Origin: Oceanicoccus sagamiensis
GTDB taxonomy: Bacteria > Pseudomonadota > Gammaproteobacteria > Pseudomonadales > Dasaniaceae
DNA: 64,000 bases
Direction of reading: 5' to 3'
Assembly (NCBI RefSeq): GCF_002117105.1
Contig: NZ_CP019343.1
Location: 310,001 to 374,000 of the forward strand
Notes under the pieces: generated by a model
What the model was told of the DNA's origin: nothing
The model's input: the letters and a program-made list of their open reading frames with translations, nothing else
The model's database searches: none
In this document: one piece after another, positions 1-64,000 of the stretch
How the letters are laid out: every line of letters starts with the position of its first letter
Position numbering within the stretch: the first letter of the stretch is position 1
Made by a program: the position numbers and the translations under genes

Positions 1-250
1 CATTATCGATAAAGCTATTCGTTTCAGGTTCATCCAGGTCTATTGCATAGGTCACCGTAAAACCATCATTGACACTTAACACCCCAAACGATCCTGCCGG
101 GTCATCTATTGAGGTAATAAATCCGCTGAACTCATAGTGCACCATCGCCGCATTAGCACTCGAAGTAAGAGCAATAGCTACAGCACTAAAGACCATTGCC
201 GTAAGCGGCCGTTTTATTGCATGCTTTATTGGTTGTATTAACGTTTTCAT
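1..250 (-). CDS. Secreted protein, N-terminal part (PEP-CTERM-like), runs off the left edge
   Basis: The frame opens at the ATG at 250 and stays open to the window edge, giving 83 residues. The N-terminus is basic (IKHAIKRPL), then hydrophobic (AMVFSAVAIALTSS), then has an ANA/A signal-peptidase-I site near residue 34. The mature start (HYEFSGFITSIDD...GSFGVLSVNDGFTVTYAIDLD) has the short beta-strand pattern common in PEP-CTERM and related exported proteins, but the C-terminal sorting signal would lie outside the window. Function is unknown. That it is exported is clear; assignment to the PEP-CTERM group is inference supported by several such proteins elsewhere in the window. Confidence 0.7.
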   Translation of the reverse strand, partial: MKTLIQPIKHAIKRPLTAMVFSAVAIALTSSANAAMVHYEFSGFITSIDDPAGSFGVLSVNDGFTVTYAIDLDEPETNSFIDN

Positions 251-641
251 AATTAATCCATTGTTAAATCAGTCATTGAGTTAGTGACTATGTCGGATTA
301 ATGAATAAAACGGTTCAATCATTTATATATTTAGAACAATAAAAAAAACCGATTTTCTCGAGGGAAAAATAGGACTTTTCAATGAGGGATTGACCCTATT
401 GTATTAACTATTGATCAATGTAAAGTCAAATAGTCCGATAAGGGAGCAGACACCCACCCTATCACGCATAATCGCCACATCTTTAGTAACTCTGAATTCA
501 CCCTATGACTGACCCTCAATCCAACCGCAAAGTCGGCTTTGCTTTACTCGGCCACCCCATGTAGTCAAGGCCAGATAAAGGCGAGAGTATTCAGCGCTTT
601 ACCATGTCGATTATTCATCCTTTTTATCTTAAGGGCAGAGC
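251..641. other. Intergenic, no convincing gene
   Basis: AT-rich upstream region of the leftmost gene. A 19-codon frame at 505-564 (MTDPQSNRKVGFALLGHPM, then TAG) has coding-like composition and could be a remnant 5' end, but nothing supports it further. No promoter was called with confidence. Confidence 0.4.
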
Positions 642-668
642 AAAAAAAGGCTCCGAAAGGAGCCTTCT
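642..668 (-). terminator. Rho-independent terminator of the large cytochrome gene
   Basis: Perfect 8-bp stem AAGGCTCC/GGAGCCTT with GAAA loop (647-666). On the minus strand it is followed by a run of seven T. It lies 50 bases beyond the stop codon at 716. Confidence 0.85.
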
Positions 669-715
669 ATTAGAACAATTGTGTCAAGCCAAAGCGACTT
701 TAATGACCATCGCTA

Positions 716-3700
716 CTAGCCCTGACAGGCATCACCAATACCATTGTTATCTGAATCGAGTTGATCATCATTATCTACACCAGGGCAATTATCCAGACCA
801 TCCAGAAAGTTATCCTGATCACGGTTGATACCCATGCGAGTGCCTGACCCCGGAGGCGCGCAAGTAAAGGTAATAGGCCCTTCAGTATTGGCCAGACTAC
901 GCAGTTCAGCCTCAGTGATGGTGTTATTGGTGTCGTCGCGGAATAAGCCGCTAGACTCTAACTCCCAACCCCTTGCAACACCACCCACATGGCCTTTGGC
1001 AATCAGATCACATTGCACGGTTTGACCACCCAATACCAAAGAAGCAAAGGGTGCACTATCACTGTCAATCAGCAAATTAAGACGCTGATTAACCGCATTG
1101 GCATTGCTAGCCGTCAAGGTGACTTGCTGACCAACAACCGGCGCCAGATCGGAATCAAAAGCCAACATAAAGGATTCAAGGTCATCCGCATCGTTACCGT
1201 TAAGCACAAAGACCGGCGCCCCAAGAAAATCTTCCACGGTGGGAAGGCTGCCATCATGCGCAAAACCAAAACCCCGTATTTGATCACCGGCGGCATCAAA
1301 CATACCCACTTTGCTATACATATTCCTTAGGTGAGGCACTTTAAAACTTTGTGGTTCACCATCGAAGGTAGCACCACCGTCGGAACCAAAGGCCCCCTGT
1401 TCAGGGTTTAATACATGGCAGCCATCACAACTTTCTACGGTATCCGTACCCGCTCTGTTATAGGTTGTAGCACCCGTTTGTTGCTGCGTGGTGAGACTAT
1501 TGTCAAGATTGCGGACCGGGTTTGGCGGTAATTGAACCTGCAAAATAAAATCAGCAAATTCCTGCATCTGTTGCGTAGTAGGAATACCTTCCATACCCAC
1601 AAGACCTTCATAGGCAACAATAAAGTTCATAAAGCCGGCCTGCTCACTACAGGCAGCACCTGTTGGCTCATTACAGGGATCCAGGCCAAAGAATCCATCG
1701 ACACGATCACCACGCCAATGCAAAGACCCCATTGTCGACATACCTTTCAGAGTCTGGGTAGTCATGGGTCCTTTCATCGGGTGGATGGTAGGATCAGGGT
1801 TAATGAAATTAGCCAGCGGCGCATTACTCGGATTAGGTTGGTTGTTGATACCAATACCACCATCCGGGTCACCCAAATTCCACGCCAATTCATCCTTATC
1901 AGCAAAGATATGACAGCTTGAACATGAGGCTTCACCGTTACCCGAAGTCAGCTGCGCGTCGTACAACATAGGACGACCATTAATCACTGACTGTGGCTCC
2001 GGATTATGTAAGGTATCAATGGCAACAACGGCACCAGTATTTAAATTAACTGTCTCAACCTGATTGTTAAAGCGAGTAAAAACAAACATCCGGTTATTGC
2101 TTTCATCTAACACCAACCCCGCCGGACCACCACCCACATCAATATGGTTAGCAGCCGCAGCAACAGGATCAAAGTTGGATTCAAAAGCCGGGTCTTCCAA
2201 CGCTGCCGTGTTGTAAACCCCTATTTTTCCAGAGCCAAATGCGGCCACATACACTGTAGAACCATCGGCAGACACTACCGGCTGTAAAGGTGTTGCCAGA
2301 CTGCTTGATTTGGTCAATGGCGTTGGGTGGTTGTTAGTATTACTGTCGGTAAACAGTTTGCTGTAATCAATATGCTGATTGAGATGCTGCACATCCACAC
2401 TGCCATTGGCCGGATTAATCACACTGATGCGCGCCTCCGATAAATGCCCCTGAACCGTCGAGCCACCGTGATCACCCGCACCTTCAAACAGCACTTCATT
2501 AGGCAGCTCTGTGTTAGTGACATAGAGTTTTCCCGTTGCGGGGTTTACCACCATGTTAAATAACACCGTGCCGACTGAGTCAAACTCCTGCACTGAGTTG
2601 GCTGCCAATGTATTAGCATCAATGGAAAAAACGTCATGATCAGGCAAAGTAAACTGCACAATACTGCCCCAATCACGGCCCAGCGTATCGCGCCAGGTAG
2701 AACCGTCATACTTAACGATAATACTGCTTTCAGGCGCAGGTGCACCGCCAACATTATCCTCAACACCTGGTACACCACCCGGTGCTCCCGGCGCACAATT
2801 GGTACCTCCACTAAATTGGAAACCATCACAGACTAAGGTTTCATTGATAACGGTAGTCTGGTTACCGGACATAAATGCCGCTATATAAACGGTATTACCA
2901 TCCGGGCTGGTTGTTAGTGCACGAGGCGTATCGGCAAAAAAGGTGAGGATACGGTTAGGTGTGCCGCCCAGGGTATTACCCGGATTAGCACTATCAAATA
3001 CCCAAACATCGGCACGCCCTATACCCGCGGATTCAAGCTGGGGATCACCCGCGCCAGGAACACCGGCAATAGAGGCATGGGTAAGATGCTGGCCGCGATG
3101 CGCAGCGGTAATAAAGGCCCTTGCTCCGCCGTTACCGGCAAAGACAATGTCACGGGGCTCATCACCCACCAGCAAGGTTCTAGTGACGCGCCCCTGAGCA
3201 ATATCAACAATACTAACGCTGTCAGACAAGTGGTTAACTACCCACACCTCATTATTTGTTCTGGCGGCTACAGCAACTGGCTCCATACCCACAGCAATAG
3301 AACCCGCAGCGACCAGACCAGAGGCGGTGACATTAAAGATTTCAAGCCGGTTATCCGGTGTATTGGTGACAAACAGCCTGGTTTTGTCCGGTGAAAAAGC
3401 CATAGGTCTAACAGGGCCACTTTCAAAAGCGGTAAAACCGGTTGAAATACTGACGGTCAAAGTGGCTTGGTCATTGTCGGTATAGGCAATACCATCCGAC
3501 ACTTCAACCACAAAGCTATTAGGGCCAGTGTCAGTGGCGGAAGGTGTTCCTGAAAGCGTGCCATCAGGTGCCACCTGCAACCATGCCGGGCCTGAGATTT
3601 TGCTATAGGTTAAGGGATCATTATCAGCATCCGTAGCAGTACCCGCCAAGGTGCCCACTATGGCCTTGCCTGGCGTCAGTGAGGGTAGTGATATTGTAGG

Positions 3701-4288
3701 GTTAGTAAAAACCGGCGGTTCCGGGCGCTTGCCAAAATAGACGGCAAAGGCGTCAAGGCGAAATTTTTCCGAACGACCATCCGCTGTTGAACGAAAGCGA
3801 ACCAGCAGGTCCGCCTGATCATAAGCCATCGCAGGCATATCCAGCACATAAAACTCCCAACGATCGGTATCATTTAAACGCTGTAGCTCTGTCCAGTTAT
3901 CACCGTCATCATTAGAAAGTTCAGCATAAAAATACTCACCACTGTCATAACGGTAAGTACGAATAGCGTATTCAATCTTTAATTTATCGGTAAACCCACG
4001 GGTATCAATGGTGGTTTGAACCCAGCCATCGTCATTTAATTCACCGCTTCGACTACCTTCATAGTCAATCGAACTATTATCAACATCACCCTGAGTTTCC
4101 CAGTTCTGCCATTCTGGGTCACGGTTTTCAAAGCCGTCCTCAAACAGCATTTCAAACTCTGTAGCCGCTTGCAGGGGTGTAACACAGAACAAGGCTGCAA
4201 CCAGAAAACATGCCTTCGACACCAAGCCGGTACTAGAATTTATTATTGTATTAAAATGATTATCTTTGGTTTTGGTATTCACTGACAT
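716..4288 (-). CDS. Large secreted di-haem c-type cytochrome with beta-propeller, Ig-like and thrombospondin-3 regions
   Basis: 1190 residues. The frame extends to 4312, but the ATG at 4288 has GGAG seven bases upstream and is the better start. Order seen: signal peptide ending PLQA/A near residue 42; a jelly-roll-like region; a putative-Ig repeat (residues about 200-275, with GTLSGTPSATDTG); a YVTN-type beta-propeller (FSPDKTRLFVTNT, VWVVNHLSDSVSIVD, about 290-780); two haem-binding motifs CSSCH (C789-H793) and CDGCH (C954-H958) in a MauG/cytochrome-c-peroxidase-like region; and a C-terminal calcium-binding type thrombospondin-3 repeat (DNCPGVDNDDQLDSDNNG). Two c-haems make a periplasmic or outer-surface electron-transfer or peroxidase role likely. 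The substrate is unknown. It is transcribed alone and ends at a strong terminator. Confidence 0.85.
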   Translation of the reverse strand: MSVNTKTKDNHFNTIINSSTGLVSKACFLVAALFCVTPLQAATEFEMLFEDGFENRDPEWQNWETQGDVDNSSIDYEGSRSGELNDDGWVQTTIDTRGFTDKLKIEYAIRTYRYDSGEYFYAELSNDDGDNWTELQRLNDTDRWEFYVLDMPAMAYDQADLLVRFRSTADGRSEKFRLDAFAVYFGKRPEPPVFTNPTISLPSLTPGKAIVGTLAGTATDADNDPLTYSKISGPAWLQVAPDGTLSGTPSATDTGPNSFVVEVSDGIAYTDNDQATLTVSISTGFTAFESGPVRPMAFSPDKTRLFVTNTPDNRLEIFNVTASGLVAAGSIAVGMEPVAVAARTNNEVWVVNHLSDSVSIVDIAQGRVTRTLLVGDEPRDIVFAGNGGARAFITAAHRGQHLTHASIAGVPGAGDPQLESAGIGRADVWVFDSANPGNTLGGTPNRILTFFADTPRALTTSPDGNTVYIAAFMSGNQTTVINETLVCDGFQFSGGTNCAPGAPGGVPGVEDNVGGAPAPESSIIVKYDGSTWRDTLGRDWGSIVQFTLPDHDVFSIDANTLAANSVQEFDSVGTVLFNMVVNPATGKLYVTNTELPNEVLFEGAGDHGGSTVQGHLSEARISVINPANGSVDVQHLNQHIDYSKLFTDSNTNNHPTPLTKSSSLATPLQPVVSADGSTVYVAAFGSGKIGVYNTAALEDPAFESNFDPVAAAANHIDVGGGPAGLVLDESNNRMFVFTRFNNQVETVNLNTGAVVAIDTLHNPEPQSVINGRPMLYDAQLTSGNGEASCSSCHIFADKDELAWNLGDPDGGIGINNQPNPSNAPLANFINPDPTIHPMKGPMTTQTLKGMSTMGSLHWRGDRVDGFFGLDPCNEPTGAACSEQAGFMNFIVAYEGLVGMEGIPTTQQMQEFADFILQVQLPPNPVRNLDNSLTTQQQTGATTYNRAGTDTVESCDGCHVLNPEQGAFGSDGGATFDGEPQSFKVPHLRNMYSKVGMFDAAGDQIRGFGFAHDGSLPTVEDFLGAPVFVLNGNDADDLESFMLAFDSDLAPVVGQQVTLTASNANAVNQRLNLLIDSDSAPFASLVLGGQTVQCDLIAKGHVGGVARGWELESSGLFRDDTNNTITEAELRSLANTEGPITFTCAPPGSGTRMGINRDQDNFLDGLDNCPGVDNDDQLDSDNNGIGDACQG

Positions 4289-4866
4289 GCTTTTCTCCAC
4301 TTTATAATGCATTAACCATGTATCACGCTAACAATGTATCAAGCTGAAAAAATCTACTTTTATCCACCTTGAAAAAACAAAACAGGCAGGGATAAAAAAA
4401 TCAACGGTTAATCAATAACAAAATGCATGCCAATGGCCTGAATATCCTTCTTCAAAAAGGCAAAACGGTAGCGAACTGACAGTGGCTAACAAAGTTCTGT
4501 CACCCATGTTACAGGAAGAAATTTCAAGTCAATCATCAAAGCCATATCAATAAGACACAATCAATGTAACACTCGTACAAACAGTAAAAAAAGCTCCAGA
4601 AATGTAAAATTTATCGGCACATAAATAATTTTTCTTCCAAAAAACATGACGATAATAAATTTAATATCAGAAAACAAAATAAGGCAGGATTAGTTTATAG
4701 CAAAGATAAAAAAAACTGATCAAACGAGACAGCCACCATAACCCCCACGATACAGAGGCAAAGCAACAAGGGTGACAAAAATCAAAGAATAACAATTAAT
4801 CCCTGTAAGAAAATTCGACAATTATTTTTATTCTCATATTAAAAAATAACTGAAGAGATATTGAAA
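4289..4866. other. Long AT-rich intergenic region
   Basis: About 580 bases between the divergent cytochrome and lipoprotein genes, clearly richer in A and T than its neighbours, with no ORF of note on either strand. It presumably holds the cytochrome promoter, but no clear -35/-10 pair was identified for that gene. Confidence 0.5.
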
Positions 4867-4895
4867 TTGACATGCAAAACAAAAGATAATTTAAT
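4867..4895 (+). promoter_or_regulatory. Sigma70-type promoter of the lipoprotein gene
   Basis: TTGACA at 4867-4872, 17-base spacer, TTTAAT at 4890-4895 (one mismatch to TATAAT). This predicts a start of transcription near 4902, about 36 bases before the ATG at 4938. Confidence 0.6.
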
Positions 4896-4937
4896 GTTTG
4901 AATTCTGAGATAAAGAAAATAAAACGGGACAAACACC

Positions 4938-5360
4938 ATGCAAAAAAAATTATTACACTATGAATTACTCTTTTTTTGCTTGATGTTTTTGGGTTGCGCA
5001 GGTCAAGACAAGACTTCAAACCAGTCGGTGATTTATAATATCCCCAGCCAGTCCAGCAATATCAAACTAACGGCGAATAATATAACAAGCAGCGATCTTA
5101 TCCAGTTGAACCTTCCGATGCCTCGCTCACTGATAAACGAGGCAGGCATGCAGGCCACATTACTCAGCGAACTAGATAGTAACGGCCGCGGTAACAAAGT
5201 AATGCTGCCGCTTGCAGAGCCCGACATAGATAATGAAACCGTCCTTGTTTCAATCAGCACTGAACATCTTACCCAGGGTCAGGAGTATTTATTGCTGGTA
5301 AGAACCACCCACAAATACTTTAATCCCAACCGAAGATACTTTATTAGTATTGGCGAATGA
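4938..5360 (+). CDS. Small predicted lipoprotein, unknown function
   Basis: 140 residues. The N-terminus is a lipoprotein signal: basic start, hydrophobic LLFFCLMFLGC with the lipobox cysteine near residue 20. The mature part (about 120 residues) has no motif I recognise; its end (HLTQGQEYLLLVRTTHKYFNPNRRYFISIGE region) is beta-strand-like. A good promoter precedes it, but the Shine-Dalgarno sequence is weak (GGGAC). It stands alone, convergent with the decayed surE gene. Real gene likely because signal, lipobox and promoter agree; function not assignable. Confidence 0.65.
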   Translation: MQKKLLHYELLFFCLMFLGCAGQDKTSNQSVIYNIPSQSSNIKLTANNITSSDLIQLNLPMPRSLINEAGMQATLLSELDSNGRGNKVMLPLAEPDIDNETVLVSISTEHLTQGQEYLLLVRTTHKYFNPNRRYFISIGE

Positions 5361-5417
5361 TCTTTACAGTCCTTCTACAGGCTGCAACCCCCATAGAATA
5401 AAACCCATCAAGGCAGA

Positions 5418-6056
5418 CTAATAATCGGATGCATTTCTTATCGTCATATCACCATTAAGTACAGAGATAGTGACATAATCGTCGCGCAGATTGTCCAGGT
5501 CATTATTGGGCACAGGGTTTGGTGACTGTGGCGGGAACATCTTGACATCAAGACTAACTTGCATCGTACCGGTAGTAGCGATCCAGACAAACTCTATACT
5601 GCTTCTGGAGGGGAGACTGATCACCTTGGCAGCAACAGGCGCTGTGCGGCCTTCGTCATATATACACTGGCCAGTTGATATTCAGCATCGCACCTACCGG
5701 GATAATATCCCCACCAAGGCGAAAGGGGTTTAGGCGCTCATCAGCCATACGTGCAACAAAGTCCGCCGCTATTGGCATCTGCTCAACCACAGCAACCGTT
5801 TTACCAAACGACGAAATACGTGCACCTCCTATACTACTTTGCGGGTTAAGCGGAGCAACAACAGTGACCGTATGACCAGCCCCTTCAAACGCATTTTTTC
5901 ATGCAGCCAAACCCGGCGCCATATTGGTGCCATTGATTTTTCCACCATTGCCATCGCTAACTTGTTCAAAAATCCATCGTCATTGGTCACCAGAATATTC
6001 AATCCATAAGCGGGCTGCATCACCACACCAAGCAACAGTGCGATGGTTAAAACAGC
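5418..6056 (-). pseudogene. surE: Decayed exported surE-like 5'/3'-nucleotidase
   Basis: Three pieces of one SurE-type protein lie in order in different frames. The first (about 6056-5829) has a signal-like stretch (VLTIALLLGVVMQPAYG) followed by NILVTNDDGF, the SurE N-terminal motif with the metal-binding DD. The second frame (about 5895-5656) reads NAFEGAGHTVTVVAPLNPQS and ends VGAMLNINWP, both SurE signatures. The third (ending 5418) contains DLDNLRDDYVTISVLNGDMT, matching the SurE C-terminus. A frameshift lies in a T5 run just after NDDGF, a TGA interrupts the second frame, and the central segment with the nucleotide-binding SGIN-type motif is missing. SurE dephosphorylates nucleoside monophosphates; this copy cannot. 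It lies two bases after the GNAT gene and was probably co-transcribed with it. Confidence 0.8.
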
Positions 6057-6057
6057 C

Positions 6058-6594
6058 CTACCAATACTCTGGCTTATTCAAAGCCTCAACACACGCCGAG
6101 CAACCGGCAATAGGCACAATATCCTCACCCAATAAAGACTGCCCCAACCAACCCTCTGGCTGACTCATTATCTGCGGTGCTTTAACCACCTGCTCAGAGA
6201 TCGGTTTAAAACCCACCTTGCCATAATAAGCAGGGTCACCGTAGGTTAACAATAAAGCGACCCCATGCTCTCTCAACACATTAATTCCAAAGTTGATTAA
6301 TGCCTGCCCAACACCCTTACCTTGAGCCGAAGTAGCAATCGCGACCGGGGATAGGATAAACGCATTAATGCCATTATCAAACGTCATCCGGGTAAAAAAG
6401 ATACTGCCAACAAGCTGCTTATCTTCCGTGGCAATAAAACCAAAAATATCCTCTGACGGGGTTGTGGCTATCAGGTTACTGACCAAACCGCCGATGGCCA
6501 AACCCTCCTCCATCCCTTCTGACGCACCAAATACGTCGACAAATAATTGCTTTACCGGCTCGCTGCCAAGCTCTTTGTAATCCAACAACATCAT
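6058..6594 (-). CDS. GNAT-family N-acetyltransferase (YhbS-like)
   Basis: 178 residues. The acetyl-CoA binding motif is visible as VAIATSAQGKGVGQALINFG (residues about 83-102), and the C-terminal half has TYGDPAYYGKVGFKP, which is characteristic of the YhbS-type subgroup. It should transfer an acetyl group from acetyl-CoA to an amine, substrate unknown. The start ATG at 6594 has GGGA six bases upstream. Its stop touches the surE remnant, so the pair were probably one operon. Confidence 0.85.
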   Translation of the reverse strand: MMLLDYKELGSEPVKQLFVDVFGASEGMEEGLAIGGLVSNLIATTPSEDIFGFIATEDKQLVGSIFFTRMTFDNGINAFILSPVAIATSAQGKGVGQALINFGINVLREHGVALLLTYGDPAYYGKVGFKPISEQVVKAPQIMSQPEGWLGQSLLGEDIVPIAGCSACVEALNKPEYW

Positions 6595-6619
6595 AACTTA
6601 TCCCTCAAACCTCAACTCA

Positions 6620-6988
6620 TCAGGCTGCGGCTTTATTTCCTTCAATCTGGTCAACGATCTCAACTACCCTGGCAACAGCAGAGTTCAGCTTGGTTTGACT
6701 AAAATATTCGGTATAACGAATATTAAGGTCTTCGCTATAAATACATAACTTGGGCAAACCGGCACCAAAGAATTCTATAGCGGTTAAATAGACACTTCTA
6801 GTCCCTACCTTTACCGCACAGTAAGAGGTTGAGCCCTTAATCTTTAAGCCTGGAAACGCTAGCTCAACGGCCTTGTAGTCATCACAGGCATCAGCCCTGA
6901 AGCGTACCCGGTCGGCAAAAACATCCTGTAGATGTGAGGCTGCGGTAAATGCGATTCGTGAAGTAATGGATTTACTGGAATTTTTCAT
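6620..6988 (-). CDS. Conserved-looking hypothetical protein, 122 aa
   Basis: No signal peptide or membrane segment. The protein has an alpha-beta pattern (YKAVELAFPGLKIKGSTSYCAVKVGTR region) and a basic N-terminus. I do not recognise the family. It lies 25 bases upstream of the GNAT gene in the same direction and may share a transcript with it. Confidence 0.6.
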   Translation of the reverse strand: MKNSSKSITSRIAFTAASHLQDVFADRVRFRADACDDYKAVELAFPGLKIKGSTSYCAVKVGTRSVYLTAIEFFGAGLPKLCIYSEDLNIRYTEYFSQTKLNSAVARVVEIVDQIEGNKAAA

Positions 6989-7349
6989 AATACACCCTAA
7001 ATCATTAAGAATTTACCCATATTCCAATACTGGCTTATTGGGTTTATGACTCAATCATAGGATTCAGCAAGTAATAATTACAATGTATTAATAATATCTA
7101 ACGAATTACCTATGGTAATGCCTATAAAGACCCAATAAGCAACCTAAATAACTCCTGATACACCCCCACTGCCAACCCCGTAAACAGGACTCTCTACCCT
7201 TTACTTCTGCGTAAAAGCTGGCATGCTTGGTCAACCTGAAATAGAACACCTATACACGCAGATAATAAACATAACGAACCGTAAGGCATTATCGTTCAAA
7301 AGCCCTATATTGATCAGAAAAACAGCACCAAGGAAACTAAAGGTACCCC
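6989..7349. other. Divergent intergenic region
   Basis: 361 bases between the minus-strand hypothetical gene and the plus-strand kinase cluster. It must hold promoters in both directions; no clear consensus pair or structure was found. Confidence 0.4.
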
Positions 7350-7916
7350 GTGAGCTCAATTGACATTGATAAACAGCTGTATATTGGCAAAGGGCTTGAT
7401 CGCGAATGTTATCTTCATCCAGAAGACTCCAGCAAGTGCATTAAAATCACTGTTTCCGGCGATTACCGGCAACATCGTGACGATATTAAATATTATCACC
7501 GCCTGCAAAAACGCGACATTAGCTGGCAACATCTGGCCCAGTTTCACGGTCTATGCAGCACCAGCCTTGGTGATGGGCTGATGTTTGAGGTAGTTCGCGA
7601 CCACGATGGTAGTATCTCTAAAAGCTTGCGAGACTATATCCGCGGTAATGGCTGCCCCATAGACCGGCAACAACTGGACGATGAATTGGCACGTTTAAAA
7701 AGCTACCTGCTAAAGCACAGTATTATTATGCGCGATTTAAAGGATGATAATTTACTACTGCAGCGGCTATCCGATAGCGAAGCGCGGCTGGTCGTTATCG
7801 ATGGTATTGGCAATAATGAGTTTATCCCTTTTTCTGAACTGGCACCGGTCTTTACTAATATGAAGATAAACCGAAAATGGGCCAAGTTCAGTCAAAAACT
7901 GCAGGCTAAACTTTAA
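7350..7916 (+). CDS. YrbL-like protein-kinase-fold protein
   Basis: 188 residues, GTG start at 7350 with AAGG upstream. The N-terminus (YIGKGLDRECYLHPEDSSKCIKI) has the glycine-rich loop and lysine strand of the YrbL/PhoP-regulated family, and RDLKDDNLLLQ (about residues 127-137) resembles a kinase catalytic loop, followed by VVIDGIG in the position of the DFG motif. Members of this family sit in the kinase-like superfamily with lipopolysaccharide core kinases. It is followed after two bases by a capsule-type glycosyltransferase, so a role in phosphorylating a surface glycan or its precursor is a reasonable inference; the substrate is not known. Confidence 0.8.
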   Translation: MSSIDIDKQLYIGKGLDRECYLHPEDSSKCIKITVSGDYRQHRDDIKYYHRLQKRDISWQHLAQFHGLCSTSLGDGLMFEVVRDHDGSISKSLRDYIRGNGCPIDRQQLDDELARLKSYLLKHSIIMRDLKDDNLLLQRLSDSEARLVVIDGIGNNEFIPFSELAPVFTNMKINRKWAKFSQKLQAKL

Positions 7917-7918
7917 CG

Positions 7919-8794
7919 ATGCAGACCTTATCGAACAAGGATAACAGTCACGCCATCCCTAAAAAGATCTGGTTTTTATGGCTACAGGGCTATGACGAAG
8001 CCCCCAAACTGGTCCAGCGCTGCTTTGAATCATGGCAGTATCACAACCCAGACTGGGAGCTTACCTTCTTAACGGAAGATAATATGGCCGATTATATTGA
8101 CCTGGGGCTACCCGCAGAAAAAATGGCCAAGCTTACCCGTCCTTTAATTTCAGATTTGGTGAGATTAAAACTGCTCGCAGAACATGGCGGGGTTTGGGTA
8201 GATTCTACTTGTATCTGCAAACAACCTTTAGACCATTGGCTTGGGCAATATCTGGACTCAGGCTTTTTTGTCTTTCACCAACACGATAAAGAACGTATTT
8301 TAACCAGCTGGTTTATGGCCAGTGAACCGGGCAATGCACTGACGAGTAAAATGTATCACGGCTTTAGTGACTATTTTTTAAATAATAGCTTTTCCAATTA
8401 CGGGCGATTTAAACGCCCGTTAAGAAAGCTGACCGAGAAAATACTCAATAAAAGCCCCCGCACTACACGCTATTGGTTTTCTCCCTTTGTCAGTAAAGTT
8501 CTGCGGATATCACCCTATTTTGCTATCCACTATCTGTTTGAAAAACTGGTGTTTGAAGATAGCGTGTGTAAAGCAATATGGGAGAGCACTAACGACTTCC
8601 CGGCAGTAGCTCCACAAAAGATCCGCCGTGTTGGGCCACTTACGCCCATTACTCCAGAGTTGAAACAAGATTTTGATCAGGGTATAGACCCACTGTATAA
8701 ACTGAAGTACAAGTGGAGCGAGCATATTGAAAAGGGTGAAGTCGATACGGTGATCGGCTACCTGCTCAACAAAGATATTACAGCCAACCGATAA
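7919..8794 (+). CDS. Capsular polysaccharide synthesis-type glycosyltransferase
   Basis: 291 residues. The N-terminus IPKKIWFLWLQGYDEAP and the motif SDLVRLKLLAEHGGVWVDST (about residues 79-98) are typical of the Caps_synth / OCH1-like glycosyltransferases, in which the aspartates bind the metal and nucleotide sugar. There is no membrane segment, so it probably acts on the cytoplasmic side on a lipid-linked or core oligosaccharide. It starts two bases after the kinase-like gene, which implies translational coupling. Donor and acceptor sugars cannot be read from the sequence. Confidence 0.85.
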   Translation: MQTLSNKDNSHAIPKKIWFLWLQGYDEAPKLVQRCFESWQYHNPDWELTFLTEDNMADYIDLGLPAEKMAKLTRPLISDLVRLKLLAEHGGVWVDSTCICKQPLDHWLGQYLDSGFFVFHQHDKERILTSWFMASEPGNALTSKMYHGFSDYFLNNSFSNYGRFKRPLRKLTEKILNKSPRTTRYWFSPFVSKVLRISPYFAIHYLFEKLVFEDSVCKAIWESTNDFPAVAPQKIRRVGPLTPITPELKQDFDQGIDPLYKLKYKWSEHIEKGEVDTVIGYLLNKDITANR

Positions 8795-8814
8795 AGCCTT
8801 AGGATAACGCTGCT

Positions 8815-9537
8815 ATGAAGATAAGATGGATGATAGCTGGCCTACTATTTTTTCATCTGAGCGAGGCAGCAGGTCTGAGCTTAAAAGGCTGGGCCTATGA
8901 TTTTTATAACCCTCAAATAACACAAAACAAATACCGCTCTCTATTCAAACTTGATCAGAACTCGCCCTACCAAAACATTAGAATAACAGCGACCTATAAC
9001 ACCGATATGCTATTCGAGCGCTGTGACAAAGAGCCTTTTGATTTTATTCATATACCTGAGAATACCGGCTTTGAACTGATTGCACGCTGTCACTATAGAG
9101 CCGTTTTGCAATCCATCGAAAAACCGACCATTTACACCCTCAACGATTTAGGCACTGCCCCTCTAGAGAAGATAAAAACGATAGGGGTTGTTAAAAACTC
9201 ACCGGCATCTCAATTTATAGCAACGGAAATGGGAAAGCTAGACAAGCAATGGCAAGTGATTGAATTCGACAATGGCGGCTCATTGATTTCTGCCTTATTC
9301 AACCAGAAAATTGATGCTCTGGTAGGCATCCCCGGTTTTATTGATTCAATTGACCAGAAATTTTCTAACAAAGTCACTACAGCTTATTCATTTAACATGA
9401 CAAAAAGAACACTGATACTTATTCCTGAGCGACTTAGCTCAGAGAAATCGCAATTTATTATCCGCTCCATTATAAAAAACCAGAATACTATTTATATTAA
9501 TCAGTTCAGTCCCTATCAAGCCGAAATACATCATTAA
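8815..9537 (+). CDS. Exported periplasmic-binding-protein-like protein
   Basis: 240 residues with a signal peptide (MIAGLLFFHLSEAAG). The fold pattern (FDFIHIPENTGFELIARC near residue 80, then IKTIGVVKNSPASQFIATEM, then LISALFNQKIDALVG) resembles PhnD-type or extracellular solute-binding proteins, with hinge strands and a second-lobe helix. No permease or ATPase gene is nearby, so it may be an orphan sensor or scavenging protein rather than part of a transporter. It follows the glycosyltransferase by 20 bases and is probably in the same transcript. Family assignment is moderate only. Confidence 0.6.
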   Translation: MKIRWMIAGLLFFHLSEAAGLSLKGWAYDFYNPQITQNKYRSLFKLDQNSPYQNIRITATYNTDMLFERCDKEPFDFIHIPENTGFELIARCHYRAVLQSIEKPTIYTLNDLGTAPLEKIKTIGVVKNSPASQFIATEMGKLDKQWQVIEFDNGGSLISALFNQKIDALVGIPGFIDSIDQKFSNKVTTAYSFNMTKRTLILIPERLSSEKSQFIIRSIIKNQNTIYINQFSPYQAEIHH

Positions 9538-9560
9538 TCATAAAATCTGGAATTACCTGT

Positions 9561-10214
9561 ATGAAAACAATAATTCTCACTACCCTCTTTTGCTGCCTGA
9601 TACTACCTATCAACGCTCTGGCCGGTGGCCATAAAGAAGTTCTACCGATGGTCGATATCACTGTCGATCCAACCGTTGAAGCTGAGGTGACAGCCGTTAT
9701 CCATGAAACTGCCAGACGCTGGAGCTCGCAGCAGTTTTCCACTCTGCTTGAGCTCTGGGACCCCAATGAGCCTTTTCCCACCTATTTGGGCGAGGAGCAG
9801 CAACAGTGGTTTGTAGGCTGGGAGAGACTCAATGCCTACCTTGATCCACCACGCCCAAACCCGGCCGTGGAAGCTATTCGCCAGGAAATGTTTGATATTC
9901 AGGTTAAGCAAATTGCTCCTGATTTAGCGATTGCTTTTTTCTATATGCACTTTGAAATGAAGGTGATAAAAGCCAAACCCTTTGGTGAGGATATTCGCGC
10001 CAGTGCAGTGTTGCGTAAAACCGATAAAGGCTGGAAATATATTCACTGGGCGGAATCACCCAAAAACCCCAAAGTCTATATTGAAGATTTGTTTGAGCAG
10101 GATGTTAAGCCTGGCTGGGATGAGTTTTATAAGCAGGCACAAAAGGATAAAAAAGCTTATTGGAAAGAAAAGCGCGCTCGGAAAAAGGCGGCAAAAGAAG
10201 CCGCCAAGCAGTAA
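9561..10214 (+). CDS. Exported SnoaL/NTF2-like protein with a basic C-terminal tail
   Basis: 217 residues. Signal peptide MKTIILTTLFCCLILPINALAG. The core (residues about 40-165) looks like a DUF4440/SnoaL-type cone: VIHETARRWSSQQFSTLLELWD at the start and GWKYIHWAES at the end are typical of that fold. The last 45 residues are lysine-rich and coiled (KAYWKEKRARKKAAKEAAKQ). A catalytic function cannot be assigned. Last gene of the forward cluster that begins with the kinase-like gene; no clear terminator follows, but a dispersed palindromic repeat does. Confidence 0.7.
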   Translation: MKTIILTTLFCCLILPINALAGGHKEVLPMVDITVDPTVEAEVTAVIHETARRWSSQQFSTLLELWDPNEPFPTYLGEEQQQWFVGWERLNAYLDPPRPNPAVEAIRQEMFDIQVKQIAPDLAIAFFYMHFEMKVIKAKPFGEDIRASAVLRKTDKGWKYIHWAESPKNPKVYIEDLFEQDVKPGWDEFYKQAQKDKKAYWKEKRARKKAAKEAAKQ

Positions 10215-10283
10215 ACCTTAAAACGTCATTGCCGGCTATGCGCATGACTGCCAGAGACAAACACTGTAGATAAGGCCAAGCCC

Positions 10284-10353
10284 GTAGGGTGGATTATAAT
10301 CCACCGGTTATCGTGGTTTCTGACCGGGATGGGTGGATTATAATCCACCCTAC
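10284..10353. repeat. Dispersed double-palindrome repeat, copy 1
   Basis: Two perfect copies of the palindrome GGTGGATTATAATCCACC (about 10288-10305 and 10332-10349) separated by a variable 25-base centre, with outer ends GTAG and CTAC. The whole unit is an inverted repeat. Confidence 0.9.
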
Positions 10354-10505
10354 AATCCGAGTTCTTATTGTCTTAAAACTCCTGCATTTCTCCGGACAGT
10401 ATTGCGCTTATACAGATCGGCACTGGCCAGTATTTATATGCCCTCTCATTGTTCAGTCATTCTCGCCCCACAGAAGCAGCCACTCTGTAGCCGTTTACTC
10501 ACTAT

Positions 10506-10991
10506 TTAGCTCCAGTCATTATTACTATATAGGGTCTTTTTTCCTGAATATGCGTCGTACAAAGCCTTATGCGCGGCAAACGAAAATGTATCGTCTCGTT
10601 CAGGATAGCGTGCAATCCATTCAGTCAGCATGGCCAAATTGTCATCCTGAGCAGCTTTTGAAGGGTATTTATGCGGCTCCCATGGGCGATTCTTTGCATT
10701 TTCTATACAGAGCTCAACCGGGAGATTAGTAAATATAATCTCTGTTGCCGTAGAGACTATCAGAGCTAATAAATCGCTATAACAACCTTCAATCACCCAA
10801 GCTTTATGAGCGCTAACAAAACGACCAATCTCTTTGGATGACTGCTCAATAGGCACTCTTTCTGGGGGAGAAGTAGGTTTCCATGCGAGAGTATCCAGAT
10901 CTAAATGCACCAAGCCCTGAGAATGGCTTAACTGCCTGGCCAGGGTAGATTTACCGGAGCCTGAATTTCCAAAAATAACAATCTTACTCAA
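10506..10991 (-). CDS. Small P-loop nucleotide kinase-like protein
   Basis: 161 residues. Walker A GNSGSGKST at residues 8-16, then LVHLDLDTLAWKP, which matches the adenylate/topology-type small ATPases often annotated as AAA or shikimate-kinase-like (FlaR/YdhF group). The arginine-rich lid region contains ENAKNRPWEPHKYPS. It likely phosphorylates a small molecule; substrate unknown. First of a tight minus-strand group with GFA and VOC genes upstream (16 and 23 base gaps). Confidence 0.8.
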   Translation of the reverse strand: MSKIVIFGNSGSGKSTLARQLSHSQGLVHLDLDTLAWKPTSPPERVPIEQSSKEIGRFVSAHKAWVIEGCYSDLLALIVSTATEIIFTNLPVELCIENAKNRPWEPHKYPSKAAQDDNLAMLTEWIARYPERDDTFSFAAHKALYDAYSGKKTLYSNNDWS

Positions 10992-11007
10992 ACCGAACGA
11001 CCTTCTG

Positions 11008-11424
11008 CTAAGACATTTTAATCAATACCGGGCAGCACCAGTGTTGCTGCCAGCGCTGCTTTTTCTGCTCAGCAGACTGATCGCCAAGTTTCATTTCAAC
11101 AGGGGGAGCAAAGCCTAATTGACTGCTGAGATGATTAGCATTTAATGCTCCGTAAAGCTCACCGTCAATCTCAGCAGTGACAAAAATCAGTTGATCGCAG
11201 CTTGTGCACTCATGGAAGCCCGCGCTAGCAGAGCCATGCTGAACCACCTTATGCAGGCTACTATTATGAATAACGACTTCAAATCTTGAATTGGGCTTGC
11301 TGACATAAGCAGCTGACCTGGCCTGGCAGTAAGTGCACTGGCAAGCTCTCGGCACAAAGCAGTAATCAACGGTATGCCAAATAATTTCTATATTTTTGCA
11401 ATCGCAGTTGCCGTATAGACTCAT
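11008..11424 (-). CDS. GFA-family (CENP-V/GFA) zinc protein
   Basis: 138 residues. Zinc ligands are visible as NCDCKN (8-10), CQCTYC (about 28-33) and CTSC (about 72-75), the pattern of glutathione-dependent formaldehyde-activating (GFA) proteins. These bind zinc and are thought to act on glutathione adducts or small carbonyl compounds. Lies between a small kinase and a glyoxalase-fold protein; such small detoxification-type genes often sit together. Confidence 0.85.
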   Translation of the reverse strand: MSLYGNCDCKNIEIIWHTVDYCFVPRACQCTYCQARSAAYVSKPNSRFEVVIHNSSLHKVVQHGSASAGFHECTSCDQLIFVTAEIDGELYGALNANHLSSQLGFAPPVEMKLGDQSAEQKKQRWQQHWCCPVLIKMS

Positions 11425-11447
11425 ACTGCCTCCCGTTGACGCAAGCT

Positions 11448-11858
11448 TTAGTTATCTTCTGGCCCTACCCACTCGAAAGGATTGTAGGCTATTTCCCACA
11501 AGTGTTCATCCAGGTCCTTGATATATCCATGATAGCCACCCCAATCAGCGGGTTGAGCAGGCTTTACCAATATGGCACCCGCCGCCAACACTTCTGCCAT
11601 TAATTGATCAACTTCCGATTCTGATGTCACATTATGGGCCAGGCTAAAAGCGTTATAACCAGTACCTTCAGCAGAAACTGTGGCATCTTTGGCCAGATCC
11701 TCTCGCTCTGACAAACCAAGCCATGTGCCGTTTAAGTCGAAAAAAGCAACCGCTGGTGCGGACTCTATCTGCGGAAAGCCAAAGACCTCACGGTAAAATT
11801 GACTGGCCTTTGCGATATCATTAACGGCAAGAGCTATCATGCTGATTCTTGGTTTCAT
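11448..11858 (-). CDS. VOC-family (glyoxalase/bleomycin-resistance fold) protein
   Basis: 136 residues. Opens with ISMIALAVNDIAKASQFYREVFGF and closes with GYIKDLDEHLWEIAYNP, the paired beta-alpha-beta-beta-beta modules of the VOC fold with a metal-binding His and Glu at the ends. Likely a dioxygenase, lyase or antibiotic-binding protein; nothing in the sequence fixes which. Start ATG at 11858 has a GGAG-type ribosome binding site (GGAGACC) upstream. Confidence 0.85.
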   Translation of the reverse strand: MKPRISMIALAVNDIAKASQFYREVFGFPQIESAPAVAFFDLNGTWLGLSEREDLAKDATVSAEGTGYNAFSLAHNVTSESEVDQLMAEVLAAGAILVKPAQPADWGGYHGYIKDLDEHLWEIAYNPFEWVGPEDN

Positions 11859-11980
11859 AAGGTCTCCTTCCAGCTCGTAATTAGCAGCCTAATTTTTTAA
11901 CCACGCTGACTGAATTATTGATTAAGCAAAGTACGCTCAAATAATTTGGCAATTTTGGCAAGAAATTAACAACTAAATAG

Positions 11981-12451
11981 CTAACAAACTTCCGGTGACC
12001 AAAGACTTTTCATTTGCGATGTATAGAGATTGGTAATAGCAGCCTCAATCTCAGCCCCCCAATCAGGCTTGCAGGGAGTCTCTACGGGGTAATACGCTTT
12101 TTTATCGACAACAATATGCTTGATCACGGAACCCTGACTGACCAGTTCGCCTTTTACCAAAGGTAATGACTGGTAGATTAACTGTCGCCCCATTCCTTGA
12201 CCGTGCATCTCGGGCAATAGGGCAATCTGCTCTAACTCCAGTACTGTCTCTGCACGAAAACCACTTTTCTGTGCCCAGATAATATAACCGACTACCACCC
12301 GGTCAACTTCAGCAACAAAGCCCAGAAATCGAGGAAAGGCATTGAGATGGCACTCCAGCCATTCAAAGGAGAGCTTTTCGTGCCTAAAGGCTTCTTTGTG
12401 TACCTGTGAAGCCCCCATCAGGTCATCCCTTGTCATCAATCGTATATTCAC
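11981..12451 (-). CDS. GNAT-family N-acetyltransferase
   Basis: 156 residues. Has the acetyl-CoA pyrophosphate loop LPEMHGQGMGRQLI (about residues 78-91) after the beta-4 strand ELEQIAL. The C-terminal third is unusual in carrying two or three cysteines. Substrate unknown. It is upstream of the VOC/GFA/kinase group in the same direction, separated by 122 bases. Confidence 0.85.
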   Translation of the reverse strand: MNIRLMTRDDLMGASQVHKEAFRHEKLSFEWLECHLNAFPRFLGFVAEVDRVVVGYIIWAQKSGFRAETVLELEQIALLPEMHGQGMGRQLIYQSLPLVKGELVSQGSVIKHIVVDKKAYYPVETPCKPDWGAEIEAAITNLYTSQMKSLWSPEVC

Positions 12452-12572
12452 AATAACATCCTATAGTTGCCAAATAGACTGGCTGCTAGGATCTATGAAA
12501 TAAAACCGAAATGCTAGGACATAAATGACAAGAAAATTTAACATTTTTGACGGCTGGCTTAGGCATTATCAC

Positions 12573-12606
12573 CCGCAAAAAAAAAGCCGCTCATGTGAGC
12601 GGCTTT
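12573..12606 (-). terminator. Rho-independent terminator of the thrS-merR block
   Basis: Stem AAAGCCGCTCA/TGAGCGGCTTT around a short loop, followed on the minus strand by a run of nine T. It lies 30 bases after the merR-like stop codon. Confidence 0.9.
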
Positions 12607-12634
12607 TCAATATCCAGACAATCTATAAAACTTA

Positions 12635-12991
12635 TCAGGCTTTTAACACCAATAAGACATCTTCTAATTCGTTGATCATTTGACGCAGCATTTGCTTGTA
12701 ATCACCGGCTTCAACTTCGGTCTCTTCACCGGACATACGCTGACGCGCACCACCAATGGTATAACCCTGATCGTATAGCAGGCTACGGATCTGGCGAATT
12801 AAGATAACATCTTCACGCTGATAGTAGCGGCGGTTACCGCGACGCTTAACAGGTTTTAGATTGGGAAATTCTTGCTCCCAGTAACGCAGTACATGCGGCT
12901 TAACCGCACACAGGTCACTGACTTCGCCAATGGTAAAGTAACGCTTACCCGGAATTACCGGTAATTCGTCGTTATTGCTCGGTTCCAACAT
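12635..12991 (-). CDS. MerR-family transcriptional regulator
   Basis: 118 residues. The winged-helix DNA-binding domain is intact ([15 protein letters not shown], then VLRYWEQEF, then [13 protein letters not shown]), followed by a dimerisation helix. No effector-binding domain or metal-binding cysteines are present. This is the small MerR protein found immediately after ihfA in many gammaproteobacteria. Its start overlaps the ihfA stop by 20 bases, so translation is coupled. The target genes are not known. Confidence 0.95.
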
Positions 12992-13274
12992 ACGCTTCTA
13001 CTCGTGCTTTTAGCTTCTGGCCGGGGCGGAATGTCACCACTCGTCGGGCAGAAATGGGGATCTCTTCCCCTGTTTTCGGATTGCGACCAGGGCGCTGGCT
13101 CTTGTCGCGAAGGTCAAAGTTGCCAAAACCTGACAGCTTTACCTGCTCATTGTCTTCGAGAGAGTGTCGAATCTCTTCAAAGAAGTGCTCTACCACCTCT
13201 TTGGCTTCTCGTTTATTCAGCCCTAGTTCTTCATATAGCTTTTCGGCCATTTCGGACTTGGTCAAAGCTGTCAT
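12972..13274 (-). CDS. ihfA: Integration host factor subunit alpha
   Basis: 100 residues, the usual length. Signature [21 protein letters not shown] (split here as [10 protein letters not shown] and [10 protein letters not shown]) covers the DNA-bending beta arm with its intercalating proline. IHF-alpha pairs with the beta subunit, which is encoded at 40533-40832, to bend DNA at recombination, replication and promoter sites. Located directly after pheT, as in Pseudomonas and E. coli. Confidence 0.98.
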
Positions 13275-13321
13275 TCACTCGCTTCCCATAACTAGTATCG
13301 TCAGCGTGATTGCCGACTTGT

Positions 13322-15712
13322 TTAGTTCCTTAACGTAGCGCCAAACCGGCTTTGCAGTTCTGACACCACGCGATCAACAGAGGCATTGACCTCATCTTCA
13401 TTAAGAGTGCGCGAAGAATGCTGATACGTCAAGCCGAGAGCCAGACTTTTTTCTTTAAGATCAATACCTTTACCCTCATAGATGTCAAACAACCTGAGGT
13501 TACGAAGATCTTCACCGGCTACGGATTGTACGGTTTCCAGCACAGCACCCGCCTCTATCTCTCGGTTTATAAGGATAGCCAAGTCTCGGCGAACTTCCGG
13601 GAATTTTGACAGTTCTGTGAACTTTGGTAGCTCAGATTCGGTAATAGCCGACAATTTCACCTCAAACAGGTAGATTGTTTGCGCAAAACCGAGTTTTTTC
13701 TGGAGTTCGGGGTGGATAGCACCAATATAGCCAACAATCGCTTCACCCTGTTTGATAGCCGCTGTTTGCCCGGGATGTAGTGCCGGGTGCTCACCTTTGG
13801 CAAATGACAGCTCGGTATTATTACCAGCCAGAGCAATCACCGACTCAAGATCACCTTTGAGGTCATAGAAATCGACTAAGTCACCGTTTTCTGACCAGGA
13901 TTCAGGCTCACGACGACCGGTAATAGCGCCCGCTAGCATAGCGTCCTGCTCTGGCAGGCCATCGGCTTGAGGGATAAAACGCAGGCCACTCTCAAAGATA
14001 CGCACACGGTTTTGCTGGCGATTGAGGTTGTGTTCCATGGTATTTAACAGGCCAGGCCATAAACTGGTGCGCATAACCGCCATATCGGCAGAAATGGGGT
14101 TGGCCAGTGCTACGGTGTCATCTTGTGGGCAAATTAGCTGCTGAGCCTTAGGCTCCACAAAACAGTAAGTGATCGCTTCCTGATAGCCCTTGGCCACAAG
14201 CTGGCGACGGATGGCCTTAAGGCCAATTTTGGTTTCAGTCTTGGGCTTTAATTTCAGATCAGCAGTAATATTGGTCACCGGCAGGCGGTTATAGCCGTAG
14301 ATACGGGCAATCTCCTCCAACAGGTCGGCTTCAATGGCAATATCGAAGCGCCATGAAGGTGAGCCTACACTCCAGCCCTGGTCGTTTTCAGTCACCGCCA
14401 AACCCAAGCGGGTTAGCATATCGGTGACTTCAGCTTTCTCGATATTAAGGCCAAGCAGCTTCTCGATTCTGGCTTCACGCAATTCGATAGTGGCTGAGGT
14501 GGGTAAATCCGCCGCTGAGCTGACTTCAATAACTGGCCCAACTTCACCCCCCACAATACTTTGCAGCAATTGCGTAGCACGCTCCATAGCGGTCACTTGC
14601 AGCTCGTAATCCACACCACGCTCAAAGCGGTGAGATGAATCTGTATGCAAACCGTAGTTACGGGCTCGGCCAGCAATCTTAACGGGAGTAAAGAATGCTG
14701 ATTCCAGGAAGATATCTTTAGTCTCGGTATTAACAGCAGTCGCATCGCCACCCATAATACCGGCCAGGGCAACTGCTTTTTGATGATCAGCAATAACCAG
14801 GCTTTCAGCTTTCAGCTCCAGCTCCTGACCATCTAGCAAGACCAGCTTCTCACCCTGTTCTGCGTGACGAACACGGATACCGCCTTCTAACCGGTTTAAG
14901 TCGAAGGCATGCATAGGCTGGCCCAACTCTAATAAGACGTAGTTGGTAACATCCACAACAGCATCAATCGAGCGAATACCTGAGCGGCGCAGTTTTTCCT
15001 GCATCCATAACGGGCTTGGCTTAGAAACGTCAACACCGCGAATAACACGCCCTACATAGCGTGAACAATCAGCACCGGCCAAAATCTCAACAGGCAAGGT
15101 ATCATCAATTTGAGCAGCAACAGGTTTAATCTCAGGAGCCGTTACTTCTGCTTTATAAAGCACACCCGCATCACGGGCGATACCGGCAATGCTTAAACAA
15201 TCAGCACGGTTAGGCGTCAGATCAACTTCGATAATGGTGTCATCCAACTCAAGGTAGTCACGCAGATTAGTGCCAACCGGTGCATCCGCAGCCAGCTCCA
15301 TCAAACCTTCATCCGCATCAGAAAGCTGTAATTCTTTTTCGGCACATAACATACCGAAAGATTCTACGCCGCGCAGTTTGGCTTTTTTGATCTTAAACCC
15401 TTTGGCATCGTCAGAAGGCAATATAGCGCCAACCGTTGCAAAAGGAATTTTAATACCAGCACGGGCATTGGGGGCTCCGCAAACAACCTGCACCACTTCA
15501 TCGCCGCCAGCCACCTGGCAAACCCGCAATTTATCGGCATCGGGATGCTGCTCAATGGAAAGTATTTCACCGACAACAACGCCAGTAAATTCACCGGCAA
15601 CATCTTCGGTACCATCAACTTCTAAACCGGCCATGGTAATTTGTTCAACTAATTCATCGGTAGAAACGTTGGGGTTTACCCATTCGCGCAGCCACTTTTC
15701 GCTGATTTTCAT
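13322..15712 (-). CDS. pheT: Phenylalanine-tRNA ligase beta subunit
   Basis: 796 residues, normal for the family. Order: EMAP-like tRNA-binding domain (residues about 40-150), B3/B4 editing domain, B5, the catalytic-like core, and the ferredoxin-fold anticodon-binding domain at the end (FTELSKFPEVRRDLAI, then the C-terminal LQSRFGATLRN). It forms the alpha2-beta2 enzyme with PheS and charges tRNA-Phe. Separated from pheS by 111 bases that contain a dispersed palindromic repeat, which is unusual because the two are normally close or coupled. Confidence 0.98.
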   Translation of the reverse strand: MKISEKWLREWVNPNVSTDELVEQITMAGLEVDGTEDVAGEFTGVVVGEILSIEQHPDADKLRVCQVAGGDEVVQVVCGAPNARAGIKIPFATVGAILPSDDAKGFKIKKAKLRGVESFGMLCAEKELQLSDADEGLMELAADAPVGTNLRDYLELDDTIIEVDLTPNRADCLSIAGIARDAGVLYKAEVTAPEIKPVAAQIDDTLPVEILAGADCSRYVGRVIRGVDVSKPSPLWMQEKLRRSGIRSIDAVVDVTNYVLLELGQPMHAFDLNRLEGGIRVRHAEQGEKLVLLDGQELELKAESLVIADHQKAVALAGIMGGDATAVNTETKDIFLESAFFTPVKIAGRARNYGLHTDSSHRFERGVDYELQVTAMERATQLLQSIVGGEVGPVIEVSSAADLPTSATIELREARIEKLLGLNIEKAEVTDMLTRLGLAVTENDQGWSVGSPSWRFDIAIEADLLEEIARIYGYNRLPVTNITADLKLKPKTETKIGLKAIRRQLVAKGYQEAITYCFVEPKAQQLICPQDDTVALANPISADMAVMRTSLWPGLLNTMEHNLNRQQNRVRIFESGLRFIPQADGLPEQDAMLAGAITGRREPESWSENGDLVDFYDLKGDLESVIALAGNNTELSFAKGEHPALHPGQTAAIKQGEAIVGYIGAIHPELQKKLGFAQTIYLFEVKLSAITESELPKFTELSKFPEVRRDLAILINREIEAGAVLETVQSVAGEDLRNLRLFDIYEGKGIDLKEKSLALGLTYQHSSRTLNEDEVNASVDRVVSELQSRFGATLRN

Positions 15713-15740
15713 TGTTATCTAATCTCTAAAAAACTTAATG

Positions 15741-15816
15741 TTGGGTGGGTGTTAATCCATCGCTGTGGTGAAGGTGGATTATAATCCACCCTACGTAGGG
15801 TGGATCGTGATCCACC
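15741..15816. repeat. Dispersed double-palindrome repeat, copy 2 (pheT-pheS spacer)
   Basis: Two abutting arms at 15773-15794 (GGTGGATTATAATCCACC plus CTAC) and 15795-15816 (GTAG plus GGTGGATCGTGATCCACC), preceded by a decayed third arm at about 15743-15760. Sits inside the pheS-pheT operon. Confidence 0.9.
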
Positions 15817-15823
15817 ACCGGTG

Positions 15824-16840
<1,017 letters not shown>

Positions 16841-16888
16841 CTATTCGCTTCTCTATGTAAGTGTCTTATTTTCTGTACTGTTAAAACG

Positions 16889-16924
16889 ACAATAGGGAAA
16901 GAGCGGCAGCCCTTTCCCTATTGT
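16889..16924 (-). terminator. Strong hairpin between rplT and pheS (terminator or attenuator)
   Basis: Perfect 13-bp stem ACAATAGGGAAAG/CTTTCCCTATTGT with a 10-base loop. On the minus strand it is followed by CGTTTTAAC, a short T run. In E. coli pheST expression is controlled by attenuation; no leader peptide with clustered Phe codons was found here, so simple (partial) termination is also possible. Confidence 0.75.
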
Positions 16925-16960
16925 GTGGTAATGCTTAACGGTCTTGCGACCGACTCGTCA

Positions 16961-17317
16961 TTACGCCAAGGCTGCTTTTGCTTTCTCTACGATGGCGGCA
17001 AAAGCGGCTTTGTCATGTACTGCCAAATCAGCAAGAACACGGCGATCAAGGCCGATTTCTGCTTTCTTCAGACCAGCGATCAGGCGGCTATAAGCCAAAC
17101 CGTTAGCGCGAGACTGGGCATTGATACGAGTGATCCAAAGGGCGCGGAACTGACGCTTACGCTGACGACGGTCACGGTAGGCGTATTGACCAGCTTTGAT
17201 AACAGCTTGCTTGGCAACACGAAATACACGTGAACGGGCACCATAGTAACCCTTGGCTTGTTTTAAAATCTTTTTGTGACGACGGTGTGCTACCACACCA
17301 CGTTTTACGCGAGGCAT
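16961..17317 (-). CDS. rplT: Large ribosomal subunit protein bL20
   Basis: 118 residues, standard length. Begins [29 protein letters not shown] in pieces ([27 protein letters not shown]), the conserved 23S rRNA-binding N-terminus. Needed for 50S assembly, and in E. coli also a repressor of the infC-rpmI-rplT messenger. Follows rpmI by 39 bases. Confidence 0.98.
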
Positions 17318-17356
17318 ATTAGTCTCCTAAATCTATTCCAGTGAGTGTGACGGCGA

Positions 17357-17551
17357 TTACTTCGCACGCAACATACGATCGATAAGCACTTTATCTGAGG
17401 CGTGAACCTGAGAAGTTCCACGTAGCTGACGCTTACGTTTAGTGGTCATCTTGGTCAAGATGTGACTTTTATGGGCGCTTTTACGTTTGTAACCAGAAGA
17501 GGTCTTCTTGAAACGTTTAGCTGCCCCGCTATGTACTTTAGCTTTTGGCAT
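17357..17551 (-). CDS. rpmI: Large ribosomal subunit protein bL35
   Basis: 64 residues. [20 protein letters not shown] and [14 protein letters not shown] are the family signatures. Lies between infC and rplT as in most bacteria. A run of nine A/T after infC (around 17600) separates it from infC. Confidence 0.98.
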
Positions 17552-17637
17552 CGTTAGATACTCCGCATTTGGGACTGATAAATCAGTCTAAATAGTTAAA
17601 AAAAAACAGAAGTTAATAGGCCCTATGAGCTCACTAT

Positions 17638-18168
17638 TTACTTCTTCTTACTTTTTGGGGCAATGACCATCGTCAGCTGACGACCTTCCATCTTTGGAAA
17701 CTGCTCTACAGTCCCTAACTCAGCCAGATCACCTTCGATCCTTTTCAGTAGGTCCATACCAATTTCCTGATGGGCCATTTCACGGCCGCGGTAACGTAGT
17801 GTTACTTTGGCTTTGTCCCCGTGCTCAAGGAAACGTACCAGGTTGCGTAGTTTTACCTGATAATCCCCTTCTTCCGTCCCAGGACGAAATTTCATCTCCT
17901 TAACCTGTGTCCGCACCTGCTTCTTCTTCTGAGCAGCCTGCTGTTTTTTAGCTTCGAACACATGTTTACCGTAGTCCATGATCTTACAGACTATCGGATC
18001 GGAATCTGCTATTTGTACCAGATCGAGTGACGCCTCAGCCGCAGCTTGGCGTGCTTCTTCGATGGGTACGATGCCTACTTGCTCACCTTCGGCACCTATT
18101 AGGCGGACTTCTTTGGCGTCGATCTCATCATTGATCGTGGCCCGCTTGCTTTTACCTTTTTGCTTAAT
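17638..18168 (-). CDS. infC: Translation initiation factor IF-3, ATT start
   Basis: 176 residues when begun at the ATT codon at 18168-18166; a scan limited to ATG/GTG/TTG would start at 17979 and lose 63 residues. The upstream part is clearly coding: [18 protein letters not shown], then [19 protein letters not shown], then the ATG-linked [19 protein letters not shown] lies seven to eight bases before the ATT. The AUU start is conserved in infC of most gammaproteobacteria and lets IF-3 repress its own translation. IF-3 binds the 30S subunit and checks the initiator codon. Starts 42 bases after thrS. Confidence 0.97.
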
Positions 18169-18210
18169 CGTTAATCTCCGGTTTTGTCCAGGTTCAGTCT
18201 TCAGACCAGC

Positions 18211-20148
18211 TTATGAGTCTGCTTCTTCTGCAGAAGCAACACGGCCGCGTCGGGCTACGTCATCAGTGAGGAGCTGTTCAAAGGCTTCAATTGACATTGA
18301 GCCAAGGTCCTCACCATTGCGTGCACGCACGGCCACGGTCTGATTTTCCACTTCCTTATCGCCGACTACCAGCAGATAGGGAACCTTCTGAATTGTGTGC
18401 TCGCGGATTTTAAAGCCGATCTTCTCATTTCTCAAGTCCGCATCCACTCTAAAGCCCTTATTTTTCAAGGATTCGTGGACTTTTTTCACAAATGGGGACT
18501 GTTTGTCCGTGATATTGGCAATTACGGCCTGTGTTGGGGCCAACCAGGCGGGAAATGCGCCCTCGTAATGCTCGATCAAAATACCGATAAATCGTTCGAA
18601 TGAACCCAATATTGCCCGATGTAACATAACCGGGGTCTGACGGGAGCCGTCTTCAGAGACATATTGCGCATCAAGGCGACCAGGCATAGAGAAATCCACC
18701 TGAATAGTGCCCAATTGCCAAATTCGCCCAATACAGTCTTTTAGAGAAAATTCGATCTTAGGGCCGTAGAATGCGCCTTCCCCGGGTAGCTCTTCCCATG
18801 GCAGGCCTTTGCTATCTAAAGCCTGCGCCAGGGCCTTCTCAGCTTTATCCCAGCTTTCATCGCTACCTACCCGCTTTTCAGGACGAGTCGACAGGCGGTA
18901 AATCACATCACTAAAGCCAAAGTCCTTATATACCGCGTGCAGGAAGTCGATAAACTGCGATACTTCCGGCTGAATCTGCTCTTCAGTGGCAAAGATATGG
19001 GCATCATCCTGTACAAAGCCACGGACTCGCATAATACCGTGCAGTGAACCCGATGGCTCATTGCGGTGACAGGAGCCAAATTCCGCTAATCGCAATGGCA
19101 GGTCACGGTAGCTTTTCAAGCCCTGATTAAATACCTGTACGTGACAGGGGCAGTTCATCGGCTTAATAGCAAAATCCCGCTCTTCGGATTTAAGCGCAAA
19201 CATATCATCGCCAAATTTATCGGCGTGGCCTGATTTTTCCCACAGACTGAAATCCACCAACTGCGGGGTTTTGATCTCTTGATAGTCATTAAGGGCTTGC
19301 TGCTCACGCATATAACCCTCAATGGTCTTATAGATATTCCAGCCTTTAGGGTGCCAGAACACCATACCCGGGGCTTCTTCCTGCATATGGAACAGGTCGT
19401 ACTTCTTACCCAGCTTACGGTGATCACGCTTCTCAGCTTCTTCCAAACGGTGCAAATAAGCTTTTAGCTCTTTTTTGTTGGTCCAGGCGGTACCGTAAAC
19501 CCGTTGCAGCATTTCATTATTGGAATCACCGCGCCAATAGGCACCCGCCACTTTCATTAATTTAAAGGCTTTTAGCTTGCCAGTGCTAGGCACATGGGGG
19601 CCGCGGCATAAATCCATCCAGGGGCCCTGTTTATAGATAGAGACTTCTTCATTTTCAGGCAGGGCTTCAATAATTTGTACTTTGTAGTGTTCGCCCATTT
19701 CGCGGAAGGTTTTAATAGCGTGGTCACGCTCCATCACGACCCGCTCAATAGGCATATCATCTTTAACGATCTCCGACATACGTTTTTCGATTTTTGCCAG
19801 GTCTTCTTCGCTAAATGCATGACCGGAGGCAAAGTCGTAGTAATAGCCATCTTCAATAACAGGGCCGATAGTCACCTGTACACCCGGGAATAACTCTTGT
19901 ACGGCCATGGCCATTAGGTGAGCGGTTGAGTGACGGATAAGGTCCAGTCCCTCTTCATCGCGCTCAGTAACAATGGCCAGCTCAACATCGCTATCAATCA
20001 GATAGGAGGTATCCAGCAGTTCACCGGCAATCTTTCCGGCAAGAGACGCTTTAGCCAAGCCTGGACCAATATCCATGGCGACATCAAAAATAGAAACGGG
20101 GTTATCGAATGAACGCTGACTTCCGTCAGGCAGAGTAATGACAGGCAT
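18211..20148 (-). CDS. thrS: Threonine-tRNA ligase
   Basis: 645 residues. TGS domain at the N-terminus ([19 protein letters not shown]), HxxxH editing domain ([17 protein letters not shown]), class II core with the zinc cysteine in [10 protein letters not shown] and the motif-2 arginine region [19 protein letters not shown], and the anticodon-binding domain. Charges tRNA-Thr and edits Ser-tRNA-Thr. First gene of the thrS-merR block. In E. coli ThrS represses its own messenger; the leader here is about 150 bases but no anticodon-like hairpin was worked out. Confidence 0.98.
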
Positions 20149-20290
20149 TGTACTTTCCTATTTCAGTGGCGAACCTTACCAAAGCCCGCGTGAACATGTT
20201 GTTTTATTATCGGTATTGCTAGCTGGTAAAAGAGGCTGACACTCTACCAGAGCGAGGTGGTTTGTAAAGATGGAAGATTAACATTTGTCA

Positions 20291-20356
20291 GTAGGGTGGA
20301 TTAAAATCCACCCCTGTGACGCAGTGATGGTGGTGGTGGATTGCAATCCACCCTAC
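20291..20356. repeat. Dispersed double-palindrome repeat, copy 3
   Basis: Outer GTAG/CTAC ends with two slightly decayed palindromic arms (GGTGGATTAAAATCCACC and GGTGGATTGCAATCCACC) around a short variable centre. Lies between the HisC-like gene and thrS. Confidence 0.85.
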
Positions 20357-20363
20357 GACGGGG

Positions 20364-21422
20364 TTAAAGAATGCTTTTAATTGCTGTAACTAAAGCCTGC
20401 ATCTCTTTATCCGTGCCAATGCTAATGCGTAAATACTCTTCTATACGGGGCTTCTGGAAATAACGCACCAATATCTTATGCTCACGCAATTGGGTAAATA
20501 ATGCCTCTGCACTAATGCTATTGGGCTTGGCCATCACAAAGTTGGTCATTGAGGGCAATATATCAAAGCCCAAAGCCTGCAACTGCTGCACTGTCCACTC
20601 TCGGGTAGTGATAATCTTCTGGCAGCAGTCATTAAAATAGTCCACATCCTCTATAGAAGCGGTAGCAGCCAACTCTGCCAGACGATCTATAGAATAGGGA
20701 TTAAAGGAGTTTTTGATGCGCTCCAGGGCCTCAATTAAATCCGCATGACCAAGAGCATAACCGACACGGCTACCCGCCAGGGAGCGAGATTTGGACAGGG
20801 TCTGGATCACCAGCAAGTTAGGGTAGCTTTCAAGCAAACTGGCTGCCGACTCAGAACCAAAGTCAACATAGGCCTCATCCACAATCACAACGCTATTGGT
20901 ATTCGTTTTTAACAAGCTCTCAATACTATCAAGGCTCTTACCTACGCCAGTAGGTGCATTCGGGTTGGGAAAAATAACACCGCCGTTGTCACGCTGGTAA
21001 TCCGCCAGGTTAATTGAGAAATCCTCCGCTAATGGCAGCTCAATATAATCGATACCATAGAGGCCACAATAAACCGTATAAAAACCATAGGTGATATCGG
21101 GAAACAGGATGGGCTTACTGTGTTTTAGCAAACCCTGAAAAGCAAAAGCCAGAATCTCGTCAGAGCCATTACCCAAACAGATTTGCTTTTCATTTAATGC
21201 AAAATGCTTTGCCAGTGCCTGCTTTAAACGGCTATTGGATGGGTCAGGATACAAACGCAGAGCATTAATCGCCTCATCATTAATAACCTGCAACACTTTA
21301 GGTGAGGGCGGGTAAGGGTTTTCGTTGGTATTCAGCTTAATTAAATCCTGTACCTTCGGCTGCTCACCGGGCACATAGGGGTGTAATCCCTGGACAAAAT
21401 CACTCCAATAGGGAGAAGTCAT
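20364..21422 (-). CDS. HisC-like PLP-dependent aminotransferase (first paralogue)
   Basis: 352 residues. Signatures NTNENPYPPSP, ICLGNGSDEI, the substrate/PLP site VDEAYVDFG, and SKSRSLAGSRVGYA with the Schiff-base lysine. The family is histidinol-phosphate/aromatic aminotransferases. A second, distinct HisC (45854-46957) sits in the aromatic operon, so this one may serve histidine synthesis or another 2-oxo acid; the neighbours (thrS, PEP-CTERM gene) give no clue. It has its own upstream region. Confidence 0.9.
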   Translation of the reverse strand: MTSPYWSDFVQGLHPYVPGEQPKVQDLIKLNTNENPYPPSPKVLQVINDEAINALRLYPDPSNSRLKQALAKHFALNEKQICLGNGSDEILAFAFQGLLKHSKPILFPDITYGFYTVYCGLYGIDYIELPLAEDFSINLADYQRDNGGVIFPNPNAPTGVGKSLDSIESLLKTNTNSVVIVDEAYVDFGSESAASLLESYPNLLVIQTLSKSRSLAGSRVGYALGHADLIEALERIKNSFNPYSIDRLAELAATASIEDVDYFNDCCQKIITTREWTVQQLQALGFDILPSMTNFVMAKPNSISAEALFTQLREHKILVRYFQKPRIEEYLRISIGTDKEMQALVTAIKSIL

Positions 21423-21536
21423 AAAAACCCTTTTACTCTGCTAGATCGCTAAAAGAAAAAGGGAATTATACAGGGCTTGGCTGCTTTGTAATCACTCTTT
21501 TCGTGATCACAGCAAAGAAATTATGACCGGTAAACA

Positions 21537-21566
21537 AAAGCAGCGAGCCAGTGCCCGCTGCTTTTA
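21537..21566 (-). terminator. Terminator of the PEP-CTERM gene
   Basis: Stem AAAAGCAGCG/CGCTGCTTTT with a 10-base loop, 50 bases beyond the stop at 21617, with T residues on the minus strand. Confidence 0.75.
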
Positions 21567-21616
21567 AGTTTGTGGCTATAGCCTGCCACTGTATAACCCT
21601 TCAATACAGCCAATAC

Positions 21617-22183
21617 TTATTCGCTATCAATGCTTTTACGCTTGATCAAGGCCATACCAATCAGCGCACTGCTAAATAGCAACAGTGAACTTGGAACCGG
21701 AACGAAAGCCGGAGGATTGGGTGACACCACAAAATCTATACTCTTCTGTGTAAATGTCTCATCAAACTCAATAAAACCATAGTCTTCATGCTCACCTTCA
21801 ATACTTAAATCCAGCTTAACATCAAACTGATCAGCTTTTTTCTGGCTAATATCCAGACTCATAGACATATCACCAACGAACAGAGAATCACTACCATCGG
21901 CTGTTAAATCAAACTCATATTTGATCTTCTCATCTTCCATAATGAATGAACTGTCACTGATGGTGAAATCAAACACCTGACCTTGTTCATCAGTAATATA
22001 TAAATTACTGGGACCGTCAAAACAGGCGATTTCTTTTTTCTTATCGCACACCACCTCACTCCCTGGCAGGGTTTCAATACCTACGCTAAAGCCATTCTCA
22101 CCAGTCACTTGATAATACTCTGCATGCGCGGCAGTGCTGGCCAGCAATAGGCTGAGAGCAAATAGTTGGATTAATTTATCCAT
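21617..22183 (-). CDS. PEP-CTERM-type exported protein
   Basis: 188 residues. Signal peptide LIQLFALSLLLASTAAHA. The C-terminus has a short proline motif (FVPVPSS), a hydrophobic segment (LLLFSSALIGMALI) and a basic end (KRKS), the tripartite exosortase sorting signal in the 'VPxP' variant. Two cysteines near residues 47 and 54 could form a disulphide. The mature protein is acidic and beta-rich. Its exosortase is not in this window. Single-gene unit with its own terminator. Confidence 0.8.
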   Translation of the reverse strand: MDKLIQLFALSLLLASTAAHAEYYQVTGENGFSVGIETLPGSEVVCDKKKEIACFDGPSNLYITDEQGQVFDFTISDSSFIMEDEKIKYEFDLTADGSDSLFVGDMSMSLDISQKKADQFDVKLDLSIEGEHEDYGFIEFDETFTQKSIDFVVSPNPPAFVPVPSSLLLFSSALIGMALIKRKSIDSE

Positions 22184-22475
22184 AGCATATCCCTTCTGTT
22201 AGTCATTGTTTGGATTACTGCCCTTAAGACAGGGAAGCAACGAGGCTCCGATCGAAGAGTATGCCCCCACACAACATGCATCCAATGACTATTTAAAATA
22301 CAAAAAATGACTTAGGGTAATATGTAGATAAGCCAACATCATGGCCTGCCCACCCTTGCGTGAGGCGCCAAAAATTTTGTCGCTTGGCATTTTATCGCCT
22401 AGTGTTAAGATGGCCTTCCAGCATGGTTGGCCCAAGCAGTATTGACCAACTGACTCAATTCACCTTAGGCCATTT

Positions 22476-23339
22476 ATGTCAAAACAAGACAACAGCAATG
22501 ACACAGAAGAGATTTCCCCCAGCTTTGCCTTTGAGCGCTTTCTAAAATTCTGGCGCAGTGTGCATAGCCTCAGCCAGGAAGAACTGGCTTTTAGAGTTGA
22601 TAGTTCCCCCCGCCATATTAGCCGCCTGGAGAATGGCAGCAGCCGCCCCAGTGAAAACCTGGTAATTGAAATTTCCAAAGCCATGAATTTGGGGCGCAGA
22701 GATAGTAACCATCTATTAATTTCCGCAGGCTATGCACCAATAGAACCCAAAGTAGACTTTCATTCACCCGAGCTAAAATGGCTACGCAAAGCCATGACCA
22801 AAACCCTGCGTGCACTGGACCCCTACCCCACTGTGCTGCTGGATAGGTCAACCAATATTGTGATGGTTAATCGAGCCTGGGTAGGCTTTTACTTAAACCA
22901 CTTAAGCCAACAATCGCTGGATGAAGTCAGCAACCACTATGACTTTCTCTTTAGCCGCGAAGGGGTGGGTAATATGGTGAGTAACTGGGAAGATACCTTG
23001 TCGGTTATTCTGATGTCGCTAAAACAGATTGCTCTATTCTCGGATAGCGAAGAAGACCATCAACTGCTTGAGCGGCTTAAGCAGCACCCCAGTGTCCCCG
23101 AAGACTGGCAGCAAAGAGGGGCCGCCTTGGAGCCCATGGCAAGCTTCCGTGTGCAAATGACGCTTAACGACACCATCCATCGCTTTTTTAGTGTTAGCAG
23201 CACAGTGGGAGCACTGGGGCCAAATGCCTACACCTCAGAGCCCAACCTCTCCATTCACACTCTCTACCCGGAAGATGACGACCTGGACTTATCAACCATG
23301 ATTAACCCAGAACTTAAACACCCGCTGCTGTTTTATTAA
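22476..23339 (+). CDS. XRE/HTH regulator with MmyB-like ligand-binding domain
   Basis: 287 residues. N-terminal Cro/C1-type helix-turn-helix (FWRSVHSLSQEELAFRVDSS, then HISRLENGSSRPSEN), then a C-terminal domain of about 180 residues with LRALDPYPTVLLDRSTNIVMVN, matching the MmyB-like (PAS-type, fatty-acid-binding in Streptomyces/mycobacteria) domain. That family binds acyl ligands, which suits its position just upstream of a wax ester synthase and a lipase, both on the same strand; regulation of them is inference. The gap to the synthase is 149 bases, so the two may have separate promoters. Confidence 0.9.
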   Translation: MSKQDNSNDTEEISPSFAFERFLKFWRSVHSLSQEELAFRVDSSPRHISRLENGSSRPSENLVIEISKAMNLGRRDSNHLLISAGYAPIEPKVDFHSPELKWLRKAMTKTLRALDPYPTVLLDRSTNIVMVNRAWVGFYLNHLSQQSLDEVSNHYDFLFSREGVGNMVSNWEDTLSVILMSLKQIALFSDSEEDHQLLERLKQHPSVPEDWQQRGAALEPMASFRVQMTLNDTIHRFFSVSSTVGALGPNAYTSEPNLSIHTLYPEDDDLDLSTMINPELKHPLLFY

Positions 23340-23488
23340 GCCAGGGCTTAAGCCACTAGACATGCTGTGTCATGGCCTCTGGCCAGTATTTCGGTAATAT
23401 ATTGCCATTCTCTGGTATCGCCCAAGGACTATTCAGGCGCATTGTTACCAAAACTCCCCCATGGGCTTAGCTCACCGAGGCAGATTTT

Positions 23489-25186
23489 ATGAAGCAGCTA
23501 TCAGCAGTCGACGCCGGATTTATCTTTAACGAAACCCCTACCGCCCCCCAACATATTGGCGGCCTAGGCATTTATGACCCCTCTACCGCCCCCGGCGGCA
23601 AAGTTCGTTTTAAGCAGATTATGGAAAACACCTTAAAGCGTAAGCACCTGGCGCCATTGATGCGCCAGCGCTTAGCTGAGGTGCCCTTTAATGCCGACTT
23701 TCCTTATTGGATTAATCAAGAGAGCTTTGACCCGGAATTTCATATTCGCCATATTTCTTTACCGGAACCGGGTGATTGGCGCCAACTCTGTATTCAGGTT
23801 GCCCGCATTTATGCTCGCCCATTAGATCGCAATAAACCGCTGTGGGAAATGTATGTCATTGAAGGCCTGGATAATGTCGAAGGTATTCCCAAGGGCTGCT
23901 ATGCCGTTTTAACCAAGGTCCACCACGCTTGTATCGATGGCACTATGTCCAGCGATATTGGCGCAGCCTTTGCCGACCTGGAACCGGTACCCGATGCCAG
24001 CCGTGTCCCCCCTCCCGGCCCCTGGGATATTGATAAAGACCCCACCGATGCCGAGCTACTAGGCATGGCTAATTTTAATAACCTAACCAAACCGCTACGT
24101 TTTTTGGAAACCCTGGGCGCCACTGCACCTAAAGTTCAAGAAGCTCTGGCCATGTTAAGCGAAGGAAAAATCAAACTGCCTGAGCGCGCACCAAGAACAC
24201 GGTTTAACGGAACCGTTAGCAGCAGCCGGGTATTTGAAGGTGTGCAATTTGATCTGGATACTATTAAGCAAATTAAAAATGCCGCAGGCGGTACCGTCAA
24301 TGATGCCATGCTGGCTATTTGCAGCGGGGCGATGCGTAATTATTTGCTGGAAAAAGATGAGCTACCCAGCCAATCACTGGTGAGTATGTGCCCGATTAAT
24401 ACCCGCTCGGCAGCCGTTGATCCCGGCCATACCGAAACCGGTAACGATGTCTCCTCAATGTCTGTAGCGTTAAGAACCGATATTGCCGATCCTAAAGAGA
24501 GAATGCTGGCCATCTGCCAGGAAACCCGCAGCGCAAAAGAATTAACCGCCGCCATTGGCGCAAAAACCATGCTGGAATATTCTCAGTATATGCCCACCAG
24601 CCTGACCTCTTTAGGGGCCAAGTTAGCCGCGGAGCAAGGTTTGGCCAATCATATGGACCCGGTTTTTAATACCGTAACCACCAATGTACCGGGGCCACCG
24701 ATTCCGCTTTATAGCAATGGCGCTCATTTGGTGACCAGCTTTGGTCTGGGTATTGCTCAGGATAGCTGCGGCTTGTTTCATTCAATCAGCAGTTACTGTG
24801 GCCAGGCCACTATCGGTGTCACCTCTTGCCGCGAAATGATGCCGGACCCTGCCCATTACGCGGATTTATTACGCGAATCACTCGCAGAATTAGTCGCGGT
24901 TTTTTTAGCGCCGCAACCCACCGCACAAAAAAAGACCAGCAAAGCAAAAGCCACGCCAAAGAAAGCTAAAGAAACTGTGAAAAAGACCAAAGCGCCCGCT
25001 ACTAAAGCGAAGAAAAAAACCGTTAAATCAGAGTCTGAAACCCATAGCGCTAAACCTGCCAAAACGAAAAAAAAGGCGGCTAAAAAAACAACAAAGAAGA
25101 AAGAAGATCAATCATCTCTCTTTGACAATGTGAATGGCGTTACGCAGAATGAGGATAGTTCGCCAGATAATACCGAGCTCCATTAG
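23489..25186 (+). CDS. Wax ester synthase/diacylglycerol acyltransferase with a lysine-rich, H1-like tail
   Basis: 565 residues; the family is usually about 450-480. The catalytic motif HHACIDG is at residues 145-151, preceded by KVHH and followed by the usual C-terminal domain (NVPGPPIPLY, VTSCREMMPDP). These enzymes join acyl-CoA to fatty alcohol or diacylglycerol, making wax ester or triacylglycerol inclusions on the inner membrane. Residues from about 480 to 546 are almost all Lys, Ala, Thr and Pro, rich in KAK/TKKK repeats, like the tail of the phasin PhaF or histone H1, then an acidic end. The tail is absent from typical members. Start ATG at 23489; preceded by the XRE regulator, followed by the lipase with no terminator between. 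Confidence 0.95.
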   Translation: MKQLSAVDAGFIFNETPTAPQHIGGLGIYDPSTAPGGKVRFKQIMENTLKRKHLAPLMRQRLAEVPFNADFPYWINQESFDPEFHIRHISLPEPGDWRQLCIQVARIYARPLDRNKPLWEMYVIEGLDNVEGIPKGCYAVLTKVHHACIDGTMSSDIGAAFADLEPVPDASRVPPPGPWDIDKDPTDAELLGMANFNNLTKPLRFLETLGATAPKVQEALAMLSEGKIKLPERAPRTRFNGTVSSSRVFEGVQFDLDTIKQIKNAAGGTVNDAMLAICSGAMRNYLLEKDELPSQSLVSMCPINTRSAAVDPGHTETGNDVSSMSVALRTDIADPKERMLAICQETRSAKELTAAIGAKTMLEYSQYMPTSLTSLGAKLAAEQGLANHMDPVFNTVTTNVPGPPIPLYSNGAHLVTSFGLGIAQDSCGLFHSISSYCGQATIGVTSCREMMPDPAHYADLLRESLAELVAVFLAPQPTAQKKTSKAKATPKKAKETVKKTKAPATKAKKKTVKSESETHSAKPAKTKKKAAKKTTKKKEDQSSLFDNVNGVTQNEDSSPDNTELH

Positions 25187-25243
25187 AGGCTCGGTTATCA
25201 CCAATAATCACAACCAACAATCATAAGAAAGGCTAAAATAATA

Positions 25244-26023
25244 ATGACGAAAACCCAGATTAGTGAACAGGAAAAACCTAACGATTTTTTGTTTTACAGC
25301 GAAGGTATCCGCGCCATGGGCGAGATGATGTCGCTACCCTTTTCACTACCGCTGTTGCGTCTTGCTCCCAAAGGTGATGGCCACACCGTAATGATTATCC
25401 CCGGCTTTACCGCCGATGACGATTCCACCCTATCACTAAGACGCTTTCTCTCCGATATGGGCTATGACGTTCATGGTTGGGGACTCGGTGTAAATAAGGG
25501 TGCCAGAGAAGAACTCTTTCGGCTGTGTGCTGAAAGGATTGAAGCACTCTATAAAGAGAGCGGTCAAAAAATCACACTGATAGGTCAGAGTCTTGGGGGT
25601 ATTTATGCCAGAGAACTGGCAAAGTTAACGCCTTATATTCGACAGGTTATTTGCTTAGGCAGCCCCGTTGACCGACGCAATGGTGACGGCTCTCGTATTA
25701 GCGCGCTGTATGAATATATGAACCGCGAATATATGGCTGACTTTGACAATGAGTTCCTTGAGCAAACAGCTACTGCCCCTGATGTCCCTTGCAGCATGGT
25801 ATATAGCCAGTTAGATGGTATCGTACATTGGTCAACTTGCCGCCAGAATAAGCCCAGCGACTGTGCTGAGAATATTGAAGTCTATAGCAGCCACAGCGGT
25901 ATGGGATTTAGCCCTGCCATTTATTATCTATTAACCGATCGGTTGGCCCAGAAAGAAGGAGAATGGAAGCCCTTTAATTCGCCACTATGGCTAAAAGGTG
26001 CATTTCCTGAACATCTGCACTAG
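25244..26023 (+). CDS. Alpha/beta-hydrolase (lipase/esterase-like)
   Basis: 259 residues. Nucleophile elbow GQSLGG with Ser116, oxyanion region VMIIPGFTADDDS, and a C-terminal histidine (HSGMGF, His217); SQLDGIVHW supplies an acidic residue. It has no signal peptide, so it is probably cytoplasmic and could hydrolyse stored lipid, esters or lyso-lipids. It lies 57 bases after the wax ester synthase with no terminator, and ends at a shared bidirectional terminator before phaR. The specific substrate is not known. Confidence 0.85.
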   Translation: MTKTQISEQEKPNDFLFYSEGIRAMGEMMSLPFSLPLLRLAPKGDGHTVMIIPGFTADDDSTLSLRRFLSDMGYDVHGWGLGVNKGAREELFRLCAERIEALYKESGQKITLIGQSLGGIYARELAKLTPYIRQVICLGSPVDRRNGDGSRISALYEYMNREYMADFDNEFLEQTATAPDVPCSMVYSQLDGIVHWSTCRQNKPSDCAENIEVYSSHSGMGFSPAIYYLLTDRLAQKEGEWKPFNSPLWLKGAFPEHLH

Positions 26024-26033
26024 GGTGCAGCTT

Positions 26034-26066
26034 AAAAAAAGGGGGCTTAATAGCCCCCTTTTTTTA
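26034..26066. terminator. Bidirectional terminator between the lipase and phaR genes
   Basis: Stem GGGGGCT/AGCCCCC with TAAT loop (26041-26058), A7 on the left and T7 on the right, so it works on both strands. The phaR stop codon lies inside the T run. Confidence 0.9.
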
Positions 26067-26471
26067 AAACTTTGGCAGTGAATCAAGATACTTTTTCAGC
26101 AAATCTTCTGCCGTGGGAATACCAGGACTAGAAAACTGTTTAAGGTGTGAGCGAACTTTATCCTGCTCTTTTAAGAAGGCAAGAATCTGCTGCTCTATCA
26201 GCGGGCCTATCACGGTTGCAAACTGATCACCGTAAAAACGAATTAACTCCTCCAATATACGATTGGTCAATAATGACCGCTGCCCTTCAGATTCCAGCTC
26301 CGTGACTATCTGCATTAAAGTCCCGCGGGTTAAATCATCCCCGGTTTTACTATCCACCACCTGAAAGGGTTCATAGTTCAACACCATTTGCCGTACATCC
26401 TCTAATTTGATGTAAGCACTGGCCGAAGTATCGTAAATACGGCGGTTGGGATATTTCTTCAGAATTTTCAC
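26064..26471 (-). CDS. phaR: PhaR, polyhydroxyalkanoate granule regulator
   Basis: 135 residues from the GTG at 26471, which has AAGG seven bases upstream; longer readings to 26546 begin in poorly coding sequence. KYPNRRIYDTSASAYI at the N-terminus is the hallmark PHB/PHA accumulation regulatory domain; the C-terminal part (LLTNRILEELIRFYG) is the second conserved block. PhaR represses phasin genes and leaves DNA to bind nascent PHA granules. The gene is divergent from two phasins whose promoter carries twin palindromes, so it very probably controls them. Confidence 0.93.
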   Translation of the reverse strand: MKILKKYPNRRIYDTSASAYIKLEDVRQMVLNYEPFQVVDSKTGDDLTRGTLMQIVTELESEGQRSLLTNRILEELIRFYGDQFATVIGPLIEQQILAFLKEQDKVRSHLKQFSSPGIPTAEDLLKKYLDSLPKF

Positions 26472-26546
26472 TTTTGAGCCCTTGAGTAAAGTGGCGCGAT
26501 TATAGCCCAGCCAAATACCCCTAGATACAGGAAAAATATTGCGCAA

Positions 26547-26614
26547 TGCGTCATAATATTTTGCATTTGCACCAAATATTTTAAAATATGTTTAATTATC
26601 AAATACTTATATTA
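26547..26614. other. phaR-phasin spacer, left part
   Basis: AT-rich. Contains TTGCGC and TTTGCA-type half-sites near the phaR start, which could serve autorepression, but none forms the perfect palindrome seen further right. Confidence 0.35.
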
Positions 26615-26629
26615 TTGTGCAAAGCACAA
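26615..26629. promoter_or_regulatory. Operator palindrome 1 (TTGTGC-N3-GCACAA)
   Basis: TTGTGCAAAGCACAA, perfect, eight bases upstream of the -35 box. Probable PhaR binding site. Confidence 0.75.
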
Positions 26630-26636
26630 AAAAAGC

Positions 26637-26665
26637 TTGACACCCTTTCCTATCATCCCTAATAT
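26637..26665 (+). promoter_or_regulatory. Consensus sigma70 promoter of the phasin genes
   Basis: TTGACA (26637-26642), 17-base spacer, TAATAT (26660-26665). Predicted start near 26672, giving a leader of about 50 bases. Confidence 0.85.
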
Positions 26666-26675
26666 ACGCCTCATG

Positions 26676-26690
26676 TTGTGCAGCGCACAA
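26676..26690. promoter_or_regulatory. Operator palindrome 2 (TTGTGC-N3-GCACAA)
   Basis: TTGTGCAGCGCACAA, perfect, just after the predicted transcription start. Its centre is 61 bases from palindrome 1, about six helical turns, so the two could be bridged by a PhaR tetramer or dimer pair. Confidence 0.75.
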
Positions 26691-26720
26691 ATTTAATTGA
26701 AACGCTTACCGGAGCTCACC

Positions 26721-27089
26721 ATGAACAACTTTGAAGAGATTACTACAGCCATTCAGTCACTGTCTGACAATCAGGCCAAATCTGTTGAGCTACAAACTGC
26801 TTATTACACCGACCTTGCCAAGCAAGTCACTGACAGCGCTACTGAGCTGGCTGAGCAAACTCGCAACCACCTTGAAGAGATTGCTAAGGCAACCACCTTT
26901 AGCGGCGCCTTTGCAGCCAATATTAAATTTGAAGATAGCATTAAAGCCAAAGTAAGCGGCTTTTACCAAAGCAATGCTGACGCGACTAAAACGCTGGTCG
27001 AAGAGATCACTAAGTTATACAGCGCTGAAACAGCTGAAGCTCCCGCCGCTACAAAAGCCCCTAAGGCTGCCAGCAAAAAAGCGGCTTAA
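26721..27089 (+). CDS. Phasin family protein (first)
   Basis: 122 residues from the ATG at 26721 (GGAG upstream at 26711). All-helical: FEEITTAIQSLSDNQAKSVELQTAYYTDLAKQ and repeats typical of phasin_2, then the KVSGFYQSNADATKTLVEEITKLY block. Ends with a short basic KAPKAASKKAA tail. Phasins coat PHA granules. Downstream of the twin operators; a second phasin follows by 58 bases. Confidence 0.88.
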   Translation: MNNFEEITTAIQSLSDNQAKSVELQTAYYTDLAKQVTDSATELAEQTRNHLEEIAKATTFSGAFAANIKFEDSIKAKVSGFYQSNADATKTLVEEITKLYSAETAEAPAATKAPKAASKKAA

Positions 27090-27146
27090 TTTTTCTGCCC
27101 TTCCCGCGCAGGCGGGAATGACAAACAACCACAAAAGGTAACGATC

Positions 27147-27455
27147 ATGAGCGAATTAGACAACGTAAAAGAATTTATTGAACAAGCTGTAGAAACTAAC
27201 ACCAAAGCCGTTGAAATGCAGATGAGCTTCTACGAATCATTTAGCCGTCGTCAAGGTGAAGCCATGGCCAAGTTAGCTGACCAGCGCATCGACAGCCTAA
27301 AAGAAATTGCCAACTGTGGCAGCTTTGAAAAAGCGATTGAAACTAACACGGCTTTTGAGCAGCAAGCTAAAGAAAACCTTGAAGCTCTATTTAATAGCAA
27401 TGTTAAAGCCTTTGAAGAATTTTCTGACTCTTTAAAAACTGTTTACACCGTCTAG
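27147..27455 (+). CDS. Phasin family protein (second)
   Basis: 102 residues, all-helical and close in pattern to the first (MSELDNVKEFIEQAVETNTK, SFYESFSRRQGEAMAKLADQ), but without the basic tail. Has its own AAAAGGTAACG ribosome binding site. A GC-rich hairpin (CCCGCGCAGGCGGG) sits between the two phasin genes at about 27102-27115, and a strong terminator follows. Confidence 0.85.
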   Translation: MSELDNVKEFIEQAVETNTKAVEMQMSFYESFSRRQGEAMAKLADQRIDSLKEIANCGSFEKAIETNTAFEQQAKENLEALFNSNVKAFEEFSDSLKTVYTV

Positions 27456-27481
27456 GTCTCGAGAAACCCTGTTTCCGATTT

Positions 27482-27518
27482 ATCCGCAGATTGAATCTTT
27501 CATCTGCGGATTTTTTTT
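27482..27518 (+). terminator. Terminator of the phasin operon
   Basis: Perfect 10-bp stem ATCCGCAGAT/ATCTGCGGAT with a 10-base loop and eight T. It ends 5 bases before the convergent FMN enzyme stop. Confidence 0.95.
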
Positions 27519-27522
27519 GCCT

Positions 27523-29031
27523 TTAATGCACGTCTTCAGGCATATCCGGGCTCTCTAATGGCACAGGCACTCCAATCTCATTGACTACACTAATATGACA
27601 ACGCCTTAGCTCACGGGGCTCTCTAACACCACAGGAATGAGCAATCATCTCTACTTCATGGGTCATATTATTAGCAAAATTACAGACTCGCTCAGCTTTA
27701 TCCCTTGGGTCCAGACCTTTTTGTAAATCCGGGTTATGGGTGGTTATCCCCGTAGGGCAAGTATTTTTATTGCATTGCAGTGCTTGTATACAGCCCAGAG
27801 AAAACATAAAGCCCCGCGCCGACACCACAAAATCAGCTCCCATACTCAAAGCCCAGGCCACATCACTGGGGTTTATTAATTTGCCGGAGGCTATGATTTT
27901 TATCCGGTCACGTAATTGGTATTGCTTTAATTTGTCGACAGCCAAGGGCAGGCTTTGCTTTAGCGGTAAGCCCATATAGTCGATTAAACTTTGCGGTGCT
28001 GCACCGGTGCCACCATCGGCGCTATCGATAGTGATAAAGTCAGGGGCGCAATCCAAGCCCCGGCGGTGTATTGCCTGAAGAAATTCATTCACCCAACGAC
28101 CATTGCCCATCACGGCTTTAAATCCACAGGGCTTGCCGGTCAGGCTACGCACCCGAACAATCATATCCAACAGGTCATCAACACTTCTTATTTCCGGGTG
28201 CCCATTGGGGCTGATAGAATCTTCACCGGCCTTAATACCCCTTATTTCAGCGATCACTGGCGATACTTTTGCACCGGGCAGCATGCCGCCTTTGCCGGGC
28301 TTGGCTCCCTGACTCATTTTTATCTCGAACATTTTTACTTGTTCGTGAGCCGCTATCTCTTTAAGTTTTTTATCACTGAGTAAACCCTGATCATCACGCA
28401 CACCATATTTGGCCGTGCCGATTTGAAACACCAGATCACAGCCACCCTCAAGGTGATAAGGAGATAGACCACCCTCCCCCGTGTTAAGCCAAATACCGGC
28501 TTTTTTAGCACCGCGGGACAACGCGCTGATGGCCGGAACCGATAAAGCGCCAAAACTCATCCCCGAGATATTGATAACCGCAGAACTGGTATAGGGCTTT
28601 TCTGCATAACCGGCACCGATGGTCACAGCCGACGCCGGCCGGGTATCTTCTGCAAGTACGGGAAAAAGATCATTCAGAAAAATAATATCGCCCGGGTTAT
28701 TTAGTGGCCGGGTCGAACCAAAGGCAACCGTAGAATCAATATTTTTAGAAGCGCGATAAGCCCAGGAACGCTGAGCACGATCAAAGGGCAATTCTTCTCT
28801 ATCCATAGCAAAAAAGTACTGCCGAAAGAACTCACCCATATGCTCAAAGAAATAGCGAAAGCGCCCAACCACCGGATAATTTCTACGGATGGCTTGTTTG
28901 CTTTGGGTAATATCAGCGATATACAAATACAGGATGGTAAAAAACAACACCCCCAGAAAGAACATAAAAACCAGAGCGCCATACTCCAGAACTTTAAGGC
29001 CCAGCTCTGTTAGCTCATCCATATCACTCAT
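27523..29031 (-). CDS. Membrane-anchored, FMN-binding glutamate-synthase-like oxidoreductase
   Basis: 502 residues. An N-terminal transmembrane helix (ALVFMFFLGVLFFTILYLYI) is followed by the central/FMN domain of the large glutamate synthase subunit: ISGMSFGALSVPAISALSRGA, GEGGLSPYHLEGG, KMSQGAKPGKGGMLPG, the FMN region DSADGGTGAAPQ, and the 3Fe-4S cysteine cluster CIQALQCNKNTCPTG. Glutaminase and NADPH subunits are absent, so it is not a complete GOGAT; such single proteins are usually annotated as FMN-binding glutamate synthase family. Its ATG overlaps the DUF1993 stop (ATGA), showing coupling. Confidence 0.9.
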   Translation of the reverse strand: MSDMDELTELGLKVLEYGALVFMFFLGVLFFTILYLYIADITQSKQAIRRNYPVVGRFRYFFEHMGEFFRQYFFAMDREELPFDRAQRSWAYRASKNIDSTVAFGSTRPLNNPGDIIFLNDLFPVLAEDTRPASAVTIGAGYAEKPYTSSAVINISGMSFGALSVPAISALSRGAKKAGIWLNTGEGGLSPYHLEGGCDLVFQIGTAKYGVRDDQGLLSDKKLKEIAAHEQVKMFEIKMSQGAKPGKGGMLPGAKVSPVIAEIRGIKAGEDSISPNGHPEIRSVDDLLDMIVRVRSLTGKPCGFKAVMGNGRWVNEFLQAIHRRGLDCAPDFITIDSADGGTGAAPQSLIDYMGLPLKQSLPLAVDKLKQYQLRDRIKIIASGKLINPSDVAWALSMGADFVVSARGFMFSLGCIQALQCNKNTCPTGITTHNPDLQKGLDPRDKAERVCNFANNMTHEVEMIAHSCGVREPRELRRCHISVVNEIGVPVPLESPDMPEDVH

Positions 29032-29549
29032 GAAGCCATCCGCATCGCACCCAGAAAATCTTTCTTGCCCAGAGGGACGCCATCAATCCGCAACATATCG
29101 TAGGCCGTCGTGGCATGAAAATAGAAATTAGGTAGTGAAAAAGATAAAACAAAATCCTGGCCGATAAACGGCATTTCAAAATCACCTAATTTAAACTTCA
29201 GCGCCTGCTCTGATAGCCCATTAACCTCATCCTGAGATAAAGCTTCTAACTGCGTAATCGCATCGGCTACCAACGCCTGGAAGCCGGCATAATCAACATC
29301 CGGCATCGAAGGCGGCGGGGTAAAAATACCGCCCTTAATACCATTGATAGCTCCCAGCGAATGATGAACCACCGAAATTAGCTGAAAGCGAAAAGGCAAC
29401 ATATCGTCACGCAGTTTTGTTTCTAACACTTCGTTTAAGTCCCGCCCCTGCGCCGGGTAAAATTCAGCCCCCTTGGCTAACACCCCTTCCATAGCCCGTA
29501 AGATTTGCAGGTAATTGCTGACGCTAACGTCGTACAGTGAAATACTCAT
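29028..29549 (-). CDS. DUF1993 family protein
   Basis: 173 residues from the ATG at 29549, which has GGA seven bases upstream. SLYDVSVSNYLQILRAMEGVL at the start and FYFHATTAYDMLRIDGVPLGK near the end match the DUF1993 group, a DinB-like four-helix fold; the paired histidines (HH in SVVHHSLG, and HATTAYD) suggest metal binding. Function unknown. Middle gene of an aqpZ-DUF1993-gltB-like unit. Confidence 0.85.
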   Translation of the reverse strand: MSISLYDVSVSNYLQILRAMEGVLAKGAEFYPAQGRDLNEVLETKLRDDMLPFRFQLISVVHHSLGAINGIKGGIFTPPPSMPDVDYAGFQALVADAITQLEALSQDEVNGLSEQALKFKLGDFEMPFIGQDFVLSFSLPNFYFHATTAYDMLRIDGVPLGKKDFLGAMRMAS

Positions 29550-29602
29550 AGATAGTCCTATTGGAAATAACGGCATGGAACAAGGCTCCATGCCGTGATT
29601 GA

Positions 29603-30304
29603 TTAAGCGTCTTCTTCAGCTCCCAGCCAGCGGTAGACAATGCCCGCTAAAATAGCCCCAATAATAGGAGCAACCCAAAACAGCCATAATTGAGAAACGG
29701 CCCAATCGCCCTGAAAAATAGCAACACCGGTACTTCTCGCCGGGTTAACCGAGGTATTGGTCACCGGAATGCTAATTAGGTGAATCAGCGTAAGCCCGAG
29801 ACCGATAGCTACTGGCGCCAAACCCGCAGGAGCACGGGAATCGGTGGCACCCAGAATAATAATCAGAAACATAAAGGTCATCACAATTTCAGTCACCAGC
29901 GCTGCGGTCATACTATAGCCACCGGGAGAGTGCTCACCAAAGCCATTAGAGGCAAAGCCAGCTGAAGCATCAAAGCCCGCCTGACCACTGGCAATAACAA
30001 ATAGTATTGCAGCCCCCGCAAGACCACCGGCAACCTGAGCAACAATATAAGGCCCCAGCTCTGCCGCCGAAAAGCGCCCACCCGACCAGAGGCCGATAGA
30101 AACAGCGGGATTAAGATGACAACCGGAAATATGGCCAATGGCAAAAGCCATGGTTAAAACGGTAAGACCAAAGGCCAGAGAGACCCCTAGCAGACCAATA
30201 CCCACATCGGGAAAGGCCGCCGCCAGAACAGCACTACCGCACCCCCCTAGCACCAGCCAAAATGTACCAATAAATTCTGCACCCAATTTTTTAGTTAGCG
30301 TCAT
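29603..30304 (-). CDS. aqpZ: Aquaporin Z family water channel
   Basis: 233 residues from the ATG at 30304 (GGAG nine bases upstream); a frame to 30382 is not supported. Six transmembrane segments and two half-helices with [12 protein letters not shown] and NPARSTG (NPA motifs). Passive water (possibly glycerol) movement across the inner membrane. The aromatic/arginine filter residue R follows the second NPA. First gene of a three-gene unit with DUF1993 and the flavoenzyme. Confidence 0.92.
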
Positions 30305-30507
30305 TATCTGCTTCTCCATCGTGTGAAAATACATAAATAGTATCTGTCTAACACTCAAAGCAGCGATGATTGTCCCAGACAAGTGGATACGGCCTAATCT
30401 ACGCTGAGTATTTTTATTATCTATCGCGATCTATAGTGCCTTTACTGGGAGGGGTTAGGCAATGATTATTTTTAGGGATGGGTAGTACGATATAAAAAGG
30501 GAAAAGG

Positions 30508-30556
30508 GGTTCTTTCCACGAGGTGGTGCCAATTACAAAAATGCCCGCGCAAGGCG
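30508..30556. repeat. 49-bp direct repeat, left copy
   Basis: Identical to 30685-30733 over 49 bases (GGTTCTTTCCACGAGGTGG... to ...GCAAGGCG). It contains the left arm of the tRNA-Val terminator, the loop, and only the first three bases of its right arm, so the copy is truncated at that point. Confidence 0.95.
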
Positions 30557-30602
30557 AACTCTTCTCTAGTGTATACCTGGCGATTCTGGAAGAGTGGATT
30601 GA

Positions 30603-30674
30603 TTTAAATAGCCTAAGGGCTATTTAAACCCCTTCGGGGCGCCCTGAAGGGCGTCCAAACTGCATGCGCAGTTT
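30603..30674. other. Array of four back-to-back hairpins
   Basis: Four perfect stems in tandem with no gap to speak of: TTTAAATAGCC/GGCTATTTAAA (30603-30628), CCCC/GGGG (30629-30639), CGCCC/GGGCG (30640-30653), AAACTGC/GCAGTTT (30657-30674). Loops are 3-5 bases. It sits inside a 128-base insert between the two 49-bp direct repeats beside tRNA-Val. No ORF. Could be a structured RNA or a remnant of a mobile element end. Confidence 0.8.
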
Positions 30675-30684
30675 GTCGAACAGT

Positions 30685-30733
30685 GGTTCTTTCCACGAGG
30701 TGGTGCCAATTACAAAAATGCCCGCGCAAGGCG
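30685..30733. repeat. 49-bp direct repeat, right copy
   Basis: Copy adjoining tRNA-Val; it starts in unique sequence and runs into the terminator hairpin. Period to the left copy is 177 bases. Confidence 0.95.
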
Positions 30734-30750
30734 GGCATTTTTGTAATTGG
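30706..30750 (-). terminator. tRNA-Val terminator with a 20-bp stem
   Basis: Perfect 20-bp inverted repeat (30706-30725 with 30731-30750, 5-base loop) whose outer arm includes the CCA end of the tRNA at 30748-30750. The inner GC-rich part (GCCCGC/GCGGGC) with the following T5 would terminate transcription. Confidence 0.85.
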
Positions 30751-30824
30751 TACGACCGAGTGGATTCGAACCACCGACCCCCACCATGTCAAGGTGGTGC
30801 TCTAACCAACTGAGCTACGGTCGT
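30748..30824 (-). tRNA. tRNA-Val (anticodon GAC)
   Basis: 77 bases including encoded CCA. Acceptor arms ACGACCG/CGGTCGT pair perfectly, D arm GCTCAGTTGGTTAGAGC, anticodon stem CCACC/GGTGG with loop TTGACAT, T arm GGTTCGAATCC. Highly similar in pattern to E. coli tRNA-Val(GAC), reading GUC and GUU. Single tRNA, own promoter and terminator. Confidence 0.97.
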
Positions 30825-30837
30825 ATTGAGGGCGACG

Positions 30838-30866
30838 ATTATAATGAGACAAAGGCCTATGCACAA
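30838..30866 (-). promoter_or_regulatory. tRNA-Val promoter
   Basis: On the minus strand TTGTGC (30866-30861), 17-base spacer, TATAAT (30843-30838), with the tRNA starting 14 bases beyond the -10 box. Confidence 0.75.
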
Positions 30867-30880
30867 GCGCCAATAACGTA

Positions 30881-31846
30881 TTACTGGGGTTTTATCTCAG
30901 CTTTTAGCTGTGCCTGGTGAGAACGGCGCAACTTGCGGTAACCCACAATACCCGCATCAGCCGGTGTCAGCTTTTCGTTAGCATCATCACTATTGGCAGG
31001 AAATTGGCCCTGTACAACAGGGCGATCTTCTTTGATCACCTTGCGACCTAACTGAGTGCCAAACCAGGAAACCAGTTGCCGAATGAGGGGAATTTTAACA
31101 GGATGATGGAAGCGCATAATAACGTGACAGCGCTGCTGCGCGACAGGGATAAACACGGCCTGAATATAGAATTTACCCCCGACACTATTAATCCAGGTAT
31201 TGGGGTAATGGATAGCGGCCCATTGCTGACTGCCTTTTTTATGATTATTTAACCATGATTTGATAGTCCCGCTGCTCAGATCGGTGCCCACATCAAAGCT
31301 ATTGCCCTGCATAAAACGGCCAATGGACTTTTTATGTACAAAGGGCAAATGGGCGTAATCAATTTGTACTTCTATCGCACGGGTATAATGGGCATTCCAA
31401 TCGTCGCAGAGCTCACCGTAAACCAAGCCTTCCAATAGGGGCTCAACCGGCGGCGGTGGCAGTGAACCTGTCTCCGGGCCACGCCATAACCAGATCCAGT
31501 CCCCGGCTTCACAGACAGTATAGGTTTGCAGTTTAAAACCAGAGGGGATCTGCCAACTTTCTTCACAGGGCATCACAGTGCATTGACCTGAAGCATCGTA
31601 GGCAAAACCATGGAAGGGGCAGACTATCGTATCGTTGTCTATATGACCGCCGCTTAGCTGCGCACCTCGATGTACACACTGGTCAGGCATAGCGACTATC
31701 TGGCCAGACTGCTGACGCCATAGCACCAGCCTTTCACCAAAGCGCTCAAGAGCTAGCGGTTTTGAGCGCAGCTGGTGCGGGCTGGCTATAACATACCAAT
31801 GGCCAGCCAATAAGGGTTGCTGCTTTGCTGTTGGTGAAGCACTCAT
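30881..31846 (-). CDS. Rieske non-haem iron oxygenase (ring-hydroxylating/demethylase type)
   Basis: 321 residues from the ATG at 31846 (AAGG upstream); the longer frame begins inside the uvrB stop. Rieske centre ligands CVHRGAQL (C-x-H) and CPFHGFAYD (C-x2-H) at about residues 58-82. A mononuclear iron site is suggested by IDYAHLPFVHKKSIG (His-x4-His) near residue 165. Resembles vanillate O-demethylase/PaO-type oxygenases, which need a reductase not encoded here. Substrate unknown. Starts 23 bases after uvrB on the same strand. Confidence 0.9.
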   Translation of the reverse strand: MSASPTAKQQPLLAGHWYVIASPHQLRSKPLALERFGERLVLWRQQSGQIVAMPDQCVHRGAQLSGGHIDNDTIVCPFHGFAYDASGQCTVMPCEESWQIPSGFKLQTYTVCEAGDWIWLWRGPETGSLPPPPVEPLLEGLVYGELCDDWNAHYTRAIEVQIDYAHLPFVHKKSIGRFMQGNSFDVGTDLSSGTIKSWLNNHKKGSQQWAAIHYPNTWINSVGGKFYIQAVFIPVAQQRCHVIMRFHHPVKIPLIRQLVSWFGTQLGRKVIKEDRPVVQGQFPANSDDANEKLTPADAGIVGYRKLRRSHQAQLKAEIKPQ

Positions 31847-31868
31847 GGAGTGGCTACCTTGTTTATTA

Positions 31869-33893
31869 TTAGCTGACAAAGGCCTGGGCTTTTAAACCGG
31901 AAATTTTATCCCGGGTATTAGCGGCCTCTTCAAATTCCAGATTTTTTGCATGCTCGAACATTTTTTGTTCCAGACGTTTTATTTCCTGTGATAATTGCTT
32001 GGGCGTCATAGCGGCGGCTTCTACCTGATAATCCGCCGGCGCCTCAGCAACCAACTTCCCTTTGGCATTACGGGCAAAACGTGTACCCGGCGCTCTGGCC
32101 CCTTCCATAATATCGGCAATATCTTTCTTAACCCCGATAGGGACAATATTATGTTCTTTATTATGGGCTAGCTGCTTTTCTCTTCTGCGCTCAGTTTCAC
32201 CCATAGCACGCTCCATGGAGCCGGTGATTTTATCGGCATAGAGAATGGCTTTACCATTAAGGTTACGGGCAGCGCGGCCAATGGTTTGTATCAACGAGCG
32301 GTCCGAACGTAAAAAGCCTTCTTTATCGGCGTCGAGAATGGCAACCAATGACACCTCCGGCATATCCAAACCCTCACGTAGCAGGTTAATGCCTACCAGC
32401 ACATCAAACTCACCCAGGCGCAGGTCGCGAATAATTTCTACTCGTTCAACCGTATCGATATCGGAATGCAGATAGCGCACTTTGACACCATGCTCATCCA
32501 GATATTCTGTCAGGTCTTCTGACATACGTTTGGTTAACGTGGTTACCAAGACCCGCTCTTCTTTCTTTACCCTGATATGAATCTCAGAGAGCAGATCATC
32601 AACCTGGGTAGTGGCTGGCCTGACTTCAATTTCAGGGTCTATTAAGCCGGTGGGGCGCACCACCTGCTCCACCACGCGGTCCGCATGCTCTTGCTCATAT
32701 TTGCCTGGTGTAGCTGAAACAAAAATCAGCTGTGGCACAATACGCTCCCACTCTTCAAAGCGCATGGGGCGATTATCCAACGCTGAGGGCAGGCGAAAAC
32801 CATATTCGACCAGCGTCTCTTTGCGTGAACGGTCGCCCTTGTACATAGCCCCTAGTTGTGGCACGCCAACATGGGATTCATCGATGACTACCAAGGCATT
32901 ATCCGGCAAATAATCAAATAGGGTTGGTGGCGCATCACCGCTATCACGGCCCGACAGATAGCGGGAATAGTTTTCGATACCATTGCAGTAACCCAGCTCC
33001 CGGATCATTTCCAGATCATAGCGGGTACGCTGCTCTAATCGCTGAGCTTCTACCAGTTTATTGTTATCCCTAAGCTGCTTGAGCCGCCCTCGCAACTCTT
33101 CTTCAATCTCATCCAACGCCCCCAATAAGGTCTCCCTGGAGGTGACATAGTGGCTTTTGGGGTAGATGGAAACCCGGGGCAAGCGCCGAAACACCTCACC
33201 CGTTAATGGGTCAAAAGTGGATAAGTTGTCGATTTCTTCATCAAATAACTCGACCCGCACCGCCTCTTTTTCGGCATCCGCCGGGAAGATATCAATCACA
33301 TCCCCCCTGACCCGGTAAGTGCCTCTAGCAAAGTCGATATCGTTGCGGGTGTATTGGAGTTCGGCAAGACGGCGCAGGATATAGCGCTGATCGACCTGGT
33401 CACCACGGTCCAGGTGCATCATCATCTTCAGGTATTGCGAAGGGTCGCCCAGGCCATAGATGGCTGAAACGGTAGCCACCACAATGGTATCTTCCCGCTC
33501 CATCAATGCCTTGGTGGCGGAAAGGCGCATTTGCTCAATATGTTCGTTAACCGAGGCATCCTTATCAATAAAGGTATCTGAGGACGGTACATAGGCCTCT
33601 GGCTGATAGTAGTCATAGTATGAAACAAAGTACTCAACGGCATTTTTAGGGAAGAACTCCTTAAACTCGCCATAGAGCTGGGCTGCCAGGGTTTTATTGG
33701 GGGCCATAACGATAGTCGGCCGCTGAATACCCTCAACCACATTGGCGATGGTAAAGGTCTTACCTGAGCCTGTAACACCCAATAGCGTCTGGGACCGCAG
33801 GCCGGCTTTAACCCCCTCTAATAAGCCCGCTATTGCCGTAGGCTGGTCACCTGCAGGTTCAAATTTGGAGACAACTTCAAAGGGCTTGCTCAT
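31869..33893 (-). CDS. uvrB: Excinuclease ABC subunit B
   Basis: 674 residues, standard. Walker A GVTGSGKT at residues 39-46, the damage-probing beta-hairpin [12 protein letters not shown] near 95, DEAD-like DESH (VVIDESHVG), motif [11 protein letters not shown], and the C-terminal UVR coiled coil ([19 protein letters not shown]). With UvrA and UvrC it carries out nucleotide excision repair. ATG start at 33893. Confidence 0.98.
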
Positions 33894-34028
33894 TAATACT
33901 ATCCGGACAAAACCAGCAGTTTACTACACCCTGAGCCAGCTTCACCAACCGTATCTGGGTGATCCGCTCAAATCTTAACCACTGTGCGCTTTTACCAAAA
34001 AATTCATGGGTTTAGCGCCTAAAAACGG

Positions 34029-34057
34029 TTGACGATCCCCTACTAGCCATTTAATAT
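34029..34057 (+). promoter_or_regulatory. tRNA-Asn promoter
   Basis: TTGACG (34029-34034), 17-base spacer, TAATAT (34052-34057), with the tRNA starting about 25 bases past the predicted start; GCGCC just after the -10 could be a stringent discriminator. Confidence 0.8.
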
Positions 34058-34088
34058 TCGCGCCTCGTTAACGCAAGTTGACGTTAAA

Positions 34089-34163
34089 TCCGGATTAGCT
34101 CAGCGGTAGAGCAGTTGACTGTTAATCAATTGGTCGTTGGTTCGATCCCAACATCCGGAGCCA
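34089..34163 (+). tRNA. tRNA-Asn (anticodon GTT)
   Basis: 75 bases including CCA. Acceptor TCCGGAT/ATCCGGA, anticodon loop CTGTTAA, T arm GGTTCGATCCC. Followed directly by a terminator; single-tRNA transcript. Confidence 0.97.
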
Positions 34164-34169
34164 AATTTT

Positions 34170-34198
34170 AAGGGCTGCTTTTTAAGCAGCCCTTTTTT
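34170..34198 (+). terminator. tRNA-Asn terminator
   Basis: 11-bp stem AAGGGCTGCTT/AAGCAGCCCTT with three-base loop, followed by T5. Confidence 0.95.
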
Positions 34199-34235
34199 GT
34201 GGGTGCAAGCTTAACCCCACTCAAACGACAGCCAC

Positions 34236-34262
34236 AAAAAAGGCCGCTAATCAGCGGCCTTT
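34236..34262 (-). terminator. Terminator of the small secreted protein gene
   Basis: Stem AAAGGCCGCT/AGCGGCCTTT with AATC loop and five A on the plus strand, that is T on the minus strand. Confidence 0.85.
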
Positions 34263-34285
34263 ATCATTTAAAGCAGGAATAACAC

Positions 34286-34468
34286 TTAGCGGAATGGCAC
34301 TGGCGGGAACATCACTCGCTGGCAAAACTCGCTATTGCGTTGGTCTTCCATATAACACTTATGCTTGTTGGCATCAGCATCAACGGAGGGCGCTGGCTCG
34401 CTGGCCGATACAGAGACAGCCAGTAGTGCTGCTACCATTGCTATCATCACTTGTTTAATGTTCATCAT
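34286..34468 (-). CDS. Small secreted protein, two cysteines
   Basis: About 60 residues. Signal peptide VMIAMVAALLAVSVSASEP, then a short mature chain with two cysteines (KCYMEDQ, EFCQRVM) that could pair. Three ATG codons in a row (34471, 34468, 34465) follow GGAG by 3, 6 and 9 bases; the second or third is the likely start. Own terminator. Function unknown. Confidence 0.7.
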   Translation of the reverse strand: MMNIKQVMIAMVAALLAVSVSASEPAPSVDADANKHKCYMEDQRNSEFCQRVMFPPVPFR

Positions 34469-34722
34469 CATCGACTCCTTTACTCATGTTAAGCGGTTAG
34501 CTCAGAAACACCTTGAGATTAACGCCAACAACAACATCAGTGAAATATACTCTTCTTATGGTTCTTATGACTTCAGCCAATAGTGCCATTAGTGAGCTTT
34601 AAGGTACAGTCTAGCCCCTGCTGAGGGCGAACACACCCGCAAAAGTACCGATTTGACCAGCCAATTTATTATAAGCACAGCCAATTACCGGCTGACAACG
34701 CATATAGCCCCTGGGGCAATAC

Positions 34723-36507
34723 CTAGAAAGACCAGACCATCGGCACAACCAATACGGTCGTTATACCCACCATCACGGTTAAGGGCAGGCCAATTTTCAT
34801 AAAATCGCCAAAGCGATAATTACCGGGGCCATAGACCATCAGATTAGTCTGGTAGCCAATCGGCGTGGCGAAGCAGGCTGACGCTGCAATCATCACCGTG
34901 ACAGCAAAAGGCAGTAAATTAACATCCAGCTGCTGACTCGCCGCAATGGCAATGGGAAAAATAAGTACCGCTGCCGCCAAATTGGAAACCACAGCAGAAA
35001 AGGCCGCCGTCAATACAAACAGGGTAATCAAAACCCCTACCGGTGAATGCGCGGTCAAACCGATCATGGTCTCAGCGATTACTGTTGCAGCGCCGGTTTT
35101 TTCCAGAGCACCGCCCAGGCCAATAGAAGCGGCAATGACCAATATAACCTGCCAGTTAACACTCTCTCTGGCATCCTGAACTTTTATGCAGCGAGTTAAG
35201 ATCATTAAACCTGCTGCAAGTAAGGCAGCTTTAAACATACTCAAAAAACCTACAGCAACAGATATGACCATCGCTAGCATAATGGCGGCGGCTAAATTGC
35301 GCTGCTCGTGCCTGACTGGGCGAGAGTTCTCAATCTCACTAACCAGTAAAAAGTTTTTGCTATAGCGTTGCTGGTTGACGAAGCGGTCATGGGTTTCTAA
35401 CAATAAGGTATCACCGGGCTTCAAATAAATATCACCGATTTTGGTTTTGATACGCTCACCATCCCGAGCCACAGCAATAATGGCGGCACTGTATAAATTT
35501 CTAAAACGCATATCTTTAATGGATTTACCCAGCTGGGGGAAATTACGGGAAATAACCACCTCAACCAAGCAGCGCGTATGGGCACCACTATTTAATTTAA
35601 AGACCTGTTTCTCAGCAACTTTTAGTCCGTGAATATTTTTTAAATCCACCACCGAACGCACATCACCCGCAAATATCAAATGGTCGCCAGCCAACAACAT
35701 TTCATTGGGGGCAACTGCAGTGATTAAACGCCCATCACGATCTATTTCAACCAGAAACATACCAGGCAGTTGCCGCAAGCCAGCCTCTTCAATACTCTTA
35801 CCCACTAAAGGACTATCGGACTCAATTTCCATTTCAACAATATATTCACGCGCATCACCAAACAGCTGCTGATCCTTCTCGCCACGATGGGGTAATAACC
35901 AACGGCTAAAAGCAATGGTAAAGGCAGTCACCACAATAACACAGGGCACACCAACCCAAGCCAGATCAAACATACGCAGGCCGGTATCACCACTGTGGGC
36001 AGTTAGCATACCGTTAATTACCAGATTGGTGCTGCTACCCACCAGGGTACAGGTACCACCGACAATCGCCGCATAGCTAAGGGGCATCATTAATTGCGAA
36101 ACATTAAGATTGTTGCGCTTGGCCCAATCAGCCACGGCGGGCACCATCATTGCCACAACAGGCGTGTTATTAAGCACTGTACTCATTGCCGAGACCGGCA
36201 GCATTAATCGCAACTGGGCAGCGGCGGTATTTTTGGGCCGCCCCAACAAGCTATTAGACACCCACCCCACTACACCGGTTTGTGCCAGGCCACGGGCAAC
36301 CACAAACAATACCGCCACGGTTGCCATACCCTCATTGGACATACCCACCAAGGCTTCTTCTGCGGTAATAATATTGAGTAAGGTAAGCAAGGCAACACCC
36401 GCAACCAAAATAGCGTCGGCGGGATAACGGGAAAATACCAATAAACCAAAACAAAAAGCGATGACTGCTAAGGTTTGAAATGCCTCTGGAGTTAAAGCCA
36501 TGGTCAC
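34723..36507 (-). CDS. SLC13/DASS-family transporter with two RCK_C domains
   Basis: 594 residues. Sodium-coupled anion permease (sulfate, dicarboxylate or similar). N-terminal and C-terminal halves hold the membrane helices with the helix-hairpin motifs NNTPVVAMMVP and SSTNLVINGML; C-terminal SNLAAAVLIFP and ATPIGYQTNLMV mirror them. Between the halves, residues about 215-380, are two TrkA_C/RCK_C domains (SPLVGKSIEEAGL..., FPQLGKSIKDMRF...), the regulatory insert of this subgroup. The start may be GTG 36507 or ATG 36501. Substrate not known. Confidence 0.88.
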   Translation of the reverse strand: MTMALTPEAFQTLAVIAFCFGLLVFSRYPADAILVAGVALLTLLNIITAEEALVGMSNEGMATVAVLFVVARGLAQTGVVGWVSNSLLGRPKNTAAAQLRLMLPVSAMSTVLNNTPVVAMMVPAVADWAKRNNLNVSQLMMPLSYAAIVGGTCTLVGSSTNLVINGMLTAHSGDTGLRMFDLAWVGVPCVIVVTAFTIAFSRWLLPHRGEKDQQLFGDAREYIVEMEIESDSPLVGKSIEEAGLRQLPGMFLVEIDRDGRLITAVAPNEMLLAGDHLIFAGDVRSVVDLKNIHGLKVAEKQVFKLNSGAHTRCLVEVVISRNFPQLGKSIKDMRFRNLYSAAIIAVARDGERIKTKIGDIYLKPGDTLLLETHDRFVNQQRYSKNFLLVSEIENSRPVRHEQRNLAAAIMLAMVISVAVGFLSMFKAALLAAGLMILTRCIKVQDARESVNWQVILVIAASIGLGGALEKTGAATVIAETMIGLTAHSPVGVLITLFVLTAAFSAVVSNLAAAVLIFPIAIAASQQLDVNLLPFAVTVMIAASACFATPIGYQTNLMVYGPGNYRFGDFMKIGLPLTVMVGITTVLVVPMVWSF

Positions 36508-36540
36508 GGTCGTTATTATCCTTGCCGGTAGTTTTAGATC

Positions 36541-37503
36541 TTAATCAGCATAAAACTGATTAAAACGATCAATAAAAGTTTGCAGTTCATCTGCGGGTAA
36601 ATCATTCACCCCTGCTGCCGCTGCACGTCCACCGCCAGTGGCAAAACTGCGACACAATTCATCGGCGCCGGTTTTATTGTCTAGCGGTGCCCTTACGCTA
36701 ATTAAATAGTTACCATTAGCCTTAACGGTTAATACAGCATGGGCACGACTGGGCGTACCATTCGCAAGGTCGTTACTATAAACACCACTCACCCGTCTCG
36801 CCCAGGCTTCATTAGGCAAAATATAGGCAGCAACGGCGTCATTGGCAAATTCCGGCTTTAAGCTGGCGGCTGATGCCATATCGGAGTTATAACCATTCTC
36901 CAGTTTTTCAAAACTTTCGCGGCTATCATTGATAAAGTCAAAAGGGCTGGCATGAACACTGACCTTGCGATACAGCTCTTCAGGTGTGAAATGCAAATCA
37001 TCAAGGTTAGAGCCATAACCATTGTAGTTAATATATATCCCCAAATTTTCCAGGCTGCTTAACTGCTGCTCAGATAAATTCAGCGGCTTGGCCAAAACGT
37101 TAGCACTGTTTTTCAGGTTATCGCCAAAGGCCCCGGTAATAGCCCACTCAACAAACTGCCCGTTTAGGTGATGATTGACAAGGATACTGGTACACACATC
37201 GGCAGCCGGATTGATAATAGCCGTTAGCTTGTCACTCTCAGGAATATCACCTGCAAAATGGTGATCGACATAGAAGACTTCTGCACCGGCCTCTAAGGCC
37301 TGATGTAAACCCTCGCGATTTTTATCCAGAGAGATATCCAGCACGGTAATTTTATCACCGGCCTTGGCTTCTATTTTATCCATCAACTGGATATCACGCT
37401 TTACACCCGTGACCAGGGTGCTCTCAAGAGGTTCTGCATTGCGTAATTGAGTGAGGGCGCAAATGCCATCGGCATCGCCATTAAACAGATCGATATTTGC
37501 CAC
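36541..37503 (-). CDS. DHH-family phosphoesterase-like protein
   Basis: 320 residues from the GTG at 37503 (AGGA eight bases upstream); the longer frame to 37608 does not look coding at its start. DLFNGDADGICAL is the DHH motif I region, VDHHF motif III, ITGAFGDN motif IV, and GGGRAAAAG near the end is the DHHA1-like GGGH/R block. Members are manganese phosphodiesterases or exopolyphosphatases; specific role unknown. Separated from comEA by a perfect 10-bp hairpin. Confidence 0.8.
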   Translation of the reverse strand: MANIDLFNGDADGICALTQLRNAEPLESTLVTGVKRDIQLMDKIEAKAGDKITVLDISLDKNREGLHQALEAGAEVFYVDHHFAGDIPESDKLTAIINPAADVCTSILVNHHLNGQFVEWAITGAFGDNLKNSANVLAKPLNLSEQQLSSLENLGIYINYNGYGSNLDDLHFTPEELYRKVSVHASPFDFINDSRESFEKLENGYNSDMASAASLKPEFANDAVAAYILPNEAWARRVSGVYSNDLANGTPSRAHAVLTVKANGNYLISVRAPLDNKTGADELCRSFATGGGRAAAAGVNDLPADELQTFIDRFNQFYAD

Positions 37504-37599
37504 AGTAAAATTCCTACTAGTCAGAGCCAAAAAGCCGTTTATTGTTATGGGTGCTAGCTTAACACAGCAGCAGCTTTTGGCATCAACAAATAGAGGGAA

Positions 37600-37624
37600 T
37601 ACGACCACCTAAGCGGTGGTCGTA
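37600..37624. other. Perfect hairpin between the comEA-like and DHH genes
   Basis: TACGACCACC/GGTGGTCGTA with 5-base loop. No strong T run on either side, so it may be a weak terminator or RNA processing site. Confidence 0.55.
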
Positions 37625-37653
37625 GTAGTTTATTGCTATAAGGTTAGAACCGA

Positions 37654-37941
37654 TTACTCCAGAGTAATAGAGTCCCGGTTTTTGTTGAGCAAAGATTCAC
37701 CAATGCCTTTGACTGCTGTCAACTCTTCCAGTGCCTTAAAAGGCCCGTAGCTTTCGCGGTAAGCAATAATGGCCTCCGCTTTGCGAGTACCTACACCTTT
37801 AAGCGCTGCTGACAAAGTTTCAGCATCGGCGGTATTGATATTAACGGGGAGGTTCGGCTCTGCACTAAACGCCAAAGAAGGCAGTACCAAACCAGAAAGT
37901 GCTAATGACAGGGATAAAAAAATAGTACGGAATATACGCAT
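37654..37941 (-). CDS. ComEA-type helix-hairpin-helix protein
   Basis: 95 residues. Signal peptide ending SLAFSA, then NINTADAETLSAALKGVGTR and VKGIGESLL, a double helix-hairpin-helix DNA-binding domain. Exported ComEA-like proteins bind DNA in the periplasm and help DNA uptake; this short form lacks other competence genes nearby. An expression with the pyrF gene is possible. Confidence 0.9.
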   Translation of the reverse strand: MRIFRTIFLSLSLALSGLVLPSLAFSAEPNLPVNINTADAETLSAALKGVGTRKAEAIIAYRESYGPFKALEELTAVKGIGESLLNKNRDSITLE

Positions 37942-37980
37942 GATTACGCTCCTTGTAAGTAAGTTAAATAGTCCATTAAA

Positions 37981-38002
37981 CGGGTAAGATCCCGCTTACC
38001 CG
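37981..38002 (-). terminator. Possible terminator after pyrF
   Basis: 8-bp stem CGGGTAAG/CTTACCCG with ATCCCG loop, but only a short T run (GTTTAAT) follows on the minus strand. Confidence 0.5.
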
Positions 38003-38049
38003 AAGAATATTAACACAGCCAAAATAGCTGGCAATAGCCCTCTGCGTAT

Positions 38050-38745
38050 TTAATGCAGTTCCTGATTAATAGCTGCCAGCGCTGCAAGAGGATCAGCGTG
38101 CTGAGTAATAGGACGACCAATCACTAAATAGCTACTACCTGAAGCCATCGCTGAACTCGGAGTAGCTACCCGACGCTGATCACCTTGCTCAGCGTTGGCT
38201 GGACGAATACCCGGCGTGACTAATTGAAAATCACTGCCGATTTCTTTACGTAAAATATCAGTCTCCTGCGCAGAACAAACCACACCATCCAAACCGCACT
38301 CTTTGGTTAAACGCGCCAGGCGCACAACCTGATCAATAGGCTGGCAGTCTAAACCTATGCCCTGTAAATCTTGCTGCTCCATACTGGTTAAAACCGTCAC
38401 AGCAATCAGCGAGGGAGCCGACGAGTAGTTGACCAGCGCCTCTTTGGCCGCCTCCATCATTCTTGCGCCACCACTGGCATGCACATTAACCATCCAGACC
38501 CCCAAATCGGCCGCCGCTTTTACCGCACCCGCTACGGTATTGGGAATATCGTGAAATTTAAGGTCTAGAAAGACATCAAAACCACGGTCCTGAATGCTGC
38601 GCACCACCTGCGGCCCACAATGAGTAAATAATTCTTTGCCCACTTTTAAGCGACACTGTGAAGGATCAAGTTGGTCAGCCAGAGCTTCTACGGACGCTAA
38701 ATCCGAGTAATCCATGGCCACAATAACAGGGGATGTTGTTGTCAT
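38050..38745 (-). CDS. pyrF: Orotidine 5'-phosphate decarboxylase
   Basis: 231 residues from the ATG at 38745; a frame to 38832 overlaps lapB and is not used. VAMDYSD, the catalytic [10 protein letters not shown] near residue 61 with its Asp/Lys/Asp network, and the phosphate-binding VIGRPITQ are all present. Makes UMP from OMP. Follows lapB as in Pseudomonas relatives. Confidence 0.97.
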
Positions 38746-38789
38746 AATTGCTAACTGCTCTCTAATCGTTGTTCGGTTTTTGTGCTCGC

Positions 38790-39983
38790 TTAATCGCCCT
38801 CGGCACCACGAATCGCTTTGACCTGCCCCCATTGTTTACAACCGGGGCACATCCAGTGCAAGCGCTTGCCGGAAAAACCACAGTGGTGGCATTGATACTG
38901 CGGTTTGCTTTGCATTAATTGCTCAATCAATAACTGTAAAATGCCCAGGCTTTCTTTTGACTGGCCGGAGCTATTAGCGATATGAAACTCCACCAACTTG
39001 GCCAAGCCACGTAAAGAGGGTCTCTTTTTAAGTTCCTGACCCAAAAAGCCTGCCGCAGCAACCACGCCCTTTTTAGCCGTAATATCATCGACTAAATGCA
39101 GCAACACACTGGCAGAGGGATAAATATCCAGACTTTCCATCATATAGCGATAAAAGCCCTCATCATCCCCCAAATGCTCAAAGCTGGATCTTAGTAGCTC
39201 TATGGTTTCCGGTATAAATACCGGGTCCTGGTCTCTGACTTTACGCAGGCTTTTAATCGCCTTGGCATAATGGCCGGTACGAAATTCTATATCCGCTATT
39301 AATAGCGATGCACGAACGCAGTTGCGATCATGGGACAGCGCTTTTTTTAACTGGGCGCGGGCAGAATGGTAATCATTTTTAACCAGTGATAATTCAGCCA
39401 ACTCACAACAATAGTGAGATAGCGCTGCGGTGATGGTTTTGTCCACTGGAGCAGCGGCTTTTAATAGCGAGCGCTTTGGCAATAACTGTTCAGCAACATC
39501 AATGGCCTGCTGCCATTCTTTTTCATCCTTGTAGATTTCCAGTAGGTGGCGCATGGCGGTTTCTTTGAGTTCAGGCGCTTCTTTAATCAGGTCATGTAAT
39601 AAGCGCTCAGCACGGTCCAGTAAACCGGCGCTGATAAAATCCCGGGCCAATTCCAAATGCGCCTGATGTAAATGAACCCTTGGCAGACTTGGCCTTGCCA
39701 ACAGGTTTTGATGGATACGAATAGCACGCTCAACCTCGCCTTTACGGCGCATCAGGTTGCCGACAGCGATATGGGTTTCAAGGGTTTCGCTATTGACCTC
39801 AAGAGCCTCGATAAAGGCATCCAGAGCACCATCTGGCTGGTCATTGATCAGGAAGTTTAAGCCTTTGTAGTATTGGTGATGCAGGGCACCCTCGTCGGCC
39901 GAAACCAAACGGCCACGCCGCCCCAACCACCAACCGATGGCGATAGCCGTAAATACCAGCAGTAATTGCCAGATATCAGCCAT
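38790..39983 (-). CDS. lapB: Lipopolysaccharide assembly protein LapB (YciM)
   Basis: 397 residues. N-terminal membrane anchor [15 protein letters not shown], at least six TPR-type repeats, and a C-terminal rubredoxin-like zinc module [18 protein letters not shown]. LapB recruits LpxC to the FtsH protease and so sets lipopolysaccharide synthesis. Its start is two bases after the lapA stop; lapA and lapB form a pair in most gammaproteobacteria. Confidence 0.97.
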
Positions 39984-39985
39984 AA

Positions 39986-40321
39986 TTAGCTCTTGCTACC
40001 TTTATTAGGTTTGACGGTAACCGGGGTTCGAAAATCCGAAGTACGCAGCTTTGCCAGCTCTTTTTCTCGCTTATCCAGCTTACGCTGTAATAACAGACCC
40101 TGACTTTTAAGGCGGATAATCGCAGCACTACTGACCAACAAGCCGGCGATGCCACCGACGGCAAAAGCCAGTAACACCCAAAGCGATACACGCTGCTCAG
40201 GCAGCTGGACAATCAGTAGGTCCAACGCCGCTTTATCGGTATTTTGGATAGAGAACAAGACCCCAAAAGCCAGCACGACGATTAATAAGCATCCGACCAA
40301 TAAACGCTGTAAAGAGCGCAC
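39986..40321 (-). CDS. lapA: Lipopolysaccharide assembly protein LapA (DUF1049)
   Basis: 111 residues. Two transmembrane helices (LLVGCLLIVVLAFGVLFSIQ and WVLLAFAVGGIAGLLVSSAA) and a basic coiled-coil tail. Partner of LapB. It is separated from ihfB by 211 bases containing a terminator and a dispersed repeat. Confidence 0.92.
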   Translation of the reverse strand: MRSLQRLLVGCLLIVVLAFGVLFSIQNTDKAALDLLIVQLPEQRVSLWVLLAFAVGGIAGLLVSSAAIIRLKSQGLLLQRKLDKREKELAKLRTSDFRTPVTVKPNKGSKS

Positions 40322-40356
40322 GTTTAACCCCTCTTAATTCCGCCCCGAATAACACT

Positions 40357-40431
40357 GTAGGGTGGATTATAATCCACCCTACTTACAAGTATGTTTACAG
40401 GCGTGTTTTGGTGGATTTTAATCCACCCTAC
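40357..40431. repeat. Dispersed double-palindrome repeat, copy 4 (ihfB-lapA spacer)
   Basis: Outer GTAG/CTAC with arms GGTGGATTATAATCCACC (40361-40378) and GGTGGATTTTAATCCACC (40410-40427). Confidence 0.9.
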
Positions 40432-40451
40432 TATCTGCAAGTAGCAGACAT

Positions 40452-40484
40452 AAAAAAACGGCATGATCACTAGACCATACCGTT
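40452..40484 (-). terminator. Terminator after ihfB
   Basis: Imperfect stem (ACGGTATGGTC with GATCATGCCGT) followed on the minus strand by seven T. It separates the rpsA-ihfB transcript from lapAB. Confidence 0.65.
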
Positions 40485-40532
40485 CATATTCAGTTTCTGC
40501 AATACGGCACTAAGGCCACTATATCGAACAGG

Positions 40533-40832
40533 TCAACCTCGCTGCAGACTCTCGTTAACGCGCTCCCGCATTTCTTTGCCGGGCTTGAAGTGAGGTACAT
40601 ACTTACCACTCAACTCAACGGTTTCGCCTGTTTTAGGGTTGCGACCCTGACGTGGCTCCCGGTAATGGAGCGAGAAGCTGCCAAAACCACGAATTTCTAT
40701 ACGTTCACCGGTCGCCAATGTCTGCGACATTTGCTCGATAACTGTCTTAACTGCTAACTCTACATCCTTAAGGGACAACTGAGTTTGCCGTGACGCAATG
40801 CGCTCTATAAGCTCAGATTTTGTCATATCCAC
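40533..40832 (-). CDS. ihfB: Integration host factor subunit beta
   Basis: 99 residues. Carries [22 protein letters not shown] in parts ([22 protein letters not shown]), the beta-arm with the intercalating proline. Forms IHF with the ihfA product. Follows rpsA after 140 bases, as in E. coli. Confidence 0.98.
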
Positions 40833-40972
40833 TACCCGTTACTTATTCCTAGACTAACTAACTAGGACAAGAGTAGCACCGGATAGCGATATGCGCTAAT
40901 TATTAATAGGGGAAAAATTCACCCCCATCAACAACTTAGCGCAAAACGTGAACTAATACAGACTTAGGAATC

Positions 40973-42649
40973 TTACTCTTTACCATCCATTTGGGCCTTG
41001 ATCAGGTCACCAATGGTGGCAGGAGCAGCAGCTTCTGCTTCAGATTCTTTATGCGCTTTAATGGCTTCTTTCTCATCAGCCATATCTTTAGCCTTGATAG
41101 ACAGTGCAATAGTACGATTCTTACGATCAACAGTGATGATCTTAACTTCGACTTCTTCACCTTCTTTCAGGGCATTGCGAGCATCTTCAACCTTGTCGCG
41201 GCTGATTTCAGAGGCTTTCAAAGTACCTTCGATATCGCCAGACAGAGTCACGATAGCTGCTTTAGCGTCAACTTCTTTGATCACGCCTTTAACGATGCTG
41301 TTCTTATCGTTTTCAGTCACGTAGTCATTGAATGGATCGTCTTCTAACTGCTTGATACCTAAAGAAATTCTCTCACGCTCAGGGTCTACAGACAGGATAA
41401 CAGTCTCAATCTCGTCGCCTTTCTTGTACTTGCGAACGGCTTCTTCGCCAGTCTCGTTCCAAGAGATATCAGACAAGTGAACCAGACCGTCGATAGCACC
41501 GTCCAGACCGATAAAGATACCGAAGTCAGTAATAGACTTGATAGCACCAGAGATCTTGTCGCCTTTGTTGAACTGACGGCCAAAGGCATCCCATGGATTT
41601 TCCATACACTGCTTGATACCCAGAGAGATACGACGACGTTCTTCGTCGATATCCAGGATCATCACTTCCACTTCATCACCCAGGTTAACAACCTTGGATG
41701 GGTGGATGTTCTTGTTAGTCCAATCCATTTCAGAGACGTGAACCAGACCTTCAACACCTTCTTCGATCTCGGCAAAACAACCGTAATCAGTCAGGTTAGT
41801 GATAGTGGCCTGTACACGGGCACCTTCTGGATAGCGACCAGTGATAGAAACCCAAGGATCTTCACCCAGCTGCTTAAGGCCAAGAGAAACACGGTTACGC
41901 TCACGGTCAAATTTCAAGACTTTAACGTCGATTTCGTCACCAACATTAACAATTTCTGATGGGTGCTTGATACGCTTCCAAGCCATATCAGTGATGTGCA
42001 ACAGGCCGTCTACACCGCCTAGATCAACGAAAGCACCGTAGTCAGTCAGGTTCTTAACGATACCCTTAACAGACTGACCTTCCTGTAGAGTTGCTAGCAA
42101 CTCATCACGCTCGGCACTGTTAGCATCTTCCATAACAGCACGACGAGAAACAACAACGTTGTTGCGCTTCTGGTCTAGCTTAATCACTTTAAATTCCAGC
42201 TCTTTACCTTCAAGGTGAGTAGTCTCACGAACTGGACGTACATCAACCAGAGAACCCGGTAAGAATGCGCGGATAGAATTAACGTCAACGGTGAAACCAC
42301 CCTTAACTTTACCGTTGATAACACCGATAACTGACTCTTCGCCAGCGTAAGCGGCTTCAAGTACTTTCCAGGCTTCAGCGCGCTTGGCTTTTTCGCGGGA
42401 CAGTTTGGTAGCACCCCAACCGTCTTCAACCGCTTCTAGCGCAACCTGTACTTCGTCACCAACTTCTAATGAAAGCTCACCGCTCTCACTAACAAATTCG
42501 CTGCGTGGGATAACGCCTTCTGATTTCAGACCAGCGTGAACAGTTACCCAATCGCTATCAATATCGATAACTACGCCGGTTACAATTGAACCAGGCTTCA
42601 TATCGATAGTATTTAAACTTTCTTCAAATAAATCCGCAAAACTTTCCAT
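40973..42649 (-). CDS. rpsA: Small ribosomal subunit protein bS1
   Basis: 558 residues, as in E. coli (557). Six S1 RNA-binding repeats, visible by the repeated [25 protein letters not shown] pattern in fragments ([52 protein letters not shown]). Binds mRNA leaders to the 30S subunit and represses its own translation. The leader contains a perfect 8-bp hairpin at 42722-42742. Confidence 0.98.
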
Positions 42650-42721
42650 TACTCTATATACCTATTTATAAGCTGGCAGAAAAACCTGACTTTTTGGAAG
42701 TCGGGGGGTTTTATCTACCCT

Positions 42722-42742
42722 CCATAGGACCAGCTCCTATGG
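42722..42742 (-). promoter_or_regulatory. Hairpin in the rpsA leader
   Basis: CCATAGGA/TCCTATGG with 5-base loop, about 73 bases before the rpsA start. In E. coli S1 represses through stem-loops in this leader; equivalence is inference. Confidence 0.55.
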
Positions 42743-42814
42743 GCCATTTACAAAAAATCCATACGAAGCGACAGCTGGAATCTCACCTCGAATGGAACGT
42801 TAAATCTTTTGAAA

Positions 42815-43501
42815 TCAAACAGTTAGGATGGTGCTCTTGACCTTATCCAGTACTTGCTTAAACACATCCTCAATCGCTGTGCCGGTGCTATCGATTACTA
42901 TGGCATCGTCAGCGGGCTTTAGCGGCGCTACCGGGCGGTTCATATCCCGCTCATCGCGCAATTGGATGTCCTTCAAAAGGGCGGCGAGATTAACACTTTC
43001 CCCCTTGGCTTTCAACTGCTTATAGCGCCGCTCTGCGCGTTCTTCGGCGGAGGCTATCAGGTAGATTTTGACCGGGGCATCGGTAAATATCACCGTCCCC
43101 ATATCACGGCCATCAGCAACCAGCCCCGGGGACTTGGCAAAGCCTCTTTGCAGGCCCTTTAAAGCGTCTCGAACCGGGTTATGGACCGCCACATAGGAAG
43201 CTAATGTGCCCGTAGTTTCAGAGCGCACTTCATTGCTGATATCCTCGCCATCCAGCAATACAGCTGAAGGCTCCCCTGGCTCTCCGGGGCGAAACTCAAC
43301 ATCGAGATTAGCCGCCAAATCTGCCAGCGCCGCGTCATCATCAAAAGGCACGCCCTTGCGCTCGGCCGCCAAGCCCACAATCCGGTATAAGGCACCGCTA
43401 TCCAGTAAGTGCCAGCCAAGCTCTTTGGCCAATAACTGGCAAATAGTGCCTTTGCCCGAACCGCTGGGGCCATCGATGGTAACTACAGGTACGGTATTCA
43501 T
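42815..43501 (-). CDS. cmk: Cytidylate kinase
   Basis: 228 residues from the ATG at 43501; a frame to 43684 overlaps aroA and is rejected. P-loop GPSGSGKGT at residues 11-19, then [29 protein letters not shown] and [10 protein letters not shown], all typical. Phosphorylates CMP and dCMP. The ATG is one base after the aroA stop (TGATATG), so translation is coupled. Confidence 0.97.
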
Positions 43502-43502
43502 A

Positions 43503-44792
43503 TCAGGCACAGATTTTTCCAAATAACTCAAAATAGGTGGGGAAGGTTTTAGCGGTGCAGCCTGGGTCATTAATGGTAATCGCGGCATCACCCATGGCTG
43601 CCAGCGAAAAACACATGGCGACACGGTGATCATCATAGGTATCAATCGCCGCAGACGTAATCCTGGCGGGAGGGGTGATTTCAATAAAGTCCTCCCCCTC
43701 TACCACTTCAGCGCCTACTTTTCTTAGCTCGGTGGCCATTGCCGTTAAACGGTCGGTTTCTTTAACGCGCCAGTTATAGACATTGCGAATTCTGGTCGGG
43801 CCATTGGCAAATAATGCGGTAGTGGCAATGGTCATTGCCGCATCGGGGATATGGTTAAGGTCAACATCGACCCCATCCAGCTTTGCTTTACTGGCTTCTA
43901 TATAGTCTTCACCATAGCTAATCTCGGCACCCATTTGCGCAAGCACATCAGCAAAACGGATATCTCCCTGTACGGAGTTTTTGCCAACACCATAGACTCT
44001 TACGGTACCGCCACTAATTGCAGCCGCAGCTAAAAAGTAAGAGGCCGATGAAGCATCTCCCTCCACCATAATCTCACCCGGTGAGCGATAACTTTGCCCG
44101 CCAGTAACCGAGAAGCTCTGGTAATCATTGTTGGTGACGCTAACGCCAAATTTGGCCATTAGGTCCAGTGTAATATCGATATAAGGCTTGGACACCAAAT
44201 CACCTTTTACTGTGATCGTAATATCTTCACTGGCCAAGGGGGCTGACATTAATAAGGCGGTTAAAAACTGGCTGGAAATACTGCCATCAATTGCAATCTC
44301 ACCGCCAGTCAGGCCGGTACCGGTAATTTTCAAAGGCGGATAACCCGCAGCCTGCAAATACTCAATATTGGCACCCAAAGGCAACAAGGCATCAACCAAA
44401 TGCTTAATGGGGCGTTCAAACATACGAGGCTCACCGGTCAGGGTAAAGTCGCCGCCACCTAAACATAGTGCAGCCGTTAGAGGCCGCATAGCCGTACCGG
44501 CATTACCCAAAAACAACTCATAACGACCTGAAGCAACCAGCGCACCGCCCTTGCCTTTCACCAGACAGACACTGCGGTCATCAGACAACTGATAATCCAC
44601 ACCCAGCTGCTCAAGGGCATTTAACATGTGGCGAATATCATCCGAATCCAGCAGGTTTTTAATCCGGGTTTCACCCTCAGCCAACGCGGCTAACAGCAAG
44701 GCACGGTTAGACAGGCTCTTGGAACCGGGAATAATCACTTCACCATTCACACCAGCGATTGGCTGGAGCACAAGTTGTTCAAGGGACGACAT
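43503..44792 (-). CDS. aroA: 3-phosphoshikimate 1-carboxyvinyltransferase (EPSP synthase)
   Basis: 429 residues. [19 protein letters not shown] (PEP/shikimate site) and [11 protein letters not shown] (residues about 92-102, the glyphosate-sensitive class I form), plus [15 protein letters not shown]. Sixth step of the shikimate pathway. In Pseudomonas it is fused to TyrA; here it is separate, with 146 bases and a repeat between. Confidence 0.97.
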
Positions 44793-44833
44793 GGATAAGC
44801 TCTATAAAAAAAGGGGGTGCATATTAGCATATT

Positions 44834-44903
44834 GTAGGGTGGATTATAATCCACCGTTTGTACCTACTCCGGGTAGCGGTTGGTGGATTGCAATCCACCC
44901 TAC
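44834..44903. repeat. Dispersed double-palindrome repeat, copy 5 (tyrA-aroA spacer)
   Basis: GTAG plus GGTGGATTATAATCCACC (44838-44855) and GGTGGATTGCAATCCACC plus CTAC (44882-44903). Confidence 0.9.
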
Positions 44904-44938
44904 GGGTATGGAATTTCAAGGGCAGGAAGACAGAGAGA

Positions 44939-45826
44939 TTACTTTTGTTGCTCTTCAAGCATTTGCGCAAACTTATCCCTGGCGGATTTAGCCCGGGTAA
45001 AAGAAGCAACAATATTTTCACTATCACCATCGGCTATCGCCTGACGTAAATCACCTAATTGATCACTAAACGTATCAATCATTTTTAACAGCGCATCGCG
45101 GTTGGCCAGTGAAATCTCATGCCACATGGTTGGGTCGCTGGAGGCGATACGGGTAAAGTCACGAAAACCACCCGCCGCAAAACGGAAAATATTTTGTTGC
45201 TCAGGATTACCTGCAAGAGCATCAACCAGGGTATAGGCCAGAATATGCGGTAAATGGCTGGTGGCAGCCAGAACTTCATCATGCTCATCCACCGGCATTT
45301 CTACCAGGTCAGCGCCAGTCGATTCCCAAAGGGATTTTACAGCTTGCAAGGCATCAGGGTTGGTTTCTTCAGTGGGCGTAAGAATCACACGGTGATTAAC
45401 AAACAGGTCTGCCTTCGCAGCATCTACGCCACTTTGCTCAGAGCCAGCAATCGGATGACCCAACACCAAATTGGGCGGCACTTTACCAAAGGCTTGCTTA
45501 GCAGCGACCAGCAAGTTTCCTTTAACACTCGCCACATCAGTAATAATAACGTGCTCATCGACCATCGACACTAACTGCTTAATCATATCCGCTGCAATTA
45601 AAGTCGGTGTCGCTACCACAATTAAATCAGCACCTTTAACTGCTTCATTTAAGTCTAGGCTATAGCGATCAATAACACCCAGCTCCAGGCCTTTCTTTAA
45701 GGAAACCTCGCGACGCCCCCAGCCAACAATTTCGCCGCTAAAGCCATTGGCCTTTAACGCCTTTGCCAGCGAGCCGCCAATTAAGCCAACCGCCAAAATA
45801 GTAATTTGATCAATCGCAATGGTCAT
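44939..45826 (-). CDS. tyrA: Prephenate/arogenate dehydrogenase
   Basis: 295 residues. NAD-binding loop GLIGGSLAKAL (residues 14-24), prephenate-site VLGHPIAGSEQSGVDAA, and HDEVLAATSHLPHILAYTLV with the substrate histidines. Oxidative decarboxylation of prephenate in tyrosine synthesis. 27 bases after hisC. Confidence 0.95.
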   Translation of the reverse strand: MTIAIDQITILAVGLIGGSLAKALKANGFSGEIVGWGRREVSLKKGLELGVIDRYSLDLNEAVKGADLIVVATPTLIAADMIKQLVSMVDEHVIITDVASVKGNLLVAAKQAFGKVPPNLVLGHPIAGSEQSGVDAAKADLFVNHRVILTPTEETNPDALQAVKSLWESTGADLVEMPVDEHDEVLAATSHLPHILAYTLVDALAGNPEQQNIFRFAAGGFRDFTRIASSDPTMWHEISLANRDALLKMIDTFSDQLGDLRQAIADGDSENIVASFTRAKSARDKFAQMLEEQQK

Positions 45827-45853
45827 GGAGTGATTAAACCTAACTAGTTTTTG

Positions 45854-46957
45854 TTATAAAACTTTCTTTAAGGCATCTAACAATGCCGTGTTTTCTGCTT
45901 CAAGGCCTATAGAAACCCGAAGATGATTAGGCATTTCATAAATACCCACCGGGCGTACAATAACACCTTCCTTTAATAGTTTTTGATAAAGCTCAGCAGT
46001 ATCTGTTGCAAACTCAACCGCGATAAAGTTGCCAGCGGAGGGGATATACGTCAATCCCAACGTATCAAAACCCTGGGTCAACTGCTTCATACCCTCGGCA
46101 TTGACTTGCCTGCCCTGCTGCAAATACTCATCATCAGCCAACACAGCCTGTGCAGCCGCCAAAGCCATAGAGTTCACATTAAATGGTGCACGCACTCGAT
46201 TTAACACATCGGTAATTTCAGGGGACGCAATCGCATAACCAACTCTTAAAGCCGCCAAACCATAAGCCTTGGAAAAAGTACGCGTTACAATCAGATTGGG
46301 ATAGTGCTTAAGCAACGCCACACCATCTACCGAATCATCATCGCTGGCTTCTACATATTCAAAATACGCCTCGTCTAAAACCACAACTACATTGGCTGGC
46401 ACCTTATCTAAAAAATTAACCAGCGAGGCCTCGTCAACCACGGTACCGGTAGGATTGTTGGGGTTAGCAATAAAAAGCAGCTGGGTATCATCAGCAATGG
46501 CATCGGCCATAGCATTCAGATCATGCCCCCAGTCTTTGGCTTTGGTGACAATCGAACGGCCGCTACAGGCTTGAATCGCCAAGGGGTAAACAATAAAAGC
46601 GTGCTGGGAATAAACGGCAGATTTTCCCGGCTCTATATAAGCACGGGTAATCAGTTCTAATACATCATTGGAACCGTTGCCCAAGGTGATTTGCTCAGCA
46701 GCAACACCCAACTTATTCGCCAGGGCCGCCTTAAGCTCAAAACCATTACTATCGGGATAACGGGCAATCTCAGCGGCCGCCTTATCCACAGCCGCCAATA
46801 CGTTAGGGCTGGGCCCCAGAGGGTTTTCATTGCTGGCCAGCTTCACGATATGCTTAAGCCCCAGCTCACGCTGCAACTCTTCAATCGGCTTGCCCGCCTG
46901 ATACGGACTTAAACCCTGCACGCCCTGATTGGCCAAAGCGATATAATCACAACTCAC
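45854..46957 (-). CDS. hisC: HisC-like histidinol-phosphate/aromatic aminotransferase (second paralogue)
   Basis: 367 residues. KLASNENPLGPSP at the N-terminus, LFIANPNNPTGT, the aspartate/tyrosine PLP site VLDEAYFEYVE, and TFSKAYGLAALRVGYA with the Schiff-base lysine. In Pseudomonas relatives this paralogue sits at the head of an aroF/pheA-hisC-tyrA operon and makes tyrosine/phenylalanine as well as histidinol phosphate. Here serC and pheA are missing upstream; a PEP-CTERM gene takes their place. Confidence 0.92.
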   Translation of the reverse strand: MSCDYIALANQGVQGLSPYQAGKPIEELQRELGLKHIVKLASNENPLGPSPNVLAAVDKAAAEIARYPDSNGFELKAALANKLGVAAEQITLGNGSNDVLELITRAYIEPGKSAVYSQHAFIVYPLAIQACSGRSIVTKAKDWGHDLNAMADAIADDTQLLFIANPNNPTGTVVDEASLVNFLDKVPANVVVVLDEAYFEYVEASDDDSVDGVALLKHYPNLIVTRTFSKAYGLAALRVGYAIASPEITDVLNRVRAPFNVNSMALAAAQAVLADDEYLQQGRQVNAEGMKQLTQGFDTLGLTYIPSAGNFIAVEFATDTAELYQKLLKEGVIVRPVGIYEMPNHLRVSIGLEAENTALLDALKKVL

Positions 46958-47048
46958 TTGTTATCTCCAACGGGTAAAAGCGGCATATTGTAAAGCAATG
47001 CGCCCTGACAGGCGACTGCCTATAGGCTGGCGTTTTTTAAACCCATAA

Positions 47049-47074
47049 AAAAACCAGCCCTTGGGCTGGTTCTT
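47049..47074 (-). terminator. Terminator of the PEP-CTERM gene
   Basis: Stem AACCAGCCC/GGGCTGGTT with loop TT; T run on the minus strand (A6 on plus). Between the PEP-CTERM gene and hisC. Confidence 0.8.
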
Positions 47075-47106
47075 TATACATTCATTGCGCAGCTAAGGCC
47101 GAAGGC

Positions 47107-47754
47107 TTAGACGCGTTTTCTCGCGATGGTTAAACCAATCAGGCCTAACGCTAATAACGCGATGGAACCTGGCTCAGGTACATTCTGGATTTTGACGCGC
47201 AGAATCATATCCTGGTAATCATCATCGGAGCTACCTGAGATATTTAAGTCTTCCCAACCAATAATATACGTATCGGCTTCACCGACTATCTCAAAAATAG
47301 CCATCTGGTGGCGGCCATCATTAAGAAGGCTGTCACTATACATAATGCCAGGATTTCTATCCGGCCCATTGGAATCAATATAGAAACCAAAGTCGGTAAC
47401 AACACCCAAGTCAAAGGACGCTTCAGCACCATTGGTATCAGCACCAGAAAATAACTGGGTCATACCACTGCCATCATCAATACCGGTGTAGTATCCAAAA
47501 GTGGTCCGAGTTTCGTAGCCGGCAACTTCCTCAAGAATAACGCTGACTGCGCCAGTACCAGAAAAGGTGGCTATATCGACCTGGTTTAGCACGGCCGTTT
47601 CAGATCGCGCGCCAAGAACATTACCAACCAATAGATCAGTACCATCCCATGAAGAACCAAAACTGATCGGGTTTGTATCCAGAAAATTGACCGTAAATGC
47701 AGCGGCATTGAATGAGCATGCGGCCGCCAGCAGGCCTGTAATGATATGTTTCAC
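47107..47754 (-). CDS. PEP-CTERM sorting-domain protein
   Basis: 215 residues. Signal peptide LLAAACSFNAAAF. Ends VPEPGSIALLALGLIGLTIARKRV, the classical PEP motif, hydrophobic helix and basic tail recognised by exosortase. The mature domain is beta-sandwich-like and acidic (DLGVVTDFGFYIDSNG), possibly calcium-binding. Likely surface or biofilm-matrix protein. Own terminator. Confidence 0.93.
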   Translation of the reverse strand: MKHIITGLLAAACSFNAAAFTVNFLDTNPISFGSSWDGTDLLVGNVLGARSETAVLNQVDIATFSGTGAVSVILEEVAGYETRTTFGYYTGIDDGSGMTQLFSGADTNGAEASFDLGVVTDFGFYIDSNGPDRNPGIMYSDSLLNDGRHQMAIFEIVGEADTYIIGWEDLNISGSSDDDYQDMILRVKIQNVPEPGSIALLALGLIGLTIARKRV

Positions 47755-47947
47755 TTTTTTACTCCTTAATCTCTAACAACTTAACTAAATTCTGGGCTAG
47801 TCGTTAACCCATAGCTACAGAGAGTAAAGCAAAAGTCAGGCCAACATATAATCACCATTAAAATCAATAACTTAAAAGACCATCGAAAAGCAAAGTGATA
47901 TTGTTCGTAAACAATTTCGACAAGCTGTTACAGGTAAGTTAATGCCC

Positions 47948-48811
47948 CTATAGCAGCCCGGACTTAATAAATTCAGCCAGCACCTTCACTGCCCGGTTAT
48001 TCGTATTGTCCATCTGCTTAAGGCTAATTCCCACAGTCCCCAATACCGGCAGGTGTTTTGATTGCTCAATAATCGCCAATGAATCGGGCACGGTACTTCT
48101 GGCCAGCACAGTCACCCCCAAACCCTCATCAATGGCCGCCTGGATACCGGTTAGGTCAGGAATGGTATAGACAATACGGCAGCTACGCTTGGCCTTGCCC
48201 AGCACCCTTAACGCCCGCTGGCGGTAGATACAGCCACTGGGAGCCGCCACCAGGGGTAGCGTTTCCTGGCTATGGGCACGGGAGCTGGCACTGCTTACCC
48301 AGACCAACTCATCCGTCTTGATATAGTTTTTGATGGAACGACGCTGTTGCGCACTGACCTTATCGTGCAAAGCCAGAATTAAGTCGTATTCATTGCGCTG
48401 GTCGTCGGACAGCAGATTGCGGCTGAGGTCGCAGTTCACCTCAAGCGTGACGTCCGGGTAGGCCTTGGCAAAACGGCTGACAATTTTAGGCAGCAAGGTA
48501 ATGGCAAACTCGCTGGGAATACCAAAGCGAATACGGCCACTGACCGGCGGGCTGGAGAAGTAACCCACCGCCTCATCATTTAACGATAAAATCTGCCGGG
48601 CATACGTCAGCAGCGACTCCCCGGCCGGGGTCAGCTCAAGCTTGGGGCTATCACGATCCATCAGGCTGCGGTCCAGTAATTGCTCCAGCTTTTTTAACTG
48701 CTGGCTAATGGCTGGCTGGGTTCTGCCAAGCTTATCGGCAGCAGCGGTAAAACCACCCTCCTCATTAATTACCACAAAGGAACGCAGCATTTCTATTGGC
48801 AGGTTTTTCAT
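47948..48811 (-). CDS. LysR-family transcriptional regulator
   Basis: 287 residues. Winged helix-turn-helix FTAAADKLGRTQPAISQQLKKLE at residues 22-44, then a periplasmic-binding-protein-like effector domain. It is divergent from gcvT with about 147 bases between, containing AT-rich dyads such as ATAATAATTATTAAT. It might control gcvT-gcvP, but its sequence is not of the GcvA subtype, so this is uncertain. Confidence 0.92.
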   Translation of the reverse strand: MKNLPIEMLRSFVVINEEGGFTAAADKLGRTQPAISQQLKKLEQLLDRSLMDRDSPKLELTPAGESLLTYARQILSLNDEAVGYFSSPPVSGRIRFGIPSEFAITLLPKIVSRFAKAYPDVTLEVNCDLSRNLLSDDQRNEYDLILALHDKVSAQQRRSIKNYIKTDELVWVSSASSRAHSQETLPLVAAPSGCIYRQRALRVLGKAKRSCRIVYTIPDLTGIQAAIDEGLGVTVLARSTVPDSLAIIEQSKHLPVLGTVGISLKQMDNTNNRAVKVLAEFIKSGLL

Positions 48812-48958
48812 TCACCCCTCCCCTTTATTGTCACTATAGACCCTAACGGGCTCACTATAACAAAATCTTATCAAAGGATAATAATTATTAATTTCTGTTA
48901 TGCCTGACGCAAAGCTATGATGACCGCCCTGTTATCCAGCAAAGCAAGGTATCTATTC

Positions 48959-50086
48959 ATGACAGACCAAGACCTTCTGCAAACGCCACTGAACGACCTG
49001 CATATTGAACTGGGCGCAAAAATGGTCCCTTTCGCGGGTTATAGCATGCCTGTGCAATACCCACTGGGCGTACTTAAAGAGCATTTACATACCCGCGAAC
49101 AGGCCGGACTATTTGACGTCTCCCATATGGGGCAGGTCCGTATTAAAGGAGCCGGTATCACTGAAGCCCTGGAAAAGCTGGTACCGGTCGATCTGGCGAC
49201 CCTGGCTCTGTTTAAACAAACCTATGCGGTACTCACTAACGAAGCTGGCGGTATTCTCGACGACTTGATTATTACCCGCTGGGCTGAAGATGAGTTTTTT
49301 CTTGTGGTGAATGCTGGCTGCAAGCAACAGGATATCGCCCACCTGCAACAGCACCTACCTGGCTTTGAGCTTGAAGTGATGGATAATCACGCCCTACTGG
49401 CATTGCAGGGGCCACAGGCAAGATCGGTAATGGATGAATTGCTCCCCGCTGCCACCGAGCTACGCTTTATGAGTGGCTGCTTCGACAGCATTGAACTGGA
49501 TGGTGATAGCACCGAGTGTTTTATCACATGTTCAGGCTATACCGGTGAAGACGGCTATGAGATTTCAGTCCCTGCGGATAAAGCCTGCGCTCTGGCGAGA
49601 AAACTTTTATCCTTTGAACAGGTAGAAGCCATTGGTCTGGGTGCCAGGGACTCACTGCGCCTTGAAGTCGGTTTATGCCTTTACGGTCATGATATGAATA
49701 CCGAGACCACCCCCATAGAGGCCGGATTAATTTGGTCCATCAGTAAATCACGTCGTGCCGGTGGTGAAAAAGCGGCGGGCTTTATAGGCGCTGAAGCCAT
49801 CCTTCAACAAATCGCCGATGGCGCTCCACGTAAACGGGTTGGCTTGCAAATTTCAGGGCGCGCTCCCGCCCGTGAAGGCGCCGAACTGGTTAATACGCAA
49901 GGCCATGTTATCGGCCAGATCACTAGCGGCGGCTTTGGTCCCTCCTTGGGCGGTCCGGTAGCGATGGGCTATGTCGAAACCGAATACGCTGCTATAGGCA
50001 CACAGATCTTTGTGCTGCTAAGGAAAAAACAAATTCCTGTTGAAGTCGTGAAGATGCCCTTTATGCCCCAGAACTATGTACGTTAA
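48959..50086 (+). CDS. gcvT: Glycine cleavage system T protein (aminomethyltransferase)
   Basis: 375 residues from the ATG at 48959 (AAGG upstream); the frame to 48917 is not supported. MVPFAGYSMPVQYPLGVLKEH and LFDVSHMGQVRI near the start, the folate-site SGYTGEDGYEISVP, and GLGARDSLRLEVGLCLYG are conserved. Moves the methylene group to tetrahydrofolate. Followed by a repeat and gcvP; gcvH is not between them or elsewhere in the window. Confidence 0.96.
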   Translation: MTDQDLLQTPLNDLHIELGAKMVPFAGYSMPVQYPLGVLKEHLHTREQAGLFDVSHMGQVRIKGAGITEALEKLVPVDLATLALFKQTYAVLTNEAGGILDDLIITRWAEDEFFLVVNAGCKQQDIAHLQQHLPGFELEVMDNHALLALQGPQARSVMDELLPAATELRFMSGCFDSIELDGDSTECFITCSGYTGEDGYEISVPADKACALARKLLSFEQVEAIGLGARDSLRLEVGLCLYGHDMNTETTPIEAGLIWSISKSRRAGGEKAAGFIGAEAILQQIADGAPRKRVGLQISGRAPAREGAELVNTQGHVIGQITSGGFGPSLGGPVAMGYVETEYAAIGTQIFVLLRKKQIPVEVVKMPFMPQNYVR

Positions 50087-50097
50087 GCGTTAAAACC

Positions 50098-50148
50098 GGT
50101 GGAATATATTCCACCCTACACAAGCCGTAGGGTGGATTGCAATCCACC
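50098..50148. repeat. Dispersed double-palindrome repeat, copy 6 (gcvT-gcvP spacer)
   Basis: Arms GGTGGAATATATTCCACC (50098-50115) and GGTGGATTGCAATCCACC (50131-50148) in the reverse order to the other copies (CTAC/GTAG facing inwards), with only seven bases between. The TTG inside it can be misread as a gcvP start. Confidence 0.85.
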
Positions 50149-50190
50149 AAAGCAAACAACGAACAATCATTAAAAACACCGGAGAACTCC

Positions 50191-53079
50191 ATGCTAAATA
50201 ACAACGCATCCCTTTTAGAGCTGGAAGCCCATGACGAATTTATTCAACGTCATATTGGCCCCGACGACCAGCAACAACAGGATATGCTACAAGGGCTTGG
50301 GGTTAATTCTCTGGATGAATTAATCAGCAGCACCGTTCCCGCCAATATCCTGCGGGAAAAAGCGATGGATTTACCGCCGCCAAAAACCGAAAGCGAAGCA
50401 CTGGCAGAACTCAAAGCACTGGCCGCTCAAAATACCGTGATGACCAATATGATTGGCCAGGGCTACCACCCCACCAAAACACCCAACGTTATTTTACGTA
50501 ATGTGTTGGAAAACCCGGGCTGGTATACCGCCTATACACCGTACCAGCCGGAAATAGCACAAGGTCGCTTGGAGGGCCTGCTTAACTACCAACAAATGGT
50601 CATGGACTTAACCGGTATGGAACTGGCTAACGCCTCAATGCTGGATGAAGGCACCGCCGCTGCCGAAGCGATGGCACTATTAAAACGCGTGAACAAAAAA
50701 AACCGCGCCAACCAATTTTTTGTGGCCAATGATTGTCACCCACAAACTATTGCCGTATTAAAAACCCGCGCTGAAACCTATGGCTTTGAATTAGTCTTTG
50801 GCGAAGCTGAAGAACTGGTCGGGCAAGAAGTGTTTGGTGCTCTGCTGCAATACCCCGGTACCTACGGTCATATCACCGACCTCGGCAGTTTGATCGAACA
50901 AGCCCACGGGCAAAATACCTTAGTGGTTGTCGCCGCCGATATTATGAGCCTGGTACTACTTACCCCTCCCGGCGAATTAGGTGCCGATATCGTCGTAGGC
51001 AATAGCCAACGCTTCGGTGTACCCATGGGCTTTGGTGGCCCCCACGCGGCTTTTTTTGCCACCAAAGATAAATACAAACGCTCTACTCCTGGCCGTATTA
51101 TCGGCGTCTCTATTGACCGCCATGGCAACCAGGCCTTACGTATGGCCATGCAAACACGGGAACAACATATCCGCCGTGAAAAGGCCACCAGTAATATTTG
51201 TACTGCGCAGGCTTTGCTGGCGATTATGGCCAGCTTCTATGCGGTTTATCATGGGCCTGAAGGCTTAACAACCATCGCCAACCGTATTCACCGCCTCACC
51301 AATATTCTGGCTAACGGTTTAAATAAGCTTGGCCTGACACCTGAGAATAGCGACTGGTTTGATACACTCACTTATCAGGTAGACGATCAACAAAGCGATA
51401 TTATTGAACGCGCTGTTAGTGCCGGTATTAACCTGCGCATTATCGCCGAAGATCGTGTCGCCATTAGCCTGGACGAGACCACCACCCGTGACGAGATCGA
51501 AACCCTATGGGCTGTCATGTCTGGCAATAATATCGATTTCAGTATTGAATCTATTGATGTAGAAACAGCCAACCACTCTCCTATTCCAGAAAAAAATCGT
51601 CGCAGCAGTGACTTTTTAACCCACCCCGTTTTTAACCAGCATCATTCAGAAACTGAAATGCTGCGCTATATGAAGCGCTTGGAAAGCAAAGATATTGCCC
51701 TTAACCATTCTATGATTGCGTTAGGCTCTTGTACCATGAAGCTAAACGCTACCGCGGAAATGATCCCTATTACCTGGCCAGAATTTGGCAGCATGCACCC
51801 CTTTGCGCCGCAGTATCAGGCACAGGGTTATCTGACAATGTTTAAGCAGTTAGAAAAAATGCTGATTGAAGCCACCGGCTATGATGCCATTTCTTTGCAA
51901 CCTAACTCCGGTGCTCAGGGTGAATACGCCGGTCTATTAGCCATTAAAAAATACCATGAAAGCCGCGGTGATTTTAATCGCGATGTCTGCCTAATCCCCA
52001 GTTCTGCCCACGGCACCAACCCAGCCAGTGCCGCCGTTGCCGGTATGCGCGTCGTCATCACCGAATGCGATGCCAACGGCAATGTGGATATGGCCGATCT
52101 AAAAGAGAAAGCAGAACGCCATGCCGATGATCTGGCAGCACTGATGGTCACCTACCCCTCTACCCACGGAGTCTTTGAAGAAAGTATTACTGATATCTGC
52201 GATTTGATTCACGAGCACGGCGGTCAGGTTTATGTCGATGGCGCCAACCTGAATGCACTAGTCGGTATTGCGGCCCCGGGTAAATTTGGCGCGGATGTTT
52301 CTCATATCAACCTGCATAAAACCTTTTGTATTCCCCATGGCGGCGGTGGCCCCGGTATGGGTCCAATTGGTGTTGGCAAACACCTTGCCCCATTCTTACC
52401 CAACAACCCGGCGCAACCGATTGAAGGTTTGGCTATTGATAACGATACTGTGTCTTCTGCCTCATGGGGCAGCGCAGCGATTCTGCCAATCTCATGGATG
52501 TATGTAGCAATGATGGGTGAAGAAGGCTTAAAGAAAGCTACCCAAGTAGCCATACTAAGCGCCAACTATATTGCCAAAAAGCTCTCCGATCATTACCCGG
52601 TGCTTTATACCGGCAGAAACGATCGTGTAGCCCATGAATGTATTATTGATATGCGCCCGTTAAAAGAAGCCACCGGTATCAGCGAAGAAGATGTGGCAAA
52701 GCGTTTAATGGACTTTGGTTTTCACGCCCCAACCATGTCATTCCCCGTACCGGGCACCTTGATGATTGAACCCACCGAAAGTGAACCCAAGGAAGAACTG
52801 GATCGCTTTATTGAAGCCATGGTCACCATCAGAAAAGAAATTGCCCAAGTCGAAGCCGGAGAACTGGAAGAAAATGATAACCCATTAAAAAATGCTCCTC
52901 ATACCTCAATGGAGGCAACATCGTCTGACTGGGAACACGCCTATACACGAGAGCAAGCGGTATTTCCTGTAGGCAGTGATAATAAGTTTTGGCCGCCGGT
53001 GGCTAGAATTGATAATGTGTTTGGTGATAGAAATCTGGTTTGCTCTTGCCCTTCTATTGACAGTTATCGAGAGGAATAG
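50191..53079 (+). CDS. gcvP: Glycine dehydrogenase (decarboxylating), P protein
   Basis: 962 residues from the ATG at 50191, which has GGAGA upstream; earlier in-frame codons lie in the repeat. Single-chain P protein: [17 protein letters not shown] at the start, PLP lysine in [16 protein letters not shown] (residues about 708-723), and [13 protein letters not shown] in the middle. Decarboxylates glycine onto the lipoyl-H protein. Works with GcvT, GcvH and dihydrolipoamide dehydrogenase, of which GcvH is not seen here. Confidence 0.97.
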
Positions 53080-53415
53080 TTTTTTTGTCGGTTTTGAATA
53101 AAGATTGTGAAAGGGATTTCTAAGATTGTGAATTTAATAAAGATTGTGAAAACAGCCCTCCGATCAAATAGTCCTTTTTGATGTCCGCTACCTAATCAGC
53201 AGCGGACATTAGCTTATTTACATTACGCATAATATAAATTGACCACTCCTGACCCCATAAGAGATATTCATTTAAATGAAAGATATATATTGCCTGTCGA
53301 AACTCTTTATCAAAAAACCATTGATATGTTACGCATAAACGGGATAATAAAAAGCATAAAAATTAAACAATACTAATAAAAAATTCTCTCTAGCTTGATG
53401 ATAAGGATATACACC
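53080..53415. other. gcvP to PEP-CTERM spacer with short tandem repeats and a hairpin
   Basis: Holds three copies of AAGATTGTGAA at about 53100-53110, 53122-53132 and 53140-53150 (period 18-22 bases), and a perfect 9-bp hairpin ATGTCCGCT/AGCGGACAT (53181-53209). No ORF. The hairpin may terminate gcvP transcripts but has no long T run. Confidence 0.6.
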
Positions 53416-54114
53416 ATGTTTAACTATACCCTAGCCCTAGTGGGCCTATCACTTTCAGTTTTTGCCAATGCGGCTTTATACGACCGTGGCAATGGCTTGC
53501 TCTATGATGATGAACTAAACATCACGTGGTTACTCGACTTTAATTACGCTAAAACAAGTGGTTACCACACCACCGGTTATATGACTAGAGAAGATGCTAA
53601 AACATGGGTTGAGGCATTGGATTATGGCGGCTACCAAGGCTGGCGGTTACCTACGCAGACTAACGGTGCTTACGGCAACAGCTCTTATGAAATAGGGGAG
53701 TTGGGGCATTTGTATAATTTCACCCTCGGTAACCAGCGTCAAGATTGGAATGATCCTAACGATTGGTGTGAAGAGATTGAATATGACTACTACGAGTGTG
53801 GTTATGACACTGCGATGGAAAACGATAGCTTTACCGACCCGATTACAGGACAAACCATCAGTTTTGGCCTTCTAGCTTATGAAAGTTATAAGTCTTTTCA
53901 ATATGGAGATTTGCGTGAAGGCAGTAGAGATTATCATATCCAAGGCTTTGGTTTTTATGATGGGGCTGAATTCACTGCAAATACCCAATACGGTGGTGGT
54001 TATTTAGCTTGGGCTGTTCATGATGGAGATATAGCGGCAGTCCCAGTGCCTGGAGCTGTATGGTTATTTGGTTCAGCTCTAGCTGGTCTGGCTGGCTTTA
54101 AGCGCAAAAAATAA
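53416..54114 (+). CDS. Lcl_C/DUF1566-like protein with PEP-CTERM-type anchor
   Basis: 232 residues from the ATG at 53416 (AAGGA upstream). Signal peptide ending FANA/A. The mature part opens LYDRGNGLLYDDELNITWLLD and has AKTWVEALDYGGYQGWRLPT, the Lcl_C (DUF1566) fold often found in surface lectin-like proteins. The end VPVPGAVWLFGSALAGLAGFKRKK is the VPxP-type sorting signal. Probably sorted to the cell surface. Confidence 0.85.
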   Translation: MFNYTLALVGLSLSVFANAALYDRGNGLLYDDELNITWLLDFNYAKTSGYHTTGYMTREDAKTWVEALDYGGYQGWRLPTQTNGAYGNSSYEIGELGHLYNFTLGNQRQDWNDPNDWCEEIEYDYYECGYDTAMENDSFTDPITGQTISFGLLAYESYKSFQYGDLREGSRDYHIQGFGFYDGAEFTANTQYGGGYLAWAVHDGDIAAVPVPGAVWLFGSALAGLAGFKRKK

Positions 54115-54149
54115 CAACAAATATACGATACTTTAAAGAGTCCCTTCGG

Positions 54150-54178
54150 AAAAGGATCCCTTCGGAGCCTTTTTTGAT
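54150..54178 (+). terminator. Terminator of the Lcl_C gene
   Basis: Stem AGGATCC/GGAGCCT-type with TTCG-like loop (54155-54172, one mismatch) and a T6 run. Confidence 0.7.
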
Positions 54179-54194
54179 GCTCTCTAATAACTCA

Positions 54195-55079
54195 TCACCG
54201 ATCATCATAGGCGCTATCATGCCGGGCCATAATGTCGGAGGCTATGGTCTTGATGTCAGTGACATAGCCATGTTCGTAGTCATAGGTAGCCAGATCAACA
54301 TTGAATATCGCCTGTAACCAGACCAACTGGCTCAACTTAACCAACATAGTTTCGGGGTGACCCAACTGATCTTTGTAAATACCCAAACGACCTCCAGCAG
54401 TAATTAATGTATCTACTTCCGGCAGGTTACCCTGATCGTATAATCGGTAGAGCTCGACTGCGCTCTCGCCATAGGGAATACAAAAAAACGAGTTGTCAGG
54501 GTAAGCCGCTCGTAGCTCGTCAATAATCGCACTGTGGAAGTGGGGGTGGCCGTCAACCAAAACGGATTCATAGGCATCAAAATCCATTGTCTCTGGGTAG
54601 ATAGGCCAGGGTAAAGCGATAAAAAATTTGGTGTCCGGATTCTGCTCCAGTGCATAGTCCACCCAATTCCTATAACCTTCCAGGGTGGGATAATCAGGAT
54701 GATAGGTCATACCAAAGAGTTCGATATCACCGGCGTCGAGTATGGCCTGTATCTCAGCTCGTTTGGAAGGGTTTACCCAAAGCCCCTGAGGAGATCCCGT
54801 GGCCCCTCCTGACATAACCACCTGCTGGGTATGACCTTCAATACCAACACTCTCCACATGTTCGGGCATACCCTCTGCCACTGGCCGAAAAAAACTGTGC
54901 CCGGCAAACAGTGCGTTGTATCCCCCCCTGACGCTATCCTCAACGGGGTCTATGGGGTTATCTGGAGTACTGGAACCTGAACTAGATCCGCCACCGCATG
55001 CGGTTAATATCACCGCTAGAAGAAGCGTCAACCAAGATTGGACTGCTATGGTAAGTGAGGGTAAGTACTGCATCGGCAT
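54195..55079 (-). CDS. Predicted lipoprotein, possibly SGNH-hydrolase-like
   Basis: 294 residues. Lipobox LTAC near residue 28 and a flexible linker GGGSSSGSSTPDNPIDP. The mature start YNALFAGHSFFRPVAEGM resembles the GxS block of SGNH/DUF4886-like hydrolases; the chain contains ALPWPIYPETM and DQLGHPETM, plausible His/Asp of the same fold. Reaction unknown. Convergent with the Lcl_C gene. Confidence 0.7.
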   Translation of the reverse strand: MPMQYLPSLTIAVQSWLTLLLAVILTACGGGSSSGSSTPDNPIDPVEDSVRGGYNALFAGHSFFRPVAEGMPEHVESVGIEGHTQQVVMSGGATGSPQGLWVNPSKRAEIQAILDAGDIELFGMTYHPDYPTLEGYRNWVDYALEQNPDTKFFIALPWPIYPETMDFDAYESVLVDGHPHFHSAIIDELRAAYPDNSFFCIPYGESAVELYRLYDQGNLPEVDTLITAGGRLGIYKDQLGHPETMLVKLSQLVWLQAIFNVDLATYDYEHGYVTDIKTIASDIMARHDSAYDDR

Positions 55080-55434
55080 AACCTCAAGGGCACAATAGTT
55101 TTATTAAAGTTACCAGTCTGAAACATCGGTAAAATTTTACATGTAACGGGTAGACACTCTAGTTGGTAATTATACCTATATAGGTTATTCAGGGTAAAAA
55201 TAATCGACTAAGGGTCATAACAGCCACTAAGATTAGCACTGTGTTTCACAAGGTTAATTAAATACCCGTCTCTCCACCTACTACGGTTTAGTATCGCTTT
55301 CACACCCTTTATTCAAAATCGATATTTTTCTTCATACATAGCAAATCAAGATAGAAACACATCAAACGGGCCTGTGGCCCATTTTTACTTTAGACCCCAT
55401 TGACTCGTAAAGGAGCCGCCACAACCGACACACC
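55080..55434. other. Intergenic region with the left copy of a direct repeat
   Basis: No ORF. Contains the repeat at 55330-55388 upstream of the 3' end of the desaturase. Confidence 0.4.
55330..55388 (+). repeat. Imperfect direct repeat flanking the desaturase-AraC module, left copy
   Basis: About 80% identical to 57659-57717. Both contain CTTCATAC, GCAAATCAA, ATCAAACGGGC and TGGCCC followed by T5, i.e. a terminator-like hairpin in the same orientation. Confidence 0.75.
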
Positions 55435-56342
55435 TTAACTTGTATGTATCGATCTCTCAGTACTTATTGGAGCTAATGTAAAAGGCCCGGTAGTGGCGGG
55501 GTTTTGCGACTCATGGTAGCGCTGCTTCGCGTTCCATACTTTGATATAGCGATAAAACGGCACTGTAGGATAGAGATGATGCACCAGATGATAATTCTGA
55601 TAAACAAAGATCGGCGTTAACAACCACTCCAGCCCAACACGATTTGAGGTACTGCGAAAAGGGTCGTCGGTAGCGTGTGTCTGATGCGGATAGTGAGGCA
55701 AATAATCAAACACCCAAATAATGAAAAACTTGGCTATTCGCGTCGGGATAAAGAAAAGCAATACATAATACTCCAACCACCCCACCAGAGTGAACGCAGC
55801 AATAACCAGCCCCCAAAAAGCATCGCCAGATAAAATTCTATACGCTCACTTTTCCGCCTTTTGTTAAATACCTCAGGCTTTAAATAATACTTGAAATAGA
55901 TTACGTCAAATGTCATCCACTTAAACGGTAGCAACCACACTGGCCCAATACTTAGACTTACATCAGGGTCTTTGGCTGGATCATTGGTGAACCGATGATG
56001 CTGCATATGAACGCAGCGAAACACCGGCAGTAATGGCGCTGGCTCTAGCAGCAAAATACCTGCCCTACCAAGCCAGTCGTTTAATAGGGAGTTGGAGCTA
56101 ACTGCGCGATGTGCTGCTTCGTGAACCACAGCAAAAGACATATAAGAAGCGGTGGCATTAAGCATAATTGCCCAAAACAGAGACAATGCACCCTCCATAT
56201 AGGCGAATGTTACGATGCCAAACAGCGTGTAGGCTGCCAACAACAGCACGATAGTAGGCCAGGTAATAGCTGGTCGCCGTAACAGCCTTTTAAAACCTTC
56301 TGGATCATCACTATGGTCAGAATTTCCAGGCTTCTCATTCAT
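55435..56342 (-). pseudogene. Fatty acid desaturase interrupted by a one-base frameshift
   Basis: Two overlapping frames together give a membrane fatty acid desaturase. The first (start 56342) has transmembrane helices and the His boxes HEAAH and HMQHH; the second (ending 55435) has the third box HLVHH. The frames join at 55815-55819, where a T5 run on the minus strand (followed by G5) needs one more T to read ...MLFWGLVIAAFTLVGWLEYY in frame. All three iron-binding boxes are intact. It desaturates fatty acyl chains in the membrane. Either a real pseudogene, a phase-variable site, or a sequencing error. Divergent from an AraC regulator with the same kind of defect. Confidence 0.85.
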
Positions 56343-56529
56343 CTTTTTATCCTATTGGCTACCGCGGTGATCACTGCCCCTATTATTCAAATAATTGCAT
56401 TTGTCATACAGAACAGAGAGTGACAACAGGGGGACAAATAGTGACAAAAAGCCTGATGCAGGCTTATACTCATGGCTGTATTTCTTCAACCCCCCTCTCA
56501 CTGTGATACCTATTGCGAGTTGAGCACCT

Positions 56530-57566
56530 ATGCCAAGTCACAAACACCCATCTTCCAGCTATGTTCGTATTCTGTTTCGGCATTTACGGCTCAATGAAGA
56601 AAACAGTGCAGCCTATTTTAACGACACAAAGGTGTCGTATAAAACATTAATGACCTTAGATGGAGCGATTCCCCCGATGAGATGGCCCAAATTTATCGAA
56701 ATGCACAAGTTATCTCCAAGCTAGAAGATTTGGGCTTATTAGTCGGGGCCCAGCTACATATTTCAACCCACGGCCCGCTAGGTGTAGCTGCTTTTAGTGC
56801 CCCTGACCTTCGAGCCGCATTGACCTTATTTGCCAAATACAGCCAGACCAGAGCAGAATTTTTTAAGGTGTCCATCAAAGAGAACACTGAGGGGCTAAGG
56901 GTAATTTTCTCTGAAACTTTCGATCTGGATGATCTGCGCGTATTTATTCTGGAAACGGCATTAATAGGTCTCTTCTCTTCTATCACGTCTTTCGTTGGGG
57001 CCGGTCAGTTTAAAGGACAAGTCAAATTTTCTTATGCGAAACCAAGCTATTGGCAGAAGTACCAACAACACTTTGGTGAGCATATAAAATTCAATCAAGC
57101 AACGACAGAAATTATCGTTTCAGAAGCTATTTTGTCGACGCCATCTCCCGTTACCGACCCAGTTATGCACCAAGAGGCCGTGGCTATTTGCGAACGGCAA
57201 CTCAAAGAAATTCAAGCCGGTGAAGCAGAAAGTCGTGTTATATCGACTGAAGAGACAGTGTCAGCACTGATATTTGAAAATCCAGGCAGGATATGGACTT
57301 TAAACGAGGTGGCGAAAAAGTTACATACAAGCCCGCGCACACTGATTCGAAAGTTGGAGTCGGAAGGAACAAAATTCCAGAACGTTCGCGATGAACTGGC
57401 CAAAAAACAAGCCGCCAACTATCTGAGCGATGCCAGTTTATCTGTCGAAAGTATCGGGCATTTAATGGGCTTTAGTGACGTCTCCAGCTTTAGGCGTAGC
57501 TTCAAGCGCTGGTTTGGAGAAACACCATCACAATATATCGCCAGAATCAGAAGGGGCTCAAGCTAG
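56530..57566 (+). pseudogene. AraC-family regulator interrupted by a one-base frameshift
   Basis: N-terminal frame starts 56530 (SYVRILFRHLRLNEENSAAYF...KTLMTLDGAIP) and the rest is the frame ending 57566. The break is in a C5 run at 56671-56675: with six C it reads ...LDGAIPPDEMAQIYRNAQVISKL, which fits the arabinose-binding-type N-terminal domain of this family. The C-terminal DNA-binding domain is intact (WTLNEVAKKLHTSPRTLIRKLESEG, then SVESIGHLMGFSDVSSFRRSFKRWFG). It probably regulates the adjacent desaturase. Confidence 0.85.
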
Positions 57567-57658
57567 AGTAGCTTCCAACTTAAACGTCATACTAAAGACA
57601 CTGAAGGTCGCTAAACTCGTCCATCAACGCTCCCCAATTAAATGGTTGTTATCATTTT

Positions 57659-57717
57659 CTTCATACTGGCAAATCAAAATGGAAAACAATCAAACGGGCT
57701 TATGGCCCGTTTTTATT
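57659..57717 (+). repeat. Imperfect direct repeat flanking the desaturase-AraC module, right copy
   Basis: See 55330-55388. Also serves as a terminator for the AraC gene (AAACGGGC/GGCCCGTTT and T5). Confidence 0.75.
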
Positions 57718-57820
57718 GTTGACCCATACCGTTCAGCCCTTGCATCACTAACAACGACTTGTTGAGCTTGGTAATCTGAGTAATACTCTCAATATAAAAC
57801 GAGAATAAGTGGAGATAAAC

Positions 57821-59236
57821 GTGAAAACAACTATCAAACTAGCCTGTATAGCCGTTATAGCCATTTCCCAGATGGCAACTGCCGTCGAAAAAGCCACCGA
57901 GCTACCCCCACAAACCCTGTTTACAAACGTCAATATTTTTAATGGCGTGGATAACAAACTCTATGACAACCACTTTGTGTTGATAGAGAAAAACAAGATC
58001 AAGACAATCTCAGCCACAGCCATTAAAACCAATAAAGATGCCACCGTTATTGACGGTGGTGGCCGCACTTTGATGCCAGGCTTGATTGATGCTCACGTCC
58101 ATTTAAACCTGCAATATTTAAATAACCCGGCAGCCATTGATGGTGTCAGCAATATGACCTGGGAAGAAATCGGCGCGATGGCCTATGATGCCTCTCAGGA
58201 ATATCTGTATTCAGGTTTTACGACAGTACGTGACTTGTGTGGCATGCATGACGGTATGCGTAAACATATTGAAGCGGGTACTTTAATTGGCCCACGTATC
58301 TATCTTGCAGGTGCCTGTATTTCACAAACGTCGGGGCATGGTGATTGGCGGACTAACGCTCAGGTTATTGGTGATGATGGTAATAAAGTGGGGCAGGTGC
58401 AGGCTTTGGGTATTGCCACCCTCGCCGACGGTGCTGATGAAGTGTTAAAAGCCTGTCGCAACAACCTGGCTGGTGGCGCTGACTTCTGCAAAATGATGGC
58501 AGGTGGCGGTGTAACCTCTATGCGCGACCCCATCCATTCATTTCAAGGCACGCCTGATGAACTAAAGGCCATGGTTACGGCTACAACCCAGTGGGATACC
58601 GTCGGTGCGGTTCACGCCTATCATGATGGTTCGGTGATCAACGCTATCAAAGCTGGCGTTATGTCGATTGAGCACGGTAATTTAATGGCGCAGAAATCAA
58701 CCTTTAAACTAGTCAAGAAAAAAGGCGCCTTTGTGGTGCCAGCGATGGCGGGGTTTTCTGACCAATTATTAAAACACCCCCAATATGGTAACCCTGACCT
58801 GCCATTACGCGCCAAGGTTGAAACCATTATCAAGAACTATGATAACTGGGTGAAGCTGGCCAATGAGACAGGCATTAATATAGGTTATGGCACAGACGTT
58901 GTTGTTTCCACTAAAGCAGCTTCGCGGGGTATCCGTGACTTTCAGATGGGCCAATTTGCTGAAGGTTTCGGTAACTTTAAAACCTTGAAGGCGATGACAT
59001 CGGACAATGGCAGATTAATGGCTTTAACCGGAAAGAATAACCCCTACCCTGCAACACTGGGTGTCATAGCTGCAGGCGCCTATGCTGATATTATTCTGGT
59101 GGATGGCAATCCGCTGAAGGATTTAACCGTACTTGGTGCCAGCTTTGATATGTGGGCGCCTCCACGCGCACAGCGTACGATCAAAACCATTCCATTGGTT
59201 ATGAAAGACGGTAAGGTTTTTCATAATAGCTTGTAA
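57821..59236 (+). CDS. Exported amidohydrolase (prolidase/imidazolonepropionase-like)
   Basis: 471 residues from the GTG at 57821, which has GGAG seven bases upstream. Signal peptide ISQMATA/V. Metal site LIDAHVHLN near residue 82, AGGADFCKMMAGGG with the bridging Lys, HAYHDGS and IEHGN with further ligands, and YGTDVV with the catalytic Asp. Belongs to the amidohydrolase superfamily annotated as Xaa-Pro dipeptidase-like; the natural substrate is not known. Ends at a hairpin (59317-59336). Confidence 0.9.
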   Translation: MKTTIKLACIAVIAISQMATAVEKATELPPQTLFTNVNIFNGVDNKLYDNHFVLIEKNKIKTISATAIKTNKDATVIDGGGRTLMPGLIDAHVHLNLQYLNNPAAIDGVSNMTWEEIGAMAYDASQEYLYSGFTTVRDLCGMHDGMRKHIEAGTLIGPRIYLAGACISQTSGHGDWRTNAQVIGDDGNKVGQVQALGIATLADGADEVLKACRNNLAGGADFCKMMAGGGVTSMRDPIHSFQGTPDELKAMVTATTQWDTVGAVHAYHDGSVINAIKAGVMSIEHGNLMAQKSTFKLVKKKGAFVVPAMAGFSDQLLKHPQYGNPDLPLRAKVETIIKNYDNWVKLANETGINIGYGTDVVVSTKAASRGIRDFQMGQFAEGFGNFKTLKAMTSDNGRLMALTGKNNPYPATLGVIAAGAYADIILVDGNPLKDLTVLGASFDMWAPPRAQRTIKTIPLVMKDGKVFHNSL

Positions 59237-59316
59237 AACACGACTGCCTCTCGGTGCGGTATAGACTCCTGATCAATATCAACTGTAGTCAGTCATAACA
59301 AGAAGCAATGATCATC

Positions 59317-59340
59317 AAGGCTACTTCGGTAGCCTTAATA
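59317..59340 (+). terminator. Possible terminator of the amidohydrolase gene
   Basis: Perfect stem AAGGCTAC/GTAGCCTT with TTCG tetraloop, but only AATAGCTTTT follows. Confidence 0.55.
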
Positions 59341-59461
59341 GCTTTTGACTGATATCCCCTAAAGCGCTAAACAGCGCAGTAGAGTATGTCGGAAGCAAAC
59401 TTTACAGCCAGCCGAATAACAGGCATATTAAGCCACTAAAAATAATAACAAGGGATATGTC

Positions 59462-60115
59462 ATGTTTTTCACACAATCAACCCGCTATATAACTCTCTTT
59501 ATCTTGCTCGGTCTAACAACAGCCTCTCAAGCGTCTTATTATGATGCCGAACAGAATCTTGAATTCCATGCACTGTCTAGTGAGCTGACACCTAATGCCA
59601 ATTGGCGGATTGCCACTGGCACTGAAGTCTATGCGCTTTTTTATGGGCAGCAGGTAAACTATGATCAGCCGGCCCTTTTTAGGCAGCAAACAGCCGATGC
59701 CATCCTCGCGCTTGGTGGTACGGTAAATAGTGGTGAGGTCAGCTGTGGCGGGCAAGACTGCGAGGCAATAATCACTGCTTGCAACCAGCTTCCCTTTTTA
59801 CCCGAGTGTGAAACATTAGTCGTGACTGGAGGCGAGTATATTTTACCCGGCCTGGCCTATGATGAAGAAGGCTTGGCCGGCAACTACTTATCCCTGTATG
59901 AAATTTCTGGCTCATACAGTGACCTGGATGGCGACGGACTTTGGGTTAACAACTTAATCTCTCCCGCGGCGGCTTTAGACTATCAGTGTGAATTTACTGA
60001 CTGTTCAAATCTTAATGGCCCTGTGGCTTATGTAAATGAGGTTCCCGTTCCAGCAGCGGCATGGTTATTTGGTTCAGCCCTGTTAAGCCTGGTTGCTTTA
60101 AAACGCAATCAGTAG
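59462..60115 (+). CDS. PEP-CTERM-type exported protein
   Basis: 217 residues. Signal peptide LFILLGLTTASQAS. Four cysteines in two pairs (CGGQDCEAIITAC). Ends VPVPAAAWLFGSALLSLVALKRNQ, the same VPxP-type sorting signal as the gene at 53416. Preceded by GGGATATGTC. Own terminator. Function unknown. Confidence 0.88.
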   Translation: MFFTQSTRYITLFILLGLTTASQASYYDAEQNLEFHALSSELTPNANWRIATGTEVYALFYGQQVNYDQPALFRQQTADAILALGGTVNSGEVSCGGQDCEAIITACNQLPFLPECETLVVTGGEYILPGLAYDEEGLAGNYLSLYEISGSYSDLDGDGLWVNNLISPAAALDYQCEFTDCSNLNGPVAYVNEVPVPAAAWLFGSALLSLVALKRNQ

Positions 60116-60137
60116 GCTTTGCTAAAGCGTATTTTGT

Positions 60138-60162
60138 AAGGCTACTCTGGTAGCCTTTTTTA
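60138..60162 (+). terminator. Terminator of the PEP-CTERM gene
   Basis: Stem AAGGCTAC/GTAGCCTT with TCTG loop and five T. Confidence 0.9.
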
Positions 60163-60436
60163 ATTCTGTGGTACTCCGACAGCGGCAGAACGGCCTCGAG
60201 ACTCGATAAGAACCAAGGTTTTTTAATACCCGCTTTAGGACGGGGATTCATACATATTATTCCATTGCAGCGCTCTGCAAGCTTCTAAACCAGATAATGC
60301 CACGCTTATCCTTTAAAACGGACAGTACTTTTAAAACCAACAGTACTTTGTTTTAAGACAATAAACACAGAGTAAAAAAAAGAGTAGTTACTTTTTATCA
60401 AATGGTCGATGATAAGCAGGTCTTATGGAGTAGCTT
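60163..60436. other. Spacer with no gene seen
   Basis: 274 bases; AT-rich towards the DUF2489 gene. A 79-codon minus frame overlaps it but has no coding character. Confidence 0.35.
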
Positions 60437-60913
60437 ATGAACGATATCCTGGGGTCACCCACTCTTTTGTTAATTGGCGCGGCGCTGATCATTTTGCCAT
60501 TGGCCACCTATGCAGGCTATTTGTTATATCAATTGTCCATTAATCAACAGCGTGAGCGCGAGCAAGCTGACCAGCTTGCTGAAAAGGAACAAGCTGGGCA
60601 ACAGCAAGCCCGTCAGAGTATCCAGATCATGTTGCGAGCGTTAGCGGCGAAGCAAATGTCCATGACTGAAGCGGCGATTCGTATTGTCGCTATTGGTCGA
60701 CGACTGCCCGACGATGAACAGGCTTTGCACTATCAGTCGTTTCGCCATCTCGCCGAAGCCACCGCACATATCCCGATTCTCGACGGCTGGAAAGCCCTGC
60801 CAATAGAGGATCAGCAGCGCTTTGACCGCGAACGTGAACAACTGGAAGCCAAGCATGCCAATGCCATTGATCTGGCAACGCAAACGCTACTGAATAACAC
60901 GCAGCTACATTAA
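60437..60913 (+). CDS. DUF2489 family membrane-anchored protein
   Basis: 158 residues. N-terminal transmembrane helix (LLLIGAALIILPLATYAGYLL), then a long coiled coil (QREREQADQLAEKEQAGQQ), then SIQIMLRALAAKQMSMTEAAIRI, characteristic of DUF2489. Cytoplasmic coiled-coil domain of unknown role. Stands alone. Confidence 0.88.
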   Translation: MNDILGSPTLLLIGAALIILPLATYAGYLLYQLSINQQREREQADQLAEKEQAGQQQARQSIQIMLRALAAKQMSMTEAAIRIVAIGRRLPDDEQALHYQSFRHLAEATAHIPILDGWKALPIEDQQRFDREREQLEAKHANAIDLATQTLLNNTQLH

Positions 60914-61133
60914 CCCTGCCATCCCACGGCTTAAGGCCAGGCTACGGTTTGTTGCTAAAGCCTGCGATAAAAACACTAGCGGCGCAGTATTGTCTTGAGC
61001 CAGCCCTAATCACTAACCGATCACTCCAACTGATCCAGCTAGCGGGATACTTCGTAAAATCGACTGGTGTTCGATTTAAAATAAGCCGATCTGTTCGCAT
61101 AAAGCGGCATATCCCCCGGTAAGGAATAACATT

Positions 61134-62018
61134 ATGTACAACCACTTAATACTCACTTTTCGCAGCCTGATATCACCCGTGCTATTAGCATCCATATTGA
61201 TACTATCGCTGCTTCCTATGGTCAGCCACGCGGGCCTGCACCTAAGCAAAGAGCCACTTAAAAGCAAACTGCCTCCCGCCAAAGTTATCCCGGCTGATGC
61301 AGCGTATATTCCTACGGTTTTGGTCACTGGCTCAAACCGGGGTATTGGCTTAGAACTGGTTAAACAGTTTGCGGCCAATGGCTGGAATGTGATTGGCACA
61401 GCGCGCAAACCAGCAAAGGCCAAAGCACTGAATGCATTGGCAGCGGATAATGACAATGTCGCCGTTGTTCAGCTCGATGTGACCAACGCCGACTCTATCG
61501 CCGCGATGGCCAAGACGCTTGAAGGCCAGCCAATTGATGTATTACTTAATAATGCGGGCGTATATGGTAATAAAGAGAAACAAAATTTTGATACTCTGGA
61601 TGCCGATGAATTTAACTTCGTCATCAATGTTAATGCCCTTGGGCCAATGAAAGTCTCTCAGGCACTGTTGCCCAACATTAGAGCGGGCCAGCAGAAAAAG
61701 ATTCTCGCTATGGGCAGTGGCTTAGGCTCCATGGCGATTGGGGGGCGTCGCGGTGGTAGTTACTGGTACAAAATGAGTAAGTCAGCGCTGCATATGGGTA
61801 TGCTGGCAATGCGCTCTGAACTAAAGGATGAAGGGATTATTGTACAATTAATCGCTCCGGGAATTGTACAAACCGACCTGCTAAGAGCCTCGACCGATAA
61901 AGATATGGGTATCCCCGCCGCAGCCAGTGTTGAAGGCCTGCTAAGGGTGGTGGATAGTATTACTATGAAGACCCGAAATAAAATGATTAACTACAATGGC
62001 GCTACCTTGCCATGGTAA
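61134..62018 (+). CDS. SDR-family oxidoreductase with an export signal
   Basis: 294 residues. A signal-like N-terminus (LISPVLLASILILSLLPMVSHAG) precedes the Rossmann domain: VTGSNRGIG at residues about 65-73, NNAG, and the catalytic YKMSK. The signal is unusual for short-chain dehydrogenases, which are normally cytoplasmic; NAD(P) is not available in the periplasm in a simple way. C-factor/YciK-like in the core. Substrate unknown. Ends at a strong terminator. Confidence 0.9.
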   Translation: MYNHLILTFRSLISPVLLASILILSLLPMVSHAGLHLSKEPLKSKLPPAKVIPADAAYIPTVLVTGSNRGIGLELVKQFAANGWNVIGTARKPAKAKALNALAADNDNVAVVQLDVTNADSIAAMAKTLEGQPIDVLLNNAGVYGNKEKQNFDTLDADEFNFVINVNALGPMKVSQALLPNIRAGQQKKILAMGSGLGSMAIGGRRGGSYWYKMSKSALHMGMLAMRSELKDEGIIVQLIAPGIVQTDLLRASTDKDMGIPAAASVEGLLRVVDSITMKTRNKMINYNGATLPW

Positions 62019-62048
62019 GCACGGCTTACAGGTAGAGTTAAGTGACCT

Positions 62049-62076
62049 AAAAAGGAGCTCACCGCTCCTTTTTTAT
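62049..62076 (+). terminator. Terminator of the SDR gene
   Basis: Stem AAAAGGAGC/GCTCCTTTT with a TCACC loop and T6. Confidence 0.9.
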
Positions 62077-62206
62077 TGTCTGTAAATGTACCGCCTTAAT
62101 TGCCTGGGATAAAAGAGACTATTGATCTTTTTGACAGAATTAGTCCTAATCTCTATGGTGTAACACGGTTTAATTTTTATCCCTTTATGATAGCCGGAAA
62201 GCCCCT

Positions 62207-63028
62207 ATGATCGAACAACGAAACGTTTTAATCAGCCTGTTAGCCCTGATCACTATTTTTTTGGGTCAGGCACTTTCTCGCACCATTAATCGAGTGATTG
62301 TCGAATCCATCAATGACTGGATGCTAGTGGGTTTTATCGCCGTTGGCATTGCGGGTGTTATTGTGCTGGCAACCCAGATTAATACGCCTGGTATAAAAGG
62401 CACGTTGAGTGGGTTTATTGCAGGCCTGTTAATTTGGCGAGGTTTTGTTGATGGCCCTATGCGCGTATTTGCTGAAATATTTTCGATGGGGGCGATTGAT
62501 TTTGGCGGTTTTCCCTTAAGCGGGCGCTATGCCTTATTGATGTCCACCCTGCCGGTTATGTTAGCTATGTTGGTGCTCTATGGTTTGTTAAGCCAGGAAA
62601 CCCGCTGTAACTTTATGCGCTTTACGCTGCGCTGCCTGCGCTGGTCACCGGGTAAACCCACACCGGCTATGCCGCGCAGTGTTGCAAGAATTACCGCTGT
62701 TGAAACGGTGTTTGTGCAATGGGGGATTTTCCTGCTGTTTTTATTTTTGGGCGGCGCCCTTAGCAGCCCCTTTTATATTGCCATGCTGGTCTGGCTGGTT
62801 TATCTACTCTATCAATTACTCAAACTCAGTCAGGTAGATTATGCCTTCCGCTATGCGATTCCCGTGTGCGTGATTCTATTTTCACTGGTTGAGGTGGGCG
62901 CGTTCTTTGGCTTATATCCTGAACCCTGGCAAAAACCCGCTGAGTACCCGGTGACCATTGCGGTTATGTCCATAGTGTTTATTGGTTGCTTGTTTCAGCT
63001 AGTGAAGATGCAGAAAACCAAGACTTAA
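62207..63028 (+). CDS. Multi-spanning membrane protein, unknown
   Basis: 273 residues. Six or seven transmembrane helices (LLALITIFLGQAL, MLVGFIAVGIAGVIVLATQ, LMSTLPVMLAMLVLYGLLS, FLLFLFLGGALSSPFYIAM, VCVILFSLVEVGAFFGLY, TIAVMSIVFIGCLFQLV). The central loop is basic (RCLRWSPGKPTPAMPRSVAR). I do not recognise the family. Convergent with the ubiD-like gene. Confidence 0.8.
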   Translation: MIEQRNVLISLLALITIFLGQALSRTINRVIVESINDWMLVGFIAVGIAGVIVLATQINTPGIKGTLSGFIAGLLIWRGFVDGPMRVFAEIFSMGAIDFGGFPLSGRYALLMSTLPVMLAMLVLYGLLSQETRCNFMRFTLRCLRWSPGKPTPAMPRSVARITAVETVFVQWGIFLLFLFLGGALSSPFYIAMLVWLVYLLYQLLKLSQVDYAFRYAIPVCVILFSLVEVGAFFGLYPEPWQKPAEYPVTIAVMSIVFIGCLFQLVKMQKTKT

Positions 63029-63055
63029 TATTGGCTGAGTGATAAAAGATAACAA

Positions 63056-63082
63056 AAAGGCTACCTAAGTAGCCTTTTTTAA
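63056..63082. terminator. Bidirectional terminator
   Basis: Stem AAAAAGGCTAC/GTAGCCTTTTT with CTAA loop, between convergent genes; the downstream base run works on both strands. Confidence 0.85.
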
Positions 63083-63108
63083 TACTGAATTTACCAACAC
63101 GATTAGCG

Positions 63109-64000
63109 TTAACTCCAATCGGTTTGGAATAAAATATCGGCATATTTTTTATCGATTCTCTCGAAGATACCTGGCGACCCTTGTTTTAAATTGGTTCGGT
63201 TCTTTTCAGGGAAGTTTTCAACACCGCCCTCTTCCGGGAGTTGCAGTGTCGCATCAATAATCACTTTCACATTGGTTTTCTTATCCAGTGAACCCGGGTC
63301 AAGTATCAGGGTTTTATAGGTATCAATATGCGTAGCCGTATCCATACGCCAACGGGTCGAGATAGCATTTAGCACTTCCAAGCGGTTATAGACATCAACA
63401 TCGTCATCGACAATCACAATAACCTTGGCAATGGGGGCAACTTTCATCAAAAACCTTGCCATGCGCTTTGCCTGTTTTGGTTTCGTCTTTTTGATGCTGA
63501 TCCAGTAAGTGCCTAACGCACCGGTAATGGTGGCGAAGTCGGTGGTGTATTTAAATACATTTTGCAGGTCTGCCAAGATCATGCCGTTATCAGGAGCGGT
63601 CAAAATACCACCGGCTACGGACGTAAAAGAATTCACCACCCAAGGGTCTTTTCTATGGGTAATGGAAGTAATACGCATACTGTAGTTTTCTTCCTTTTTA
63701 TCGCCCATATAACCAAACAGCTCATGGTAAGGACCTTCAGGTGCCATCTCATCTAAAAGCACTTCACCCTCGATAATAATTTCAGCATGTGCCGGTACCA
63801 TATGATGGGTGGTTTCACCTTTAACAACTTCAATCGCCTGGCCCCCAAGACCGCCAGCCAGAGCGTATTCATCGACAGGGTCAGAGGTGCGTCGAATAGG
63901 AATCTGGCCACCCGATACCGTCCAGGTCAAGGGATCCTGACCGACAGCCAGCGCAATAGGCACGGTTTTTTCACCACGCTTTTTAGCGGCCTGAAACATT
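63109..64000 (-). CDS. UbiD-family (de)carboxylase, C-terminal part, runs off the right edge
   Basis: About 297 residues of the C-terminal part; the N-terminus lies beyond the window. PVDEYALAGGLGGQAIEVVKGET, then EGEVLLDEMAPEGPYHELFGYMG, which carries the two prFMN-site glutamates, then IVIVDDDVDVYNRLEVLNAI and the C-terminal dimer helix. UbiD enzymes use prenylated FMN from UbiX to (de)carboxylate aromatic or alpha,beta-unsaturated acids. No ubiX is visible. The exact substrate is not known; ubiquinone UbiD is one option, but the divergent PEGPYHELF variant points to another aromatic acid. Confidence 0.92.
   Translation of the reverse strand, partial: MFQAAKKRGEKTVPIALAVGQDPLTWTVSGGQIPIRRTSDPVDEYALAGGLGGQAIEVVKGETTHHMVPAHAEIIIEGEVLLDEMAPEGPYHELFGYMGDKKEENYSMRITSITHRKDPWVVNSFTSVAGGILTAPDNGMILADLQNVFKYTTDFATITGALGTYWISIKKTKPKQAKRMARFLMKVAPIAKVIVIVDDDVDVYNRLEVLNAISTRWRMDTATHIDTYKTLILDPGSLDKKTNVKVIIDATLQLPEEGGVENFPEKNRTNLKQGSPGIFERIDKKYADILFQTDWS

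Follow-up and report, generated by a model that had tools for sequence, protein, structure and literature searches.

Why should an enzyme that makes storage lipid end in a tail resembling that of histone H1? The question is raised by the window analysed here, a stretch of 64,000 nucleotides from the genome of Oceanicoccus sagamiensis (NZ_CP019343.1, positions 310,001 to 374,000), where a wax ester synthase of the WS/DGAT family lies close to genes for PhaR and two phasin-like proteins. An earlier note on this DNA had likened the tail to that of PhaF and suggested that the enzyme itself could link nascent inclusions to the nucleoid. The features that matter for this question are collected in Table 1.

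Table 1. Features of the WS/DGAT locus (positions within the window)
Feature	Position	Strand	Remarks
WS/DGAT ORF	23489-25186	+	ATG start, 565 aa
WS/DGAT core, residues 1-472	23489..24904	+	Pfam/NCBIfam; invariant HHxxxDG; 6chj and 7nxg match in sequence and fold
Basic tail, residues 475-541	24911..25111	+	25 Lys in 67 residues, no Arg, net +20; ten-residue mean pLDDT <60 from residue 481
Acidic/neutral end, residues 542-565	25112..25183	+	Net -5; QSSLF (QxxLF pentapeptide, 541-545) spans junction with basic part
Alpha/beta hydrolase, PGAP1-like, putative lipase	25244..26023	+	Pfam
PhaR, divergent	26064..26471	-	Scores above the cut-offs of TIGR01848 and PF07879; start placed by inspection at a GTG (26471), mechanical ORF to 26546
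Two exact TTGTGCnnnGCACAA palindromes	26615-26629, 26676-26690	.	61 bp apart, between phaR and phasin A
Phasin-like protein A	26721..27089	+	Phasin_2 E 0.033, below cut-off; no Pfam hit at 1e-3
Phasin-like protein B	27147..27455	+	Phasin_2 E 1.1e-4, 22.8 bits against a cut-off of 24.9 (below)

The catalytic part is readily recognized. Pfam places WS_DGAT_cat at residues 4-273 and WS_DGAT_C at residues 318-468, both above cut-off, the NCBIfam model TIGR02946 spans residues 4-470 with 413.6 bits (cut-off 309.95), and membership in the WS/DGAT family (TIGR02946 / PF03007 + PF06974) holds over both domains. The HHxxxDG motif, reported as the active-site motif of these enzymes (PMC2667194), is represented by H145, H146, D150 and G151, invariant in all 42 aligned rows. 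The nearest solved chains, 6chj from Marinobacter aquaeolei (455 residues) and 7nxg from Acinetobacter baylyi (463 residues), have the same fold and core, matched to query residues 468 and 465, respectively, and lack a long tail. Judged by its sequence the gene product has an ordinary WS/DGAT acyltransferase core, with putative wax ester or TAG synthase activity. No other PF03007 match occurs in its genome, a single contig of 4.47 Mb, and a Pfam search of the protein found no PF05597 phasin domain.

What follows the core is less ordinary. Because the TIGR02946 match ends at residue 470, the family model leaves about 95 residues uncovered, within the excess of 85-100 residues that the earlier note had given. 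Residues 473-565 (93 residues) include K25 T13 A12 S8 P6 E6 D4, with KAK three times, TKKK twice and KPA once, which agrees with its account of a Lys/Ala/Thr/Pro-rich tail with KAK and TKKK repeats. The limits of that tail have to be redrawn: the basic stretch placed at 24925-25130 is real, but the tail is bipartite, and its acidic end continues past 25130 to the stop codon. Regular tandem repeats of the KPAA type are absent from the window's tail; repeats of the KKAPA type were seen by eye in the relatives L082, L103 and L114. AlphaFold2 gives a confident core to about residue 473 (last helix 454-473) and a pLDDT below 50 at residues 494-497 and 506-565, and the tail is accordingly predicted to be disordered. 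It is a strongly positive, K/A/P/T-rich and, by prediction, disordered C-terminal stretch of the PhaF/AlgP/H1-like type, a likeness of type and not of descent.

Several proteins with tails of this type have been studied. The C-terminal moiety of PhaF was reported to bind DNA (PMC3574117; PMC5658603), and in Pseudomonas putida the disordered, Lys/Ala/Pro-rich part of PhaF is described as being followed, as here, by an end without basic residues (PMC3574117); there, however, the tail is carried by a phasin, whereas here it belongs to the lipid-making enzyme of a genome in which no PHA synthase was found. Actinobacteria have MLDS/TadA/HBHA, neutral-lipid droplet proteins with a Lys-rich C-terminus, which in MLDS was reported to bind DNA, binding being abolished by K-to-E substitution, and to tie droplets to DNA (PMC5504291); these are separate droplet proteins, while the window's tail sits on an acyltransferase. 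In Pseudomonas aeruginosa, AlgP ends in an H1-like K/P/A-rich tail reported as required for the normal number and even spacing of storage granules (PMC9239181), but its N-terminal part is different and the granules consist of polyP instead of lipid. WS/DGATs with a C-terminal addition occur in Bacteroidota too, the addition being described as an SCP-2 lipid-transfer domain (PMC10351704) in contrast to the basic tail found here.

Composition can be compared more closely. We set the best 60 residues of the long tails in 44 WS/DGAT rows against eight long PF05597-type phasin tails (ten stretches fetched). The K/R content is 0.33 versus 0.26 per residue, the net charge 0.29 versus 0.26 and the share of hydrophobic or aromatic residues 0.02 versus 0.01, a likeness in charge that is partly built in, because K/R content selected both sets. 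Ala and Pro are scarcer in the enzyme tails than in those of the phasins, whereas Ser, Thr and Arg are more frequent. In the window's own tail K amounts to 0.42, T to 0.17 and A to 0.18, against K 0.26 and A 0.51 in the eight phasin tails.

By analogy with these proteins, we propose that the tail is a polyanion-binding tether, like those of PhaF, AlgP and MLDS, that would hold the synthase and nascent inclusions at the nucleoid, and we give this reading a probability of roughly one half. The tail would bind polyanions non-specifically, chromosomal DNA first, as the C-terminal tails of the three model proteins do; once bound, it would keep at the nucleoid both the enzyme and the growing neutral-lipid inclusion that the enzyme bears; and the tethering would space the inclusions and share them among daughter cells. 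The DNA binding, the nucleoid tethering and the effect on inclusions are all putative. The tethers formed by PhaF, PhaM, MLDS and AlgP are described as separate adaptor proteins. If the enzyme carries its tether itself, the positioning of inclusions would be built into their synthesis, and this would offer an easy means of adjusting how many inclusions form, and how large, in producers of wax esters and TAG.

A lipid-making enzyme could equally need a membrane anchor, and this is the main rival, ranked after tethering at the nucleoid: the polybasic tail would bind anionic phospholipid, in the inner leaflet or in the droplet monolayer, and recruit the acidic core to its substrates. Bacterial neutral-lipid bodies begin at the plasma membrane. 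The contrast in net charge between the core (-12) and the basic stretch (+20) would suit such an arrangement, as would the Lys-rich C-terminus of HBHA, reported as needed for lipid inclusions and for binding phosphatidylinositol lipids (not neutral lipids), even though the methylated form alone bound these phosphoinositides (PMC6176652). An anchor would be less at ease with the scarcity of hydrophobic and aromatic residues (0.00 in the window's best 60, a mean of 0.02 over the 44 rows), and with the tailless paralogues, which have to reach the same kind of substrate. We hold membrane anchoring to be possible, though rather unlikely.

How common is the tail? We counted as tailed any protein with a low-complexity stretch of 40 residues, at least 25% of them K/R, inside its last 110 residues. 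Relatives were gathered within the same order, where 148 of 390 genomes had a match, and ten further loci were taken from a genome collection. Up to three candidates were scored per genome in the order survey, and loci were drawn from among the matches listed; nearly all were taken, those left out including G166:C45, G232:C1:3308096, G292, G327, G023:C6:105861 and G171:C2. The 169 loci gave 171 rows, and after one open-ended, one partial and 20 identical-core rows had been dropped, 149 remained. Such a stretch was found in 77 of these 149 distinct WS/DGATs (the window's included). A softer measure, a tail of at least 20 residues with a net charge of at least +6, whose background was uncounted, finds 91 of the 149. 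Elsewhere the stretch is rare: among 210 ORFs of at least 100 aa in the window's own genome (200 kb plus the window) the WS/DGAT alone has it, and the three cases among 232 neighbouring ORFs in relatives all look, by eye, like spurious frames. A sample taken across the phylum had a WS/DGAT match in 42 of 398 genomes, and among the matches listed nine of 33 rows were tailed by the softer measure, in families f50 (same class) and f84 (another class); the 33 rows include three of the congener G235 and several of the same order, none of them among the nine. The basic tail is thus widespread and variable among the WS/DGATs surveyed, and missing from both solved enzymes. Our search of the open-access literature, whose coverage left subscription journals mostly outside, found no description of a basic tail on WS/DGATs. 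The homologue search that the earlier note had proposed shows the tail to be common, and many relatives run on in frame from the same end of the core into a tail of this kind, so that the reading frame is sound and a frame error near residue 480 is ruled out.

The history of the tail is restless. A tree of 148 cores built with FastTree (one short-core row omitted) has several long branches, and on it the tail label switches at least 21 times. The clade of the window's gene (12 rows, support 93) has a basic tail in 11, the exception being a protein of the same genus, while 49 members of one 56-row clade are tail-positive, 36 of them with a long basic tail (at least 60 aa, net at least +10), some with KKAPA-type repeats. 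In such comparisons the tails diverge far faster than the cores: L052 and L055 share 45% identity in the tail and 94% in the core. We then asked of 27 non-overlapping pairs, chosen for a tailed starting member with the partner's tail ignored, whether the partner's net positive charge exceeded at least 95% of point-mutation simulations. It did in 15 of the 25 pairs simulated; the other ten were within drift, among them L148/L130, where the charge is gone (net -1). In two of the 27 pairs the partner was tailless, one of them (L167) being a shortened ORF whose core match stops early. Because the simulation has no term for repeat slippage, which can preserve composition absent selection, the retention of charge supports selection and does not prove it. 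The tail tends to hold its charge even as its sequence changes, and is therefore likely to have some function. This function is dispensable, considering the number of switches on the tree and the WS/DGATs read in the congener G235, five of which lack a basic tail (two at L062, three at L249), the sixth having a tail of 24 residues with net +4 (L077). These points, and the pairs within drift or with the tail lost, weigh against the tether.

The same data bear on another rival, that of a neutral low-complexity extension, functionless and propagated by slippage when A-rich codons are replicated. The DNA coding for the tail has four A7-A8 runs; these, the rapid change in sequence and length, the repeated switches of state and the pairs within drift or with the tail lost would all be expected of it. 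They have to be weighed against the rarity of the tail in the sampled genome, the charge retained in the majority of the simulated pairs and the one-sided sign of that charge: among 98 tails of at least 30 aa, 80 have a net charge of +5 or more, 16 lie between and two are at -5 or less. We consider it improbable. Less credible still is a tail that binds other polyanions (polyphosphate, RNA) or clusters the enzyme electrostatically with no nucleoid role, the similar tail of AlgP, needed for the spacing of polyP granules, being the point in its favour (PMC9239181).

What would be the cargo? The window's genome yielded no PF07167 match, its best TIGR01836 score was E 0.005, with 16.5 bits against a cut-off of 365.3, and PF05597 phasins had no match at E 1e-3. 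With PhaR and two phasin-like proteins beside the enzyme in a genome that yielded no PHA synthase, the window's inclusion would be one of neutral lipid. Related loci (window 23489-27455; L057 2498-7274; L248 6810-11739; L249 5318-12561) help to place this arrangement. In the congener G127, phaC, phaR, two phasins and a depolymerase follow one another, and no WS/DGAT was matched. G235, another congener, combines a class III-like PHA synthase pair, whose PhaE-like member falls just short of its cut-off, and PhaR with a WS/DGAT, a phasin and a hydrolase inside about 7 kb. G297, of another family and with no PhaC_N match, lines up a WS/DGAT, a hydrolase, a phasin-like ORF (judged by eye), PhaR and one more hydrolase. 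In the window's genome and in the distant G297, where PhaR and phasin-like genes are kept without a PhaC_N match, the WS/DGAT thus occupies the place expected of PhaC, and a PHA-type locus has apparently been turned over to neutral lipid. A homologue of the hydrolase directly adjoins the WS/DGAT in L053, L057, L058 and L060. Among surveyed genomes a PhaC_N match occurs in seven of 58 with tailed and ten of 18 with untailed enzymes (Fisher p 0.0004; confounded by ancestry).

PhaR itself is found in three of the ten genomes searched in the family (the window's own, G127 and G235), and a tie between the tail and the PhaR locus is unsupported: PhaR was matched in only one of 25 loci read in relatives. 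At that locus, L057, a WS/DGAT with a non-basic tail of 22 residues stands beside a phasin-like gene and PhaR, which counts against tethering. A search of the 25 loci with the window's two phasin-like proteins alone returned no phasin, but is too weak for counting, because it missed the phasin-like ORF seen by eye in L057. PF05597 was matched in 151 genomes, 20 of which, mostly ones that also had a surveyed WS/DGAT, supplied a better sample of 20 phasins: 15 have the tail as defined above, three a short K/A-rich end and two neither. Many of these genomes carry basic tails on both enzyme and phasin.

With these counts the earlier proposal can be sorted. It was right that neither adjoining phasin has a full tail, A having an A/K/P end of some 20 residues and B no basic tail, neither with the stretch counted above. 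Its picture of a tail special to this gene gives way before the 77 tailed enzymes, the idea that the enzyme's tail stands in for a missing phasin tail is unsupported when most of the phasins sampled from relatives are tailed too, and PHA granules as cargo do not suit a genome in which no PHA synthase was found. Of the PhaF-like reading, composition, predicted disorder and charge retention remain; gene-specificity and phasin replacement are left unsupported. Transfer of the tail from phasin to enzyme is likewise ruled out as a general rule by the tailed phasins, although the window alone would fit it. A polyanion-binding tail of the PhaF/AlgP kind still fits best with what was found: the composition, the predicted disorder, the rarity in the sampled genome, the charge kept by most of the simulated pairs (15 of 25) and the tails of the relatives' phasins.

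Neutral-lipid synthases, then, repeatedly end in a basic tail. Should this prove to be a tether, its kind would be familiar and its place on the enzyme new. A bolder and only tentative extension would be that in many Pseudomonadota a WS/DGAT with an H1-like DNA-binding tail itself does the tethering, nucleating neutral-lipid inclusions at the chromosome that are segregated along with it and need no separate adaptor of the PhaF or MLDS type, such an enzyme having replaced PhaC beside the retained PhaR and two phasins in the window's genome. Genomes with tailed and tailless paralogues make an enzyme-borne tether directly testable: in 17 of the 46 genomes where at least two paralogues were surveyed, a long-tailed WS/DGAT coexists with a tailless one.

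The distribution of long tails (at least 60 aa, net at least +10) over genomes might have seemed to say more. They occur in 40 genomes, 37 of which have exactly one such enzyme; seven of the 40 have a single surveyed WS/DGAT. Exactly one is found in 30 of the remaining 33 and two in the other three, where shuffling the labels over proteins leads one to expect 19.6 and 6.0; three or fewer genomes with two long tails turned up in 140 of 2000 shuffles. In 19 of the 30, moreover, a shorter basic tail is present on another paralogue. A single tailed isoform per genome is a pattern that exceeds chance only weakly, and it carries no weight here.

The very ends of the tails deserve a comment. Twelve of 79 tails have VV[PSA][LI] close to their end, against 0.5 expected by shuffling; the carriers of this short motif (L091, L095, L102, L105, L106, L112, L115-L118, L131 and L155) are mostly related proteins. 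An ending of the PKL type was noticed by eye in L082, L098, L101, L103, L108 and L114. Both motifs are conserved ends behind the variable basic parts of WS/DGAT tails. After the window's basic part comes QSSLF (25109-25123), and L139, of the same family, ends in QGDLF. This QxxLF pattern, found in two of the 79 tails of at least 40 aa against a shuffled mean of 0.03 (a post hoc and weak count), is reminiscent of the bacterial sliding-clamp-binding motif.

Finally, the palindromes between phaR and phasin A may be, as a guess, a candidate operator for PhaR. The two exact copies of TTGTGCnnnGCACAA are the only ones in the genome. With one mismatch the genome has seven sites, against 11 for a reversed control pattern, and with two mismatches the window has three, against 3.5 expected; these searches show no excess, which leaves the two exact copies as the sole notable sites. 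A looser pattern, TGCNNNGCA, occurs 13 times in a congener's locus, L248, against 7.8 expected, a number reached in 14 of 200 shuffles.
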